This document shows positions 1 to 60,060 of a stretch of 60,060 nucleotides of DNA, in pieces. A program made the translations under genes and the position numbers. The notes under the pieces are model-generated. The model worked only from the letters and a program-made list of their open reading frames with translations, ran no database searches and was not told where the DNA came from. The stretch is from Spirochaetaceae bacterium (GTDB lineage Bacteria > Spirochaetota > Spirochaetia > Treponematales > Rectinemataceae). The stretch covers positions 1 to 60,060 of the forward strand of contig JANXYQ010000002.1 in the NCBI GenBank assembly GCA_025355995.1, given 5' to 3'. Position 1 is the first letter of the stretch; each line of letters opens with the position of its first letter.

Positions 1-28
1 GCCGGAGCCCGCGCGAGCGGGCTCCGGC
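1..28. terminator. GC-rich hairpin downstream of ppk2
   Basis: A perfect 10-bp inverted repeat (GCCGGAGCCC / GGGCTCCGGC) with an 8-base loop lies just beyond the ppk2 stop. It could end ppk2 transcription leftward or a gene outside the window reading rightward. No T-tract is visible, because on the minus strand it would lie outside the window. Confidence 0.55.
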
Positions 29-35
29 CTAGGGG

Positions 36-959
36 CTAATTTTTGCTCTTCTTTTTCCCTTTCTTCTTCCCCTTCTTGCCGCCCTCGCCCCTAGGGGGCG
101 CGCTCACGGCCCGCGCCGACTCCGGTACCGATTCGCCCCCACCCGCCGAGGCATCGCCGGCCAGAGCGCCCGGGTAGATCCGCGGTATCCACTTCTGGCT
201 GTCAATGGGCGGCCGCGCGTACTTGCCCGCCTTCTGGCGCGGCGGCAGCTCGATGGGCTCCGGCGTGAGGTCCTCGTAAGGCACGCTCTTGAGCATGTGC
301 GTTATGACGTTGAGCCTCGCGCAATACTTGTCGTCCGCGTCCACTACATGCCAGGGGCTGTCGGGGGTATCCGAGAATTCGAGCATCGCGTCCTTGGCGC
401 GCGAATAGTCCACCCACTTCGAGCGGGCGGTCATGTCCATCGGGGAAAGCTTCCAGCGCTTGGCGGGATCCGAGAGCCTATCCTTGAACCGCGACTCCTG
501 CACGTCGTCGCTCACGCTGAACCAGTATTTGAGAAAGATTATCCCGGAACGGAGGAGCATGCGCTCGAACTCGGGCACCGACCGAGCGAATTCCGCGTAC
601 TCCGCCTCGGTGCAGAAACCCATGACCTTCTCGACGCCGGCGCGGTTGTACCAGCTCCGGTCGAAGAAGACCAGCTCGCCGCCGGAGGGCAGCTGCGCGA
701 CATAGCGCTGGAAGTACCACTGGGTCCTCTCCTTCTCGGTCGGCGCAGGCAGCGCTGCGATCCTGGCGGAGCGAGGGTTGAGGCCGGCCGTGATGGCCTT
801 TATCACGCCGCCCTTCCCCGCGGCGTCCCTGCCCTCGAAGAGGGCCACGACCTTGAGGGACTTGGCCTTCACCCACTCCTGAAGCTTGACGAGCTCGACG
901 GTGAGCCTATCGAGCTCTTCGAGGTATTCCTTCTTCCTGATCGCGGACGAGTCTCCCAT
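36..959 (-). CDS. ppk2: Polyphosphate kinase 2 (PPK2)
   Basis: PPK2 enzymes move phosphate between polyphosphate and nucleoside diphosphates in the cytoplasm. The 307-residue product has a Walker A loop (GRDAAGKGG), the lid/Walker B segment DRSWYNRAG and the family signature region around KYWFSVSDDVQ. It is most like the short single-domain class making ATP or GTP from polyP. I chose the ATG at 959; an upstream in-frame start would add 19 residues unlike the family. After the catalytic core, the last ~50 residues form a low-complexity Ala/Gly/Ser linker ending in a run of about 11 lysines within 15 residues, which is not part of the conserved fold. The substrate (ADP or GDP) cannot be read from sequence. 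Confidence 0.93.
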   Translation of the reverse strand: MGDSSAIRKKEYLEELDRLTVELVKLQEWVKAKSLKVVALFEGRDAAGKGGVIKAITAGLNPRSARIAALPAPTEKERTQWYFQRYVAQLPSGGELVFFDRSWYNRAGVEKVMGFCTEAEYAEFARSVPEFERMLLRSGIIFLKYWFSVSDDVQESRFKDRLSDPAKRWKLSPMDMTARSKWVDYSRAKDAMLEFSDTPDSPWHVVDADDKYCARLNVITHMLKSVPYEDLTPEPIELPPRQKAGKYARPPIDSQKWIPRIYPGALAGDASAGGGESVPESARAVSAPPRGEGGKKGKKKGKKKSKN

Positions 960-1012
960 GCTTGCCTCCGGAGACAATTCTAGCCGAATTCGAGCCGCGA
1001 TGCACTGACGGC

Positions 1013-1918
1013 TCAATCCCGATCCGATGTCGTCGTGAACTCGGCCCAGATCGGGTAGTGGTCGCTCAGGGCCCGCTCGGTCCCCGCGCTTCTCTCCGGC
1101 TCCGTCCCTGTACCCTCGACGGCCGCGAGGTCGAAGGATTCAGCCGGCCGCAGTACCCCCCAGGACCCGTCGTAGTCGCCAGCCATCGAGGAGGAAAGCT
1201 CCATGCGGTCGTAGGCGAGGCTCGCGCTGGCGACCGTCGTATCCGCGTCGTTGGGGATGACCGTGAGGAATCCGCCGGAGGCGAAGCCCGCGAGGCCGGG
1301 GCCGGGACCCTCGGCGTAGTAGCTTCCGTCGGCGTTGAAATCGCCGGCGCAGATGACGTCGGGCTCGCCCAGCGCGACGGAGGTCTCGTCCATCACCGCG
1401 GCTATCTCAGGGACTTCGGCCTCGGCCAGCTTCGGGCGCGTATGGACGGTAAGCATGGCGAAATCGAGGGGCCTGCCGAGCACTTGGAAAAAGGCTACGA
1501 GGGGCGGATAGGTGAACTTTTGCGGTCCGTCGTAAAGCTTCGAGGACTTCACTTGAAGCCTGTCGTTCCTGTACACGAAAGCGTATTGATTCCCGCGGAC
1601 ATAGGAAAAAACATCGCCGCCCGCGACTTCGTCCACCCGCGCGACGAAGGCCTTCATGGCCTTCTCGCAGGCCTCGTCGCTCGCCGTAGACCCGTTGGAG
1701 CCGACTTCCTGCATGGCCATCAGGTCGAAGCCGGCCGCTATCTTCGCCATCACGGCCATCGTCCCCACCCTCGCCTCCTTCGCCTCGCCGAGGATGGCCA
1801 CGTTGTAGCTGCCGACCCTGATCTTCAATGGGCCGGATCCGGCGGTCGGGGCGCCCCTGTCCCGAGAGCAGGCGGCGAGGACGAGGATGGAGAGAAGCAA
1901 GGAAAGGTTCCTACGCAT
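1013..1918 (-). CDS. Endonuclease/exonuclease/phosphatase-fold lipoprotein
   Basis: A 301-residue secreted protein of the DNase I-like metal-dependent hydrolase fold. It begins with a lipoprotein signal (lipobox LAAC around residue 17), so it is probably membrane-anchored and faces the periplasm or surface. Family landmarks are the early YNVAILG strand, the metal-binding Glu in MQEVGSNG, the AGDFNADG motif and the C-terminal SDHYPIWAEF with its catalytic Asp-His. The substrate could be extracellular DNA, a phospholipid or a phosphoester; the fold does not decide. It sits 53 bases upstream of ppk2 on the same strand and diverges from the cyclase gene. No strong ribosome site is seen before the ATG. 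Confidence 0.85.
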   Translation of the reverse strand: MRRNLSLLLSILVLAACSRDRGAPTAGSGPLKIRVGSYNVAILGEAKEARVGTMAVMAKIAAGFDLMAMQEVGSNGSTASDEACEKAMKAFVARVDEVAGGDVFSYVRGNQYAFVYRNDRLQVKSSKLYDGPQKFTYPPLVAFFQVLGRPLDFAMLTVHTRPKLAEAEVPEIAAVMDETSVALGEPDVICAGDFNADGSYYAEGPGPGLAGFASGGFLTVIPNDADTTVASASLAYDRMELSSSMAGDYDGSWGVLRPAESFDLAAVEGTGTEPERSAGTERALSDHYPIWAEFTTTSDRD

Positions 1919-2014
1919 AATCGACCGGTATTATACCATGCCGATGGCGCTCGAGGGACGCGGACCCGGCCCGCGCCCTTGCGCGCTAGACGGAAGCGAC
2001 CCTACACTAAGGCG

Positions 2015-3448
2015 ATGGCGAAAAGACAGTTGCGATTCAGGTCCATCACGTTCACGGTCAACCTCTTCCTGGTCCTCGCCCTCGCAGTCGGCGTCGGCCT
2101 CGTCATGGTCGCCTTCACCTATTCCCTGCTCGCCTCGCGCAATCAGCTCACGCGGAGCAGCCTCCTCCAGCAGGGGAACATCATCTACACTTCGATCGCC
2201 AATTTCATGTTGCCCGGCGACGCCCCGCTCGCCGTAAAATTCGTGGGACAGATATCCATTTCCAGCCCCGAGTCGTCGATCTCCCTCTATCGCCGCGACG
2301 GCGTACCCGCCTTCTCCGACAACGCGACCATCGAGCGCGTGAACACGAACCTCCGGGAGGCGAAATTCTCGCCGCGGGCGCAGGCGGCGTCCCAAGCGGC
2401 GAGGCCCTCGACGCCGCGCTTCAAGGAGGCTTCGTCGAATCCTCCCTCCGAGGTCTTCTTCCAGGAATCCTCCGGCGGGAACAGCTACTTCCGCGCCTAT
2501 CGGCCTTTGATCAACTTGCCAAAGTGCGCCGTCTGCCACGGCTCGGACCACACGGTGCGCGGCGTCATCGACATCAGGTCGGACGTCACTTCCGTCATCC
2601 GCACCCAGAACCTCACGATCGCGGGCGGCGCGGTCGGATTCCTCGTCGTCGTCGGACTCCTCGCCTTCCTCATAGGGTCCTTCCTGCGCGCCCTCGTGCT
2701 GTCCCCAATCCAATCCATCGGCAGCCTCTGCACCCAGGTGACCTCGGGCAGCTTCGAGGGCCGGGTCGATGTACGCGGCAAGAACGAGATAGGCGACCTC
2801 GCCAGGACGGTCAATCAGATGGTGGGCGGCCTGCGCGAGCGCTTCGAGCTCACGAAATACGTCTCGCGGGGCACGATAGGCGCCTTGACCGAGGGACAGA
2901 AGCCTCAACGCGTACAACGGACCCTCCTCTTCACGGACGTCCGCGGCTTCACCGCCTATACCGAAAGGCACGAACCCGAGCGTGTCGTGCGCGCGCTGAA
3001 CCGACTGCTCGAGAGGCAATCCGAGATTATCCACGAGTGGGGCGGCGACATAGATAAATTCGTCGGGGACGAGGTCGTCGCCGTCTTCGCCGGCGAGGAC
3101 GCGTCTACCCGCGCCTGCAGGGCCGCGAGGGACATCGTCCGCCTCTGCGCGATGAGGCCGGCGGACTTCGACGGCCTCTCGGTCGGGATCGGCGCGGCCT
3201 CCGGCCCCATCATCCAGGGCATGATCGGCTCCGAGCGGCGCGCGGACTTCACGGTGATCGGGGATTCCGTAAATATCGCGAGCAGGCTCTGCTCGATAGC
3301 GAAGGCGGGGCAGGTGATCGTCGGCGATTCAGCCAAGGCGGCCGCGGGCGCGGAATTCGCGTTCAAGGGACCCTTCGGCGCCAAGCTCAAAGGCAAGGCG
3401 GCGCCGCAAAAGGTCTGGCTGCTCCTGACGGGGGCCGGCCCCGGCTAG
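2015..3448 (+). CDS. Membrane adenylate cyclase with periplasmic c-heme sensor, HAMP and class III cyclase domain
   Basis: This predicted cAMP-forming enzyme has 477 residues. Order of parts: membrane helix about 12-38, periplasmic region 40-200 containing a c-type heme site CAVCH (171-175), second helix about 200-228, HAMP about 228-280, and a class III cyclase domain about 298-470. Catalytic residues are all present: metal aspartates D308 and D352, adenine-specifying K348 and D411, transition-state N420 and R424. It should act as a homodimer. The N-terminal layout resembles c-heme sensor modules that respond to redox state or small gases; the ligand is inferred. The ATG was chosen because the longer frame upstream is only a shadow of the opposite-strand nuclease gene. 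The next gene, 13 bases on, encodes another c-heme protein. Confidence 0.9.
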   Translation: MAKRQLRFRSITFTVNLFLVLALAVGVGLVMVAFTYSLLASRNQLTRSSLLQQGNIIYTSIANFMLPGDAPLAVKFVGQISISSPESSISLYRRDGVPAFSDNATIERVNTNLREAKFSPRAQAASQAARPSTPRFKEASSNPPSEVFFQESSGGNSYFRAYRPLINLPKCAVCHGSDHTVRGVIDIRSDVTSVIRTQNLTIAGGAVGFLVVVGLLAFLIGSFLRALVLSPIQSIGSLCTQVTSGSFEGRVDVRGKNEIGDLARTVNQMVGGLRERFELTKYVSRGTIGALTEGQKPQRVQRTLLFTDVRGFTAYTERHEPERVVRALNRLLERQSEIIHEWGGDIDKFVGDEVVAVFAGEDASTRACRAARDIVRLCAMRPADFDGLSVGIGAASGPIIQGMIGSERRADFTVIGDSVNIASRLCSIAKAGQVIVGDSAKAAAGAEFAFKGPFGAKLKGKAAPQKVWLLLTGAGPG

Positions 3449-3457
3449 GGGGGGGGG
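3448..3457 (+). repeat. Run of 10 G at the cyclase/P460 junction
   Basis: Ten consecutive G bases start at the last base of the cyclase stop codon and run to 4 bases before the next start codon. The tract acts as, or overlaps, the ribosome binding site of the P460 gene. A tract this long can slip in replication or be miscounted in sequencing. Confidence 0.9.
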
Positions 3458-3461
3458 AAGC

Positions 3462-4001
3462 ATGAAAGGCATGCCGAGGTATTCGCCGCTCACGGCGGTC
3501 GCGGTCGCGCTCGCCCTCCTGGCGGGCTGCTCGCGCGCCCCGGAGGAGATATACGCCCCGGCCGATTACCCGACCTGGGAGAGGACGACCTCCATCACCC
3601 TCAACTACCCGATCCCCGGCCACGAGAACCGCCTGCGAATCCCGAGGATGAACGCGAAGGGCTTCAGCGCCATCCCCGCCCGAGTCGGAAGCGGCCTGAA
3701 ATGGGATTTCCCGGAAGACACCGTCATCGTCAAGGAAGTCTACGCGACCGCGAATCCGGCTCCCGGCGACAAGCCCGTCCAGCTCACTATCATGGCGAAG
3801 GACCCGAACGACAAGAGGGCGCAGGCAGGATGGCTCTGGATAACGAAAGACCTGCCCGACGGCAAAGAGACGGTCTTCACCGGCAATTTCTGCGTCACCT
3901 GCCACGCGAACGCAAACGAGAAGCACCCCTACGGCGACGGCAACTCGAACGAGGATTTCAGGGACTATGTCTACTTCGTGCCCGGCGAGGCGGCCAAGTG
4001 A
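3462..4001 (+). CDS. Cytochrome P460-like monoheme lipoprotein
   Basis: A 179-residue secreted heme protein. The signal peptide ends in a lipobox (LLAGC, residues 19-23), so the mature protein is lipid-anchored. Near the C-terminus is a CVTCH heme c motif (144-148) followed by HANANEKHPYG, the conserved tail of the cytochrome P460 family; the WDFPEDTVIVKEVY and GWLW segments also fit. P460 members oxidise hydroxylamine or bind NO, but many P460-fold lipoproteins have no known function. No other nitrogen-oxidation gene is present here, so an NO- or redox-related sensing or electron role beside the heme cyclase is the more economical inference. An alternative start lies 9 bases downstream. Confidence 0.82.
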   Translation: MKGMPRYSPLTAVAVALALLAGCSRAPEEIYAPADYPTWERTTSITLNYPIPGHENRLRIPRMNAKGFSAIPARVGSGLKWDFPEDTVIVKEVYATANPAPGDKPVQLTIMAKDPNDKRAQAGWLWITKDLPDGKETVFTGNFCVTCHANANEKHPYGDGNSNEDFRDYVYFVPGEAAK

Positions 4002-4007
4002 CGCCGG

Positions 4008-4859
4008 CTACGCGGCGCCTAGCTCCACCCTCGATTTCGCCATGCCGACGACTGAGGCGACGGCGTCGCGATCGGGCGTTGGGGCGCGGAATCCCGCCAT
4101 GCGCCCCGTGAAGACGGCGCGGAGCTCGCTTCCCGCCTTCTTGATCGAGTAGATGCCGGTGCAGTGGGGGCAGCGGAGCTCATCGCCGTCGCCCGTGTCG
4201 GCTGGCGGGGCGATGATGGGCCCGCAACGCTCGCAGTTGAGCATGAGCTGGCTATCGTTGGCGTGGCCCAGGATATGGTCGAGACCGCCCTTTCGCGCGA
4301 GGCCCGCGAAGACCGCGGCGAGGCTCGGGTCGAACTGGCTTCCCGCGTGCTCGACGAGATTGACGAGCGCCTGTCCCTTGGGCATGCCAGCCCGATAGGG
4401 CCGAGTGCTGGTCATCGCGTCGAAGGCGTCCGCGATGGCGATGATCCTCCCGTGGACCGAGAGCCCGCCCGACTGTCCGCCCGTCGGGTAGCCTTTGCCG
4501 TCCAGCCGCTCGTGGTGCTCCGACACTGCGAAGAGCACCAGCTGCGCGAGGGGATGCTTGTCGAGGACGCTCCTGCCGATCCCCGGATGCGCCTTCATCG
4601 CCGCGTACTCCTCGTCCAGCAGGGGACCCGGCTTGTTGAGGATGGAATCGGGAACGCCGATCTTGCCGATGTCGTGCACCAGGCCCCCGACGCTCGCGAT
4701 GAAGCGGGAATCGGCGTCCAGGCCCGCCTCCTTCGCGAGCTCGAAGGCGTAGCGCGAGACCCGCCACGTGTGCCCCCCTGTGTAGGCGTCGCGCGCCTCG
4801 ATGAGGGTCGCGAGGGTGAGCAGGGAATCGAGAAGGTTCGGGTCTATCTCCAACCTCAT
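4008..4859 (-). CDS. HD-GYP cyclic di-GMP phosphodiesterase with C-terminal zinc ribbon
   Basis: This is predicted to hydrolyse cyclic di-GMP in the cytoplasm. The HD-GYP domain spans about residues 8-190: the metal-binding HDIGK and the signature HHERLDGKGYP are intact, so it is probably active. There is no receiver or PAS input domain. Instead, about residues 205-245 hold two CxxC pairs (CERC and CPHC) spaced like a zinc ribbon, then a short tail. A strong ribosome site (GGAGG, 7 bases) supports the start. It converges on the P460 gene with only 6 bases between stops. Zinc or redox control through the ribbon is inference. Confidence 0.92.
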   Translation of the reverse strand: MRLEIDPNLLDSLLTLATLIEARDAYTGGHTWRVSRYAFELAKEAGLDADSRFIASVGGLVHDIGKIGVPDSILNKPGPLLDEEYAAMKAHPGIGRSVLDKHPLAQLVLFAVSEHHERLDGKGYPTGGQSGGLSVHGRIIAIADAFDAMTSTRPYRAGMPKGQALVNLVEHAGSQFDPSLAAVFAGLARKGGLDHILGHANDSQLMLNCERCGPIIAPPADTGDGDELRCPHCTGIYSIKKAGSELRAVFTGRMAGFRAPTPDRDAVASVVGMAKSRVELGAA

Positions 4860-5013
4860 GAGCCGGCCTCCGTGACCTGATCCTCAAAGTATCGCGAAGC
4901 CCGCCCCAAAGGGAAGGGCGAGGGTTAGTCGAGGCGCACTTTCTCCCTCCAGGCATGGACAGGGCGGGCGATCGACCCGAAATTCGAGGGAGGACTCGGG
5001 ATAGGAGGTCGAC

Positions 5014-5715
5014 ATGAGCGAAGACTCAGGCCCTGCGGCGCCTGACAGGCGTCGGATGGTGTTTCTCCTGCTGTCGCGAGTCGTGCCGGGATTCATCGTC
5101 GTGGCGGCGCTGATCTTCCTGCCGGCAGGCAGCCTCGCCTGGGTGAACGGCTGGGTATACATCGGGGCGCTCTCAGTCCTGATAGCCGGCGCGCTCTCCT
5201 ATTTCCTGGCGCGCGATCCCGCCCTCCTCGAGAGGCGCATGAGGATGAGAGAGCGCAGGAGCACGCAGAAATTTTGCGTCGCCGCATCCTACCCCGTCAT
5301 CGTCGCCGTCTTCGCCCTCCCCGGTCTCGATCACCGCTTCGGTTGGTCGAGAGTCCCGGCCGCGGTCGTCATAGTCGGCTTGGCGGCGGTCCTGGCGGGC
5401 TACGCGCTCTTCTTCGCCGTCATGCGGGCCAATTCCTACGCCTCGCGGGTGATTGAGATACAGGAGGGGCAGCGGGTCATCGATACCGGACCCTATGCGA
5501 TGGTCCGGCATCCCTTGTACGTCTCGAGCCTCGTCATCTACCTCGTTTCGCCCCTCGTCCTCGGCTCGTGGTGGGCCGTGATCCCCGCCCTCGCCTACCT
5601 GCCCCTCCTCGTCGCGCGGATCCGCGACGAGGAAGCGCTGCTTCGCCGGGACCTTCCCGGCTATCTCGACTATTGCGACAGGGTGAAGTGGCGGCTGCTC
5701 CCCGGAGTGTGGTGA
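5014..5715 (+). CDS. Isoprenylcysteine carboxyl methyltransferase/PEMT-like membrane protein
   Basis: The 233-residue integral membrane protein has about five hydrophobic helices and the ICMT/PEMT C-terminal signature: the RHPLYVSS motif (about residues 168-175) followed by a hydrophobic segment and RDEEALLRRDLPGYLDYCDRV. Such proteins bind S-adenosylmethionine from the membrane side and methylate lipids or small hydrophobic substrates. Bacteria lack prenylated proteins, so the substrate is unknown. A good ribosome site (GGAGG) precedes the ATG. It converges on an unrelated membrane protein gene. Confidence 0.85.
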   Translation: MSEDSGPAAPDRRRMVFLLLSRVVPGFIVVAALIFLPAGSLAWVNGWVYIGALSVLIAGALSYFLARDPALLERRMRMRERRSTQKFCVAASYPVIVAVFALPGLDHRFGWSRVPAAVVIVGLAAVLAGYALFFAVMRANSYASRVIEIQEGQRVIDTGPYAMVRHPLYVSSLVIYLVSPLVLGSWWAVIPALAYLPLLVARIRDEEALLRRDLPGYLDYCDRVKWRLLPGVW

Positions 5716-5734
5716 GGGCGCCGCCACGGGCGCC

Positions 5735-6385
5735 CTAGTAGCGCCAGCCGAGAGCGGCGGCGACGAGGTTCGCCGCGATCGCGACCGCGTAGGGTATGGC
5801 CGTGACGACGGCCTTCCCCCGGATCGTCTTTCGCGTGAATGCGAATATCGCCCAGGCGAAGAACCAGAAGTAGCCGATGAGAAGGATGAGCCAGATGCCG
5901 CCGAGGCTGCGCGACCAGAAGGGGTATTCCCAAACGAGGAGGCCCGCCGCGTTGAGGCAGCACTCCACGAATACGCAGACCGCGGTATAGCCGAGGGCGA
6001 AGAACCAGGCCTCGGGAATGCCGAGTATCCTCGCCTTGGGCCTTCGCGAGAGGCTGTGGTAGAAGACGAAGCCCAGAATGGCGAACATGAACATGATCTC
6101 GATGTTCCAGCCCACGGTCGTGCGCAGGGCGCTCGGCCCTGGGGCGGTCCAGACCGCGGAGCGGCCGGTGAGGGCGAGGACCCAGCCGTTCCAGCTCTCG
6201 TTGAGGAAATCGGCGCCGAATATCGCTAGGGCCGCGAAGAGCGGATTCCAGTCCCCGCCCTCCCTCGCGCGCTTGATCTCCATCGTGTACAGGTAGAATA
6301 CGATCGCGAGAATTGGGATGACATACCATTGGAGAGTCGAGATATCCCTGAGTCCCAATAGCGCGCGCCGCGTAGCCTCTGTCAT
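5735..6385 (-). CDS. Conserved-looking membrane protein, function unknown
   Basis: The 216-residue polytopic protein has about six predicted membrane helices and several aromatic, charged loops (for example LNESWNGWVLALTGRSA around residue 60). I do not recognise the family. It stands alone: the neighbouring ICMT-like gene converges on it, and the 63-residue membrane protein gene diverges 63 bases away. No domain or catalytic motif points to a function. Confidence 0.75.
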   Translation of the reverse strand: MTEATRRALLGLRDISTLQWYVIPILAIVFYLYTMEIKRAREGGDWNPLFAALAIFGADFLNESWNGWVLALTGRSAVWTAPGPSALRTTVGWNIEIMFMFAILGFVFYHSLSRRPKARILGIPEAWFFALGYTAVCVFVECCLNAAGLLVWEYPFWSRSLGGIWLILLIGYFWFFAWAIFAFTRKTIRGKAVVTAIPYAVAIAANLVAAALGWRY

Positions 6386-6448
6386 CTTCGCCCCCAGCCG
6401 AGATTCTCAGTATATTCACCTTATACTGATCGCGATAAGGAGGAGAGC

Positions 6449-6640
6449 ATGAGGATCGCGTCATTCGTCGTCGCGGGACTATTGATTCTTGCCGGCGGAG
6501 TATGGTTCTTCCAGGGCATAGGCATCCTACCCGGAAGCGTCATGACGGGGCAGACCCGATGGGCGCTCTACGGCGGGATCGCCGTGATCCTCGGCTGCGC
6601 CGCGCTCACATATTCGCTTCGGCGGCCTCGGAGGAAATGA
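6449..6640 (+). CDS. Small two-helix membrane protein
   Basis: A 63-residue protein with two hydrophobic helices (about 3-22 and 38-56) and a basic C-terminal tail (RRPRRK). The pattern VWFFQGIGILPGS-MTG between the helices resembles a widespread uncharacterised family of tiny membrane proteins. The ribosome site AAGGAGGAG lies 5-6 bases before the ATG. Its last 35 bases overlap the end of the convergent SDR gene. Function unknown. Confidence 0.78.
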   Translation: MRIASFVVAGLLILAGGVWFFQGIGILPGSVMTGQTRWALYGGIAVILGCAALTYSLRRPRRK

Positions 6641-7304
6641 GCTCGAGCACCTTCGCCGCCACCTGCTCGGGCAGGTCGACCTCGGGCGCCCTGGAAGCGC
6701 CGCCGCCGGCGAAGGAAGGGCGAGCCCCGATGGCGTTCTCGCCGAAACGGGTCGCCGTCATCCTCGGGTGGAATACGCTGACGACGATCTTGTCCTTGGC
6801 CAACTCGGCCCGGGCGGTAAAGGAAAGCGCGTTCAGCGCGTACTTGGTGGAAGCGTAGGCACCGAGCGAGGGATAGGCGTTCTTGGACACCATGGAGCTG
6901 ATGTTGAGGATCATACCTCCGCCCGCATCGCGCATGCGCGGGATCACGAGCTGCATCGCTCGCAGCGGGGCGTAGACGTTGAGCTCCATCGCCGTCTTGT
7001 ACGAGCCGATGTCGATCCCCTCGACCGGACCGTACATGCCCTGCCCCGCGTTGTTGACGAGAAGGTCGACGCGCCCGTGGGCGCGGATCGCCGCCTCGAC
7101 CAGGGCCTCTATGTCCTTGGCCACGCGCAGGTCGGCTCGGACCGCCATGGCTCCCGGCAGGCTCCGCGCGAGCGCGTGGAGCTTGTCCAACGAGCGGGCA
7201 GCCAGCACGAGCTTGGCTCCCCCTGAGGCGAGCGCCTCTGAAATCGCCTTGCCGATGCCTTCCGAGGCACCGGTGACGATGACTACCTTATCTTTGATGT
7301 TCAT
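6606..7304 (-). CDS. Short-chain dehydrogenase/reductase (SDR)
   Basis: A classical SDR of 232 residues that uses NAD(P)H to oxidise or reduce a small alcohol or ketone. The glycine-rich nucleotide site TGASEGIGKA is at the N-terminus, NNAG is about residue 85, and the catalytic Ser plus YASTK (Tyr-Lys) is about residue 150. The substrate is unknown. I chose the ATG at 7304; the slightly longer reading would need a TTG start. The 3' end overlaps the small membrane protein gene by 35 bases. Confidence 0.92.
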   Translation of the reverse strand: MNIKDKVVIVTGASEGIGKAISEALASGGAKLVLAARSLDKLHALARSLPGAMAVRADLRVAKDIEALVEAAIRAHGRVDLLVNNAGQGMYGPVEGIDIGSYKTAMELNVYAPLRAMQLVIPRMRDAGGGMILNISSMVSKNAYPSLGAYASTKYALNALSFTARAELAKDKIVVSVFHPRMTATRFGENAIGARPSFAGGGASRAPEVDLPEQVAAKVLELISSEAAEANM

Positions 7305-7355
7305 GGTGAGCAAAAGATACTGAAGGATCTCGCGGAGGCATAGGCGATCAGGATA

Positions 7356-8033
7356 CTAGAGTCGATAGCCAGCTATCAGGTCTATGCCGCTGTTCAATGC
7401 ACCGCGAGCGCCGCCGAACTCGGACGGTGGCGCGAACTCCATGGATTTCACGATGCTCACGGAGAAGCGTCCCTCGAAGGTCATCCTGCCCGCTTCACCG
7501 CCGGCAACGAGGAGGAAACCGTAGTCCAAGGGCCGAACGACCGTAACGTCGCCTGCCGTTCCCTTGCTGAGCTTTCCGACGCCGTCTAGGCCGCTGACGC
7601 CGGTCGAAAAATCGTAGCGGCCGCCGAGGAACCAGGCCATATACCCACCGATCCCGCCGTAGAAGCTGGAGTTCTCGTCCATCCTCGCCGACCATTTCGC
7701 CCACAGGGGTACCTCGAAGTAATCCATATACCATTTCGCGTGACCGTCGCTCGCTTCGACGCTGCATCCCTTGCCGCGGTAGCCTGCCTCGACCTCGATG
7801 CCGAAATCCGGCTGAAGGTTGGCGCAGGCATAGGCATAGGCCTCGCCTTGCAGGGCGAATACGGTCGACTGGTTCCATCCCGCATCGCCCGTCCAGAAGA
7901 AGCTCGGGAGGGCGAGGCCGCCCTTCACGCCGAAATCCAAAAGCCGCGGGGAAATGCCTTGGGCGACGAGGGGCGCGCCGGCCGACAAAACGGCGGCTAC
8001 TAAAAGAATTACCGGGAGGCTAGGTCGTTTCAT
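7356..8033 (-). CDS. Outer-membrane beta-barrel protein (small porin-like)
   Basis: The 225-residue exported protein starts with a signal peptide (MKRPSLPVILLVAAVLSAG, cleavage near VAQG) and continues with alternating hydrophobic strands, ending in an aromatic-rich IDLIAGYRL, as expected for an 8-strand barrel. The start at 8033 is fixed by a GGAGG site 5 bases upstream; the much longer open frame upstream is a shadow. It resembles PorT/OmpA-like small barrels but no specific family is certain. Its function, structural or adhesion, cannot be told from sequence. Confidence 0.75.
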   Translation of the reverse strand: MKRPSLPVILLVAAVLSAGAPLVAQGISPRLLDFGVKGGLALPSFFWTGDAGWNQSTVFALQGEAYAYACANLQPDFGIEVEAGYRGKGCSVEASDGHAKWYMDYFEVPLWAKWSARMDENSSFYGGIGGYMAWFLGGRYDFSTGVSGLDGVGKLSKGTAGDVTVVRPLDYGFLLVAGGEAGRMTFEGRFSVSIVKSMEFAPPSEFGGARGALNSGIDLIAGYRL

Positions 8034-8176
8034 GCAATCCTCCGCATCCATTATTTGCGAGCCTTCGTGCCAACGCAAGGCGGTATATCCCATTCTCGGC
8101 GCCAGAAGCCAGGAGCTCGAATCGCCGAAAGCAATCCGCCCGGGTAGCCGGCGGATTCCCGGCCCTTGCAGCGGGC

Positions 8177-9082
8177 CTACGCATTCGCATCGATGATCGC
8201 TCGTAGGTTCTTGGCGACGCCGTCCGGCCATTGCCGCAGCCCCAGGTACCGCGCCTTTCCGGCGAGGGCCGGCGGGCAGGACTCGAGCCATCGCCCGGAT
8301 AGGAGGAGCTCGGTCTCGGCCGCGTCGAAGCGAATCGGACCGACAGCCGTCCCTCGCCGATCCGCGTTCATCGGGCAGGAGTCCTGGCACCTTAGGCAAT
8401 CGTAGACGCAATGATGGACGCCCTTGTCGAGCCAAGCGGGGAAGGGACCGCCGCTCTCGTTGAAGTAGGACAGGCATCTCTCGTTGTCGATGAGGAACCG
8501 GTCCGGTTGGATCGCGCCGGTGGGACAGGCTTCGAGGCAGGCGCCGCAGCCATCGCAGGTGGGAGCGACTCGGAGGCCCGTCCAATCGCCGTCGCCGCAG
8601 GGAAGGTCCGAGAAGAAGGCCATGAGGGAAAAACTGCTGCCCATTTCCTCGATATAGCAGATGTTGTTCCTCCCGTATTCGGCGAGCCCGCCCTGGACCG
8701 CCAGGCGCTTCAGCGGGAGATCCTTGGCGGCGAGGATCCGACAGCCTTCGGGCAGCGCAGCGCGGAGGCTCCTCTCCGCGGACTCGAAATCGGACATGAC
8801 GAGACCAAGGCATCGATAGGCTCGGCCGAGATACTCGAACTCGACGGTCGAGAAGAAGGGATGGGGCACGGCGATAATTATCATCGAGGCGGCGGGGAAG
8901 CCGCCGGGAGGGTCGAGCTTGTAGAGGCCGTCCAGGATCCATCGCTGGAATCCGTTCAGGGCCTCCTCGGTTCGGAAGCGGCCCAGCTCCGCCTTGAGAG
9001 ACTCGAGCCGATATGACGGAATGAGCTTCGCCCGCTCGCCGCTCCGGAAAGCGCCGGCGAGGGCGGATTCGAGCGCAGGCAT
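8177..9082 (-). CDS. QueG-like double [4Fe-4S] reductase
   Basis: The 301-residue cytoplasmic protein has two [4Fe-4S] cluster motifs: CDGCGACLEACP (about residue 190) and CLRCQDSCP (about residue 245), arranged as in epoxyqueuosine reductase QueG and its relatives. It is shorter than QueG (about 350 or more) and lacks the C-terminal HEAT-like repeats that bind tRNA, so it is more likely a relative with another substrate. Translation probably starts at the ATG that overlaps the upstream stop as TGATG, coupling it to the DUF3795 gene. The pairing with a cysteine-rich partner suggests a shared Fe-S job. Confidence 0.85.
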   Translation of the reverse strand: MPALESALAGAFRSGERAKLIPSYRLESLKAELGRFRTEEALNGFQRWILDGLYKLDPPGGFPAASMIIIAVPHPFFSTVEFEYLGRAYRCLGLVMSDFESAERSLRAALPEGCRILAAKDLPLKRLAVQGGLAEYGRNNICYIEEMGSSFSLMAFFSDLPCGDGDWTGLRVAPTCDGCGACLEACPTGAIQPDRFLIDNERCLSYFNESGGPFPAWLDKGVHHCVYDCLRCQDSCPMNADRRGTAVGPIRFDAAETELLLSGRWLESCPPALAGKARYLGLRQWPDGVAKNLRAIIDANA

Positions 9083-9450
9083 CACCTGCCTCTCCGCAGC
9101 GCGTCGAGACGGGCCCTAGACTCGTAAGGCCGCACGAGGAGCTCGTACTCGGCATCGCCCAGGGGCCGTCCCAGCTTGTCGCAGGGGTAATCGGGGCAGG
9201 AGGCGCAATTCGGAATGCATTTTACTACGACGCAGGGCCACACCGGGCAGCCCTTGTCGATCAGGGCCGGATTATCGCCCGACACGCGGCCTTCGCAGAG
9301 GATCTGTTCCGGCGGGATGCGGAATCCATAGACCGCGAACCAGCCGTCGCTCAGCTCAGGCCTCCTGTCGTCCGATGCGACATTCGGCGCGTAGGCGTGG
9401 CACAGATCGCAGCGATAGCCGCACTTCGAGAGAACTTCCCCCTTGCTCAT
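9082..9450 (-). CDS. DUF3795 cysteine-rich protein
   Basis: A 122-residue protein of the DUF3795 family. It contains about ten cysteines, in the groups CGYRCDLC near the N-terminus, then CPVWPCVVVKC and CASCPDYPC in the second half, suggesting metal or Fe-S binding. Family function is unknown. GGAGGGA lies 5 bases before the start. It is the first gene of a two-gene operon with the QueG-like protein, with stop and start sharing one base. Confidence 0.85.
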   Translation of the reverse strand: MSKGEVLSKCGYRCDLCHAYAPNVASDDRRPELSDGWFAVYGFRIPPEQILCEGRVSGDNPALIDKGCPVWPCVVVKCIPNCASCPDYPCDKLGRPLGDAEYELLVRPYESRARLDALRRGR

Positions 9451-9634
9451 GCCATCCCTCCGATACTATCCATCCTGTCCGTGAGGAGATCCCCGACGCC
9501 CTTCCTGATTATGGCATGGTCGCGGTGAGGGCGGAAGTTAGCGGACCCTGATTATGCTTACATATGTTTTTTAGTATATTCTGGGCATAGCTTCGAGAGG
9601 CCGGAGCGCGTGCAGAGCGGCAGGAGGAATCAGG

Positions 9635-10048
9635 ATGAGCATAGAGATCACCGTGAGCGTCGAGGCGGAGTGCGGCCTAGCCAGGGCCTGGGAGTGCTGG
9701 ACTACGCCGGAGTGCATCGTCCTCTGGAACCACGCGAGCGAGGATTGGCGCTGTCCCTCGGCCGCCAACGACCTGCGCGCGGGCGGCTCCTTCTCGTATC
9801 GGATGGAGGCGGTCGACGGGAGCATGGGTTTCGATTTCGGCGGCGTCCACACCGAGATCGAGGAGGGCAGGCTCATAGCCAGCGCACTCGGCGACGGAAG
9901 GAAGATGCGAGTCTCCTTCGAGGAGTCCGGCGGCAGGACACGGGTCGTCGAGACCTTCGAGGCCGAGGGCTCGAATCCGCCGGAGCGCCAGCGACTGGGC
10001 TGGCAGGCGATCCTGGACAATTTCAAGCTGGTCGCGGAGAGGGGATAG
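9635..10048 (+). CDS. SRPBCC/AHSA1-like protein
   Basis: A 137-residue START/Bet v1-fold protein of the AHSA1 group, with typical landmarks: VWECW-type TTPECIVLWNH near residue 25, DLRAGGSF, the RVVETFE strand and a C-terminal helix GWQAILDNFKLVAE. These small proteins bind hydrophobic ligands; no specific ligand can be assigned. A GGAGG site precedes the start. It converges on the shortened TfoX gene, 5 bases apart. Confidence 0.88.
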   Translation: MSIEITVSVEAECGLARAWECWTTPECIVLWNHASEDWRCPSAANDLRAGGSFSYRMEAVDGSMGFDFGGVHTEIEEGRLIASALGDGRKMRVSFEESGGRTRVVETFEAEGSNPPERQRLGWQAILDNFKLVAERG

Positions 10049-10053
10049 ACCGC

Positions 10054-10278
10054 TCAGCCCTCGATCGTCGCCACGAAGCCCTTGGCGGCCTCGATCCAGG
10101 CCTCGACGGATTCGATCGCCAGCTCGGCCCGGTCGATCATGATCCAGCCCTTCCAAACCCCGCAGACCATCTTCCCGCCCATGAGGTAGCAAGTGCCGCC
10201 GAACATCTTCATCCTTGCCATCCCGTCCTTCTCGACGATGGCCCTGATCATCGTATCTAAATCCTCGTCGTAGGGCAT
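10054..10278 (-). CDS. TfoX N-terminal domain protein, internally shortened
   Basis: The 74-residue product matches both ends of the TfoX/Sxy N-terminal domain: MPYDEDLDTMIR and the MKMFGGTCYLMGGKMVCGV core, then the C-terminal WIMIDR...WIEAAKGFVATI. Family members are about 105-110 residues; here the middle third (about 30-35 residues that normally follow CGV) is absent, the two parts meeting in frame at GVWKGW. The protein may be non-functional despite an intact frame. I chose the ATG at 10278, which has a purine-rich site and fits the family start. TfoX proteins are linked to competence regulation, but this short form need not be. Confidence 0.7.
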   Translation of the reverse strand: MPYDEDLDTMIRAIVEKDGMARMKMFGGTCYLMGGKMVCGVWKGWIMIDRAELAIESVEAWIEAAKGFVATIEG

Positions 10279-10339
10279 TCCCGCCTCCCCTCCGAGATCG
10301 GCTAATTCCATCGGCAGCCTCGATTATGGAGGAGCTTCC

Positions 10340-10425
10340 ATGAAACTGAAAGTGCTTGTCGGATCGGGCGACCGGGTATGGGGCCCACCCTGCCCCGGCC
10401 GTGAACGGCGCGAGCCTCTGGCCCG
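10340..10425 (+). pseudogene. 5' remnant of a truncated gene
   Basis: A good ribosome site (GGAGG, 8 bases) precedes an ATG and about 12 codons that look genuine (MKLKVLVGSGDR). They then run into sequence with no sensible coding character up to the end of the neighbouring acyltransferase pseudogene. The start resembles some isoprenylcysteine methyltransferase-like membrane proteins, from memory only. I read it as the beginning of a gene whose body was deleted. Confidence 0.4.
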
Positions 10426-10982
10426 CTACTCCATCCCCTCGCCGAAGCCCGCCTCGACGAGCCGCCTGAGCTCGTTGACGAACCTCGCGGCGGGAGCCCC
10501 GTCGATGAGGTCGTGGTTGAAGGCGGCGGTGACGTTGACCATCTCGCGGATCTCGATCGCGTCGCGGACGACGACGGGCTTCCTGGCGACGCTCCCGATC
10601 GCGAAGGACGAGGCCTTGGGACCGCCGATGTAGGGCAGCACGTAGCCCGACGCGGCCTTCACCAGCCGGTGGCTCCTCATTATCCCCCGGAAGACGGCCC
10701 TGACCGCGAACGCGGGGAGGTAGGACTTCGCGACGTCGTCCGCCTGAGGTTGGCCATGGAGTTGAAGTCGGGATGGGCCTTGATACAGAGGGCTACGGCC
10801 TTGACGAAGAAGGCGAAGAGCGAACCGCCCCTGCCCTCCCTCCTCGCCTCTCGCAGGGCCTTCCGGAGTCCCGTTACGCCGAACTCGAGGAGGGCGTAGG
10901 TAGTGTGGCCGCCCTCCACGGCCTGGAAGCCGTAGATCGACAGCTTCCTGAGCTCGGAGGTCCTCCTGGTCGAAGCGGGCAC
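10426..10982 (-). pseudogene. Broken CoA-dependent acyltransferase (2-oxo acid dehydrogenase E2-like)
   Basis: Two adjacent frames carry the two ends of one catalytic-domain protein. The first (from a GTG at 10982, GGGAGG site) reads RKLSIYGFQAVEG...FVKAVALCIKAHPDFNSMANLR; the second resumes near 10740 with DDVAKSYLPAF and ends with the active-site region FNHDLIDGAPAARF. The reading frame changes near 10745-10755, and about 60 residues normally between the halves are missing. So this is a deletion plus frameshift, not just a base error. The catalytic His-Asp (HDLIDG) survives but the fold cannot form as usual. Confidence 0.75.
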
Positions 10983-11106
10983 GCTCTATCCTCCCTTGGC
11001 TGCGGGGAGTTTAGCACGTGACGCGCGGAGCCGGCCTTGGGATGCCGCGCCCAATCAGCGCTCGGCCCGCCTCGATGCGGTCGTTGGGAAACATTCCTAA
11101 ATATCC

Positions 11107-11664
11107 CTAGAGCACGGAATAATGCGACAGGACAACGCCGTCGCCAAAGGCCTTCGTCCCCAGTAATTTTATCTTCTTTGCTTTCTCATTGGCTGTCCAC
11201 CGCCTGCCTTTTCCGACGACGACCGGAAAAGCGAATAGCATGATCTCATCCACCAGATCGTTATCGAGGGCCTGAGAGGCGATATCCGCGCCGCCGATGC
11301 TGAGATTGCCCTGAGTGCTCTTTTTTAGGGCCCTGATGTCATCCGGCAGGAATTCTTTTTTGATTATCGTATTCTTTGTCTTGGCATCCTTGAGCGACCT
11401 GCTGAATACTATCTTCTTCTTGCTTCTCCATATTTCTGCATATGCCTGGATGTATTCCGGATACTTCTCTAGGCCCTCGATATTCTCCCATACGGCCAAG
11501 GTATCGTACATCCTCCTCCCGAGAAGCATGATCTCGCTCTTGCTTTCAAGATCGTTTATGAAGCTATGCAGCTCCTCCTTGGGTTCCGCCCAATCGAAGT
11601 TCCCGTCTTGATCGCTGATAACCCCATCCAAGGAGACGATCATCGCGTAAACGAGTTTTCCCAT
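11107..11664 (-). CDS. Dihydrofolate reductase/RibD-like family protein
   Basis: A 185-residue protein of the RibD C-terminal/DHFR fold, with MVSLDGVI near the N-terminus, LGRRMYDT around residue 50, LSIGGADIASQALDNDLVDEI near residue 120, and the FPVVVGKGRRW strand. Such stand-alone relatives reduce pterin- or riboflavin-like compounds, but most are uncharacterised. Base composition is visibly AT-richer and lysine/isoleucine use higher than in the neighbours, suggesting acquisition. It follows the DUF4256 gene by 6 bases, probably in one transcript. Confidence 0.88.
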   Translation of the reverse strand: MGKLVYAMIVSLDGVISDQDGNFDWAEPKEELHSFINDLESKSEIMLLGRRMYDTLAVWENIEGLEKYPEYIQAYAEIWRSKKKIVFSRSLKDAKTKNTIIKKEFLPDDIRALKKSTQGNLSIGGADIASQALDNDLVDEIMLFAFPVVVGKGRRWTANEKAKKIKLLGTKAFGDGVVLSHYSVL

Positions 11665-11670
11665 ACCAGG

Positions 11671-12216
11671 CTATACCCTGAGGCGACCTCGAAAGCCCCT
11701 CGACGAATAATAGGATTCCGCCCCGTTATGATATACGAAGACATGGTCGTAGCGGCGATCGCAGAAAAGAGCTCCGCCGAGCTTACGTATTTCCGCCGGA
11801 GTCGCCACCCAGCTCGATGTCTTCAAATCGAATTCCCCCAGTTCCTGTAGCTCTCGGTATAGCTGCTCCGTGAGCAATTCTATGCCCATCGACTCGGCCA
11901 TATCGACTACTGTCTCGCTCGGCTTGTGCTCCTTTCGCGAATCCAGCGCCGCGCGATCGTAGCAGAGACTCCGCCTCCCGGCCGGACTCTCCGACGAGCA
12001 GTCGCAGAAGATCGCCTCGCCCGTCGCCTCATCGAGGCCGATAACGTCCGGCGCGCCGCCCGTCTCTTCCATTTTCGCGAGCGCCTTCAACTTGTTCTTG
12101 TCGGCGTTGAGCCTCTTTCCCACAATGTTCCACTCGACGCCCATATGGCGGCGCATATTCTTCTCGAACCTGGACTTGAGGGTTTCCAGGATTCCATCGT
12201 CGGAAGGTCTTGCCAT
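11671..12216 (-). CDS. DUF4256 protein
   Basis: The 181-residue cytoplasmic protein closely follows the DUF4256 family throughout, including GLDEATGEAIFCDCSSESP, the SRKEHKP segment and the C-terminal KLGGALFCDRRYDHVFVYHNGAESYY. Function is unknown; the family is often found near DHFR-like and glyoxalase-like genes, as here. GGAGG lies 5 bases before the start. Composition is AT-richer than the window average, as in the next gene. Confidence 0.88.
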   Translation of the reverse strand: MARPSDDGILETLKSRFEKNMRRHMGVEWNIVGKRLNADKNKLKALAKMEETGGAPDVIGLDEATGEAIFCDCSSESPAGRRSLCYDRAALDSRKEHKPSETVVDMAESMGIELLTEQLYRELQELGEFDLKTSSWVATPAEIRKLGGALFCDRRYDHVFVYHNGAESYYSSRGFRGRLRV

Positions 12217-12279
12217 CCTTGCCTCCGGATAAAAAATACTGAATGCACTCGTTCGCAGCTACGAGGCGATGCGCGTGGA

Positions 12280-12924
12280 TCAGCCCTTCTTGACGATCTT
12301 GAGGTGGGTTGCGGCCTTGGATGGCCGGAACTCCACGCATTCATACCGATCCTCGATACCCGCTAACCCGGCGAAAAGCGGCTCGCCCTGGCCGAACAGG
12401 ATGGGCACCTGAACGAGGTGGAGCTCGTCGATCAAGCCTGCCTTGAGGTAGTGGCGGACAGTCGCGGGGCCTCCGCCGATCCTCACATCCTTGCCCTTGG
12501 CTGCGGCGAAGGCTTGGCGCAGCGCCGACTCGATCCCGTCCGCAACGAAGGTGAAGCTGGTTCCGCCCTGCAGCGCGAACGAATCGCGTTCGTGGTGGCT
12601 GAGCACGAAAACGGGATGGTGATAGGGCGGATCCTCGCCCCACCAACCCTGCCAGTTCAGGTCAAACGGTCCTCGATCGGGTCCGAACATGTGGCGCCCC
12701 ATGATGGTAGCGCCGATGTTGGCATCTGCCCGAGAGGCAAAGTCGTTGTCGAGTCCTTCTTCTCCGCCGGGGCGTCCCACCATGCTGCAGTAGGCCTTGG
12801 TGGGGAAAAACCAATCCATGAGCCGGAGGCCCCGATCGCCGAAGGGCTCCTCTGCTCTTTGATTCGTACTGGCGCTGAAACCGTCCAGCGATACGGCGAA
12901 GGCTCGAACGACCAGTCTTGGCAT
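12280..12924 (-). CDS. Dihydrofolate reductase/RibD-like family protein (second copy type)
   Basis: A 214-residue RibD/DHFR-fold protein, longer than the copy at 11107. Landmarks are VVRAFAVSLDGFSA at the N-terminus, ATIMGRHMFGP, VFVLSHHER, the nucleotide-binding VRIGGGPATVRHYL and the strand VQVPILFGQGE. It belongs to the group with a W-rich loop (LNWQGWWGEDPPYHHP). The natural substrate is unknown. The start is supported by GAGGAG. It has normal high-GC codon use, unlike the DHFR-like gene at 11107, so the two are probably not a recent duplication. Confidence 0.88.
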   Translation of the reverse strand: MPRLVVRAFAVSLDGFSASTNQRAEEPFGDRGLRLMDWFFPTKAYCSMVGRPGGEEGLDNDFASRADANIGATIMGRHMFGPDRGPFDLNWQGWWGEDPPYHHPVFVLSHHERDSFALQGGTSFTFVADGIESALRQAFAAAKGKDVRIGGGPATVRHYLKAGLIDELHLVQVPILFGQGEPLFAGLAGIEDRYECVEFRPSKAATHLKIVKKG

Positions 12925-12942
12925 AAGTGTCTCCTCGCGTCC

Positions 12943-13368
12943 CTAAGCAGGGCTATCGAGACTAACCATCCACGGAATTCCGAAGCGATCATGGCACATC
13001 CCGAAATACGGCCCCCAAGGAGCGTTCGCGATCGGCATCGTGATAGTTCCGCCATCCGACAGCATGGCGAAAACCCGGTCGGCCTCGGCCTTGTCCGCAG
13101 CTACCACCATGACGTTGAAGTTCGTTCCGAAAGGCACCGGAGGGCTCAGCCCTTCTACCACGTCGCTGCCCATGAGGTGCACGACATCGGTCAAGGGGAG
13201 CTGTACGTGCATGATCTTGTCCTTGGCGTGTTCCGGGACCGACCCCGCGAAGGCAGTCTCGCCGAAGGTCTGGAGCATTTCCATCTTCGCGTGGAAGACT
13301 TTTTCGTAGTAGAGAAAGGCTTCTCGAGCCGTGCCTGGGAAATTCAGGTAGAAATGGGCGAGTTTCAT
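12943..13368 (-). CDS. VOC/PhnB-like glyoxalase-fold protein
   Basis: The 141-residue protein of the PhnB-like VOC group begins KLAHFYLNFPGTAREAFLYYEKVFHAK and contains the conserved WGPYFGMCHDRFGIPWMVS end. These proteins form dimers with metal or ligand sites; substrates are mostly unknown. It is the first gene of a probable four-gene leftward operon (VOC, DHFR-like, DUF4256, DHFR-like), with AAGGAG 8 bases before the start. The 270 bases upstream, to the next gene, hold no recognisable element. Confidence 0.88.
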   Translation of the reverse strand: MKLAHFYLNFPGTAREAFLYYEKVFHAKMEMLQTFGETAFAGSVPEHAKDKIMHVQLPLTDVVHLMGSDVVEGLSPPVPFGTNFNVMVVAADKAEADRVFAMLSDGGTITMPIANAPWGPYFGMCHDRFGIPWMVSLDSPA

Positions 13369-13638
13369 AGGAGGAACTCCTTATAGGAAAGGTCGAGCCA
13401 TGTCGCAGCAACGCGCTAGCAATGCTAAAGCTACTTCCAGGTCTTACCCTGAGTCAAACGAAGGTCGTCCCCGCGAGCTCCGCAAATTCGATAAATGGCG
13501 GTAGTTTCTCAGTGAGAGCATGTATGCAAATATCCGCTTCGATCGAAAGCTGGATAGAGGAAGGGGCTGCATGAGATTCAATAAAGAGGAGCGTCGGGAA
13601 TAAAGATAGCGCACAAGGACAGTGGGACGAGGGGCGCC

Positions 13639-14748
13639 CTAGCGACCGCCCGCCTCCGTCTGCCCCTCATCCTTAAGGACCCAAATCGACACTATGCCTT
13701 TGACGCCATTGAACCCGACGATTATCTCATCCTTGATGGCGCTCTTGTCGCCCTCTTGTTTGGGCGGATAGTAGGCGATGGGTATCTCGCTCGTGTCCTT
13801 GGCAAATAGATCCAAGCGCTTGTGCTTGGTCTTTTGCTCGTAGAAACGCGTCACGTCTTCGATCGTACGATGGATATCGCCGGAGCTCTTGACGAAATAG
13901 GCGTAGCATCGCCCGTGCGCCGTCGATCCCCCCGACCTCAAAGCCGATTCGTCCTTGTCGTACGCGGCCCCCGGATATACAGGAACGCCCAGTTCCGCCT
14001 CGGTCGGCGCCTTCCCGAAGACCCGTTCCGCCTCGGCCTTCTGCGCCTCGGCTCGGGCGTCGGCCTCGTCTGACCTCTTCTTCATTTCGACCCCGGCGAC
14101 ATCCTGCGCCTTCTTCGCCGCCTCGTACGCCTTCGCATCCTCGGCGCTCGGGGCGAGCAGGGCCATGGCCCTCTCCTGATTGAACATCCGCACCGATAGC
14201 CTGATCTCCGTCCCTTGGCGATAGCGCTCCGGATCCTCGTCCGAAAGGCTCTTGTCGACGATTTCCAGGTCGAAGGAGTACGGGTCGCCTCTCGCGTTTT
14301 TAAAAGCCCAGGAGAAGGAGGCGGACCGCGCCCAGCCTTCGTCTTCGGAGAGCTTGGGCCGCTTGGAGAAGCCCGCGCGCAGCTCCTGCGGCCAATCCTC
14401 GAAGCCGTTCGAGTCGTAGTAGTCGACCGCCGAGCCGATCTTCGTCTCCTGCCCCGGCGAGAGCTCGCCCGCATCGCCGCCCTCCTGGCCGATAGCCGTT
14501 CCGAGCCTGCCCGCATAGAACCGCGCGACTTGATCGACAGCGTCGGCGCTGGACCAGAGCTTCTCCACGGCGAAGGAAAAATCCGGCGCCTTCCCCGCGG
14601 CGAGCTCGGCCTCGGAGGGCTCCTGCCGCGCCGATACCAGATTGGCGCCGGGATATGCCGGCACTTTCCCTACCGTCTTGGGAACCTGACCCATGGCATA
14701 GGACGCGGAGAACGCAAGGACTACCGACGCGATTAGCGCAAATTTCAT
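13639..14748 (-). CDS. Secreted protein with two copies of a PxYPGA module
   Basis: A 369-residue exported protein of no family I recognise. A cleavable signal peptide (about 1-20, ending YAMGQ) is followed by two similar modules. Each starts with a Val-Pro-x-Tyr-Pro-Gly-Ala segment (VPAYPGANL about residue 29; VPVYPGAAY about residue 260) and ends about 60 residues later with VxxFYxxK/R. A charged Ala/Lys/Glu-rich helix (about 200-245) joins them. Related YPGA modules occur in envelope proteins of unknown role. It is single-gene, and its own ribosome site is weak. Confidence 0.72.
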   Translation of the reverse strand: MKFALIASVVLAFSASYAMGQVPKTVGKVPAYPGANLVSARQEPSEAELAAGKAPDFSFAVEKLWSSADAVDQVARFYAGRLGTAIGQEGGDAGELSPGQETKIGSAVDYYDSNGFEDWPQELRAGFSKRPKLSEDEGWARSASFSWAFKNARGDPYSFDLEIVDKSLSDEDPERYRQGTEIRLSVRMFNQERAMALLAPSAEDAKAYEAAKKAQDVAGVEMKKRSDEADARAEAQKAEAERVFGKAPTEAELGVPVYPGAAYDKDESALRSGGSTAHGRCYAYFVKSSGDIHRTIEDVTRFYEQKTKHKRLDLFAKDTSEIPIAYYPPKQEGDKSAIKDEIIVGFNGVKGIVSIWVLKDEGQTEAGGR

Positions 14749-14803
14749 GAGAGCAGATTAAGTCCGGATAATGTCGCAGTCAAGGCGAGGCGAGAGACGA
14801 TGA

Positions 14804-15196
14804 TTACGCCACGAAGGATCCAATTTCGACGAGATTGCCCTCGGGATCGGCTACGTAGCAGGTCCTCTGGCCCCAGCTCTCGGTAGTCGGCTCGAGGACC
14901 GGCGTCGCGCCGGCCGCGACCACGCGGGCATAGGCCTCGTCGACCGCAGCAAAATCCTCCACGCTTAAGGCGATCTCGTAGTGCCCGATAGTACCCTCTG
15001 CGTAGGCGAAGCGGCAACCCGTCATCTTCTCGAAGTCGGACCTGCGATAGAGAAGGAAGAGCGTGCCGTCCTTCTCGAGATACACGTTAGTCGAATCCTC
15101 GGCTTCCTTGATCGCGAAGCCGAGCGCGTCCCGGTAGAATCGTACCATCGTCGGCATATCCTTCACGAAAATGCCGAAGCCGTCGAGTTTCATCAT
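14804..15196 (-). CDS. VOC/glyoxalase-like protein
   Basis: The 130-residue protein has the two beta-alpha-beta modules of the VOC fold: DGFGIFVKDMPTMVRFYRDALGF at the N-terminus and the C-terminal CYVADPEGNLVEIGSF with the usual metal Glu. It is like the lactoylglutathione-lyase-related group, with unknown substrate. I chose the ATG at 15196 because it overlaps the stop of the upstream fragment as ATGA, although an upstream in-frame ATG at 15217 exists. Confidence 0.85.
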   Translation of the reverse strand: MMKLDGFGIFVKDMPTMVRFYRDALGFAIKEAEDSTNVYLEKDGTLFLLYRRSDFEKMTGCRFAYAEGTIGHYEIALSVEDFAAVDEAYARVVAAGATPVLEPTTESWGQRTCYVADPEGNLVEIGSFVA

Positions 15197-15372
15197 GCCG
15201 AGCGCCCCCTCTCGCATAGATAATAATTCCAGAAAAAGTAGGCGGCCAAGGACCGGTAGGGTCTCCAGCGCTCCGAAAGCCCCTCTATATCGCCCCTTGC
15301 GCTCCCGGGGCTCAATTCGAGGGCGGCGTTCATCACGGCGATGTCCCGGGCGTTGACGATGGGTTCGGGCAT
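15193..15372 (-). pseudogene. 3' fragment of a DNA-3-methyladenine glycosylase (AlkA-like)
   Basis: A 59-codon frame carries only what looks like the C-terminal end of an AlkA/HhH-GPD glycosylase: a helix followed by LSERWRPYRSLAAYFFWNYY, matching the conserved ...AWRPWRAYAALHLW tail. The catalytic Asp and the helix-hairpin-helix that precede it in the family are absent, because upstream is the restriction-modification scar. It is still translationally joined (ATGA) to the VOC gene, which suggests the original operon was alkA-VOC. Confidence 0.6.
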
Positions 15373-15417
15373 CGGGACAATGCTAGCGAATTTCAGACCC
15401 GAATCGATAGCCCTTTA

Positions 15418-15760
15418 TCAGGCTCTTAAAAGAGCGCTTATTGCCGCTCCAAAGCGGCGTTCTATCGTTCCTACGAGGCCTGCCGCGGTTCTTGACGACA
15501 TTCTATTTCCCAGGTTGCCAAATGGATCATAAACTATATTGCACTCGGCGACAATTTCCTCGTAGTGACTCAGGAAATCGGAGCGGGGCGGGTTCTGTCC
15601 CATGAGGCGACGCTATCGATCATCGATTACCTGCTTCAAATTTTGGACGGTTGTGCGCTTCGAACCGCTCCGTTCGAATTCCTTTTTTAGGCGCTCGAAA
15701 TCGTTCTTGCTGATATCGTACACGATGGAATCGGCCACCTCACCGCCCGGAAGAGTATTG
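15418..15760 (-). pseudogene. hsdR remnant (type I restriction subunit, C-terminal piece)
   Basis: The frame carries the C-terminal region of a type I restriction subunit R: VYDISKNDFERLKKEFERS, TTVQNLKQVIDDR, then an in-frame TAG stop at 15613-15615, then RRLMGQNPPRSDFLSHYEEIVAE, which continues the same protein. After that the match is lost. So the piece is both interrupted by a nonsense codon and truncated. It is fused directly to the hsdM start. Two small hairpins lie near its distal end (15422-15435 and 15442-15457). Confidence 0.7.
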
Positions 15761-16165
15761 ATGGAGAGTTCCTGGTACTCGTTATTTGGCAGGGCGCCCT
15801 TGAGGCTCTCGTAGTCCTCTTCGATCGATGCCATCGCCGTTATGATCGCCTGGGCGCGATCCTCCGCGTCGCTCAGTGCCACGAGGCAGTCGAACTGGGC
15901 TTCGGGCCGCAGATAAATCGCGCCCTTCTGGGAAAAATCCTTTTTCGCCAAGGGCCTCGCCTGCCGCCCCGTTTAGGGAGATTCTTCTCGACCCCATCCT
16001 TGATGCCCAAGAAGCGACTATTCGCGTGGCGCAGGAACACGAGGCCCATGATGGGAAGGAAGTACTCGTTGCTCGCGTAGTTGGAATTGGCCCTGAGCGC
16101 ATCCGCCGCGGACCAGAGGCGCTTCTCTTTGGCTTCGATGTGCTCAAACCGGGGTATGGAGCAAT
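15761..16165 (-). pseudogene. hsdM remnant (type I DNA methyltransferase, N-terminal piece)
   Basis: The N-terminal region of a type I methyltransferase subunit M is recognisable: [40 protein letters not shown], then after a single-base frame change near 15955, AKKDFSQKGAIYLRPEAQFD and DYESLKGALPNNEYQEL. The catalytic methylase domain (with NPPF/Y) that should follow is gone; the sequence jumps to hsdR near 15760. No start codon is evident before the first conserved residues, so the true 5' end is also damaged. Confidence 0.75.
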
Positions 16166-16315
16166 TCTATCGGGAACGGCGGGGGGAGTAATCGGAGAAG
16201 GCGCAACGAGGGGGAGTCGAGGCCACGCCCGCCGCCCACGATTTTACTTCTGTATGCGCGAACGCATGACGGCAGGATGAGCGCGGGCGTGGACCCTACG
16301 GCCGTACTCCCCCTT

Positions 16316-16345
16316 TTGACGCCCCTCCCCCCGATGCGCTATAGT
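16316..16345 (+). promoter_or_regulatory. Predicted sigma-70-type promoter of proS
   Basis: TTGACG (16316-16321) and TATAGT (16340-16345) are separated by 18 bases and lie 34 bases before the proS ATG. The match to the consensus is good, and this is the only gene start downstream. Prediction by eye. Confidence 0.55.
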
Positions 16346-16378
16346 CAGTTACTTTCGGACGAACAAGAGGTTACCACT

Positions 16379-17845
16379 ATGGCAGACAAGATCACCCCAC
16401 GCGGCGTCGACTACTCGCAGTGGTACATCGACATCGTCCTCAACGCGAAGCTCGCGGATTACAGCCCCGTCAAGGGCTGCATGGTGATGAGGCCGAGGGG
16501 CTACGCCATATGGGAGCGCATCCAGGCCGAGATGGACGGGCGATTCAAGGAGACGGGGCACCAGAACGTCTACTTCCCCATGCTCATCCCCATGAGCTTC
16601 CTCAAGAAGGAGGCCGAGCACGTCGAGGGCTTCGCGCCCGAGCTGGCCGTGGTGACCCACGGCGGCGGCGAGGAGCTGGACGAGCCCTTGGTGATCAGGC
16701 CGACGAGCGAGACGATCATCTGGGCGAAGTACAAGGATTGGATTCAGTCCTACCGCGACCTGCCCCTGCTCTATAACCAATGGTGCTCGGTGCTGCGCTG
16801 GGAAAAGCGCACGCGGCTTTTCCTGCGTACGGCGGAATTCCTCTGGCAGGAGGGGCACACCGCCCACGAGACCGAGAAGGAAGCCGTCGACGAGACTCTG
16901 AAGATGCTCGAGGTCTACCGCGACGTATGCGAGCGCCACCTTTGCCTGCCCGTGATCGCCGGCAGGAAGAGCGACGCCGAGAAATTCGCCGGGGCCGTCG
17001 CGACCTATTGCATCGAGGGCATGATGCAGGACAAGAAGGCGCTGCAGGCCGGCACGAGCCACTTCCTCGGGCAGAACTTCGGCAAGGCCTTCGACGTGCA
17101 GTTCCAGAGCCGCGAGGGCAAGCTCGAGTACGCCTGGGCGACGAGCTGGGGCACCTCCACGCGGCTGATCGGCGCGGTGATCATGACCCACTCCGACGAC
17201 AAGGGGCTCGTCCTGCCCCCGAGCCTCGCGCCCGAGCAGGCGGTCATAGTCCCGATCCTCAAGAAGGACACCCAGGCGGCAGTGCTCGCCTACTGCGGCA
17301 AGGTCCTCGCGGAGCTGAAGGCCGCGGGAGTGCGGGCGATCCTCGACGCGGACGACACGCAGAGCCCCGGGTGGAAGTTCGCCCAGCACGAGATGAACGG
17401 AGTGCCGCTTCGCATAGAGATCGGTCCCAGGGACATGGAGGCGGGCAAGGCGATGGTCGCGCGCCGCGACACCGGCGAGAAGGCGCCCTACGAGGTGGCC
17501 GGCCTTCCCCAGGCGGCCCTCGCCCTCCTCGGCTCGATCCAGAAAAACCTCTACGACAAGGCCCTGGCCTTCCGGAAGGAGAACACGAGGAGCGTGGCCG
17601 ACAGGGCCGAGCTCCTGGCCTTCTACGGCGCGGACAAGGGCGAGGACGCGGGCACGACCGGGGCTACAGGCGGCTTCGCCGAAGGCGGCTGGTGCGGCTC
17701 CCGCGAGTGCGAGGCCGCGCTGAAGGCCGAGACGAAGGTGACCATACGCTGCCTGCCCCTGGACGCCCAGGAGGGCGTGAGCGGGAGCTGCTGCCTCTGC
17801 GGCGCCCCGGCCAAGCATAGGGCCGTCTTCGCGAGAAACTACTGA
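16379..17845 (+). CDS. proS: Prolyl-tRNA synthetase (archaeal/eukaryotic-like type)
   Basis: This 488-residue enzyme charges tRNA-Pro with proline using ATP. Class II motifs are visible: motif 2 [29 protein letters not shown] (about residue 145) and motif 3 [12 protein letters not shown] (about residue 260), with RPTSETIIW between. It lacks the editing insertion of the E. coli type and has the anticodon-binding plus C-terminal zinc-binding domain ([19 protein letters not shown]), the length and layout of the ProS type 3 group. The ATG at 16379 has an AGAGG site and fits the family start; the longer frame would add 34 unlikely residues. Confidence 0.96.
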
Positions 17846-17867
17846 TAGCGGCATCGGCACGAAGGGC

Positions 17868-18941
17868 ATGAGCATCATCCCTCGGCGGTCCCCCTGGTTT
17901 CCGCTCGCGCTCGCGCTTGTCCTGGCGGGCTGCGCCAAGGCGCCGCCGCCTCCGGCCGCGGTCTACCCCTACAAGGCCGACGCCGCGAGGGTCTTCTACG
18001 CCACGAGCTCGGGCCTCTCCGAATTGACCTACCAGGGCGAGGCGGACGCCGAGACGCTCGCTTCCAGGGCGCCCAACGCATCGGTCCTGAGCGCGGACGG
18101 GAAGGCGATAGCGGTCGCCGTCAACGGCTGGGGAGTCGAGCGCATCGAGGCTTCGCCCGACGGTCGCTCCTACAGGATAGTCGACAGCCCCCTGCGGTCG
18201 GCCTTTGCGGGCCTGAGCACGGGCGGCGCCTGGCCGATGGGCGGCGGCTTCCTCGTCCAGCTCTACCGCGACCCCTTCGCCGAGAGCGCGGAGGGCGTGG
18301 CCGCCCCGCCCTCGTCCTCCCGCCTCGCCTTCTTCGGCGCGGACGGTAAGGCTGCGACCGCGCCCGATCCCTACCCGACGGGCGACGCGGGCTACGAACC
18401 CTTCGCCCTCCTGCCGGCCTCGGGGAAGTGGTTCGCCGAGCTGCGCAAGGACGCCGCCGAGCGCGTCGACATGAAGTTCTACGCCTTCGCCGATCCCCTC
18501 TCGCTCGAGCCAAGGGCCGCGGAGATCCGTCGGGCCGAATTCGAGGCGGCTCTGATGCCGCGGCCGCTGTCGAGCCTGGCGGGAGACGCGGGCGCGGCGC
18601 TCCGCTCGGCCCTGGGAGCAATGGGCAAGGGCCCCTGGCTCGTCAGGCTCAGGTCGCTCTCCGGCGACGATCTCTGGTACCTCTCCGCCGGGTCCGCCGA
18701 GGAGTCGAACAAGGTCTTCGCCTGGAGCACGGGGGACAGGGTCGCCGTCCTGAGCCCGGACGGCAGGCTCGCCCTCTCGGACAGCCTGGGACCAGGAACG
18801 CTGTCGAGCATCGCGGCGCCCGCCGAGGGAGCCTCCTTCACGGCGCTGGCGGCCTCGGGGAGGATGGCGGCCGCGGCCTGGGAGACCGGCTCGTTTCCCT
18901 ATATCTCGTCGGCCGGGATCGTCCTCTCTCCCCTCGAATAG
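17868..18941 (+). CDS. Lipoprotein of unknown function
   Basis: A 357-residue exported lipoprotein (lipobox LAGC about residue 22, then Pro/Ala-rich linker). The body has repeated short strand patterns such as ASVLSADGKAIAVAVNGWG and DRVAVLSPDGRLALSD, reminiscent of WD40/YVTN-like propeller blades, so a beta-propeller fold is possible. I do not recognise a family. It starts 22 bases after proS and is probably co-transcribed. Confidence 0.7.
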   Translation: MSIIPRRSPWFPLALALVLAGCAKAPPPPAAVYPYKADAARVFYATSSGLSELTYQGEADAETLASRAPNASVLSADGKAIAVAVNGWGVERIEASPDGRSYRIVDSPLRSAFAGLSTGGAWPMGGGFLVQLYRDPFAESAEGVAAPPSSSRLAFFGADGKAATAPDPYPTGDAGYEPFALLPASGKWFAELRKDAAERVDMKFYAFADPLSLEPRAAEIRRAEFEAALMPRPLSSLAGDAGAALRSALGAMGKGPWLVRLRSLSGDDLWYLSAGSAEESNKVFAWSTGDRVAVLSPDGRLALSDSLGPGTLSSIAAPAEGASFTALAASGRMAAAAWETGSFPYISSAGIVLSPLE

Positions 18942-18979
18942 CGTATTGCTTCGCGGCCGTACCGCGATACAATAGGGAC

Positions 18980-19690
18980 GTGAAAAGAAACATCATCGCG
19001 CTCGCCCTCGCCCTCGCCGCGATCGGGGCCGCCGCCCTCGAGGCGCCGGTAGCCGTCAGGCCTACCTGGGGCGTCCTCATCGAGACCGTCTCCGATTCCG
19101 CCTCGCCGGCCTTCGATCCAAGCATAAACTTCAATTTCGGCGCCGGCGTCATCATGCCATTTGCGCCGGATTCGAGCTTCTCCTTCGTTCCCTCGGGAGA
19201 CTTATATTATTACAATGCCGCCCTCAACCCGCGCGGCCGAGCCGTGCCGGCGGAGGAGTCGCAGAGCTCTGCCTTCGTCCTGGGCCTCCTGCTCGACGCC
19301 CCCGTGGTCTACAGCTTCCCCCTCGGCGCGAAATTCTCCGCCGGCGTCGGCCTAGGCCTCTGCCTCGATCTCCGCGTCGCCTTCACGACCGACCAGACCA
19401 AGGCCTCCGACACAGCGGCCATAAACCGTTACCTGTGGGGAGGCGGCCGTTTCATCCTGCCCGCGACGACCCTGCGCGCGGAGTACCAGCTGACCGATCG
19501 GGTAGGCTTCGGCCTCAAGGGACGCGTGCTGTGGCCGATATCGAACCTATGGGCCAACGAGGGCTACGGCGCCCTGGACCACGCGATATACCTTATCGAC
19601 CTCGCGGTGCTCTACAAGCTCGGCGGCCCTTCGCCGGCGGCGCAGGCCGCGGCTCCGGAGCCGGCTCCCGCGGGGGACGCCGCGCCCTAG
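18980..19690 (+). CDS. Outer-membrane or periplasmic beta-rich protein
   Basis: The 236-residue exported protein begins at a GTG with a signal peptide (KRNIIALALALAAIGAAALE) and continues with long amphipathic strands (INFNFGAGVIMPF, FSFVPSGDLYYYN, GFGLKGRVLWPISN) typical of a small outer-membrane barrel. It ends in an Ala/Pro-rich tail (about 20 residues), unusual for a barrel. The family is not recognised. The GTG start has only a weak ribosome site. Its stop codon shares CTAG with the stop of the convergent AOR gene. Confidence 0.65.
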   Translation: MKRNIIALALALAAIGAAALEAPVAVRPTWGVLIETVSDSASPAFDPSINFNFGAGVIMPFAPDSSFSFVPSGDLYYYNAALNPRGRAVPAEESQSSAFVLGLLLDAPVVYSFPLGAKFSAGVGLGLCLDLRVAFTTDQTKASDTAAINRYLWGGGRFILPATTLRAEYQLTDRVGFGLKGRVLWPISNLWANEGYGALDHAIYLIDLAVLYKLGGPSPAAQAAAPEPAPAGDAAP

Positions 19691-21855
19691 GCTTCGCCCG
19701 CTATCCTAGCCTCCGCCACCGCTATCACTTCCGGCAGGTCCATGCCGATTCCGCGCAGGTGCTCCGGCGTCGGGCAGCCGTCGCTCGTCCAGCCGCGGCG
19801 CTTGAAGACGGCGTCGATGAGGCTGTCGTACTGCCTGATGCGGAACTCCCGCGTGATCGCTACCTTTTCCCTGACGGACTTGCCGGCGGGATCGATCCCG
19901 ATCTTCTCCTTCATCTGCTTGTCGTAGCGCTCGGCCCGCGCCTCGTACTCGTCCTCGAGGACGGGTCCCATCGCGCGATACGGCGGGTAGTCCTCGGCGC
20001 GGCGGCCGTGGCCCTGCCGCACGTTGAAGGCGCGCTGGAAATTGTAGACGCGCTCGGACTGGAGGATGAGCTCCTCGGGCGAGAGGCTCTCCCCGGTGAT
20101 CGCCGTATAGAGCTCGCGGTAGTTGGCCACGTGCTCGGGCACCTTGTTGGGCTCGGCGTGCTTGGCGTTGTCGGCGGGCTCGATGTCGTTCCAGGGCAGC
20201 TTGCACAGGCCCTGGAGTCCGAACCAGGTGCGGAACATCGGGAAATAGTGGAGGGCCTCGGCCTTCTGCTCGAAGCTCGGGATGCGATTGTTCACCATGT
20301 CCATGAAGATGAGCCAGGCCTCGTCGTGCTGCGGTCCCTTGTTCGTGAGGTAGTAGCCCCCCTGCTGGGCGAGGGATTCCTTGGAGATGTATTCCGACTG
20401 CTCGAGGCCCTTGCCGTGGAGGGCTATATCCTTCATTAACTGGGGATCGGCCCCGTACTCCTTCGCGAAGTGATCGGCCAGGAACTTGACTCCCTTGCAG
20501 GCGAGGACACCGAAGCGCTTGCCCTCGGCCAGGTCGTGGAGTACCTGGATCGCCCCCTTCCAGTTGCCCCAGGAGAGGTCGATGCCGTCCGTCCGCCCCG
20601 CGTCCAGGATCCCCAGCTCCCAGCATTCCATCAGGAAGCTCATCGTCGTCCCGAAGCTGATCGTGTCGATGCCGTAGGTGTCGCAGTAGAAGTTGATCTC
20701 GAGTATGCCGCGCGTGTCGTAGACGTAGAGGTTGGGTCCGCAGCCGGCGGCCGTCTCGTACTCGGGTCCGTCGACGCAGACCTTCTGGCCTTTGTACGGT
20801 CCGGTCTCGAGCTCGAAGCGGTCCACGGAGTGGGCGCAGGCGAGGGTGCAGCCGTACCAGCAGCCGTCGGGCAGGTTCTGCGAGAGGAGCTTCTCCCAGA
20901 CCCAGGACGCGACCTCGGGGCCCCTCGGGTCCTGGCCGTACTTGTGGTTCTTGGTCGGCAGGAGGTCGTAGTCGTTCATCACCTCCATGAGGTGGGCGGT
21001 GCCCTGGCGGCGCATCTTGCACTGCTGGTCGTCGTTCTTGACGATCTCGCGGTGGAGCTTGAGGCCGAGGCGCTGGACGAGGGCGGGCTCGGCCGCGTCG
21101 TTCAGGTTCTGGCCGACTCCCTTGAATCGGCAGACGAGGGCGCGGATTTTCTTGTCGCGCAGGACCGTCCCTATGCCGCCGCGCCCGGCCTGCTTGACGC
21201 GTATGCCAGCTCGCCTCTTGTCGTAGAGCGAGAAATTGAGCAGGCCCATGGGCGAGCGGTCGGCGCCCCTGCCCGCCGAGACAACCGCGACCGCCTGGAG
21301 CTCGGCCGGGTCGGAGGAGGCGGCGAAGGCCCGCGTGAGCTCCTCCGCGAGGAGGTGGGTGTCCGCGGGTATCGAGTCGGGAGACTCGAAGACCTGGACG
21401 AGGCCCTCGTTGCCGTCGATGAAGACGATGACCTCGCGGTCCGATCGGCCCTGGAGCTCGAGGGCGTCGAAGCCGGAGAACTTGAGGTAGGGGCCGAAGT
21501 AGCCGCCGACGTTCGAGTCGATCGGCACGTCGGTCATCGGCGAGATGGAGACGACTAGGCTCTTGCCCGAGCCGGGATAATTAGTGTTCCCGCAGATGGG
21601 GCCCATGGCGATCACTATCTCGTTCTCGGGCGAATCCCATCGCGTCGTCGGCTTGGTGGCGTCCCAGAGGAGCTTGAGGCCGAATCCCTTGCCGCCCACG
21701 AACTTCCGCTTCATGAGCTCGGAGACGGGCTTCTCCGCGGCCTGCCTGGTGCCGACGTCGACGTGCAGGGTCCGCATGTTGTAGCCTTTGCGGATCGAGC
21801 CAAGCTCGTAGCGCCGCTCGGAGAGAAGCTTGTAGTCATTCTTGGAAAAGCTCAT
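19687..21855 (-). CDS. aor: Tungsten-type aldehyde:ferredoxin oxidoreductase
   Basis: A 722-residue enzyme of the AOR family, which oxidises aldehydes to acids (or runs in reverse) using a bis-pterin tungsten or molybdenum cofactor and a [4Fe-4S] cluster, passing electrons to ferredoxin. Visible landmarks are the N-terminal pterin region (FVGGKGFGLKLLWD, MGPICGNTNYPGSGK), the GRGGIGTVLRDKK segment, the cluster cysteines CWYGCTLAC about residue 345 and the fourth cysteine in GLQGLCKLPWND near the C-terminal third. The length is somewhat above the usual ~600, with an N-terminal extension and a longer C-terminus. The start at 21855 overlaps the ferredoxin stop as ATGA, so the two are coupled. 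Confidence 0.92.
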   Translation of the reverse strand: MSFSKNDYKLLSERRYELGSIRKGYNMRTLHVDVGTRQAAEKPVSELMKRKFVGGKGFGLKLLWDATKPTTRWDSPENEIVIAMGPICGNTNYPGSGKSLVVSISPMTDVPIDSNVGGYFGPYLKFSGFDALELQGRSDREVIVFIDGNEGLVQVFESPDSIPADTHLLAEELTRAFAASSDPAELQAVAVVSAGRGADRSPMGLLNFSLYDKRRAGIRVKQAGRGGIGTVLRDKKIRALVCRFKGVGQNLNDAAEPALVQRLGLKLHREIVKNDDQQCKMRRQGTAHLMEVMNDYDLLPTKNHKYGQDPRGPEVASWVWEKLLSQNLPDGCWYGCTLACAHSVDRFELETGPYKGQKVCVDGPEYETAAGCGPNLYVYDTRGILEINFYCDTYGIDTISFGTTMSFLMECWELGILDAGRTDGIDLSWGNWKGAIQVLHDLAEGKRFGVLACKGVKFLADHFAKEYGADPQLMKDIALHGKGLEQSEYISKESLAQQGGYYLTNKGPQHDEAWLIFMDMVNNRIPSFEQKAEALHYFPMFRTWFGLQGLCKLPWNDIEPADNAKHAEPNKVPEHVANYRELYTAITGESLSPEELILQSERVYNFQRAFNVRQGHGRRAEDYPPYRAMGPVLEDEYEARAERYDKQMKEKIGIDPAGKSVREKVAITREFRIRQYDSLIDAVFKRRGWTSDGCPTPEHLRGIGMDLPEVIAVAEARIAGEA

Positions 21856-22310
21856 TTCGCCTCCTCCTTCCTGACCGCGGCGATCGCCTCGGCCCAGACG
21901 CGGGAGGCGGGGCTCTCCTCCTTCTCGGCGATCGCTATCGCCTCCTTCGGGCATTTCTTGACGCAGGCTCCGCAGGCGATGCATTTGAAGGGCTGCTTAT
22001 CGCCGGGGAAGATAATCATGGCGTCTATCGGACAGACGGCGACGCAGGCGAGGCAGCCGACGCAGAGACTCTTGTCGAGGACGACCACGCCGGTCTTGGA
22101 TACGACGAGGGCCTGAGTGGGGCATTCCTGCACGCATTTGCGGCATTCCTGGTCGCAGGCGATCAGGTGAAAGGCGCCCCGACCCTGCCCATTGACCTGG
22201 ATTCGGGATTTCGCAGGATTGTCCTCTTTTTCATATAAAAGCGAACAGGCGGAGACGCAGCTCATGCATCCGACGCACTTCTCGTCGTTCGTTTTCAGGT
22301 ACTTTATCAT
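21852..22310 (-). CDS. Four-cluster ferredoxin partner of AOR
   Basis: A 152-residue iron-sulfur protein with four CxxCxxCxxxC(P/S) motifs (CVGCMSCVSACS, CDQECRKCVQECP, CVGCLACVAVCP, CIACGACVKKCP), so it should bind four [4Fe-4S] clusters. This is the AorB-like electron carrier that shuttles electrons between AOR and NAD- or ferredoxin-dependent enzymes. I chose the ATG at 22310, which has GGAGG 7 bases upstream; a GTG further up would add 7 residues. It is the first gene of the aorB-aor operon and diverges from a ThiS-like gene. Confidence 0.9.
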   Translation of the reverse strand: MIKYLKTNDEKCVGCMSCVSACSLLYEKEDNPAKSRIQVNGQGRGAFHLIACDQECRKCVQECPTQALVVSKTGVVVLDKSLCVGCLACVAVCPIDAMIIFPGDKQPFKCIACGACVKKCPKEAIAIAEKEESPASRVWAEAIAAVRKEEAK

Positions 22311-22357
22311 GGGATGATCCTCCTTATTCACGAGGGCTCGGCGGATCGAGAGCAGCT

Positions 22358-22386
22358 AATATACCTCAAGGATATCAGATGAGCAA
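22358..22386 (-). promoter_or_regulatory. Predicted promoter of the ferredoxin-aor operon
   Basis: On the minus strand TTGCTC and TATATT are separated by 17 bases, and the -10 lies 47 bases before the ferredoxin start. Prediction by eye. Confidence 0.45.
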
Positions 22387-22426
22387 TCCGATTGTCCCGG
22401 CCAAAAAATAAAGCTAATTTGTCTCT

Positions 22427-22630
22427 ATGAGACTGAGCGTCAACGGAAATGAAATAGAGCGAACCGGTGACTCCGCGACCGTTCGGGAAGTGCTGGCTGA
22501 CATGCATTACTCCTTTCCCCTGGTCATCGTAAAGGTGAACGACATCCTCGTGCCCCGCGAGGCTTATGCGGACGCACGAGTGAAGGACGGAGACGTCATC
22601 GACGCCTTCCATCTAGTTTCAGGCGGCTAA
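22427..22630 (+). CDS. ThiS/MoaD-like sulfur carrier
   Basis: The 67-residue ubiquitin-fold protein ends in Gly-Gly (HLVSGG), the residue that is thiocarboxylated in sulfur carriers. The pattern LVPREAYADARVKDGDVIDAFHLVSGG is closer to ThiS (thiamine thiazole) than to typical MoaD, but small carriers of this type also sit next to AOR genes and supply sulfur for the tungstopterin. Position opposite the aor operon favours cofactor synthesis. It lacks a clear ribosome site; the ATG lies in the loop of a short hairpin (GTCTC/GAGAC). Confidence 0.82.
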   Translation: MRLSVNGNEIERTGDSATVREVLADMHYSFPLVIVKVNDILVPREAYADARVKDGDVIDAFHLVSGG

Positions 22631-22687
22631 TTCCAAGTTTGATTCCCGAACGCATTGCACTTGTAGTGGTCGCCCGATCTAGGATAT

Positions 22688-22703
22688 CACTGATATATCA
22701 GTG
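22688..22703. promoter_or_regulatory. Perfect 16-bp palindrome before pruA
   Basis: CACTGATATATCAGTG is a perfect inverted repeat. Its last bases touch the pruA ribosome binding site, and the start codon follows 8 bases later. The symmetric A/T centre is typical of a dimeric repressor site, or it could fold in RNA to hide the ribosome site. The regulator is unknown. Confidence 0.6.
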
Positions 22704-22711
22704 AGGTTTGG

Positions 22712-24336
<1,625 letters not shown>

Positions 24337-24340
<4 letters not shown>

Positions 24341-25437
24341 GCGGGGAAGGCGAGCTCGAAGCGCGCGCCCTCGACGCCATCCTCGCCTTCGATCGCCGAT
24401 AGGGACGCGGCGCCGCCCAGGTTGCGCGCGAGGGAGCGCACGAGCATCAGCCCGAGGCCTCCTTGGCCGAGGCCCTCGCGCTCGGGATTCGCGTAGCCTC
24501 CGCCCGCCTGGTCGGCTCCCGTCGCCGGGCCCGGGCCGTCGTCGGTGATGACGAGCTGGTATTGGCCCTCCGACAGCCCGAAGGCCAGGCGGATCGAGGG
24601 GAGGCCTTCCCTGCCCGGGGAAGCGTGCTTCACCGCGTTCGTCAGCACCTCGTTGACGATGAGCCCGAGGGAGATCGCGGCGTCGACGGGGATCAGGCGC
24701 CCGCCGGAATCCATAGACAGGCCGATGCGCGACTCGTCGAAGCCGAGCCCCGAGGCGAGGTTGTCCACCAGCGCCTCGATGTAGAGCGCGGGGTCCACGG
24801 TCGAGACGTCCTCGTCCTTGTTGAGCTGGTCGTGCACGAGGGAGATCGCGAAGATCCTGCCGATGAGCTCGTCCGCCGCCTCGAGGAAGGCGGGATACTC
24901 CGACCTGTTGCGCTGCAGCTGGACCAGGCTCTTTATGACGTTGAGGTTGTTCTTGACCCTGTGGTTGATCTCGCGCAGGAGGAGTTCCTTCTCCTCGAGC
25001 GCGCCCCGCAGGGCCTCCTCGGTCGCCATCCGCTTCTTGATCTCCCGTTCCACCTCGCGGAAATACTCCGCGAGGCGGCCGCAGAGCAGGCCCACCGTCA
25101 GGCCCGACAGCTCCGCGATCAGCTTGCTCGCGGGCGAGAACTCGGGGTGGCCGAGGAGGTAGAAGATGGCGAGGTTGGCGGGAAGCGCGAGCAGGCCGGC
25201 AACGAAGCCCCCGGCGACGCCGAAGCCGAGGGCGATCGAGATGACGGGCCCGATGACGAAATAGTTGCTCGATACGCCGAGCGACCTCCCCGTCGCGAGC
25301 ATGACGGCGGCGTAGGTGGCCACCGCTACCGCCAGGCTCGCGTAGCGGTAGCGGATGAACACGACGGCGTGAACCTTCGAGGTGAAGCTGTCGAAGGGAA
25401 AGATGAAGCTCCCCTTCGCCCTCGTTCCGCGACGCAT
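24337..25437 (-). CDS. Membrane sensor histidine kinase, HisKA_2 type
   Basis: A 366-residue kinase. The N-terminal third has about four membrane helices (about residues 30-125) with short loops and no large periplasmic sensor domain. The phosphorylation region EINHRVKNNLNVIKSL (about residue 155) is the HisKA_2 type. The ATP domain has NEVLTNAVKHA, DDGPGP and GLGLMLV. It is divergent from the receiver-only gene at 25526, 88 bases away, a likely partner. GGGAGG lies 5 bases before the start. Confidence 0.93.
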
Positions 25438-25525
25438 GCGCGCCTCCCTGGTACCAGCGTTTCGTCCCCGACCTAGCCGTGCGGATATAGTATGTTATAT
25501 ATTAGCGTCGAGGAGAGCAATCGCC

Positions 25526-25906
25526 ATGGCATGCATCTTGGTTGTCGAGGACGAGCCCATAGTGAGCATGCAGCTCCAGGAGAGCCTGGAGGCCATGGGG
25601 CACGTCGTCCCCGCGCTCATAGCCTCCGGCGACGACGTGCTCGGCGCCGTGCTCGCTCACAAGCCCGACCTCATCCTCATGGACATCAAGCTCCGTAGCT
25701 TCATAGACGGCGTGGACGCGGCCAACAGGCTCAAGCTCGTATGCGACCTCCCCGTCATATACATCACCGCCTACCCGAGCCGGGGGAGCCAGGACAGGGC
25801 CGAGAAGACCAAGCCCGCCGGCTACCTCGTCAAGCCGATCAACGACAGGACCCTCCGCGAGCACATCGACCGCGCGCTCGCGGCCGCCGCGCTCTGCGCG
25901 GATTGA
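25526..25906 (+). CDS. Stand-alone response regulator receiver
   Basis: A 126-residue receiver domain with no output part. The acidic pocket (VVEDEP near residue 8), the phosphoacceptor Asp (LILMDIKL about residue 53), the Thr/Ser position (YITAYPS) and Lys (YLVKPIND) are all present, so it should be phosphorylated. The I-K-L pattern and length resemble receivers served by HisKA_2 kinases. The start follows GAGGAG; the longer open frame upstream is noise. Its target is unknown, perhaps the thioredoxin-like gene product 10 bases downstream. Confidence 0.9.
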   Translation: MACILVVEDEPIVSMQLQESLEAMGHVVPALIASGDDVLGAVLAHKPDLILMDIKLRSFIDGVDAANRLKLVCDLPVIYITAYPSRGSQDRAEKTKPAGYLVKPINDRTLREHIDRALAAAALCAD

Positions 25907-25916
25907 GGGAGGCGCG

Positions 25917-26267
25917 ATGAAGAAGCTCGGCAAGAAAGACTGTCTCTCGCTCATCGAGGACGGGGAATTCGGAACGGGCATCGTCGGGGCGGCCGAGGCG
26001 GTGGCCGTGGTGCTCACCCAGAGCTGGTGCCCCCAATGGGGATGGATGCGCTCCTACCTCGAATCCCTCCCGCGCGACGAGGCGAGGGAAGTCTTCTGGG
26101 TCGAGTACGACCGCGAGGATTTCTTCGAGCCCCTGATGGCGTTCAAAGAGGGCGTCTTCGGGAACGATCAGGTTCCCTACGTCCGCTACTATCGCGGCGG
26201 CAAGCTCGCCGCGGAGTCCAACTACATCGACCTAGGCGGCTTCCTTCGCCGCCTGCAGGGTGAATAG
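25917..26267 (+). CDS. Thioredoxin-fold protein with incomplete active site
   Basis: The 116-residue protein has the thioredoxin pattern: a strand (AVAVVLTQSW), the active-site position CPQW, the conserved cis-Pro region (VPYVRYYRGGK) and a C-terminal helix. The usual CxxC has only its first cysteine (CPQW), so it cannot do ordinary disulfide exchange but could form a mixed disulfide or bind a partner. No signal peptide. GGGAGG precedes the start, and it follows the receiver gene by 10 bases, probably in the same transcript. Confidence 0.78.
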   Translation: MKKLGKKDCLSLIEDGEFGTGIVGAAEAVAVVLTQSWCPQWGWMRSYLESLPRDEAREVFWVEYDREDFFEPLMAFKEGVFGNDQVPYVRYYRGGKLAAESNYIDLGGFLRRLQGE

Positions 26268-26287
26268 CGACCTTTACCGGAGGCAGC

Positions 26288-27739
26288 ATGAGAAAAGCCG
26301 CGATCGCGACATTATTCCTGGCGACTCTCCTGGCCGCTGGCGCCTGGGCGGCCCCGCCCCACAAGACGCTCTCGAACGGCCTCGAGGTCTTCGTCGTGGA
26401 GAACCCGGCGGTGCCGCTCGCCACGGTCTGCCTGGCGTTCCGTGGGGGCGCGAGCGCCCAGGAGCCGGAGACGGCCGGGCTCTTCCACCTCTACGAGCAC
26501 ATGCTCTTCGACGGGAACGAGAAGTACCCGACCCAGGCGGCCTTCATGGCCGCCATCAACAAGATGGGCGTCGCCAACTGGAACGGCGGGACGGGCACTC
26601 AATACATCAACTACTACATCACCGTCCCCTCCGAGAAACTCGGCGAAGGCATCGAATTCTGGTCCTGGGCGGTGAAGAAGCCAGTGTTCGACGCCGGCAA
26701 GCTCGAGCGCGAGAAGCAGGTCGTGATCAACGAGATCCGAGGCTACCACACCGATCCCAACCACATCGCCGACGAGGCCCTCGAGTCGCGGGAATTCTCG
26801 ACCTACCCCTGGCGCAAGAACATCGACGGCCCCGAGGACACCATCCAGAACGCAACCGTCGCCCAGCTCGAGGCGATCCGCGCCGGCTATTACATCCCGC
26901 GCAACACGGCCCTGCTCATCGGCGGGGCCGTAAAAGCCTCCGAGGTGTTCGCGCTCGCCGAGAAGTACTTCGGCGACTGGAAGGGCGGAGCCGCGCCAGT
27001 CATAGGGGCTACGCCCCAAGGCCCGGTCCCGGCCGGCCTTGCCCTCGTCTATCCCGACGACCAGTATTACCAGGGAATCGCCCAGGTCCAGCTGCACTGG
27101 CGAGGCCCCGACGTCCTGCGGCAGACCAAGGACACCTACACTTCCGACGTCTTCCTCTTCCTGCTCTCCTCGCCGGTCGGGCGCTTCAAGTCGGACCTCA
27201 TGAAATCCGGCCCCGGGCTCTACGACCCCGAGTACATTAGCTTCAATTACCCGACGGCGAGGGACGGCGGCGACTACCAGTTCGGCGCCTACCTGACGGT
27301 CGAGGACCCGGCCAAGGAGGGCAACGTGCTCGACCGCGCCGAGGCCCTGCGCCAGGCGCTCAAGGACGAGTTCGCCCTCATCGCCAAGGACCCGGCCGCC
27401 TATTTCGGGGCCGACCAGCTGGAGAAGGCGAAGGCCAAGCTCATCGACCAGAACCTCCTGTCCGAGGAGGTCGCGAGCTCCTTCGTCACCGACAGCCTGA
27501 CCTTCTGGTGGTCCGTCGCGACCACGGATTACTTCTTCGGCTACGAGGCCAATTGCCGCAAGGTATCCTGGGCGGATATCTCGGACCTGATCGGCCGCTA
27601 CCTCGGCTCCGCGCCCTCGGCGGCCGAGGTTCGGATCCGTTCCGACGCCTACGCCGCGGACCCCAAGGCTGTGGACCGCGAGAAGGCCCTCGGCTATGCC
27701 GAGATCGGGCCCGATAACGCGTTCTGGTGGCAGAAATGA
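26288..27739 (+). CDS. M16 zinc metalloprotease, active subunit
   Basis: A 483-residue secreted peptidase of the M16 (pitrilysin/processing peptidase) family. A signal peptide (about 1-20) is followed by the N-terminal domain with the inverted zinc motif HLYEH (about residue 72) and the distal Glu in VINEIRGYH about 75 residues later, so it should be catalytically active. The C-terminal half carries the second, non-catalytic M16 domain. The next gene encodes a partner lacking the zinc site. Substrates of such periplasmic pairs are usually peptides; none is evident here. GGAGG precedes the start. Confidence 0.92.
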   Translation: MRKAAIATLFLATLLAAGAWAAPPHKTLSNGLEVFVVENPAVPLATVCLAFRGGASAQEPETAGLFHLYEHMLFDGNEKYPTQAAFMAAINKMGVANWNGGTGTQYINYYITVPSEKLGEGIEFWSWAVKKPVFDAGKLEREKQVVINEIRGYHTDPNHIADEALESREFSTYPWRKNIDGPEDTIQNATVAQLEAIRAGYYIPRNTALLIGGAVKASEVFALAEKYFGDWKGGAAPVIGATPQGPVPAGLALVYPDDQYYQGIAQVQLHWRGPDVLRQTKDTYTSDVFLFLLSSPVGRFKSDLMKSGPGLYDPEYISFNYPTARDGGDYQFGAYLTVEDPAKEGNVLDRAEALRQALKDEFALIAKDPAAYFGADQLEKAKAKLIDQNLLSEEVASSFVTDSLTFWWSVATTDYFFGYEANCRKVSWADISDLIGRYLGSAPSAAEVRIRSDAYAADPKAVDREKALGYAEIGPDNAFWWQK

Positions 27740-27750
27740 GGAAGCCCGAA

Positions 27751-29241
27751 ATGAAAACCAAGCGAAACACGCCAATCGCGCTCGCCGCGGTCGCTCTCGG
27801 GGCCGCCTTCCTGCTCTCCTGCGCCTCCAAGCCCGCGGCGCCGGGCGCCGAGGCCTTCCCCCTCGCGGCCATGGGATCCTCCTTCGGCTCGTCCGGCCTC
27901 TCGGCTTTCGCCAAGGAAAACCTCGCCTCCTTCTCCGCCTTCACGCTCTCGAACGGTCTGCCGGTAATCGTGAAGAAGAACGCGGCCAATAGGATCCAGC
28001 ACATCTCGCTGGTCATCAGGGGCGGCTCGACCGCCGCGAGCCCGGCCACGGCGGGCTACGAGGCCCTCGCCCTCAAGGTGATGGCGCGAGGGTCCGCGAA
28101 GTACTCGTACGAGGACATTCAATCGATCCTCGACGAGACGAGCTCCGGGATGGGGAGCTCCTCGGCCTTCGACTACTCGACCTACAGCCTCACGACCCTG
28201 GACAAGTACTTCGCACGGCTCTTCCCCGTCTGGGTCGACACCCTGGTGAGTCCGAGCTTCAAGCAGGCCGACTTCGACAAGGAGCTCTCGCAGGCCAAGC
28301 TCGCCCTGCAGGCCAAGGAGCAGAACCCCTGGTCCAAGACCGGTCTCGCCATGAACGAGATACTCTTCGCGGGCCACCCCTACGCGGCCTCGCCCGACGG
28401 CAGCAAGGAATCCCTCGAGGCCGCGACCCTCGCCGGCGCGAAGGCCTGGTACGGGGACCGCGTCAACGCGAGCTCGCTCTTCGTCGTCGCCGTGGGCGAC
28501 TTCGATCCGGCGGCGCTCCGCGCCCAGCTCGAGTCGGGACTGGGGCGGCTCCCGCGCGCCGGCTCCGCCCTGCCGCCCGCCCCTCCGGCCCTGGCCGCGA
28601 CGGGCGCGGGAAGCCTCGCCAAGGTCGAGTTCCCCCAGTCCAAGGGCATGGGTTACCTCCGAGGCGATTTCGCCGCCCCAGCCCCCCGGGACGCCGATTT
28701 CATGCCGCTCAACCTCGGCATGAAGATCCTCTCCGACCTCCTGTTCAACGTCGTCCGAGACAAGTACGGCGCCGTCTACACGCCGGGCTCCTACATCCGC
28801 TCCTTCAACGCCAACTACGGCTCCATCACGCTCTTCAAGGCGAAGAGCCCGGGCAAGGCCAAGGCCTACGTCGACGAGGCCGTAGGCCTCCTCGCGGCTG
28901 GCAAGGCCGTCGCCATCGACCCCCAGGCCTCGGCCGACGGCTACGCTCCCCTGGCCGACGTGCTCGAGGCGGCGAAGGCGCAATACGTCAACGGCCTCTT
29001 CGAGAGCCAGGCCACCAACGGCGCCGTCGCCGGGCGCATCGCCCAGTCGGTGATCAACAGCGGGGACTACAGGAGCTACCTGCTCGACGTAGATAGGATC
29101 AAAGCCGTCACGGCCGACCAGATAGGCGCGGCCATCGACAAGTACCTGCTGAAGGGCAAGATATCGTGGGTGGCACTCGGCTCCGCCGACGTGCTCGTTC
29201 CCGCCCAGGAGGGCGACTTCGAGTCCTTCTCCTTGAAATAG
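27751..29241 (+). CDS. M16-like lipoprotein, inactive subunit
   Basis: The 496-residue M16-family protein begins with a lipoprotein signal (FLLSCASK, Cys about residue 22) and has the two-domain M16 layout, but the zinc motif position reads TAGYEALALKVMARG with no HxxEH. It is therefore probably the inactive half of a heterodimer with the preceding gene, and its lipid anchor would tether the complex to a membrane. Two starts are possible: 27736 (overlapping the previous stop as ATGA) and 27751, which has GAGGAAG 6 bases upstream and is preferred. It ends before a strong terminator. Confidence 0.88.
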   Translation: MKTKRNTPIALAAVALGAAFLLSCASKPAAPGAEAFPLAAMGSSFGSSGLSAFAKENLASFSAFTLSNGLPVIVKKNAANRIQHISLVIRGGSTAASPATAGYEALALKVMARGSAKYSYEDIQSILDETSSGMGSSSAFDYSTYSLTTLDKYFARLFPVWVDTLVSPSFKQADFDKELSQAKLALQAKEQNPWSKTGLAMNEILFAGHPYAASPDGSKESLEAATLAGAKAWYGDRVNASSLFVVAVGDFDPAALRAQLESGLGRLPRAGSALPPAPPALAATGAGSLAKVEFPQSKGMGYLRGDFAAPAPRDADFMPLNLGMKILSDLLFNVVRDKYGAVYTPGSYIRSFNANYGSITLFKAKSPGKAKAYVDEAVGLLAAGKAVAIDPQASADGYAPLADVLEAAKAQYVNGLFESQATNGAVAGRIAQSVINSGDYRSYLLDVDRIKAVTADQIGAAIDKYLLKGKISWVALGSADVLVPAQEGDFESFSLK

Positions 29242-29264
29242 CGGCCGTCGAAAATCGATGGAAG

Positions 29265-29298
29265 AACGTTGCGCGACGGTGTCGCGCAACGTTTTTTT
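29265..29298 (+). terminator. Strong intrinsic terminator after the M16 pair
   Basis: A perfect 13-bp stem (AACGTTGCGCGAC / GTCGCGCAACGTT) with a 3-base loop is followed by seven T. The T-run overlaps the stop codon of the convergent ThrE-like gene. Confidence 0.9.
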
Positions 29299-29770
29299 AT
29301 CGGATTGTCCGGCCGCCCCTTGGCGATCCGCGTATCCGCCTCCCTATCTTGCGCAGGGACAGGAGCCGCGACGCGGCGCCCGAGACCGCGAGGCCCACCG
29401 CTATCGCCCCGGCAGCCTGGAGGGTCGAAAAGGCCGTCGCGAGGCCGTTCCAGCTGTTGCCCCGGACGTATTCGAGCATCGTGTAGTACATGCCCCCGCC
29501 CGGGACCAGGGGAATGATGCCGCAGGCGATATAGACAGACGCGGGCCGCTTCTGGATCGCCGCCAGGAGCTCGGCCCAGATGCCGATGACCACCGCGGCG
29601 GCGCAATAGGCCGTCGCCTGCGACCCGGTGGCCGCCTGCAGCGGCGCGGCGACGGCCCAGCCGAGGGCGCCGCCGGCCGCGGCGAGGGGAACGTCGCGGC
29701 TGCGCAGGTTGAACATCGTCGCGAAGCCGGCCGTCGCCAGGCCCGCCCAGAGGGGCTCCAGGGGACCCAT
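29297..29770 (-). CDS. Threonine/serine exporter, small subunit (ThrE_2-like)
   Basis: A 157-residue membrane protein with about five helices and the ThrE_2 (DUF3815) signature around SVYIACGIIPLVPGGGMYYTM. It forms the second half of a threonine/serine exporter whose first half is the adjacent gene; in some bacteria both are one protein. It starts 2 bases after the stop of the large subunit. Its stop codon lies inside the T-run of the convergent terminator. Confidence 0.88.
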   Translation of the reverse strand: MGPLEPLWAGLATAGFATMFNLRSRDVPLAAAGGALGWAVAAPLQAATGSQATAYCAAAVVIGIWAELLAAIQKRPASVYIACGIIPLVPGGGMYYTMLEYVRGNSWNGLATAFSTLQAAGAIAVGLAVSGAASRLLSLRKIGRRIRGSPRGGRTIR

Positions 29771-29772
29771 CA

Positions 29773-30540
29773 CTAGAGCGCCCCGCCCGCGAGCCGCCAC
29801 AGCTGGTAGGCCGCGCCGGCGCCGACCGAGATCGCCGCTGCCGACATGAAGGCGTCCGCGCCCCGCGCGACCCCCGCGACGAGGTCGCCCGCGATGGTAT
29901 CGCGGATCGCGTTGGTCACCGCGATCCCCGGCACGAGGAGCATGAGGGCCCCGATGACCGTCGCGTCCGCGTTGGTCGCGAGGCCGAACCGTCGCGCGGC
30001 GAGGCAGAGGAGGGTGGTAGCGGCCCCAGCGACCAGGTTGGTGAAGAAATCGGGCATCTGCCTGCGCGCCATAACGGGCGGGAAGCGCGACACCAGGGCC
30101 CCGGTCGCCGCCGCGACGAGGGCGTCGTTCCAGGCTCCGCCGAATAGGAGCGTGAAGAAGCCCGCGCCGGCCGCGGCCGCGGCCGAGGAGGCCGCCATCC
30201 CGCGTCCCCGGAGTCCCTCGACGCGGCCCAGCTCGTCGGCGGCCGCGCGGAAATCCCTGGTTCCCGCCACGAGCGAGCGAGATATCTCCTCCACGAGGGC
30301 CACGCGCTCGAGGTGCATGACGCGCCTCTTGATCCGGCGCACGATGGAATGGACCCTGCCGTCCATGCCGACGAAGGAGATGGTCACCCCCGTCGGAGTC
30401 GCGTAGCAATCGGCCTCCGCTCCGCCGAGCGCTCCCGCGACGGCCACGGCGGTATCCTCCGCGCGGTAGGTCTCGCCGCCCGACTCGAGCATGACGCGAG
30501 CGGCGTCGGCCGCGAAGAGCAGGGCCTCCTCGGGATTCAT
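29773..30540 (-). CDS. Threonine/serine exporter, large subunit (ThrE-like)
   Basis: A 255-residue protein with a cytoplasmic N-terminal portion (about 1-115) followed by five membrane helices, matching the ThrE N-terminal family: LESGGETYRAEDT and CYATPTGVTISF at the start, MLLVPGIAVTNAIRDTIAGD late. It is predicted to export threonine or serine with the next gene's product. I chose the ATG at 30540, preceded by AAGGAAG at 7 bases, over the one 21 bases upstream. Confidence 0.9.
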   Translation of the reverse strand: MNPEEALLFAADAARVMLESGGETYRAEDTAVAVAGALGGAEADCYATPTGVTISFVGMDGRVHSIVRRIKRRVMHLERVALVEEISRSLVAGTRDFRAAADELGRVEGLRGRGMAASSAAAAAGAGFFTLLFGGAWNDALVAAATGALVSRFPPVMARRQMPDFFTNLVAGAATTLLCLAARRFGLATNADATVIGALMLLVPGIAVTNAIRDTIAGDLVAGVARGADAFMSAAAISVGAGAAYQLWRLAGGAL

Positions 30541-30609
30541 CGCGCCGCTTCCTTGGTCCATGGGCCAATCCTCGCCGCTTACGCCCGGAGAGTCAAGAAC
30601 GATATTATC

Positions 30610-30637
30610 GAACCGACGGTGCCCCGCCTCCGACTAA
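30610..30637 (+). promoter_or_regulatory. Possible ECF-type promoter before the sigma operon
   Basis: GAACC followed after 17 bases by GACTAA lies 19 bases before the start of the Spy-like gene. The GAAC -35 is typical of ECF sigma factors, so the operon may be self-activated. A weak match, read by eye only. Confidence 0.3.
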
Positions 30638-30655
30638 TAGGCATCGGAGGCGCGA

Positions 30656-31195
30656 ATGTCAGCACTGAAGCGATCCCTAGCGACGATAGGCCTTCTTCTC
30701 GCGTTCATGGCGGCGGGGCTGGCCACCGCCCATGCCCAGCAGGCGCCGGCCCAGGAAACCGCGGCGGCGGCCGGGGCACAGGCGGCCGGACCTTCGGCGG
30801 CCGGACCTTCGGCGAAGCTCGACCTGAAGGCCAAGGAGCTGGACCAGATCGAGAGGATACTCGACAAGAACGAGGACTCGATAAGCAAGGCGAGGGCCGA
30901 GATTCAGATACTACAAGCCAGGGTCACGAGGCTCCTCCTCGAGAAAGAGCCCCCGATGGATCAGATAAAAACGCTGGTGAAGGAGAGCCTCGACTGGGAA
31001 CTCCAGGTGCGGATGGGACAGATAGAGCGCCAGATAGCCATTCGAAGGGTCATCGGGGAGGAGCGCTGGGCAACTGCGATGAAGCTCATGCGCGGCCAGA
31101 TCGTCCGCGCGGGCAAAGGCATGAAGGCAGGCGCCGCGGGCAAGGAAGCTGCCCTTCTCCAGCGCGTACAGGATATCCTCTCACGGCTAAAGTAA
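30656..31195 (+). CDS. Periplasmic helical protein (Spy/CpxP/ZraP-like)
   Basis: The 179-residue exported protein has a signal peptide (about 1-27, ending AHAQQ), a Gln/Ala/Gly/Pro linker containing a 15-base tandem duplication (30781-30810, giving AAGPSAAGPS), and a long charged helical region (about 55-178) with heptad-like spacing, similar in size and style to periplasmic metal or stress sensors of the Spy/CpxP/ZraP group. The LTxxQ motif of that group is not evident. It begins an operon with an ECF sigma factor and a membrane protein, 2 bases before the sigma gene, so it probably feeds a stress signal to them. Confidence 0.7.
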   Translation: MSALKRSLATIGLLLAFMAAGLATAHAQQAPAQETAAAAGAQAAGPSAAGPSAKLDLKAKELDQIERILDKNEDSISKARAEIQILQARVTRLLLEKEPPMDQIKTLVKESLDWELQVRMGQIERQIAIRRVIGEERWATAMKLMRGQIVRAGKGMKAGAAGKEAALLQRVQDILSRLK

Positions 31196-31197
31196 GC

Positions 31198-31761
31198 ATG
31201 GGGGAGGACGAGGAGCTCGCCGCCAGGGCGGGAAGGGGCGACGAGCGGGCCTTCGAGCTCCTCGTCGCCAGGTGGTGGGACAGGATGGGCCGCTACGCCG
31301 CGGCGGCGGTGGGCGGCGACCGCGAGCTGGCGGAGGAAGCCGCCCAAGACGCCCTATCCAGGCTCTACGCAGATCTCCCCCGCTACCGAGGCGACTCTTC
31401 CTTCGGCACCTACGCGTTCAGGATTTGCAGGAACGCGGCCGTAGACGCGCTACGGCGGAGGCTGCGGGAGCGCCGCTGGTTCGCGGGGCCGGCGGAGAGG
31501 ATCCTCGAGGCGCCGAGCCCTTACCTGGGGCCGGAGGAGAGCCTCCTGCGCGAGGACGAGGTGGAGGCGATACGGCGCGCGATGTCCAGGATGCCGGAAG
31601 AGGAGCGCAGCCTCGTCTACCTCAAGGAGGTCGAGGACCTTCGCGTCGCGGATCTCTCGCGCGTCGTCGGCGTCCCCGAGGGCACTATCAAGAGCAGGCT
31701 TTCGAGGGCCCGCGGCAGGCTCCGCGCCCTGCTCGAGGAGGATGGCTATGCCGTCGACTGA
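31198..31761 (+). CDS. ECF RNA polymerase sigma factor
   Basis: The 187-residue extracytoplasmic-function sigma factor has region 2 (FELLVARWWDRMGRYA ... TYAFRICRNAAVDALRRR, about 20-95) and region 4 (MPEEERSLVYLKEVEDL ... GVPEGTIKSRLSRARGRL, about 130-180). The start at 31198 is chosen because the Spy-like gene stops 2 bases earlier. The next gene overlaps its 3' end and encodes a membrane protein in the usual anti-sigma position. Confidence 0.93.
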   Translation: MGEDEELAARAGRGDERAFELLVARWWDRMGRYAAAAVGGDRELAEEAAQDALSRLYADLPRYRGDSSFGTYAFRICRNAAVDALRRRLRERRWFAGPAERILEAPSPYLGPEESLLREDEVEAIRRAMSRMPEEERSLVYLKEVEDLRVADLSRVVGVPEGTIKSRLSRARGRLRALLEEDGYAVD

Positions 31762-32137
31762 AAGGCCGAGGATGGAGCTCAAGGCCGCCATGACCGAGAT
31801 GGCGGGCCGTTTCGCCCCCGCGTTCCCCGACATCGTCGCGGCGCGGTCGGCGGCCGCCCCGCGCCGTCGCCGCGCCTTCGTTCCCCTAGCCGCCGCCTGC
31901 CTCTGCGCGCTCGCCCTCGGCCTCGGCGCCGCGGTCCTCGGGAGGCTGGCGCCGGGCGCCGGCGAGCGGGGCTCCTCGATCGGGCTTCGCGCCCGGAACG
32001 CCCGAGCGGGCGCGGCGATGGTCCTCGGCGCCGAGGGCCCCGATTCGGGCGATCGGGCCTACGGTTTGCAGGCCGACCTCCTGGGCTATATCGAAACCCT
32101 CTGGTCGGGGGAGGCCGAGGGAGAGGGCGATATCTAG
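31748..32137 (+). CDS. Single-span membrane protein, probable anti-sigma factor
   Basis: The 129-residue protein has one membrane helix (about residues 43-66), a short N-terminal cytoplasmic part (about 40 residues) and a periplasmic tail. Place and topology fit an anti-sigma factor for the overlapping ECF gene, but the HxxxCxxC zinc motif of common anti-sigma factors is absent, so it would belong to another class. GAGGAGG lies 6 bases before the ATG at 31748, inside the sigma gene (14-base overlap). Its stop shares CTAG with the convergent MFS gene. Confidence 0.65.
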   Translation: MPSTERPRMELKAAMTEMAGRFAPAFPDIVAARSAAAPRRRRAFVPLAAACLCALALGLGAAVLGRLAPGAGERGSSIGLRARNARAGAAMVLGAEGPDSGDRAYGLQADLLGYIETLWSGEAEGEGDI

Positions 32138-33438
32138 CGAGAGCGCTTCGGGCGCAGCATCGGGCCAGTGCGCGCGACGAGGACGATGAAGAGCAGGATG
32201 CCTGCGAAGCGCCCGATGCCGCTCGCGGCGAAGACCGCCTTGTATCCGAGGGTATCGGCCATGGCCCCGCCGATCAGGGGACCGAGGATCGCGCTCGAGG
32301 TTACGAGGGTCTGGTAGATGGCTGTCGCCTCGGGCCTGTGGTCGTTCGGCGTGAGCTTGAGCAGGATGTTGAAGCTGGACAGGTTGTAGCCGGCCCAGAG
32401 GAGCCCGGACGCGATATTGATAAATACGACCTGTCCCGCCGAGGCGACGAAAAGCCAGGACAGGGGCAGGAGGGGAACGAGGAGGCCCGTCAGTACCTGG
32501 ACGAATATGTCGCCCCTCTTGTCTGTGATGCGCCCGAACGCCAGTTGCCCGAACAGCGTCGAGACCGAGGCGACAGCCGTCAGGAGACCGACCGTCGCCG
32601 CGCTAGCCCCCAGAGAGCTCACGAGATAGACGTTGAAGAACGGGGCCGATACCTGGAGGGCCGTGTTCCAGACGAAGGCGCTCGCGGCGAAGCCCGCGAA
32701 GCGCCGGTCGGAAAGCAGGGATCGAAGGGGAAAGCCCTTGGGCTTGATCGACGATTCCTCCGAGACCGAGGAGTCGGGGATCCGCGCGAAGCTCGCCGTC
32801 GCCAGCATCCCCGCGGCGAAGGACAGGAAGAAGATCGCCTGGTAGCCGAGCTGGGGAAAGGCGGCGATGCCGGTGAGGGATTTCACGACCCGCCCGGCCA
32901 GCGGCGCGGCGATTATGGACGCGGCGATGATCGCCACGTTCCGCTTTCCGAAATATCTTCCCCGCGAGGTCGCGGGCACCAGGTCGGCGACCATCGAGGT
33001 CCAGGCGGGGTTGCAGAAATTCCCCATGACCGCGCGAAGCGCGTTGAGGCAGACGAGGCAGACGACGGCCGTGGCGGAATCGCCCGCGACCAGGGGAACC
33101 AGCGAGATGGCGAGGAGTCCGAAGCGGCCGATCCCGCCGCCCGTGAAGACCACGAGGCGCTTGCGCGAGCGCACGCGCGATATCGCCATGGCGCCGGGGA
33201 TGATCGCCACGGAGGCGCAGAGGTTGGCGATGGAAGTGTTGAGCCCGATGATGCCGTTGGAGACCCCGTACGAGAGGAGGAAAAGCTCGAGGAAGCCCGC
33301 GACGAGATTGTCGGAGAGGCTGGAGAACAGGCCGTCCAGATAGAAGAACCTGAGACCGGCGACGCGCTGCGCGCCCAGCTCGCCGGTAGCCCTGGTGATT
33401 CCCGCGTCTAGATGGGAGAAGACCGACATTTCCGCCAT
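32134..33438 (-). CDS. Major facilitator superfamily transporter
   Basis: A 434-residue permease with about 12 membrane helices. MFS loop features are present: ISRVRSRKR after helix 2 and RITDKRGD between helices 8 and 9, the latter resembling motif A. The substrate is unknown; sugar or drug efflux types look similar. I chose the ATG at 33438 (MAEMSV); the longer reading needs a TTG start. The ribosome site is weak. Confidence 0.88.
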   Translation of the reverse strand: MAEMSVFSHLDAGITRATGELGAQRVAGLRFFYLDGLFSSLSDNLVAGFLELFLLSYGVSNGIIGLNTSIANLCASVAIIPGAMAISRVRSRKRLVVFTGGGIGRFGLLAISLVPLVAGDSATAVVCLVCLNALRAVMGNFCNPAWTSMVADLVPATSRGRYFGKRNVAIIAASIIAAPLAGRVVKSLTGIAAFPQLGYQAIFFLSFAAGMLATASFARIPDSSVSEESSIKPKGFPLRSLLSDRRFAGFAASAFVWNTALQVSAPFFNVYLVSSLGASAATVGLLTAVASVSTLFGQLAFGRITDKRGDIFVQVLTGLLVPLLPLSWLFVASAGQVVFINIASGLLWAGYNLSSFNILLKLTPNDHRPEATAIYQTLVTSSAILGPLIGGAMADTLGYKAVFAASGIGRFAGILLFIVLVARTGPMLRPKRSR

Positions 33439-33519
33439 TATGTCCGCCCCGCCGATCGTGATCAAGCGGAGGCTCGAGCCGGCATTGACGCGACGAGCCG
33501 CATCCGTGAGAATTGGCCC

Positions 33520-34197
33520 ATGAAACGAATACTGCCCCTGGTTATCCTCGCCGCGGTCTCATTCGTCCTTTCGCCGGGCTGCGCGCCCAAGAAGGCGGCC
33601 TCCGCGCCGCCTGCGGCCGCGGCCCAGTCCCCGGCGCGGGGCGCGGTCGTCTTCTTCGAGGGCGGGGTCAAGGTCGACGGCGCGGCTCCGGAGATCGGCA
33701 GAGAGCTCGGTGCCAAGGTCCTGGTCGAGACCGGGCCGGGAGCCTCCTGCGAGATAGTCTTCGACGGCAAGAACGCGATCCGCGTCAGCCAGAACGCGGT
33801 CGCGGCCCTGGATTTCTCAGGCATCGTCAAGGAAGTCTCCCTCAAGAAGGGGGGCCTCACCTCGGTGCTGAGGAAGCTGGGCAAGATCGCGGACTCCGAT
33901 TCCTTCCGCGTCGTGACCGGGACGGCCATCGCGGGCGTCCGCGGCACCTCCTTCTGCGTGTGGGCGGACGATTCGACCGCCTACGTCTGCGCCTGCAACG
34001 GGACGGTCAGGACGATCGACGCCAAGGGCGGCAACGACCAGGTCCTGAGCGCCGCCCACCACCTCGCGCGGGAATACTCGAAAAAGGGCGATTCGATCGG
34101 CATTTCCCCCGCCGGGATCGAGCACCACAGCGACGCCTCGGTCGAGTCCCTGGCGGCGCGCATCGGGGAGAGGCTGGATTGGACCAAGGAGGACTGA
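33520..34197 (+). CDS. FecR-domain lipoprotein
   Basis: A 225-residue lipoprotein (lipobox SPGC about residue 21). Residues about 40-180 form a FecR domain: GARVLVETGPGASCEIVF-like strand repeats and the hallmark RVVTGTAIAGVRGTSF. FecR proteins often sense or bind sugars or iron complexes; spirochaete genomes carry stand-alone lipoproteins of this type with no cognate sigma factor next to them. It ends 45 bases before motA, and a hairpin spans its stop codon. Confidence 0.85.
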   Translation: MKRILPLVILAAVSFVLSPGCAPKKAASAPPAAAAQSPARGAVVFFEGGVKVDGAAPEIGRELGAKVLVETGPGASCEIVFDGKNAIRVSQNAVAALDFSGIVKEVSLKKGGLTSVLRKLGKIADSDSFRVVTGTAIAGVRGTSFCVWADDSTAYVCACNGTVRTIDAKGGNDQVLSAAHHLAREYSKKGDSIGISPAGIEHHSDASVESLAARIGERLDWTKED

Positions 34198-34207
34198 GAG
34201 TCCTCCT
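34187..34207 (+). other. Hairpin over the fecR-like stop codon
   Basis: A perfect 9-bp stem (AGGAGGACT / AGTCCTCCT) with a 3-base loop GAG encloses the TGA stop. The left arm contains a perfect ribosome-site-like AGGAGG, which the right arm pairs with. It may limit read-through from fecR into motAB. Confidence 0.6.
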
Positions 34208-34242
34208 AATGCCGGGCCCTTTTTATGCCGAGGTAGTATTCA

Positions 34243-35031
34243 ATGAACCTCGCAACAGTCATCGGTATACCGTTAGGGCTCACCCTCCTCATCGCGGCCT
34301 TCATCTACGAGGGCGGCAACCCGGCGGACCTAATCCTGCCCTCGCCGATCGTAATCATATTCGGCGGCACCTTCAGCGCCCTCCTCGTGGCTTTCGACCT
34401 TCCCGACGTCCTCTCCATCCCCAAGCTCATCGGCATGGCGATGCGGATGCCCCCGACCAAGGAAAAGGACCTGGCCCTGCGCTTCGTCGCCCTGGCCGAG
34501 AAATCGCGCCGCGACGGCCTCCTATCCCTCGAGGAGGACATGCAGGGCCTCGACCCCAAGGAAGACCCCCTGCTCAAGAAGGGCCTGCGCTACGTCATCG
34601 ACGGCACCGATTCCGACGCCCTGCGCGAGCTCCTCGAGAACGACGTCGCGATCTTCGAGAAGCACCGCAAGCACCAGGCCGAGATCTTCGAGTCCGCCGG
34701 CGGATTCTCGCCGACGATGGGCATCATCGGGACCGTCCTCGGCCTCATCATAGTATTGAAGAACCTCTCCGAGCCGGATAAGCTCGGAGGGTCGATAGCC
34801 GTAGCCTTCATCGCCACCCTGCTGGGCATCATGATGGCCAACCTCGTCTGGCTGCCCCTGGCCACCAAGCTCAAGGGCGTTCTCGCCAAGGAGAAGAACA
34901 CGAAGGAGATGATCATCGCCGGCGTGCTCGCGATCCAGCAGGGCGAGAGCCCGAAGCTCGTAGGCGACAAGCTGGCCGCCTTCGTATCGGAGAAGGAGAA
35001 GGCGGCGCTCGAGTCCTTCAACGAGGAATAG
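34243..35031 (+). CDS. motA: Flagellar stator protein MotA
   Basis: The 262-residue inner-membrane protein has four helices: two near the N-terminus (about 4-50) and two late (about 150-205), with the large cytoplasmic loop between. The conserved GGFSPTMGIIGTVLGLI and the charged segment (about 70-110, with Arg and Glu that touch FliG) match MotA. With MotB it forms the ion channel that turns the flagellum. It is followed by motB after 3 bases. Confidence 0.95.
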   Translation: MNLATVIGIPLGLTLLIAAFIYEGGNPADLILPSPIVIIFGGTFSALLVAFDLPDVLSIPKLIGMAMRMPPTKEKDLALRFVALAEKSRRDGLLSLEEDMQGLDPKEDPLLKKGLRYVIDGTDSDALRELLENDVAIFEKHRKHQAEIFESAGGFSPTMGIIGTVLGLIIVLKNLSEPDKLGGSIAVAFIATLLGIMMANLVWLPLATKLKGVLAKEKNTKEMIIAGVLAIQQGESPKLVGDKLAAFVSEKEKAALESFNEE

Positions 35032-35034
35032 CCG

Positions 35035-35796
35035 ATGGCGCAGAAAGGTCAGGCCAAGCCCAGGAAGAAGAAAGAGGAGCCGGAGAAGCCGCAGAACGCC
35101 GAGCGCTGGCTCCTCACCTACTCCGACATGATCACCCTGCTCATGGTCCTCTTCGTGATCCTCTACGCCATGTCCAAGGTGGAGACCACCAAGTTCAACG
35201 CCTTGGCCGAGTCCCTCTCCAGCGCCTTCAGCATGCCGGGCGTCCAGGCGCGCGACGGCCAGGGAGGTCATTCGCTCTCGCCAACCGACGCCACCCTGAC
35301 CCCTCCCCCGGGCACGGGCCTCTCCCCCAAGAAGTCCTCCAAGCGCGACAATTTCCTGGAGAAGGCCCGCTCTACCCTGGACACGAGCATACGGACCGGC
35401 AAGATACACATGGCTACGGAGGCGCGGGGCATCGTACTCGCGCTGGCCGGGGACACCTTCTTCAAGGTGGGCTCGGCCAACCTGGAGGAGGGCGCCATCG
35501 GCACGCTCTCGAAGGTGGCGGAGCTCCTGCGGGACCTGCCCAACCCCATAGCGATCGAAGGGCACACGGACGACACCTCGATGGCGAGGGGCGACCCCCT
35601 CGGCTCCAACCTGATGCTCTCCGCCGCGCGCGCCGTATCGGTGACCGAGGCGCTCGAGCTCCTCGACGTGCCCAAGGAGCGCCTCTCGGCCACCGGCTTC
35701 GGCGACGCCAAGCCCGCCCGCCCCAACGACAGCCCCGAAGGCAGGGCCTACAACAGGCGGGTCGAGATACTCATCAGGTTCGACGCCGAGAGCTAG
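35035..35796 (+). CDS. motB: Flagellar stator protein MotB
   Basis: The 253-residue protein has a short basic cytoplasmic start, one membrane helix (about 25-48) with the ion-carrying Asp in TYSDMITLLMVLF, and a periplasmic OmpA-like peptidoglycan-binding domain (about 125-250: IEGHTDDTS, NRRVEILI). This is full MotB length for this group. The plug and linker are proline-rich (about 75-105). Together with motA it is the only flagellar structural pair in the window. Confidence 0.95.
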   Translation: MAQKGQAKPRKKKEEPEKPQNAERWLLTYSDMITLLMVLFVILYAMSKVETTKFNALAESLSSAFSMPGVQARDGQGGHSLSPTDATLTPPPGTGLSPKKSSKRDNFLEKARSTLDTSIRTGKIHMATEARGIVLALAGDTFFKVGSANLEEGAIGTLSKVAELLRDLPNPIAIEGHTDDTSMARGDPLGSNLMLSAARAVSVTEALELLDVPKERLSATGFGDAKPARPNDSPEGRAYNRRVEILIRFDAES

Positions 35797-35815
35797 CCGA
35801 AGGCCTAGCGAAGCC

Positions 35816-36214
35816 TCAGCCCAGGCAGTCCTCGATGGCTCTCGCGAGCTGCTCGGGGCGCCAAGGCTTGGTAATGCAGACCGAGATCCCGGCATCCGTC
35901 CTCGCCCTCTTGATCGCGTCGTCGTCGGCCTGGCCCGTCATGAGGATCGACTTGATGCCCGGCCTGCGCTCCCGCAGCGCGACCAGGAAGCGATCGCCCC
36001 TGATCCCCGGCATGAACCAGTCGCAGATGACCAGGATCACCTCGACTCCCTCCGACTCCAGCTCCTCGATCACCGCGTCGGCCGCCTCCGCGCCGAGCGC
36101 GGTCTCAATCGCGAAACGGCCGCCGAAGCGCCTTCGGAGCTCCTGCTTCATCGCGAGCAGTATCACGGCCTCGTCGTCGACGCAGACTATCGCCTGCCTG
36201 CCCGCTGACGGCAT
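35816..36214 (-). CDS. Stand-alone response regulator receiver
   Basis: The 132-residue receiver has the acidic pair VCVDDEA near residue 12, a phosphoacceptor Asp in VICDWFMPG about residue 63, SILMTGQ (Thr) and KPW (Lys). No output domain. The DWFMPG context and CVDDE are typical of receivers in complex phosphorelays. It lies 6 bases after a phosphoribosyltransferase gene on the same strand, an uncommon pairing. Confidence 0.88.
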   Translation of the reverse strand: MPSAGRQAIVCVDDEAVILLAMKQELRRRFGGRFAIETALGAEAADAVIEELESEGVEVILVICDWFMPGIRGDRFLVALRERRPGIKSILMTGQADDDAIKRARTDAGISVCITKPWRPEQLARAIEDCLG

Positions 36215-36220
36215 GCCGGC

Positions 36221-36748
36221 TCAGGAGCCCCGCGCCGCTGCCGCGGCGGAGGCCATGTGCGCGTCGATATCCTGCGCGTCCCAGGGGTAGCAGACCCAGC
36301 GGTCCTCGATCTCCCGCCCGGCGAAATAGCGCAGTACCTCGGCAGGGATCGAGCCCTTCTTCTCCTTGAGCTTGTTGTGGAGGACTGCCACGGCGATCTC
36401 CGAGGGCTTGTGCCTCATGAGCTCGCGCACGCAATACTCGAGCGTCGTCCTCGAGTCGTCGACCTCGTCGACCAGGAGGATGCGCCTCCCCGCGAGCTTC
36501 TTCTCGGCCTCCTCGATCCACTGGACCTTGCGCGGGAGGTCGCTCGGCTTGTCCTCCGAGTCGTAGTAGGCGACCCCCACGGCGAGGATCGGCTTGCCCA
36601 GGAAGGTGCGCATGATGCGCGCCGGGATGAATCCCCCCGACCCGATGGCGACGATGACGTCAGGCTCGAAGCCCGACGCCTTGACCCGCGCCGCGATGTC
36701 CAGGGATGTCTTGTGTATGTCCTCGTAAGTGAAGAAGTACTTCTCCAT
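36221..36748 (-). CDS. Purine phosphoribosyltransferase (xanthine/hypoxanthine type)
   Basis: A 175-residue type I phosphoribosyltransferase, which joins a purine base to PRPP. The PRPP-binding signature ILLVDEVDDSRTTL (about residue 95) and a GSGGFIPARIM loop are visible; the length and overall pattern fit the group annotated as xanthine-guanine or hypoxanthine salvage enzymes that end in an aromatic WVCYPWD motif. The exact base cannot be told. It is the first gene of a pair with a receiver. Confidence 0.85.
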   Translation of the reverse strand: MEKYFFTYEDIHKTSLDIAARVKASGFEPDVIVAIGSGGFIPARIMRTFLGKPILAVGVAYYDSEDKPSDLPRKVQWIEEAEKKLAGRRILLVDEVDDSRTTLEYCVRELMRHKPSEIAVAVLHNKLKEKKGSIPAEVLRYFAGREIEDRWVCYPWDAQDIDAHMASAAAAARGS

Positions 36749-36883
36749 GGACGGATACTAATTAGTAGGGCGAGTATTAGCAAGGTGGGGGAGAACGGAA
36801 GGTCATATCCCGCGCACTACGCTGCACTCAAAATCGTGAATCGTTTCGTCCTTAATGCAGGGGGCCGCTCGGCTGCGGAATCG

Positions 36884-37735
36884 CTACCCCCTCTTCTCCG
36901 GTTTCTGGGCGGCGATATCCTTGGGGGTGACCTGGGGATGGTGGCAGCGGCCCGTGAGGGGCGTGTCCGAGCGGAGGTACCATTTGGACTTGATCTGTAT
37001 CGAAAGCGCCGGGCAATAGTTGAAACAGGCCCAGCAGGCGTAGAAGTCCGCTTCTTCCTTCCAATTCGGCCGCCCGTCCAGCATCTCGACCTTGCCGGCG
37101 AGGCAAACCCCCTCGCAGAGGCCGCATCCCGTACATTTCGAATCGGCGTAGAAGTCGAAGCGGCTCTCCACGTACTTGCCGAATTTCAGGAAGAAGGGCA
37201 CGAAAGGCAGCAGGAGCGCAGGCGCGTGGGTCGGGCCGTCGATGCGCTTTGGCCGGACTGCCGTACGGCCGCGGATCGCCTCGCAGGCGAGGTCCAAGTC
37301 CTCCATCGCCTTCGCCTCCAGCCGGGCGTTCTTCTCCTCGCTTATTCTTTCCCGATAAAGCGATGCGATGAGCGGCGCGCTGCCCGAGGGCATGGTGACG
37401 GCGAAGTTGCCGTCCAGGCGCTTGCCCTTTCGGGTAAGCAGCTCGTTCAATGCCGAGAATGTCCAGCAATCCGTGCCGCCCCTCACGGAGACCGCGAATA
37501 TATAGCTGGCCGAGCCGAAATCGAATTTCTCGAGCAGCTTCATGACGATCTTCGGCGCCGTGGACGCATATTGGGGAAACACGAATCCGACAGCCTCGCC
37601 CTTGGTCGCGACCCTATCCTCGGCAAGCGCGCGCAAGATCGGGATCAGCTCTGACTCGGGCAGGCGCCTTTGCAATTCCCTCGCGATATGTAATGAATTC
37701 CCCGTTCCCGAGAAGAAATAAAGCTCCGTTCCCAT
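36884..37735 (-). CDS. EFR1-type flavodoxin-ferredoxin fusion
   Basis: A 283-residue protein with an N-terminal flavodoxin domain (about 1-170: FFSGTGNSLHIA binds FMN phosphate) and a C-terminal ferredoxin part with two cysteine clusters (CTGCGLCEGVC about 205 and CWACFNYCP about 240). This EFR1 architecture is common in anaerobes; electron donor and acceptor are unknown. GGAGG lies 5 bases before the start. It stands as a single gene. Confidence 0.88.
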   Translation of the reverse strand: MGTELYFFSGTGNSLHIARELQRRLPESELIPILRALAEDRVATKGEAVGFVFPQYASTAPKIVMKLLEKFDFGSASYIFAVSVRGGTDCWTFSALNELLTRKGKRLDGNFAVTMPSGSAPLIASLYRERISEEKNARLEAKAMEDLDLACEAIRGRTAVRPKRIDGPTHAPALLLPFVPFFLKFGKYVESRFDFYADSKCTGCGLCEGVCLAGKVEMLDGRPNWKEEADFYACWACFNYCPALSIQIKSKWYLRSDTPLTGRCHHPQVTPKDIAAQKPEKRG

Positions 37736-37754
37736 CGGCTCCTCCGCGCGCGCC

Positions 37755-37773
37755 CGATCGATCGATCGATGAT
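37755..37773. repeat. Short CGAT tandem repeat
   Basis: Four consecutive CGAT units followed by GAT lie in the 84-base gap between the EFR1 and dienelactone hydrolase genes. No other structure is apparent there. Confidence 0.8.
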
Positions 37774-37819
37774 AGCCCGCGACTCGCGAAAAAGGTAGCC
37801 GGAATACAGCGCCGCCCGC

Positions 37820-38638
37820 TCAGCCCGTGAGCGTCCTCGCGAAGAAGGCCAGCAGGCGGGCGTAGGAATCGCGGGCCGCAGCCGGGTTGTAGGATGGCGC
37901 GTCGTCATTGAAGAAGGCGTGGCCGGCGCCCTCATAGACGTGGCTCTCGAAGGACAGGCCCGCCGCTCGCGCGCCTTCCTCGAAGGCAGGGATGCCTGCG
38001 ACCGCCCGTTGGTCCAGGGCGCCGAAAAAACCGATGACGGGGCAGCCGACCTTGGCGAGTCTCTCCGCGGTCGGAGGGTTGCCGTAGAAGACCGCCGCGC
38101 CTGAGAGCTCGCTTTCCTCGCAGGCCAGGAGGGCCGATAGGCCCCCTCCCATGCAAAAGCCCACGCAGCCCAATTTTTGCCCCCTCGTCTCCGGCCTCTC
38201 CTCGCGGAGGTGGCGGAAGGCCAGGCGCAACGGAGGCAGGAGGGATTCCACCCTCCCGGGCGCCGCGAAGGAAAACACTCCCGCGAAGGTCTCGGCGATC
38301 CTGGAGCCCTCGGCCTCGGGAAGCTTGCCCATCGCGGCCGCCCTCGTCGCTGGATCGAACATCGTTCCAGGCGGGAGCATGGCGGAGAAGCCAAAAGCCT
38401 CCGCGATCCTCTCGTTCGACAGGAAGTCCGGCCGCCGGCCATTCTCGGCGAAGAGGTCTGGAGCGAGAGCCGCATAGCCGGCCGCGGCGATGCGGCGAGT
38501 CAGGTCCGCGATGTGGTCGTTGACGCCCCCGGCTTCCTGGATGACCAGGACTCCAGGCAGGCTCCCGCGCGATCTCCCGGGCCGAGCGAAGTAGCCCGAA
38601 CCCGAGCCGTAGCGAATCCACTCGCCTTCAATCGACAT
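37820..38638 (-). CDS. Dienelactone hydrolase family protein
   Basis: The 272-residue alpha/beta hydrolase has the nucleophile motif GFCMGG (Cys nucleophile, about residue 163), the acid in GALDQR and the catalytic His in GAGHAFFND. The start VLVIQEAGGVNDHI is the oxyanion region. Members hydrolyse dienelactone in aromatic degradation, but many act on other esters. GGGAGG is 6 bases before the start. No aromatic catabolism neighbours are seen. Confidence 0.9.
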   Translation of the reverse strand: MSIEGEWIRYGSGSGYFARPGRSRGSLPGVLVIQEAGGVNDHIADLTRRIAAAGYAALAPDLFAENGRRPDFLSNERIAEAFGFSAMLPPGTMFDPATRAAAMGKLPEAEGSRIAETFAGVFSFAAPGRVESLLPPLRLAFRHLREERPETRGQKLGCVGFCMGGGLSALLACEESELSGAAVFYGNPPTAERLAKVGCPVIGFFGALDQRAVAGIPAFEEGARAAGLSFESHVYEGAGHAFFNDDAPSYNPAAARDSYARLLAFFARTLTG

Positions 38639-38651
38639 GCATCGCCTCCCG

Positions 38652-39065
38652 TCAATCCTTGACCACTGCCATCAGGGCCTCGCAGACGACATTTCGGCTT
38701 TGCTCGATGATGAGATCGCGAACGTCGCCTTTTTCGAGCCGCGCCACTGTGGGCAGGACATAGGCCTTAACGCGGTCGGAGAGATTCCTGAATATGGCAT
38801 CCTTGACCTTTTCTTCCGCGCCGACGAGGGCGGTGATCAGGTCGCGGCCCGTGATCTTCCTCAAGATCCCTTGGATCGAGGCATCGTCGAGCCTCGAGAT
38901 CGCCGAGAATTCGGGAACGAATCCCGCGTCGACGCTCCGACGCAGGGTTATTTTGCCGTCCGCCACCTCCAACTCGATCTCGTCGGCGAACTGAACCTGC
39001 TTGAGGATAGCCTGAGGTATTCGAATGCCCTTGGAGTTTCCGATATCGACGATAGGTACGCGCAT
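38652..39065 (-). CDS. AbrB/MazE DNA-binding domain fused to a FliG C-terminal domain
   Basis: The 137-residue protein joins two recognisable domains. Residues about 1-45 are an AbrB/MazE swapped-hairpin DNA-binding domain (VPIVDIGNSKGIRIPQAIL). Residues about 53-130 match the C-terminal domain of the flagellar rotor protein FliG: FSAISRLDDASIQGILRKI, then RDLITALVGAEEKVKDAIF, RNLSDR and a final helix. The match covers the LDDxSIQ segment that in flagellar FliG holds charged residues touching MotA, as well as the RNxSxR that follows. No toxin gene is adjacent, so it is not a simple antitoxin. AGGAGA precedes the start. Function unknown; a repressor whose partner binding uses a FliG fold is the inference. 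Confidence 0.75.
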   Translation of the reverse strand: MRVPIVDIGNSKGIRIPQAILKQVQFADEIELEVADGKITLRRSVDAGFVPEFSAISRLDDASIQGILRKITGRDLITALVGAEEKVKDAIFRNLSDRVKAYVLPTVARLEKGDVRDLIIEQSRNVVCEALMAVVKD

Positions 39066-39154
39066 AGATTCTCCTGATATCAGTATTTACAATATAACTA
39101 CTATGTAGCTACTTTCTTGTCAATAAAATATTTGCATTTTCCCGCGTTTCTTGA

Positions 39155-39185
39155 TTGACCCTGACGTTACGTCATACTCTATCTT
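39155..39185 (+). promoter_or_regulatory. MerR-type promoter and operator of the TipA-like gene
   Basis: TTGACC (39155-39160) and TATCTT (39180-39185) are separated by 19 bases, the stretched spacing used by MerR regulators. Inside the spacer is a perfect inverted repeat, TGACGT-T-ACGTCA (39162-39174). The start codon follows 22 bases after the -10. This strongly suggests the gene activates itself. Confidence 0.75.
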
Positions 39186-39207
39186 CATCCTATTCGAGGG
39201 AGCGACA

Positions 39208-39960
39208 ATGGCCTATACGATCAAGAAGCTCGCGCAGATGGCGCAGGTGAGCGTCCGGACGCTGCACCATTACGACGCCGTCGGACTCGTGGTGCCCGGT
39301 TCCCGAAGCGCTTCGGGCTACCGGCTCTACGGGGAGGCGGAGCTCCTGCGGCTGCAGCAGGTGCTCTTCTACCGAGAGCTAGACCTGAGCCTGGAAGAGA
39401 TCTGCCGCCTCCTCGACGAGCCGGGCTATGACCCCGTGACTGCCCTCGAGACGCAGCTGCGCCTCCTGGCGGCTCGCGCCGACCGCATAGCGCGGCTCAT
39501 GGATACCGTCGGCCGCACGATCGGCCGGCTCAAAGGAGAGAATATGCTCAGCGACGAGGAATTGTACGAGGGTTTCGCGAAGGACGAGATCCAGAAAATC
39601 AAGGGCGAGGCTAAGGCCAGGTGGGGTTCCACGGAGGCCTACGCCCAGAGTCAGAAGAGGGTGGCGAAGATGTCGAAGGCGGATCTGGAGAGGGTCAAGG
39701 CCGAAGGAGCGGCCGTGGACGCCGCGGCGGCCCGGGCCCTGGCCCGCGGCGAGGACCCCGCCTCTGCCGCCGTGCGCGCCATCATGGCTCGGAAGTTCGA
39801 GCAGCTGCGCGCCTTTTACGAGCCGGACAAGGAGTTGTTCGCGGGGCTCGGGCGCATGTACTCCGAGGACGAGCGCTTCAGGAAGCATTACGAGGATATC
39901 GCCCCCGGCCTCGCGGATTTCCTGCGGCTGGCCATGTCCGCGTACGCGGAAGGGATCTAG
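39208..39960 (+). CDS. MerR-family regulator with TipAS-like ligand domain
   Basis: A 250-residue transcription factor. Residues 1-70 are the MerR winged helix (YTIKKLAQMAQVSVRTLHHYDAVGLV), then a dimer helix (about 75-115), and a C-terminal TipAS-like domain (about 120-245) that in TipA captures antibiotic-type ligands in a globin-like fold (KDEIQKIKGEAKARWG and FYEPDKELFAGLGRMY). The ATG at 39208 has GAGGGAG 5 bases upstream and fits the family. A self-activating promoter precedes it and a strong terminator follows, so it is monocistronic; its target is presumably itself and unseen genes. Confidence 0.92.
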   Translation: MAYTIKKLAQMAQVSVRTLHHYDAVGLVVPGSRSASGYRLYGEAELLRLQQVLFYRELDLSLEEICRLLDEPGYDPVTALETQLRLLAARADRIARLMDTVGRTIGRLKGENMLSDEELYEGFAKDEIQKIKGEAKARWGSTEAYAQSQKRVAKMSKADLERVKAEGAAVDAAAARALARGEDPASAAVRAIMARKFEQLRAFYEPDKELFAGLGRMYSEDERFRKHYEDIAPGLADFLRLAMSAYAEGI

Positions 39961-39963
39961 CCC

Positions 39964-39998
39964 GCCGCCCGCCGACCCATCGCGGTCGGCGGGCGGCC
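39964..39998 (+). terminator. Terminator after the MerR gene
   Basis: A perfect 14-bp stem (GCCGCCCGCCGACC / GGTCGGCGGGCGGC) with a 6-base loop begins 3 bases after the stop. Only a short T-stretch (CTTTA) follows. Confidence 0.8.
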
Positions 39999-40034
39999 TT
40001 TACTTGGGGCGCTTCATCATTTAGAGTGAGCCGC

Positions 40035-40073
40035 ATGAAAAAAGCACTCCCGAGGCGGGGCGGAAGGGAATGA
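40035..40073 (+). CDS. Possible 12-codon leader ORF
   Basis: ATG at 40035 opens a frame of 12 codons (MKKALPRRGGRE) whose TGA overlaps the ATG of the next gene as ATGA. The purine-rich end of the frame is also the ribosome site of the next gene. It may couple translation or may be chance. Confidence 0.3.
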   Translation: MKKALPRRGGRE

Positions 40074-40993
40074 AGGTCAAGGGCGCCCTCTCGCAGATGC
40101 TCAAGAAAAGCCTCAACGAGTCCCTTACTCCCGACATGATGGAGCGCGTCGCCCAGGACGTGATACCCGACTACGACCTCCGCAGGCGATCGGGCTTCCC
40201 CGCCAACATCCCAATGCAGGGGCTTACCGCCGCCTCGCGGATCGTGGATGACGTGGTTGCCGAGGATTACATCCTCCATTTCATCGAGCGCCTCGTCCTC
40301 CTGGACAAGGAGGGCTTCATGGGGCGGTCATACCGAATTGCGGGCCTCCGGGAGATATTCAAATTCATCGCCGCCGAGGCCTACATCTGGGACGCGGACA
40401 CCGGCCGATTCATGGAGGATCCCCGCATCAGGCGCACCCAGAACTGGGGCCGCCTCCTCCAGGGCGAGGAGCTCCGCTTCTCCCTCCTCCGCGTCGACGT
40501 GGTCACCAACTCGCGCATCGTGAAGGTCCACGGGGAGACCGCCGCCCGAGGAGCCTACGACGACCTGCGGAGCATCCTCTCGCGCTGCGCCGAGAGGCGC
40601 TCGGGGCGCATCTGGAGCTGGGAGGGGGACGGCGCCCTCGCCGCCTTCCTCTTCGGCCACTCCACCACCTCCTCGGTGCTGGCCGGCATGGCCCTCCTCC
40701 ACGAACTTTTCATCTATAACCTGGCCTATAACCGCATAGGCGAGCCGCTGCGCGTGCGGGCGGCCGTGCATACCGGGCCCATACGCTACCTCCCGGACGT
40801 CGGCGAGATCCTCACCCAGGAGACCTGCCGCGAGGTCATCGAGTCCGAATCCCGATGGACGCCGCCCGACGGTCTCTCCATAAGCCCCGCGGTCGCCGGC
40901 ACGCTGGATCGCGTCATCCTCGACCGCTTCAGGCCGGGCCCTGAGGCGGGTTCGCGAGCCCTGGTATACTCCGTGGGGGCGAGCCTCGCATGA
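40070..40993 (+). CDS. Cyclase-homology protein A (C1-like, degenerate class III cyclase)
   Basis: A 307-residue soluble protein. The first half (about 1-130) is helical and unrecognised; the second half (about 135-300) resembles a class III nucleotidyl cyclase catalytic domain. It keeps both metal-binding positions (D143 in LLRVDVVTNS, D187 in WSWEGDGALAAF) and the strand VRAAVHTGP, but the later segment with the transition-state Asn and Arg is not recognisable. This is the residue pattern of the C1 half of two-domain adenylyl cyclases. The next gene, overlapping by ATGA, encodes the complementary pattern. Alone it should be inactive. No membrane helix or signal peptide. Confidence 0.6.
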   Translation: MKVKGALSQMLKKSLNESLTPDMMERVAQDVIPDYDLRRRSGFPANIPMQGLTAASRIVDDVVAEDYILHFIERLVLLDKEGFMGRSYRIAGLREIFKFIAAEAYIWDADTGRFMEDPRIRRTQNWGRLLQGEELRFSLLRVDVVTNSRIVKVHGETAARGAYDDLRSILSRCAERRSGRIWSWEGDGALAAFLFGHSTTSSVLAGMALLHELFIYNLAYNRIGEPLRVRAAVHTGPIRYLPDVGEILTQETCREVIESESRWTPPDGLSISPAVAGTLDRVILDRFRPGPEAGSRALVYSVGASLA

Positions 40994-41979
40994 ATATCAT
41001 CATCTGCGCCTCCGACCCCGCGGACAAGAAGCTCGCGGCCTTCGCGGCGCGCACTTTCGCCGAGCGGACCTTCGCCAAGGGCGAGCGGCCCGAGATCATG
41101 GCTGACTCCGCCTTCTCCCGCGCCATCAAGAAGAAGGCGCCGGGGGCCTTCGTCTACTTCGACCTGGGCTTGGGGACAGATCGCGTCCTCGAGCTCGCCT
41201 CGAGGCTGGACGAGATAGGCCCCAGCGCTTGGGGGGTGCTCGACCGCGAGGGACAATCCGAGGATCCCGCGCTCTTCTTCTTCGCCGGCGCGAGCGACTA
41301 CGTTGGCCCGGCGCTGTTCAAGACGGGCCTCGGCCAGGGGAGGCTAGGCGACGCCCTGGCGTACTCGGGGCTCGAGGAAGCCGCCCCGGACGGCCCCGAG
41401 GCCGCGGGCGCCGGCGGTTCCTTCCCCGGATGGGCGGTCCTCGAGGAGGGAGCCGAGGTCCCCGTGCGCTTCTGCTACGCGGCGGTCGGCAACCAGAAGA
41501 GCCTGCTCGAGCGGATCGGGGAAAAGCGCCTCGACAAGCTCCGCGACGATTTCGCGTCCTTCCTCGAACCCTGGGCCAAGGAATGCGGCGGCCTCGTCTG
41601 GATCAAGGAGAGCTCAGGCTGCCTCCTCCTATTCCCTCCCGAGGACGAGGGCATGAATCCCGTCCTCGCCTCCTTCCGCCTCCTCCTCGACCGCGCCATC
41701 ATCGGCTACGAGGTATTCAAGCTCGAGGTGCCGCTCACGTTCAGGTTCGCGTTCCACTCGGGGCATACACAGTGGAGGAAGCCCGGGGCCACCGGCAAAG
41801 TCATCTCCGAGGACGTGAACTTCGTCTTCCACCTCGGGATGAAGGCCGCCGGCGACGGGTATATCCTCGCCTCCGCCGACGCCCGTGACGCCATCCCCGA
41901 ATCCCTCCGCGAGCTCTTCTCCGAAGCGGGCGACTACGAGGGGCGCTCGCTCGTCGCGTCGCGGAAATTCAAGGACTAA
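40990..41979 (+). CDS. Cyclase-homology protein B (C2-like, degenerate class III cyclase)
   Basis: A 329-residue soluble protein. Residues about 1-125 look like an alternating alpha/beta domain that may be a degenerate receiver (MNIIICASDP start, FVYFDLG, then FFFAGASDY), without the phosphoacceptor context. Residues about 158-320 resemble a class III cyclase domain in which both metal Asp positions are lost (FCYAAVGNQ; WIKESSGCLLLF) while the segment VISEDVNFVFHL (271-282) keeps the transition-state Asn (N277), with His instead of Arg (H281). This is the C2-like complement of the preceding gene, to which it is translationally coupled. Function as a heterodimer is inference. Confidence 0.6.
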   Translation: MNIIICASDPADKKLAAFAARTFAERTFAKGERPEIMADSAFSRAIKKKAPGAFVYFDLGLGTDRVLELASRLDEIGPSAWGVLDREGQSEDPALFFFAGASDYVGPALFKTGLGQGRLGDALAYSGLEEAAPDGPEAAGAGGSFPGWAVLEEGAEVPVRFCYAAVGNQKSLLERIGEKRLDKLRDDFASFLEPWAKECGGLVWIKESSGCLLLFPPEDEGMNPVLASFRLLLDRAIIGYEVFKLEVPLTFRFAFHSGHTQWRKPGATGKVISEDVNFVFHLGMKAAGDGYILASADARDAIPESLRELFSEAGDYEGRSLVASRKFKD

Positions 41980-42000
41980 GAAATCGTTTCACGATTTCTT
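41978..42000. terminator. Hairpin after the cyclase-pair operon
   Basis: A perfect 10-bp stem (AAGAAATCGT / ACGATTTCTT) with loop TTC overlaps the last base of the stop codon region. Only TTCTTG follows, so it is a weak intrinsic terminator or an RNA-end hairpin; being symmetric it could serve both strands. Confidence 0.6.
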
Positions 42001-42023
42001 GTACCGCGAGGAATGGATGGTAG

Positions 42024-42042
42024 CGCGCGCTAAGAGCGCGCG
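42024..42042. terminator. Second hairpin between convergent genes
   Basis: A perfect 8-bp stem (CGCGCGCT / AGCGCGCG) with loop AAG sits 16 bases before the end of the convergent membrane protein gene. No T-run in either direction. Confidence 0.5.
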
Positions 42043-42058
42043 ACGGAATAACGAGACG

Positions 42059-42862
42059 CTACCTGATCTTCCTCGATAGCGGCAGCAGCAGCGCGACGTA
42101 GCCGACCGCGGCGGCGAAAGCGCACAACGTGCCCCACCACGGGCCGACCGCGGGGTAGAGGATCGATACCGCGATCCCGTAGACGATGATATTGGACGAG
42201 GAGAGGATGAGGACCTTGCCCGTCGCCCTCGCGAAGTCCCTGCCCTGGGCCCGCGCGAGGATCGTCATCGTGGACAATAGGACGGCCGGGAACACAGAGA
42301 CTATGCCGGTCAAATAGGGCGGCGCGACCTGGGCCGCCGCTACGGCGAGCGCGACTATCGCGCCGGCGAAAAGCGCCCGCACGAGGACGGTGGCGGGCTT
42401 GAAGGGGACGGCTTTCCTCGGCCCCTTCAAGGGGGCTGCCCTCACCTTGAGGACGAGATCGGCAATCGCGAACGAGGCGGCGCAGACGAGGACGTAGACG
42501 ATTATGGACCAGGCGGGTGAGATCCGCGGAACCGCGACGGCCAGCGCGGCCGCCGCGAACCAGGAAACGAGCCCCGCGGCGAGGGCGAGGACGAGACCCC
42601 AGCGGAGCCCGACGACGACGGCCAGGAGGAAGAGCGTGTCTACGGCCATCCCCAGCGGCACCGATCCGGCGGCCTCGGCGGCGTAGTTGGATCCCCGGGT
42701 GAGCGCCATGAAGAGCAGCGAAACGAGGATGTTGGAGGGCAGATTGGCGATCAGCCCGCCCAAGCGGCTTCCGAGGCGCTCTCCGGCGAGGGTCGCGAGG
42801 CTGATCCAAAGCCCTGCGACCACGAAGGCCAAGGCGATGTGCAAGGTAGCGTCGAAGGTCAT
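42059..42862 (-). CDS. Polytopic membrane protein, function unknown
   Basis: A 267-residue protein with about eight hydrophobic helices and few loops (for example GERLGSRLGGLIANLPSNILVSLLFMAL near the start, and a mid-protein basic loop LKGPRKAVPFKP). The repeated Gly/Asn-rich helix pattern could be two similar halves. No family is recognised. The start is uncertain: in-frame ATGs at 42862, 42901 and 42916 all lack a good ribosome site. It is divergent from trpR and may share its operators. Confidence 0.7.
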   Translation of the reverse strand: MTFDATLHIALAFVVAGLWISLATLAGERLGSRLGGLIANLPSNILVSLLFMALTRGSNYAAEAAGSVPLGMAVDTLFLLAVVVGLRWGLVLALAAGLVSWFAAAALAVAVPRISPAWSIIVYVLVCAASFAIADLVLKVRAAPLKGPRKAVPFKPATVLVRALFAGAIVALAVAAAQVAPPYLTGIVSVFPAVLLSTMTILARAQGRDFARATGKVLILSSSNIIVYGIAVSILYPAVGPWWGTLCAFAAAVGYVALLLPLSRKIR

Positions 42863-42910
42863 GACGGATAATAGTTCAAATAGCGCTGTATGTATATTCA
42901 TGCATTGAAG

Positions 42911-42978
42911 TTTCATAATATGAAATGTTGTTTTACCTGATAAAAACTCTCGCAAAAAATCGCGAGTTCCATTATAAT
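42911..42978. promoter_or_regulatory. trpR promoter with two inverted repeats
   Basis: A perfect TATAAT lies at 42973-42978, just 7 bases before the trpR ATG. Upstream are two inverted repeats: TTTCAT-AAT-ATGAAA (42911-42925) and CTCGC...GCGAG (42949-42966), the second covering the expected -35 position. Either may be a TrpR operator; neither matches the E. coli trp operator closely. Confidence 0.5.
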
Positions 42979-42985
42979 TGTTTCT

Positions 42986-43342
42986 ATGGCTAACGACACA
43001 GAACTCATTTCCTCGAATATTTCCGAGATGGCCCACGCCCTCTCGAGCGCGGACCCCGTCCTCGTCGAAGAATTCCTCTACAGCCTCTTCACGGCGTCGG
43101 AGGCGGACGAGATAGCAAAGCGCTGGGCCTTGGTCAAGCAGATCGCCAACGGCCGGCCCCAGCGCGAGATCGCGAAAGACCTCGGGCTCTCGCTATGCAA
43201 GATCACGAGAGGCTCGCGCGAGCTCAAGAAGGAGTCTTCGGCCTTCAAGAGGATGCTCACCCTCGCCGGAGTCGAGATACCGGATACGATCATCAGGCGC
43301 CGGGCATCCCCGCGCGCCCGCGCGGAGAAGCTCGGCGCCTGA
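42986..43342 (+). CDS. trpR: Trp repressor family regulator
   Basis: A 118-residue DNA-binding protein of the TrpR family. The helix-turn-helix (QREIAKDLGLSLCKITRGSRELK, about 55-80) and the dimer core (LYSLFTASEADEIAKRWALVKQI) match. TrpR represses tryptophan synthesis or uptake genes when bound to tryptophan, but no trp gene is in the window, so the target lies elsewhere or is the divergent membrane protein. The -10 box is only 7 bases from the ATG and no ribosome site is seen, so the transcript may be leaderless. Confidence 0.88.
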   Translation: MANDTELISSNISEMAHALSSADPVLVEEFLYSLFTASEADEIAKRWALVKQIANGRPQREIAKDLGLSLCKITRGSRELKKESSAFKRMLTLAGVEIPDTIIRRRASPRARAEKLGA

Positions 43343-43346
43343 TTCC

Positions 43347-43853
43347 TCACTTGATCAGCGTCGCCTTGGTCAGCACGATGTCTGCGCTTGGCACGTCGGA
43401 GTGCGGCGGCCGCCTGCCCGTCGAAACCGCCGCCATCTTGTCGACGATATCCATGCCCTCGATCACTTTCGCGAAGGCGCAATAGCCGGCCCCGCTCGGA
43501 CCCCTCCCCGTATAATCGAGGCTCCTGTTGTCCGACAGGTTGATGTAGAACTGGCTCGTCGCGCTGTCGGGATCCGAGGTCCTCGCCATGGCCAGGGTGC
43601 CCCTGGAATTCGCCGGCGCCTTCGCCGCCTCGTTCGCGATCGGGTCGCGCGTGTCCTTCTGCTTGAGCCCCGGCAGCATCCCGCCGCCCTGGACCACGAA
43701 GTCCGGTATGACGCGATGGAAGATCGTCCCGTCGAAGAAGCCCGAATTCACGTATTCGATGAAATTTTTCGCGGTTATCGGGCACTCCGCCTCGAAAAGC
43801 TCGATCGTAATGCCGCCCATGCTCGTCTCGAATCGCACCTTAACGTTGGCCAT
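43347..43853 (-). CDS. Peptidyl-prolyl cis-trans isomerase, cyclophilin type
   Basis: The 168-residue enzyme speeds cis-trans isomerisation at proline bonds during protein folding. The cyclophilin pattern is complete: FFDGTIFHRVIPDFVVQGG (catalytic Arg/Phe), the GTLAMART segment, SQFYINL, and AFAKVIEGMDIVDKM. No signal peptide, so cytoplasmic. GGAGG precedes the start. It converges on trpR, 4 bases apart. Confidence 0.95.
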   Translation of the reverse strand: MANVKVRFETSMGGITIELFEAECPITAKNFIEYVNSGFFDGTIFHRVIPDFVVQGGGMLPGLKQKDTRDPIANEAAKAPANSRGTLAMARTSDPDSATSQFYINLSDNRSLDYTGRGPSGAGYCAFAKVIEGMDIVDKMAAVSTGRRPPHSDVPSADIVLTKATLIK

Positions 43854-43967
43854 GAATATCCTCCGAAGCGTTTATTCTCCCCTAAACCCCAGAAAAAGAT
43901 AAGCCGTGCCCGATCGGGCGTTTCCCATTCCGCGGATCGGCCTGGTTTTCCTGCGCCCGTATCCGTA

Positions 43968-43992
43968 CATTTAATATATGATATATCTAATG
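43968..43992. promoter_or_regulatory. AT-rich near-palindrome before the DipZ-like gene
   Basis: A 25-base imperfect dyad with outer arms CATT / AATG around an ATATATGATATAT core lies 13 bases before the start of the CcdA-thioredoxin gene, adjoining its AAGGAG ribosome site. It could hold both the -10 region and an operator. Confidence 0.45.
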
Positions 43993-44005
43993 TAAGGAGA
44001 GCGCC

Positions 44006-45760
44006 ATGGCGGTCCTTCTCGCTTTCGCCTTCCTCTCGGGCATCATCACGATCCTTTCCCCCTGCATATTGCCCGTGCTTCCGATCGTGCTCGCCGGGGG
44101 GAGCACGGGCGGGAAGGCCAGGCCCTTCGGCGTAATCGCCGGCTTCGTGCTCAGCTTCGGCTTCTTCACGCTCGCCCTCTCGGCGATCGTGCAGGCCCTC
44201 GGCGTGCCGGCCGACGCGATGCGCTACGTCGCCGTTGCCCTCATTGGCCTCTTCGGCGTCGTGATGCTCGTGCCCCGGCTGCGCGGGCTCTTCGACCAGG
44301 CGGTATCGCGCATCGCGTCCAGGGGCGGCGCCTCGGGCGGCGCGCGGCCCCGCCGAGGCGCGGGCTTCTGGGGGGGGGTCCCGGTCGGCCTGAGCCTGGG
44401 CCTCGTATGGACCCCCTGCGTCGGGCCCATCATGGCATCGGTGATCAGCCTGGCCCTCACCCAGAAGGTGGACGGCGGCTCGATCTTCGTCACGCTCGCC
44501 TACACGCTCGGGACGGCCATACCGATGCTCGCGGTGATGCTCGGGGGCCGGGCCCTCCTCGCCAAGGTGCCTGCCCTCTCGAGGAACGCCGGCGCCATCC
44601 AGAGGGCCTTCGGCGTGGTCATGGTCCTCATGTCGGTCGCCCTGGCCTTCCAGTGGGACAGGCAGATCCAGACCGCCATCCTGCGGGCCTTCCCGAATTA
44701 CGGCGCGGGCCTGACCGCCATCGAGAGCCTGGCGCCGGTGAAGACCGCGCTGCAGGCGAGGAGCGGCGGGGCGACGGCCGCGGCCTCGGGCGTCTTCGCC
44801 GGAGCCCCTGCCGACTCGCCCGAGTCGGCCTCGATAGGGGACTACGGCGCCGCTCCCCGTTTCGTATCGGCGGGCCCCTGGCTGAATGCCGGCGGTACGC
44901 CCCCCTCGCTCGAATCCCTCCGAGGCAAGGTGATCCTCGTGGATTTCTGGACCTACAGCTGCATCAATTGCGTCCGGACCCTGCCCTACCTCTCGGCCTG
45001 GTACTCCGCCTACAGGGACAAGGGATTCGAGATCGTCGGAGTGCACTCGCCCGAATTCGCCTTCGAGAAAGTCACGGCTAACGTGTCGCGCGCGATGCGC
45101 GATCTCGGAGTGACCTGGCCCGTCCTCCAGGACAACGACTACGCCCAATGGACGGCCTACGGCAACAAGTACTGGCCCGCCCACTACCTCATCGACGCGA
45201 AGGGCCGGGTGCGGTCCTGGCACTTCGGGGAGGGCTCCTACGCGGAGACAGAGGCGCAGATCAAGCAGCTCCTGGCGGAGGCGGGCGCCGCGGTGGGAAA
45301 GGATATCGTATCCGCCCCTCCGCCGGACCTCGCGGATCGGACCGAGGAGACCTACCTCGGCTACGAGCGGGGCAAGGGCTTCGCCTCGGCGGTAACGCCT
45401 GTGCCCGATAAGGCCGTCGACTATCGCCCGGCGCGCGTCCCCCTTCCCGGAGAGTGGAACCTCAAGGGCAGATGGACCATCTCCGGCCAATTCGTGTCCC
45501 CGGACTCCCCGGGGACACTCGCCCTGACCTTCAACGCGAAAGACGTCTACCTCGTGGCGGAGCCCGTAGGCGAGGGCGGCAGCATAGCCGTCCTCGTCGA
45601 CGGCGTACCGGCGGAGGATACGGCCGACCTGCGCGGCGGGACGCTCAGGCCTGACGCGAGCAGGCTCTACCATGTCGTGGGGCTCCGCGCCGGTGGAGCC
45701 CACCTGCTCACCCTGGAGGCCAAGGGAAAGGTCCGCCTCTTCTCCTTCACCTTCGGCTAG
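44006..45760 (+). CDS. DipZ-like CcdA-thioredoxin fusion protein
   Basis: The 584-residue membrane protein has an N-terminal CcdA/DsbD-like domain of six helices with two conserved cysteines (SPCILPVLP, near 20, and TPCVGPI), which carries electrons across the membrane. A TlpA-like thioredoxin domain (about 285-440) with active site FWTYSCINC is outside, followed by a C-terminal beta domain (about 460-584) typical of DipZ proteins. It should transfer reducing power from cytoplasmic thioredoxin to extracytoplasmic proteins such as c-type cytochromes. The two heme c proteins in this window are possible clients. AAGGAG lies 6 bases before the start. Confidence 0.92.
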   Translation: MAVLLAFAFLSGIITILSPCILPVLPIVLAGGSTGGKARPFGVIAGFVLSFGFFTLALSAIVQALGVPADAMRYVAVALIGLFGVVMLVPRLRGLFDQAVSRIASRGGASGGARPRRGAGFWGGVPVGLSLGLVWTPCVGPIMASVISLALTQKVDGGSIFVTLAYTLGTAIPMLAVMLGGRALLAKVPALSRNAGAIQRAFGVVMVLMSVALAFQWDRQIQTAILRAFPNYGAGLTAIESLAPVKTALQARSGGATAAASGVFAGAPADSPESASIGDYGAAPRFVSAGPWLNAGGTPPSLESLRGKVILVDFWTYSCINCVRTLPYLSAWYSAYRDKGFEIVGVHSPEFAFEKVTANVSRAMRDLGVTWPVLQDNDYAQWTAYGNKYWPAHYLIDAKGRVRSWHFGEGSYAETEAQIKQLLAEAGAAVGKDIVSAPPPDLADRTEETYLGYERGKGFASAVTPVPDKAVDYRPARVPLPGEWNLKGRWTISGQFVSPDSPGTLALTFNAKDVYLVAEPVGEGGSIAVLVDGVPAEDTADLRGGTLRPDASRLYHVVGLRAGGAHLLTLEAKGKVRLFSFTFG

Positions 45761-45828
45761 GTGTCTGTCGGACTTTGGATTCCGTTCCGGCGAAGGCGAG
45801 CCGCGAGTGGAAAACCGGCGATGATTGA

Positions 45829-45851
45829 GGGCCATACTTCCTGTATGGCCC
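45829..45851. other. Hairpin in the dipZ/ABC intergenic gap
   Basis: GGGCCATAC and GTATGGCCC form a perfect 9-bp stem around TTCCT. GATTG copies flank it on both sides (45823-45827 and 45852-45856). No T-run follows. The remaining 190-base gap holds nothing else I recognise. Confidence 0.6.
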
Positions 45852-45952
45852 GATTGAAAAGCCGATTTTACGCCGCGGATCGCCGAGGCCGGACGAAAAG
45901 CGCGAGGAGGCCGCCCTTGCCTCGGGAGTGCGGGGCGGCTATTCTCCTCCTC

Positions 45953-46909
45953 ATGAATCGGATCGAGGTCGAGGGCCTCAGCAAGGCATATCGCGGCGGC
46001 TCCGTCGCCCTGAGCGGCGTCTCCTTCTCCGTGGCGGAGCGGGAGGTCTTCGGCCTGCTCGGGCCCAACGGGGCCGGCAAGTCGACCGCGCTCAGGATCC
46101 TGGCGACTATACTCGAGCCGAGCGGAGGCTGCGCACGGGTCATGGGCGCGGACGTGGCCTCCGAAGGCGCCCGCGCCCGACGGGCCTTCGGCTTCGTGCC
46201 CCAGGACACCGCCGTAGACGCCTGTCTCTCGGGCTACGAGAACGTCTACCTTCACTCGAGGTTGCACGGCCTATCGCGGAAGGACGCAAAGGAGCGCACG
46301 ACGGAGATCCTCGCCTTCATGGGCCTCGAGAAGCGCTCGGGCGAGCGAGCGCTTTCTTATTCCGGCGGCATGCGCAAGCGGCTGGACATCTCCTGCGCCC
46401 TCATACATCGGCCCTCCGTCCTCCTCCTCGACGAGCCCACCCTCGGCCTCGATATCTGGTCCCGCCACGAGATATGGGAGGCGGTGGACCGGATGAAGGC
46501 GGTCACGGGCGTCTCGGTCCTCCTCAGCACCCACTACCTCGAGGAGGCCGACAGCCTCTGCGACCGAGTCGCCATCCTGCGCGAGGGCTGCATCGCGGTC
46601 GAGGGAAGGCCCGGGGAGCTCAAGGACGAGGCAGGCTGCGAGCTCGTCGCGCTCTCGATCTCAGGCGGCGCGGAGGCAATCGCGGCCGCTGTCGCGGCGA
46701 TGCGGGTCGCGCGCGGGATCCGAGAGCTCCGCGTCGCCGGCGGCGAGCTCGTCGCCGCCGTTGCCTCCGGCGAGACGGCGATACCCCTCCTCGTCGAGGC
46801 CGCGCGCGCAGCCGGCGCCCGCGTCGATCGCGTGCGCGTGGAGAGGCCGGGACTCGAGGGCGTGTTCATGAGGGCCACGGGCGGGAGCGAAAGGAAGGAA
46901 GGCCGATGA
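45953..46909 (+). CDS. ABC exporter ATP-binding protein (DrrA-like)
   Basis: A 318-residue ATPase with Walker A GPNGAGKST, signature YSGGMRKRL, Walker B VLLLDEPTLGLD and the switch His in LLSTHYLEEAD. The C-terminal ~90 residues form the extra domain seen in DrrA/NodI-type exporters. With the next gene's permease it should export a drug, lipid or polyketide-like compound; substrate unknown. I chose the ATG at 45953 because it fits the family start, though no clear ribosome site is present. Confidence 0.9.
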   Translation: MNRIEVEGLSKAYRGGSVALSGVSFSVAEREVFGLLGPNGAGKSTALRILATILEPSGGCARVMGADVASEGARARRAFGFVPQDTAVDACLSGYENVYLHSRLHGLSRKDAKERTTEILAFMGLEKRSGERALSYSGGMRKRLDISCALIHRPSVLLLDEPTLGLDIWSRHEIWEAVDRMKAVTGVSVLLSTHYLEEADSLCDRVAILREGCIAVEGRPGELKDEAGCELVALSISGGAEAIAAAVAAMRVARGIRELRVAGGELVAAVASGETAIPLLVEAARAAGARVDRVRVERPGLEGVFMRATGGSERKEGR

Positions 46910-47676
46910 TCGGCATATATTGCGTGCTCTGGAGGGAGATGCGCAAATTCTGGTACGACAAGGTCCGGGTCCTCGTCGTACTCCTGCAACCCGCCCTCTG
47001 GCTCGTTTTCATGGGCAACACGATGAACCGCGCGACGGCCAAGATTCCCCAAGTCGCGTATTTCCTCCAGGGAGCCAAGGATTACATGTCCTATATGGCG
47101 CCGGGTATCATCGTGCTCGGCAGCCTGTTCAGCGCCGTGTATTGCGGAGTCGGCCTCCTGCATGATCGAGAGTCCGGCTTCTTCGACAAGCTGCTCTCCT
47201 CTCCCGTCCCGCGCTGGGCCGTCCCCTTCGGCAAGATGCTCGCGGCGGCGGTGCAGAACCTCATCCAGACCCTTATCCTCGTGGCTACTTCGATACCCTT
47301 CGGCGTGCCCTTCGTTACCGGGATCAAGGGCCTATTGGTGATACTGCTGGTCGCGACCCTCATCAATCTCGGCGTTTCCGCGATTACCCTCGTCCTGGCG
47401 CTCAGCGTTCCCACCCTCGAATCCTACCTTGCCGTAATCTGCTGCCTCGCCCTGCCCCTGATCTTCGCGAGCACGATCATGTTCCCGACCGCCTTCATGC
47501 CCGATTGGCTCGCGACCGCCTCGGGCTGGAACCCCTTGAGCTACGCGGTCGCCCCGATACGCAGGCTTGTAAACGTGGGTTGGATATGGCATGAGCTTTA
47601 TAGTGGGATCTACGTTTCGACCGCTTTCGCGGCAATCGCCTTCGCGGTCGTCGGCTTGAGCTACAGGAAGCCCTAG
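46906..47676 (+). CDS. ABC-2 type permease
   Basis: A 256-residue membrane protein with six helices and the ABC-2 layout: a short cytoplasmic start (YCVLWREMRKFWYDKVRV), then DRESGFFDKLLSSPVPRWA in the cytoplasmic loop and the NPLSYAVAPIRRLV signature near the C-terminus. It overlaps the ATPase gene by ATGA and is its transport partner. Confidence 0.92.
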   Translation: MIGIYCVLWREMRKFWYDKVRVLVVLLQPALWLVFMGNTMNRATAKIPQVAYFLQGAKDYMSYMAPGIIVLGSLFSAVYCGVGLLHDRESGFFDKLLSSPVPRWAVPFGKMLAAAVQNLIQTLILVATSIPFGVPFVTGIKGLLVILLVATLINLGVSAITLVLALSVPTLESYLAVICCLALPLIFASTIMFPTAFMPDWLATASGWNPLSYAVAPIRRLVNVGWIWHELYSGIYVSTAFAAIAFAVVGLSYRKP

Positions 47677-47701
47677 GGCGAGCGAACGAAGGCGAGGATA
47701 T

Positions 47702-47730
47702 AAAAAAGCCGCGGCCCGAAGGACCGCGGC
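47702..47730 (-). terminator. Terminator of the lipoprotein gene
   Basis: GCCGCGG and CCGCGGC form a 7-bp stem (extended by two further pairs after a mismatch). On the minus strand it is followed by six T, so it ends the leftward lipoprotein transcript; it also lies just after the rightward permease gene. Confidence 0.82.
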
Positions 47731-47750
47731 ATTTCTCTAGAAATACAGAA

Positions 47751-48701
47751 TTATTTAGCCATTGCCGTCGTCATGTCGGCCTGGAGCTTGGCCATGTCGG
47801 TCCAGGTATTCGTATAGGCGGTCGCGCCCGAGTCGCTGTAGACCGTAATCGAAACGCTGATCGAAGGGGCGAAGGCCGAATAGTCCGGATCCTTGCCGCC
47901 GAAAGCAGTCGTGGGATCGGGGATCGTCGCGGCGTTCTTGACGTCGGCCTTGACCACGATTTTTCCGCCCTTGCCGGCGCTGTTGACGGAGATGGCCACC
48001 ACGGCACTCTCGCCGTAGTCGATTACGAGGTCGGCAGGCTGGACATTGCCGCTGACGGTTTTGGAACCGATGCTTTCCGTACCGCCCGCGTTGACCCGGA
48101 CCTTGAGGTCCTTGAGGGCCGAGGCGCCGGGAAGGTTCTGCGAATCGGCGACGAGCTTGAGCGTAGCCTGGCCCGACGCGGACTTGAAATTGGCCATGGT
48201 CGAGGTATTGAGGGCGGCGCCGTCAGAGGTGACCATCGAGGCCGAGAAATCGCAGGTGGCGGTCGTGAGCTTGAGGTACTGGCCGACGCTCTCGCCCGAG
48301 AGGGTGATGGACTCGCTCAGGCTCTTGCTCGTCGGGAAGTTCTTGATGTCGGTCTGGACCTTAGTCATCTGGTCGGAGAAATTGCTGCTGAGGCTCTTGG
48401 CGTTGAGGGATAAGAAGGTACCGACGGCCTTGCTCAGCGCCGCCTTCGCGGGGGAGACCGAGGCGACGGGGGCCGAGGTGAACTGGCTCATTATGTCCGC
48501 CATGACCGGGTCCGCGGAAAGGCCGGCCATAGCGGTAACAGCGGTCTTAAGGTCGGCAGCCGGGGTAGCGCCGCTTGACATCATAGCGGCCGGCGCTACG
48601 GCTGCTGCAGCCGCGACGTCAGAGGGCTTAGCCGGTGTGTTGTCGGCGCAGCTCGCGAGGATTAGGGCGGTCGCGAATAGGACGAAAAGCAAGCGTTTCA
48701 T
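47751..48701 (-). CDS. Lipoprotein of unknown function
   Basis: A 316-residue exported lipoprotein (lipobox LASC about residue 18) followed by an Ala/Thr/Ser-rich helix-forming region (about 20-150) and a beta-rich part with many Lys/Val/Ser strands (about 150-300). No family is recognised. The composition resembles surface-exposed lipoproteins of spirochaetes. It is single, with its own terminator and a 173-base AT-rich divergent promoter region. Confidence 0.72.
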   Translation of the reverse strand: MKRLLFVLFATALILASCADNTPAKPSDVAAAAAVAPAAMMSSGATPAADLKTAVTAMAGLSADPVMADIMSQFTSAPVASVSPAKAALSKAVGTFLSLNAKSLSSNFSDQMTKVQTDIKNFPTSKSLSESITLSGESVGQYLKLTTATCDFSASMVTSDGAALNTSTMANFKSASGQATLKLVADSQNLPGASALKDLKVRVNAGGTESIGSKTVSGNVQPADLVIDYGESAVVAISVNSAGKGGKIVVKADVKNAATIPDPTTAFGGKDPDYSAFAPSISVSITVYSDSGATAYTNTWTDMAKLQADMTTAMAK

Positions 48702-48874
48702 GATACCTCCGAGAAATATTTGGGAAAATAACGTAACAAAGCTTACATTATCGTGGTTTTCTGCGTATGTCCAGAATATCGGTCATTTTTTATATATAGA
48801 AGCTTTTTAGTAATATTTGAGCGCCGAACCCTGCACTTGCCTCGCAAACTCGGTCGCCGGTATCCTCAATCTCT

Positions 48875-49444
48875 ATGGAAATACCCCTCGTCCTCCGCGC
48901 GAAGGCCGGAGGGAAAATCATCTATGCGGTCTCCGGCCTATTCCGCGCCGCCATGGCCGCCATCCTCGCCGTCCTGGCCGCCGCCCTCCTCATGGACGGC
49001 GGGTCTCCAGGCGTCGGCGGGTACGTCGCATTGGGCCTGACCGCGCTCGCTGGACTCTACGAGGAGCGCTGGACCTTCGACCCGAGCGCAGGCACAATCG
49101 TCCATCGCGCGGGGCTCCTATTCCTGGCGCGCAGGACGGCGATCGCGTTAGGCGACGTCGCGCGATTCCGCGTCGAGGCCTTCGTTCGGGGAACCCTGCC
49201 GGGATCCGCCGACGAGGCCGCTCGGAACGCTGCCGCCCTCGAGGGAGGGAGGCCGGACGACGGCTCCATTAAGCGCTCCTCCCATAAAAGGCCCTACCTC
49301 TGCATCGTCTGCGAGACCGTCGACGGCTCGAGGTATTTCATCGACGCCCTGCCGGCGAGGAAGGCCGAAGCCCTGAAAAGAAAGGCCTCGGCGATAGCCG
49401 AGGCCTGCGGGAAGGAGCTGATCGAGGCTTATTCCGGGTCGTGA
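48875..49444 (+). CDS. Small membrane protein with cytoplasmic beta domain
   Basis: A 189-residue protein with two adjacent membrane helices (about 17-42 and 48-62) flanked by soluble segments rich in strands (WTFDPSAGTIVHRAGLLFLARRTAIALGDV; RPYLCIVCETVDGSRYFIDALPA). This is the layout of PH-like or YdbT-type membrane domains, but I cannot name the family. Its 3' end overlaps the end of the convergent oppF gene by 16 bases. Confidence 0.65.
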   Translation: MEIPLVLRAKAGGKIIYAVSGLFRAAMAAILAVLAAALLMDGGSPGVGGYVALGLTALAGLYEERWTFDPSAGTIVHRAGLLFLARRTAIALGDVARFRVEAFVRGTLPGSADEAARNAAALEGGRPDDGSIKRSSHKRPYLCIVCETVDGSRYFIDALPARKAEALKRKASAIAEACGKELIEAYSGS

Positions 49445-50436
49445 TAGAGGTAGCAGGCCACCTGGTGGTCCGGCTCGACTTCCTTCAAGCGGGGGACGCT
49501 CTTCGCGCACTTGTCCATGCGCTTGCTGCAGCGGTCGTAGAAATAGCAGCCCGTGCGCACCTTGTCGGGAGAGGGCACGTCGCCGGTGAGGATGATCCGC
49601 TTGCGGGTCCTCTCGATGGCCGGGTCCGGGATGGGGGCAGCCGAGAGCAGCGCCTGGGTGTAGGGATGCAGGGGCTTGCGGTAGAGGTCGGCGGATCCGG
49701 ATATCTCCGCGATGATGCCGAGGTACATGACCGCGACGCGCGTTGAGATGTATTGGATGACGGCGAGGTCGTGGGCGATGAAGAGGTAGGTCAGGCCGAA
49801 CTCGTCCTGCAGGTCCTTGAAGAGGTTGAGGATCTGCGCCTGGATGGACACGTCGAGGGCGGAGACCGGCTCGTCGCAGAGCATGAGCGCGGGCCGCAGG
49901 GCCAAGGCCCGGGCGATCCCGATGCGCTGCCGCTGGCCCCCCGAGAACTCGTGCGGGTAGCGGTTCTTGAAGAAGCGCGATAGGCCCACGCGCTCCATGA
50001 GCATCTCCACCCGCTCCTCGGTCTCCGTCTTGGTCATCGACAGGATGCCGCGCTTCTGGTAGATGCGCAGCGGCTCGGCGATGATGTCGCCCGAGGTCAT
50101 GCGCGGATTGAGCGAGGCGTAGGGATCCTGGAAGACCATCTGCATGTTCTTGCGCGCCGCGATGAGCGGCTGGGCCTTGAGCTTGGACAGGTCCTCTCCC
50201 TCGAGGATGACCTCGCCGGCGGTCGGTTTGTAGAGCTGCGCGATGGCGCGGGCGGTCGTGGACTTGCCACAGCCGGACTCCCCTACCAGGCCGAGGGTCT
50301 CGCCCCTGCGTATCTGGAAATCGACGCCGTCCACCGCGTAGATGAAGCGCTTCTGGCCACCGAGGAGGGACCGGCTGCCCGCGGGGAAATGCATCTTGAG
50401 CCCCTTCACGTCGAGAAGGACTTCTTTATCGCTCAT
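49429..50436 (-). CDS. oppF: Oligopeptide ABC transporter ATPase OppF
   Basis: A 335-residue ATPase that powers oligopeptide import. Walker [11 protein letters not shown]-loop, signature FSGGQRQRI and Walker [15 protein letters not shown] are complete, and the C-terminal oligopeptide-type cysteine region [14 protein letters not shown] (likely Fe-S) is present. It is the last gene of the leftward operon oppABCDF; its start overlaps the oppD stop as ATGA. Confidence 0.94.
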
Positions 50437-51422
50437 GGTAACTTTTCCTCCGAGTAGAGCCAGCAGGCGACCGACCGGCCGTCGTCGAATCGCGAGACGG
50501 CGGGGTACTTGCGCTTGCAGATATCCATCGCCTTGTCGCAGCGCGGATAGAAGGGGCAGCAGTCGGGAAGGTCGATGACGTTGGGCGGCTGGCCCCGGAT
50601 CGAGCTGAGCCTGTTGCCCGAGGCGACGTCGAGGCGGGGCACCGACTTGATGAGCCCCTGGGTGTAGGGGTGCTTGGGATCGGCGAAGACTGCGTCGGTG
50701 GCGCCGCGCTCCACCACCCGTCCGGCGTACATGACGCACAGGGTGTCGCACATGCCCGCGACGACGCCGAGCGAGTGGGTTATCAGGATGACCGCCGTGC
50801 CCAGCCGCGCGGTGAGGTCCTTCATAAGATCGAGTATCTGGGCCTGGATGGTCACGTCGAGCGCGCTCGTCGGCTCGTCCGCGATCAGGATCTCCGGGTT
50901 GCAGGAGAGGCTCATCGCGATCATGACGCGTTGGCGCATGCCGCCCGAGAACTGGTGGGGGTACTGGTCGATGCGCTTCTCGGGGGCGGGTATGCCGGCG
51001 AGCTTGAGCATCTCGATAGCCTTCGCCTTCGCCTCGTCCTTGCCGAGGCCCTGGTGCAGGATGATCGTCTCGGTCATCTGGGTGGAGATGCGGAGGAAGG
51101 GATTCAAGGAGGTCATCGGGTCTTGGAAGATCATCGAGATCTTGTTGCCCCGGATCTCCCGGATCTTGTTGGCCGGCATCGCGAGGAGGTCGGCGTCCAT
51201 GAAAAGCACCTCGCCCCCGACGATCTTGCCGGGCGGGCTAGGTATCATGTTGATGATGGAGAGGTTGGTGACCGACTTGCCGGACCCGGACTCCCCGACT
51301 ATGCCGAGGGTCTCTCCCTTGTGGAGGTCGAAGCTCACGCCGTCGACCGCCTTAACGGTGCCTTCGTCGGTCTTGAAATACGTACGCAGGTCCTTGACCC
51401 GCAGGATTACTTCTTCGGTCAT
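50433..51422 (-). CDS. oppD: Oligopeptide ABC transporter ATPase OppD
   Basis: A 329-residue ATPase pairing with OppF. Walker A GESGSGKS, signature FSGGMRQRV, Walker B ILIADEPTSALDVT, and the C-terminal CCPFYPRCDKAMDIC cysteine region are visible. AGGAGA precedes the start. It follows oppC by 22 bases. Confidence 0.94.
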   Translation of the reverse strand: MTEEVILRVKDLRTYFKTDEGTVKAVDGVSFDLHKGETLGIVGESGSGKSVTNLSIINMIPSPPGKIVGGEVLFMDADLLAMPANKIREIRGNKISMIFQDPMTSLNPFLRISTQMTETIILHQGLGKDEAKAKAIEMLKLAGIPAPEKRIDQYPHQFSGGMRQRVMIAMSLSCNPEILIADEPTSALDVTIQAQILDLMKDLTARLGTAVILITHSLGVVAGMCDTLCVMYAGRVVERGATDAVFADPKHPYTQGLIKSVPRLDVASGNRLSSIRGQPPNVIDLPDCCPFYPRCDKAMDICKRKYPAVSRFDDGRSVACWLYSEEKLP

Positions 51423-51444
51423 TGGTGGCTCTCCTGTGGACGCA

Positions 51445-52521
51445 TCACGTGCGGTTCTTGCTCTGCGGATCGAGCGCGACGCGCAGGCCGTCGCCGAGGA
51501 AGTTCATGGCGAAGAGGAAAATCGTCATCGCGAGCGCCGGCACGAGGAGGCGCCAGGGATAGAGCTCCATGCCCTGGACTCCCTCGGACACCAGGGTCCC
51601 CCACGAGGCGGCCGGGGCGGAGACGCCGAGGCCGAGGAAGGAGAGGAAGGACTCGCTCATGATGAAACTCGGGAGCGAGAGGGTCGCGAAGATGATGATG
51701 ACGCCGAGGGTATTCGGGATGAGGTGGCGGAAGATGATCCGGCCGGTGCCAGCGCCCATGGATCGCGCGGCCTCTATGAACTCGGCGTTCTTGAGGCTGA
51801 TGATCTGGCCGCGCACGACGCGCGCGATGGTCAGCCACGATACCAGCGCGATGGCCACGAACAGTATTACGATCGAGCTCGCGCCGTCCTTGTGGAACAT
51901 GGCCATGAGGATTATGACGATGAGCATGTAGGGCAGGCCGTAGATGATGTCCACGATGCGCATGAGGAAATTGTCCAGCCGGCCGCCGGCGTAGCCCGCG
52001 ATGGCCCCGATGATGATGCCGATGAGCACGGCGGTGATGGTGCCGATGATGCCGACCATCATGGAGATGCGTCCGCCGTATATCGTGCGCGCGAGCATGT
52101 CCCGCCCCAGGTAATCGGTGCCGAGCAGGTAGACCTTGGAGCTCTTGGGATTCTTGGCGACGTCCGCCTTGACCGACTCGAGCTCGGCCCGAATCTTGTC
52201 CATCTCGGGACGGAGATCCTCGCGGCCCCCGTCGACGAGGCCCTTGAGCTCGACTATCCGTTTCTCGACCTTTTGTATGGCGATGGAGCCCGCGCTCTTG
52301 AGCGAGGGCGGGAGGTTGATGTGCGTCATCTCCTGCGAGGTATAGTCGTAGATGGGCAGTATGGGCGCGGCGAGGGTGATTATCGCGAAGGCGCCGACCA
52401 CCCAGAGGCCCAGGAGGGCCATCCGGTTCTTGCGGAGCCTGCGCCATGCGTCAGCCCACAGCGATACGGCCGCGACCTGCTGATTGAACTCGTTGACGGC
52501 CTGGCCGATATTCGTTGACAT
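51445..52521 (-). CDS. oppC: Oligopeptide ABC transporter permease OppC with periplasmic insert
   Basis: A 358-residue permease with an N-terminal cytoplasmic part, one helix (about 35-57), then an insert of about 50 residues (about 75-130) rich in Lys/Glu with heptad-like spacing (VEKRIVELKGLVDGG, MDKIRAELESVKADV), then the usual GTDYLGRDMLAR motif and five helices with the EAA loop (EAARSMGAGTGRIIFRHLIPN). Typical OppC is about 300 residues, so the insert explains the extra length. It should lie in the periplasm. Confidence 0.93.
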   Translation of the reverse strand: MSTNIGQAVNEFNQQVAAVSLWADAWRRLRKNRMALLGLWVVGAFAIITLAAPILPIYDYTSQEMTHINLPPSLKSAGSIAIQKVEKRIVELKGLVDGGREDLRPEMDKIRAELESVKADVAKNPKSSKVYLLGTDYLGRDMLARTIYGGRISMMVGIIGTITAVLIGIIIGAIAGYAGGRLDNFLMRIVDIIYGLPYMLIVIILMAMFHKDGASSIVILFVAIALVSWLTIARVVRGQIISLKNAEFIEAARSMGAGTGRIIFRHLIPNTLGVIIIFATLSLPSFIMSESFLSFLGLGVSAPAASWGTLVSEGVQGMELYPWRLLVPALAMTIFLFAMNFLGDGLRVALDPQSKNRT

Positions 52522-52531
52522 AGCCGTCCTC

Positions 52532-53461
52532 CTATTTGTAGGCGATGCGCGGGTCGAGGAATCCGTACACGATGTCGACCACGAAATTCATGACGATGAG
52601 GATGAGCGAGTAGACGATCACTTCCCCCATGATGAGCGTGTAGTCGCGGTTGAGCGCGGACTGCACGAATATCTTCCCGACTCCCGGCACAAGGAAGATC
52701 GTCTCTACGACGATCGATCCCGTGATGATGCCCGAGAAGGCCGGCCCCAGGTAGGAGACGATGGGCAGGAGCGCGCCCTTGAGGACGTGCTTGCCTATCA
52801 CGGTGGATTCCTTGAGCCCCTTGGCCCGGGCGGTGCGCACGTAATCCGAGCGCAGGACCTCCAGGATGCTCGCCCGCGACATGCGCGCGATGTAGGCGAA
52901 GTAGGGGAAGGAGAGCGTGATCACCGGCATGATGAGGGTCTTGAGCCCCGCCCGGTCAGTTATCCAGCCCGAGGTGGGCAGCCATTTGAGCTGCATCGCG
53001 AACACCAGCTGCAGCAGCGGGCCGATCACGAACAGGGGGACCGAGATGCCGACGACCGCCAGGGACATGGCCGTGTAGTCCTGCCATTTGTTCTGCTTGA
53101 GCGCCGAGACGATCCCGACAGCGATCCCGAGGGCCACCGCGAGCGCGAGGGAAAGGGTCCCGAGCAGCATGGAGTTGGGCATGCTCTGCTTGATGAGCGC
53201 GTTGACCGTCATGTCCTTGTAGCGGAAGGACGGGCCGAGGTCGCCGCGAAGGATCTCGCCGAAGTACCTGAGGTACTGACGCCCGAGGGACTCGTCCATG
53301 TGGTATTTTTTCATGAGGTTCTGCAGTACCTGGGCCGGAACCTTCTTCTCCGCGGAGAAAGGGCCGCCTGGCGCGAACCGTATCAGGAAGAAGCTGAGCG
53401 TGACAATGACGAACATCGTCGGGATCAAGCTCAGGAGTCTGCGGATGATGAACTTTGTCAT
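52532..53461 (-). CDS. oppB: Oligopeptide ABC transporter permease OppB
   Basis: A 309-residue permease with six helices. The N-terminal FIIRRLLSLIPTMFVIVTLSFFLIRFAPGGPF and the EAA loop (RTARAKGLKESTVIGKHVLKGALLP) are typical. The start at 53461 has GGAGG 9 bases upstream; the longer frame is a shadow. It follows oppA after a 188-base gap with two hairpins. Confidence 0.94.
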   Translation of the reverse strand: MTKFIIRRLLSLIPTMFVIVTLSFFLIRFAPGGPFSAEKKVPAQVLQNLMKKYHMDESLGRQYLRYFGEILRGDLGPSFRYKDMTVNALIKQSMPNSMLLGTLSLALAVALGIAVGIVSALKQNKWQDYTAMSLAVVGISVPLFVIGPLLQLVFAMQLKWLPTSGWITDRAGLKTLIMPVITLSFPYFAYIARMSRASILEVLRSDYVRTARAKGLKESTVIGKHVLKGALLPIVSYLGPAFSGIITGSIVVETIFLVPGVGKIFVQSALNRDYTLIMGEVIVYSLILIVMNFVVDIVYGFLDPRIAYK

Positions 53462-53562
53462 CGTGTCCTTGCCTCCGGTTGAGGAAAATACGCGTGGGTC
53501 GATGAAGCGCGCGAAGGCGGACGGCGTCGCTGGATGGACGCCGGCCGCCTTAGGGCGCCTCC

Positions 53563-53600
53563 GGAAAAGAAACCGCGGGAGCGCTCTCGCGCACCCGCGG
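53563..53600 (-). terminator. Partial terminator between oppA and oppB
   Basis: On the minus strand a 7-bp stem CCGCGGG/CCCGCGG encloses a nested GCGC-GAGA-GCGC hairpin and is followed by a T-rich stretch (TTTCTTTT). It probably ends most oppA transcripts and lets some through, giving more binding protein than permease. Confidence 0.7.
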
Positions 53601-53611
53601 CCGTCTTTCGC

Positions 53612-53641
53612 GGCCCTCCCGATCGCGGGATCGGGAGGGCC
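53612..53641 (-). other. 13-bp hairpin at the oppA 3' end
   Basis: GGCCCTCCCGATC and GATCGGGAGGGCC pair perfectly around a 4-base loop, 8 bases after the oppA stop. With no T-run it probably protects the oppA mRNA 3' end. Confidence 0.7.
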
Positions 53642-53649
53642 ATCGGAGC

Positions 53650-55242
53650 CTACTTCTTGGAGATGAACTTCCAGGGGTGGGTATCGAGGGTGTTGTTGTA
53701 CCAGCCGTTCCACTTCTTCAGGTCGATCAGGTTCTGCGACACGTAGTAGTAGAAGGGGATGATGTGCTGGTCGGTCTCGACGAGGAGGGTCTCGGCCTGC
53801 TGCATCACCTTGTTGCGCGCGGCGCCGCCCATCATGGACGCTTCCTGCTTGATGAGGGCGTCGTACTTGGGATTGTCGTACTTGCCGTCGTTGTTGCCGC
53901 CGTCCTTCACGAACATGTTGAGGTAGCTGTCCGGATCGAGGTAGTCGGCCTGCCAGCCGGCGCGCGTGATCTGGAAGTCGTGTGTACCGGAACGGGTGTC
54001 GAGGAAGGTCTTCCACTCGAGGTTCTGGAGCTGGACGTCGATCCCGAGGACCGTCTTCCACTGCTCCTGGACGAATTCGGCGATCTTCTTGTGGTTCTCG
54101 TTGGTGTTGTAGATGACCGTGACGGCTGGGAAGCCCTTGCCGCCGGGGAAGCCGGCGTCGGCGAGGAGCTTCTTGGCCTGCTCGGGGTTATACGCGTTGC
54201 CCTTGGGCGGGGTATAGCCTTCCATCGGCGGGACGAGGGCGTTGGTGGCGAGCTGTCCGCCCTTGGTGATCTTGTCGACTATGGCCTTCTTGTCGATCGC
54301 CATGGCGAGGGCCTTGCGGACGCGGACGTCGTCGAAGGGCTTCTTCGTCATGTTGAAGATGTAATAATAGGAGATCGTCGCGGGCGCGACCTGGTAGTCG
54401 GAGCGGAGCTTGACCTCGTCGAGGAGGTCGTTCGGGACCGTGGTCGCCCAGTCAAGTTCCTTGTTCTTGAGCATGTTGTACTCGGTCTTGACGTCGTTGA
54501 TCGGGAGGAACTTGACCGAGGCGAGCTTGACGTTCTTGGCGTCCCAGTACTTCGGGTTCTTGACCGCGAGGAGGTACTGCTGCTGCTTGTACTCCTTGAG
54601 GACGAAGGCGCCGTTGCTGACGTAGTTCTCCGGCTTGGTCCACTGGTCCCCGACCTTGGCGATCACGTGGAGGGGCTGGGGAGCGAAGATCTGATGGGCG
54701 AACATGTCGAGGGCGAAGGCGACGGGCCCGACCATGGTCACCTGGAAGGTGTAGTCGTCGAGCGCCTTGACGCCGACGGCGGCCTTGGCGGCGGCCTTGG
54801 CGGCGGCGTTGTCCGCGTCGGACTTGGCCTTGTCGGGGGCCCAGGTATTGTAATCGTTGGCGCCCTTGACGACGATGCCGATGAGGTAGGCGTACTCGCT
54901 GGCGGTGTCGGGATCGAGGTTGCGGAGCCAGCTGTCGACGAAGGTCTGGGCGGTGACGGGAACGCCGTCGGACCAGGTGCTCTTGCGGAGCTTGAAGGTG
55001 TAGACGCTGCCGTCGGCGCTGGCCTTCCAGGACTCGGCGATGCCGGGGACGGCATGGCAGGTCTTGGGATCGTTGACTACGAGGCCCTCGCCGAGGGCGA
55101 GGAATACTTTCTGCTCAGGGACTCCCTGCATATGGGCGGGGTCCAGCGATTGGATCTCGTCGCCGTTGCCGATCACGAAATCCTGGGCCGATATGCCCAT
55201 GACGGCGATCAGGGCGAAAAGGATAAAGAAAATCTTCTTCAT
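53650..55242 (-). CDS. oppA: Oligopeptide-binding protein OppA
   Basis: The 530-residue periplasmic solute-binding protein catches peptides for the OppBCDF importer. A signal peptide (about 1-19, GISAQ) has no lipobox, so it is probably soluble. Family 5 landmarks are DPAHMQGVPEQKVFLALGEGL, YTFKLRKSTWSDGVPVTA, and the FNMTKKPFDDVRVRKALAMAID region. A short Ala/Lys-rich insert (about 140-155) stands out. AGGAGGAAG precedes the start. Confidence 0.95.
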   Translation of the reverse strand: MKKIFFILFALIAVMGISAQDFVIGNGDEIQSLDPAHMQGVPEQKVFLALGEGLVVNDPKTCHAVPGIAESWKASADGSVYTFKLRKSTWSDGVPVTAQTFVDSWLRNLDPDTASEYAYLIGIVVKGANDYNTWAPDKAKSDADNAAAKAAAKAAVGVKALDDYTFQVTMVGPVAFALDMFAHQIFAPQPLHVIAKVGDQWTKPENYVSNGAFVLKEYKQQQYLLAVKNPKYWDAKNVKLASVKFLPINDVKTEYNMLKNKELDWATTVPNDLLDEVKLRSDYQVAPATISYYYIFNMTKKPFDDVRVRKALAMAIDKKAIVDKITKGGQLATNALVPPMEGYTPPKGNAYNPEQAKKLLADAGFPGGKGFPAVTVIYNTNENHKKIAEFVQEQWKTVLGIDVQLQNLEWKTFLDTRSGTHDFQITRAGWQADYLDPDSYLNMFVKDGGNNDGKYDNPKYDALIKQEASMMGGAARNKVMQQAETLLVETDQHIIPFYYYVSQNLIDLKKWNGWYNNTLDTHPWKFISKK

Positions 55243-55276
55243 GCTTCCTCCTAAGAATGAACTAGAGCGATTAATG

Positions 55277-55305
55277 TTTATACCTCTTTATCAGGACCCC
55301 GGCAA
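55277..55305 (-). promoter_or_regulatory. Predicted promoter of oppABCDF
   Basis: On the minus strand TTGCCG and TATAAA are separated by exactly 17 bases, 35 bases before the oppA start. Good consensus match, read by eye. Confidence 0.6.
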
Positions 55306-55377
55306 CCCATTTCACCGCGGATTAGGCAGGGACCGCTCCGAGGACAACCCTGATATATATGCATCCCGAACGCATAT

Positions 55378-58065
55378 TTATCGCCGAGGCAGGCTGTCCA
55401 GGATCGCCTTCGCGGTTCCTGCCGTATCGTCCAGGAGGGCAAGGAGCCTTTCGACGTCCCGCTCAATCGGGTCCATCGGCGCATCGAGGCCGAAGCCGCT
55501 CCGCTTGGCGGTGACGCAAGCCGCCTCGATGGCGGCGGCCGCCGCGCCGAGCGGCTCGGCGCAGAGCGATAGGGAGCTGCCCTTGAGCGCGTGGCCGAGC
55601 CGCTGCAGTGCGCCGAGGTCCCGCGACCGGACGGCCACGGCATAGGCGTCCCGCCGACCCTGCGCCTCCTCGACGAATATGCCCAGGAGCTCTCGCATGA
55701 AGACCGAGTCGCCCTCGAGGCGGTCGAGCAGGGCCTCCTCGTCCACGAGGGGTGCCCCCGGGGCGCTGGGCGGCGGCGCCGCGGCCGGCTCCCCCTCGGG
55801 CAGGCGCGAAGCCTCTACAGTCGCGGCGGCGTGGGGCCCGAGGCGGCGGTCGGTCGAGGCGACCCGCGCGAGGAGGGCGTCGAGGGCGGCGGGGTCCAGG
55901 GGCTTGGGCAGGCAGTCGATCATGCCGGCGGACGCGATCGCGCCGCGCAATCCGTATTCGGAGCGCGCCGTCATCGCGGCGATCGCCATCGTCCCCGACT
56001 GGCCTGCGGCCGTCTCGGACTTGATCCGGCGGCAGGCCTCGAAGCCGTCCATGTCGGGCAGCCCGAGGTCCAGGAGGAGGAGGTCGAATTCGCCCTCGCC
56101 CAGCCGGGCGAGAGCCTCGGCGCCGGTTCCCGCGTAGGCCGCCTCGTGACCGTATCGCTCGAGGTAGCGCCTCGCCACGGCGCAGTTGACGGGGTCGTCG
56201 TCGACGACGAGGATGCGCAGGGCCCTGCCGCCAGCGGCCAGCGTCCCGGGGAGAGGATGCGCCTTGGCCTCCTCGCCGGGCTCGAAGCGCGAGGTGAAGG
56301 AGAAGGTGCTCCCCCTGCCCTCGGTCGACTCGACGGATATCTCGCCTCCCAAGAGGGCGACAAGCCGTTTGCTTATCGAGAGACCGAGTCCCGTGCCCCC
56401 GAAGCGCCGGGCGACGCTAGGGTCGACCTGCGAGAAATCCTGGAAGAGCCTAGGGATATTGTCCTGGGCGATGCCCATTCCCGAGTCGCGGACGGTGGTG
56501 CGGATACAAAGGCTGCGCGGGTCCTCTCCGCCCGCGTCCGACTCGAGCGTCGTTTGCGACGAGTACGACGACGACGATATATGAACCGCGACGGCCCCGC
56601 GCTCGGTGAATTTCACGGCATTGCTCACCAGGTTCATGAGCACCTGGCCGTAGCGGAGCGGATCTCCCCTCACGAAGCGCGGCGTGCCTTCTTCGACCAC
56701 GATATCCAGGAAGAGGCCTTTCCCGTCCACGGCCGGCCGGAAGGACTTGAGCATAGCGACGGCCTTCTCGTGAAGGTCGAAATCGAAGGACTCGAGCTCC
56801 ATCTTCCCGGCCTCGATCTTGGACAGGTCGAGGAGGTCGTTGACGAGGCCGAGCAGGATATTCCCGGAGGAGAGGATGACCTCGAGGTCGTCCCGCAACT
56901 CCGGCGTAGGTCCGCCCGGTGAGGGTCCGCCGCGGAGGTTCAGGTCGGCAAGGCCGATGATCGCGTTGAGCGGGTTGCGCAGTTCGTGGCTTATGACGGC
57001 TACGAAGGCGCTCTTGGCGGCGTTGGCGGCGTCCGCCGCGGCTCTCGCGCCCTCGAGTTCCCTCCTCGCCTTGGCCAGTGCGGTGATATCGCGGAAAAGG
57101 AACAGCCTGCCGCGCCAGGCTTTCCTTTCTTTCTGCAGCACTCGGTAGGAGCTGACCAGGTAGTCGACTCCCCCGGCCGACCACTCCCTCTCCTGCCCGT
57201 CGACCCAGTCCTCGCTGAGGACTGGTATTACCTCGGAGGCGTGCCGCCCCTCGAGCGCGTCGGGATCGGGGAAAAGGCGCATAGACTCATCCGTCGCCCC
57301 TACGACGAAGCCTTCCCCGTCGATCGCGAGTATTGGCGTGTCGATCGACTGAAGTATCACGCTTTTAGCGTACGGTACGATATCCAGGAGGTCGAAATGG
57401 CGAAGGGAATTCGCGACGATCAAGCCGGAGAGGGCGAAGACGATCGGCGTCGGATCGTAGGCGGTCCGGTAGAAAAACAGGAAAACGAAGGCGGCGTTAG
57501 TCGCCAGGGGCAGGGCCAGGAGGGCGATTAGGTGCCGCATCCATCTGGCGATCATGCCCTTCGATCGGAGGGCGAACATGATCATCATTCGGGACGCTAA
57601 GGCTACGTGGATGTAAGCGTACGCTATAAAAACCCAGAAGGCCCATCCTCCCTCGGGGTTTACCGGCAAGACCGAGAGCGGGTCGCCGGTCCAGAAGGCG
57701 TGGTGGATGTGGTTAGTCCCGATAAGCACGATGACCGCGATGCCGGGGAGGAGGATGAGAATGACGTGGAGGCCCCTGGCCGGCCGCTTGGCGATTGCCC
57801 GGCCGAACATGAAAAAAGCGGCCGGAAGGAAGGCGATTCCAAGGTATTGCAGCTTGAGCGCCTCGAATTTCCCCTCGGGACTGGGCATTTCCCAAAGCAC
57901 CAGCCTGAAGACGCTCCACAAAAATATAGTCGTCTGGAAAAAAGCGAAGCTTCTCGAGATGTCCCTCTTCGTCCCGAACCAGGAGCGCACGCCCAGGAGG
58001 AGGGAAACGAGGGCGGAGACGATCATCGCTACCGCGTAGGGATGGATGGGCAGGCCGAAGCGCAT
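55378..58065 (-). CDS. Hybrid histidine kinase with 7TM sensor, PAS, REC and Hpt domains
   Basis: An 895-residue sensor with a multi-helix membrane region (about 1-225) of the type with seven helices and no large periplasmic domain. Then follow a PAS-like domain (about 230-340), HisKA with SHELRNPLNAI, ATPase domain (NLVSNAVKFTERG, DSGMGI, GGTGLGLSISK), a receiver with phosphoacceptor in LLLLDLGLPDMDG, and a C-terminal Hpt with HALKGSS. All phosphorelay residues are present, so it can pass phosphate to a further receiver; the lone receivers at 35816 and 25526 are candidates. It lies upstream of the opp operon but is separated by that operon's own promoter. Confidence 0.93.
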   Translation of the reverse strand: MRFGLPIHPYAVAMIVSALVSLLLGVRSWFGTKRDISRSFAFFQTTIFLWSVFRLVLWEMPSPEGKFEALKLQYLGIAFLPAAFFMFGRAIAKRPARGLHVILILLPGIAVIVLIGTNHIHHAFWTGDPLSVLPVNPEGGWAFWVFIAYAYIHVALASRMMIMFALRSKGMIARWMRHLIALLALPLATNAAFVFLFFYRTAYDPTPIVFALSGLIVANSLRHFDLLDIVPYAKSVILQSIDTPILAIDGEGFVVGATDESMRLFPDPDALEGRHASEVIPVLSEDWVDGQEREWSAGGVDYLVSSYRVLQKERKAWRGRLFLFRDITALAKARRELEGARAAADAANAAKSAFVAVISHELRNPLNAIIGLADLNLRGGPSPGGPTPELRDDLEVILSSGNILLGLVNDLLDLSKIEAGKMELESFDFDLHEKAVAMLKSFRPAVDGKGLFLDIVVEEGTPRFVRGDPLRYGQVLMNLVSNAVKFTERGAVAVHISSSSYSSQTTLESDAGGEDPRSLCIRTTVRDSGMGIAQDNIPRLFQDFSQVDPSVARRFGGTGLGLSISKRLVALLGGEISVESTEGRGSTFSFTSRFEPGEEAKAHPLPGTLAAGGRALRILVVDDDPVNCAVARRYLERYGHEAAYAGTGAEALARLGEGEFDLLLLDLGLPDMDGFEACRRIKSETAAGQSGTMAIAAMTARSEYGLRGAIASAGMIDCLPKPLDPAALDALLARVASTDRRLGPHAAATVEASRLPEGEPAAAPPPSAPGAPLVDEEALLDRLEGDSVFMRELLGIFVEEAQGRRDAYAVAVRSRDLGALQRLGHALKGSSLSLCAEPLGAAAAAIEAACVTAKRSGFGLDAPMDPIERDVERLLALLDDTAGTAKAILDSLPRR

Positions 58066-58110
58066 ATGACCAATTATAGGGAAAACGCTACAGTCGCCCA
58101 GGCCCGGGGG

Positions 58111-60060
58111 CTAAGAAACGACTTTAAGGCTCGAGCCGGAACGGCCCTTCGAGACCTCGATTCGGGAGGGTATCCGCGCCTTGAGCTCGGCGACGTGCGA
58201 GACGATGCCGATCGTCCGCGCCCCCCGCGCCTCGTCGAGCACGGCTACGGCGCGATCGAGCGCCTCGTCGTCCAGGCTGCCGAAGCCTTCGTCGATGAAG
58301 ATGGCGTCGAGGGAGGCTCCCCCGGACCTTTCCCTTATCGTGTCCGCGAGGCCCAGGGCGAGGCTCAAGGAGGTCAGAAAGCGCTCGCCGCCGGAGAGGG
58401 TGCCCGAGGGCCTCGACTGCCCCGTATGGGCGTCGCGGACCAGGAGCTCCAGACCGGCCTTGCCCCGGCCCGAGCCCTCGTCGGCCGCGAGCGCGAATCT
58501 CCCATCGGACATCTGGCCCAGCCTCGCCGACGCGCGCTCCACGACGACGCGGAAATAGGCACCGAGCACATAGTTCTTGAAAGGCAGCCGGCGCCCCTGC
58601 ATCTCGCCGTTCAGTAGGGCCGACAGCCCGTTCATTCGCGACCAGGCGGCGTCGAGGCGCGCGCGCTCCTCCGCGAGGGCCGCCCTCTCGCTCCTCTCGC
58701 GGGCGAGGGCCGCTATGCGCGAGGCGGCCGCGTCGATACGGCCTTGCAGGCCGTCCCGAAGCCCCCTGGCCTCGACGACCTCGGCCTCGAGCGAGGCCCG
58801 GTCCGCATTCGGCTCGCCTCCGCCCGCCGCGGCGGAAATCTCGGCCGCGATAGCCTGGGCGACCGCTCTCGCGGTCGCGAGCTCGTCTCGGTACGCCGCG
58901 GCCGCGGCTTCCCGCGAGGCCAGCTCCGCGCGGTCCATCATCGCCGCGCGCGCGGCCCCGGCGTCGGCGAAGCCCGCCTCGGCCAAGGCGGCTTTCTCGA
59001 CGCTCGAGGCTGCCTCGACGCGCAGGCGAAACGCCTCCGCGCGCGAAGCGAGCTCGGCCGCGAGTCCTTCGGCCTTGTGGCGCTCGGCCGTCCAGGCCGA
59101 GACCGCGGCCTCCAGCCTCGCGCGCTCGGAGTCGGCGTTCGCACGCCGGGCCCTCGCGGCGGCGGCCCGGGGGCCCGGATCGCTCGCTCCCGCGCCCGAC
59201 GACACCGCGGCGAGCCTGGCCTCGAGGCGTGTCGCCTCGAGGGCCGCCTCTTGAGCCGCCGCTTCCGCGGCCGCGCGGAGGGCGCGGGCGGCCTCCAGGG
59301 CCCCGCCGGCCTTCGAGGAGGCGACCCGCCTCCTCTCCATCCCGCGGAGCCGCTCCGCCGACGCGACTAGGGCGTCGGAGGCGCGGCTGGCCCCCGCGCG
59401 CGCCTCGGCGAGATCCCGGGTCGGGCGGCCTTCATCGAGCGCGTCTCCGGGCACGAGCTCGCGCAGCTCTTTCTCCACCTCGGCCGCCCTGGCCTCCGCG
59501 GCCTTGGAGAGCGCGCTGGCATCGGCCTCGAGGACGAGGGCGGCGTCCTTGGCTGCCCTCGGCGCCTCGCCGGCGGGCGCCTCGCCCGCCCGGGACGGCG
59601 CGGGCCTCGCGGGGGCGGGATGGTCCAGCGAGCCGCAGACGGGGCAGGGCGACCCGCTTTCGAGGCCGAGGGCCAGGCGCGAGGCGAGGCCCGCGAGCTC
59701 GGCGGCCTCGCTAGCCGTCCAGGCAGCGGAGGCCGCGGCGAGCTTTTCCCCGGCGGCCCGCGCCGAGGCGGCCGCGGCTCGCGCGGCGGCCCGGTAACCG
59801 ACGACCTTCTCCGCCAAAGCCGCGATGGATTCCGCCGCCTTGAGCGCCGCGTTAGCCGATTCCGAAGCGGAGCGATCGCGGTCGAAGGCGACTCGTATCT
59901 CCGCCTCCTCCTCCTCTCCCACCGCCGTCCCGTCCCGAGCCGCCGTCGCGAGGGCCTCGGCTCGCCGCGCCTCTTCGGCGCGGGCGACGACGGCTCCCGC
60001 CGCCTCTCGCGCGAGGGCGAGCTCCCTGCGGGCGGAAGCGGCCTCCGCCCAGGCCTTCGC
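58111..60060 (-). CDS. sbcC: SbcC exonuclease subunit, 3' part
   Basis: The gene runs off the right edge; only its last 650 codons are seen. SbcC pairs with SbcD to cut DNA hairpins and double-strand ends. Visible are long Ala/Glu/Arg-rich coiled-coil arms flanking the zinc-hook CPVC (GSPCPVCGSLDH), the C-terminal ATPase lobe with signature LSGGERFLTSLSLALGLAD and the Walker B/D-loop IFIDEGFGSLDDEAL. The arms are unusually alanine-rich, reflecting high GC. The N-terminal Walker A lies outside the window. Confidence 0.9.
   Translation of the reverse strand, partial: AKAWAEAASARRELALAREAAGAVVARAEEARRAEALATAARDGTAVGEEEEAEIRVAFDRDRSASESANAALKAAESIAALAEKVVGYRAAARAAAASARAAGEKLAAASAAWTASEAAELAGLASRLALGLESGSPCPVCGSLDHPAPARPAPSRAGEAPAGEAPRAAKDAALVLEADASALSKAAEARAAEVEKELRELVPGDALDEGRPTRDLAEARAGASRASDALVASAERLRGMERRRVASSKAGGALEAARALRAAAEAAAQEAALEATRLEARLAAVSSGAGASDPGPRAAAARARRANADSERARLEAAVSAWTAERHKAEGLAAELASRAEAFRLRVEAASSVEKAALAEAGFADAGAARAAMMDRAELASREAAAAAYRDELATARAVAQAIAAEISAAAGGGEPNADRASLEAEVVEARGLRDGLQGRIDAAASRIAALARERSERAALAEERARLDAAWSRMNGLSALLNGEMQGRRLPFKNYVLGAYFRVVVERASARLGQMSDGRFALAADEGSGRGKAGLELLVRDAHTGQSRPSGTLSGGERFLTSLSLALGLADTIRERSGGASLDAIFIDEGFGSLDDEALDRAVAVLDEARGARTIGIVSHVAELKARIPSRIEVSKGRSGSSLKVVS

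Follow-up and report, generated by a model that had tools for sequence, protein, structure and literature searches.

The window analyzed here, a 60,060-nt stretch of DNA from a Spirochaetaceae bacterium, encodes a 137-aa protein that combines an N-terminal DNA-binding domain of the AbrB/MazE type with the C-terminal domain of FliG (FliG_C). On balance, this fusion protein is best explained as an autoregulated local transcription repressor that was derived from a MazE antitoxin and carries a FliG module in place of the MazF-binding tail. The earlier note on this DNA, made from the sequence alone, knew of no described family with this domain order, and a survey of open-access full text on FliG with AbrB or MazE likewise found the fusion architecture nowhere described. 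AbrB-family regulators are not known to carry a FliG_C domain, and none that does turned up in literature searches. The fusion is a so far undescribed variant among the MazE/AbrB regulators.

Domain architecture and distribution of the fusion protein

The fusion gene (137 codons plus stop) occupies positions 38652..39065 and is encoded on the minus strand, which the earlier note had not specified. It is defined by its ORF frame, Pfam matches, full-length relatives, and a low dN/dS ratio. The profile searches that had been proposed for the two halves recovered both of the domains recognized in the earlier note. In the hmmscan comparison with Pfam, FliG_C (PF01706) matched residues 53-126 (38688..38909, minus strand) with an E value of 1.7e-12 and a score of 48 bits, well above the cut-off (23.3), in line with the FliG likeness noted for residues ~53-130. 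The predicted AbrB/MazE-type swapped-hairpin DNA-binding domain of residues 1-45 (38931..39065, minus strand; motif GNSKGIRIP) was matched by MazE_antitoxin at residues 8-43, with an E value of 3.6e-4 for the whole protein and 3.9e-5 for the N-terminal part alone, the latter at 24.0 bits, slightly below the cut-off of 24.7. The MazE_antitoxin score is below the Pfam cut-off in three of the four intact copies, whereas the copy from another spirochaete class (G225) exceeds both cut-offs, with 28.5 bits for MazE_antitoxin and 53.4 bits for FliG_C.

The top PDB sequence matches of the fusion protein are FliG C-terminal structures (8e-9). The predicted fold of the whole protein had a pLDDT of only 49, and the FliG half alone was therefore used for fold comparison. 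Residues 46-137 were modeled with a pLDDT of 75 from an alignment that included a single orthologue and two viral-contig FliG sequences, the latter biasing the model towards FliG; the model obtained without these two sequences was poor (pLDDT 49), yet its best fold matches were again FliG. For the model of residues 46-137, FliG filled the first 14 rows of the fold comparison, and residues 51-113 superposed on FliG (1lkv) with a Z score of 8.7 and an rmsd of 1.6 A over 62 aligned residues. The suggested overlay on FliG C1-6 accordingly held for helices C1-C5 and failed for the last helix (residues 115-136), which departs from FliG. The fusion protein is FliG-like both by its Pfam match and by its fold. 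A moderate fold match (8gps, Z score 7.1) was also seen to the N-domain of MgtE, another FliG-like armadillo fold outside the motor, but that domain is the sensor of an ion channel, shares 11% sequence identity with the fusion protein, and has no DNA-binding part.

The search of other spirochaete genomes for the same domain order, also suggested in the earlier note, yielded three further intact copies and a decayed one. It covered sampled spirochaete genomes (a phylum sample of 393 and an order sample of 394, which overlap and comprise ~600 genomes in all) and close relatives in other collections. Scanning of genome contigs revealed a Spirochaetaceae MAG (L051) with a full-length copy that is 76% identical, and profile searches retrieved intact copies from another family of the same order (G564, 65% identity) and from G225 (35% identity). 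The fusion is present in 2 of the 393 genomes of the phylum sample, and the order sample contains two intact copies and the decayed one. This last copy (L107, G624:C135, about 5430-5660) has lost its N terminus and suffered an internal deletion; it is placed after an AHSA1-family gene and still in front of a metallo-beta-lactamase-fold gene. No relative of the fusion was detected in the viral collection and no fusion in plasmids and phages, where the plasmid matches were either AbrB-only or FliG-only.

Between the window copy and L051, dN/dS is ~0.07 (0.06 in the AbrB half and 0.07 in the FliG half), an estimate for which synonymous sites are near saturation, and both halves appear to be under purifying selection. 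Given the further intact copies and the low dN/dS in both halves, the fusion is not an artefact or a chance product. The G+C content of the gene is 57.5%, compared with 64.8% for the window; this difference and the patchy spread fit horizontal transfer, without proving it. In a tree of 104 FliG_C columns, the fusion FliG_C groups with FliG_C-MotA proteins at weak support (76/75), a result that would be compatible with either one or several origins of the fusion.

Proposed operator and operon structure

In all four intact copies, the start codon is preceded, at a distance of 47-50 bp, by three 8-bp boxes resembling GTANNTAC at an 11-bp period. This shared layout defines the proposed operator of the window copy (39083..39112, minus strand), with the boxes GTAGCTAC (39105-39112), GTAGTTAT (39094-39101), and GTAAATAC (39083-39090), all on the minus strand. 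The corresponding boxes, at 48-50 bp from the start, are GTGATTAC/GTATTTAT/GTAATCAC in L051, GTAATTAC/GTTATTAT/GTATATAC in G225, and GTAGTCAC/GTATGCTT/GTAGATCC in G564. Out of a maximal score of 18, the window, L051, G225, and G564 operators reach 17, 15, 16, and 13, respectively, the last being degenerate; a period of 11 gives a sum of 61, and the other periods from 8 to 15 give 36-44. Among 10000 dinucleotide shuffles, these scores were reached 0, 0, 0, and 11 times, respectively; the counts for the window, L051, and G225 are not independent because the box model was derived from these three promoters, whereas the G564 promoter was found after the model had been set. True mazEF promoters from the same family contain two such boxes with the same 11-bp period. 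The fusion promoter is predicted to contain a mazEF-type autoregulatory operator, which differs from its relatives in having three boxes instead of two, and its conservation supports the predicted DNA binding by the fusion protein. MazE of E. coli binds a mazEF operator that is made up of three alternating palindromic fragments, and it does so more strongly in the presence of MazF (PMC4803016).

The exact two-box pattern occurs at a single site of the 4.5-Mb host genome, which is the fusion promoter. The G225 genome has two exact sites, its own promoter and one inside a dnaE-like coding frame, which was taken as a chance match. A second, mismatch-tolerant match in the host genome (C95:60205) was set aside, since its boxes, located before a LacI-family regulator and arabinose genes, are presumably of the AraR type, judging from the AraR motif. 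At locus L064 (G000:C95, 6206-6257), TGTACGTACA-like boxes that resemble AraR sites are repeated in front of arabinose genes and a gene for a LacI-family regulator. A candidate -35 element, TTGACA (39118..39123, minus strand), can be read in the window, with 5 bp between it and the first box, and TTGACA also directly precedes the boxes in L051 and G225 (L082). A consensus promoter scan gave no full sigma-70 match at the fusion promoter, and Rfam gave no match within 36000-41000.

The fusion is the first gene of a two-gene unit. Its downstream partner in the window (37820..38638, minus strand, gap of 13 bp) encodes a dienelactone-hydrolase-family protein (Pfam DLH, 2.1e-43). Every copy is followed by a gene at a short or zero gap. 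In L051, it again encodes a dienelactone hydrolase (the gaps in the window and L051 are 12-13 bp). G225 has a DUF4180 protein in this place, and both the G564 copy and the G624 remnant are accompanied by a metallo-beta-lactamase-fold hydrolase. No MazF or motility gene was found as the second gene at the window, L051, G225, G564, or G624 loci, and other homologues of the dienelactone hydrolase in the family have no adjacent fusion gene. Outside the unit, the window contains a divergent MerR/TipAS-type regulator (39208..39960, plus strand; Pfam TipAS 2.5e-33, MerR_1 6.8e-15) with a textbook MerR-type promoter at 39155..39185 of the plus strand, consisting of TTGACC, a 19-bp spacer with the dyad TGACGTTACGTCA, and TATCTT. 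This promoter is separate from the three-box operator. The inverted repeat was rejected as a MerR operator because a separate TTGACC-N19-TATCTT dyad belongs to the MerR gene and because the repeat recurs without an adjacent MerR gene; no MerR/TipAS gene adjoins the L051 fusion.

Proposed derivation from MazE, proposed mechanism, and alternatives

Within the same family, the AbrB domains closest to that of the fusion come from true MazE antitoxins of 82-85 aa with an EWEW-type end, whose genes overlap or adjoin PemK/MazF-family genes. The AbrB half of the fusion is up to 58% identical to these mazF-adjacent antitoxins. It shares with MazE (AbrB/SpoVT-type, PF04014) an N-terminal swapped hairpin with the GNSxGIRIP motif, GTANNTAC-like boxes spaced by 11 bp in its own promoter, and the first position in a two-gene operon. 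In MazE, the N-terminal AbrB domain binds the operator and the tail binds MazF, and the MazEF complex represses more strongly (PMC4803016). In contrast to MazE, the fusion protein lacks the MazF-binding tail and an accompanying mazF gene, and has instead a folded FliG_C that starts almost without a linker, at residue ~50. Having no toxin and no tail, it does not fall under the definition of a MazE antitoxin. The AbrB-type DNA-binding domain used in transcription control, with no toxin partner, is a trait that it shares with the transition-state and local regulators of the AbrB family.

The conserved operator suggests that the fusion protein represses its operon through its own promoter. AbrB/MazE dimers would occupy the three 8-bp boxes and thereby shut off the two-gene operon, that is, in the window, the fusion gene and the gene for the dienelactone-hydrolase-type enzyme. 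The C1-C5 part of the FliG C-terminal domain would have taken the place of the MazF-binding tail and could be expected to provide a folded surface for protein-protein contact. This module would most likely let adjacent dimers on the three-box operator hold each other, as MazF does in mazEF; alternatively, it might receive a partner protein, whose binding would lift the repression. In this scheme, we infer repression, self-contact of the FliG module, and an inducing signal. FliG C1-6 is not known to self-associate alone, so the idea of bridging between neighboring dimers derives from the analogy with MazF and is the weakest point of the mechanism.

The earlier note had proposed that this protein could tie transcription to the motor, and such a coupling, with MotA, FliM, or the C ring holding the FliG_C domain and the state of the motor or stator determining the amount of repressor available for DNA binding, is an unlikely alternative to the derived repressor. 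As a homologue of the stator-contact domain of FliG, this domain has a similar fold, also in comparison with MotAB-bound FliG (8ucs), but several of its contact residues are lost. In E. coli FliG, stator contact depends primarily on R281, D288, and D289 and secondarily on K264 and R297, and the contact of MotA R90 with FliG D289 is critical for stator assembly (PMC6079164). The fusion protein has neither the N-terminal (FliF-binding) nor the middle (FliM-binding) domain of FliG, and it also lacks ARM_C and the MFXF start of FliG_C. With the E. coli numbering transferred by alignment, the equivalents of K264, D288, and D289 are replaced in the window copy by V81, P105, and T106, and none of the four intact copies retains them (Ala for K264 and Gln/Arg for D288/D289 in G225; Val and Pro/Thr in the others). 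R281 is retained in three copies and lost in one, and the R297 position, which follows a two-residue insertion, is occupied by Arg or Lys. With the rotor domains absent, the contact residues lost, the last helix diverged, and a DNA-binding domain attached, the protein does not qualify as a FliG, despite the significant match and C1-C5 fold that it shares with FliG C1-6. All carrier genomes examined encode FliM and a FliG-type gene, which is consistent with a motor link; the idea that the carriers lack flagella, which would oppose such a link, was rejected on these grounds, so the absence of a motor provides no argument here. (In the host assembly G000, the same fliG piece is present in the first 141 bases of contigs C11 and C12, and the genuine fliG is accordingly broken at contig ends.) The motA-motB pair (34243..35796, plus strand), previously placed ~3 kb away, indeed lies 2.9 kb from the fusion gene, but as a mere neighbor on the opposite strand, three genes past the operon partner, and motAB is absent from the G564 and G225 loci. 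The operon partners are unconnected to motility, and the exact two-box operator is found nowhere else in the host genome. A motor link is not supported by these data, and it is likewise improbable that the fusion is a transcription factor sensing motor or stator proteins through its FliG-derived domain, by which the state of the motor would directly control a spirochaete gene. The other option raised in the earlier note, a putative re-use of the FliG fold, here as a protein-interaction part, fits the data better.

A more plausible, although still doubtful, alternative is an adaptor-type repressor whose FliG_C domain binds a soluble inducer or co-repressor, such as an orphan FliG_C/MotA-like protein or the enzyme of its own operon. 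FliG_C occurs in many spirochaete proteins that do not look flagellar, some of them with a MotA cytoplasmic segment, two weak FliG_C matches are also seen in one protein of the host genome (C128), and the weakly supported tree places the fusion FliG_C with FliG_C-MotA proteins. The downstream enzyme, however, is not constant between loci, which argues against a single conserved enzyme partner. The same inconstancy weighs on the view, the least probable of all, that the fusion is still an antitoxin whose FliG_C domain neutralizes an unrecognized toxin encoded by the downstream gene. The MazE-type domain, the mazEF-like operator, and the first place in a two-gene operon agree with such a role, but the dienelactone hydrolase, the DUF4180 protein, and the metallo-beta-lactamase-fold hydrolase represent three unrelated families with no known toxin among them. 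As the earlier note had observed for the window, no toxin gene is adjacent: PemK/MazF genes adjoin none of the copies, including the four intact ones.

Other FliG_C proteins of spirochaetes and implications

Several other proteins with FliG_C were encountered in spirochaetes. L053 (G057:C60) and L055 (G045:C320), from the same family, are soluble proteins of 210-229 aa with an N-terminal FliG_C followed by a MotA-cytoplasmic-like segment (BLASTP of L053 against the window MotA, 1e-8). In the 621-aa spirochaete protein L108 (G551:C82, 2420-4348), FliG_C is accompanied by leucine-rich repeats and by two segments resembling the MotA cytoplasmic region (6e-10 and 6e-7 against the window MotA). Small proteins of ~175-300 aa (L045, L046, L047, L049, L050, L083, L084, L110, and L111) have FliG_C behind unrelated N termini; in these L045-type proteins, unlike the AbrB fusion, the stator-contact acids are mostly kept. 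The host and two relatives encode related proteins of 374-400 aa with two weak FliG_C matches (L042, G000:C128, 446-2056; L054; L057), for which a suspected MotA-like N terminus was not supported by BLASTP.

Although FliG is usually regarded as dedicated to the flagellar rotor, the C-terminal domain of FliG is found here on a DNA-binding domain of the antitoxin type, in a gene that appears to be under purifying selection and has a conserved mazEF-like operator, so that gene control seems to have reused a component of the motor. The fusion draws attention to a larger group of orphan spirochaete FliG_C proteins and would offer a small, testable example of a motor domain at work outside the motor. 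If the proposed derivation is true, a toxin-antitoxin regulator would have become an ordinary repressor through replacement of the tail that binds the toxin by a folded module borrowed from elsewhere.
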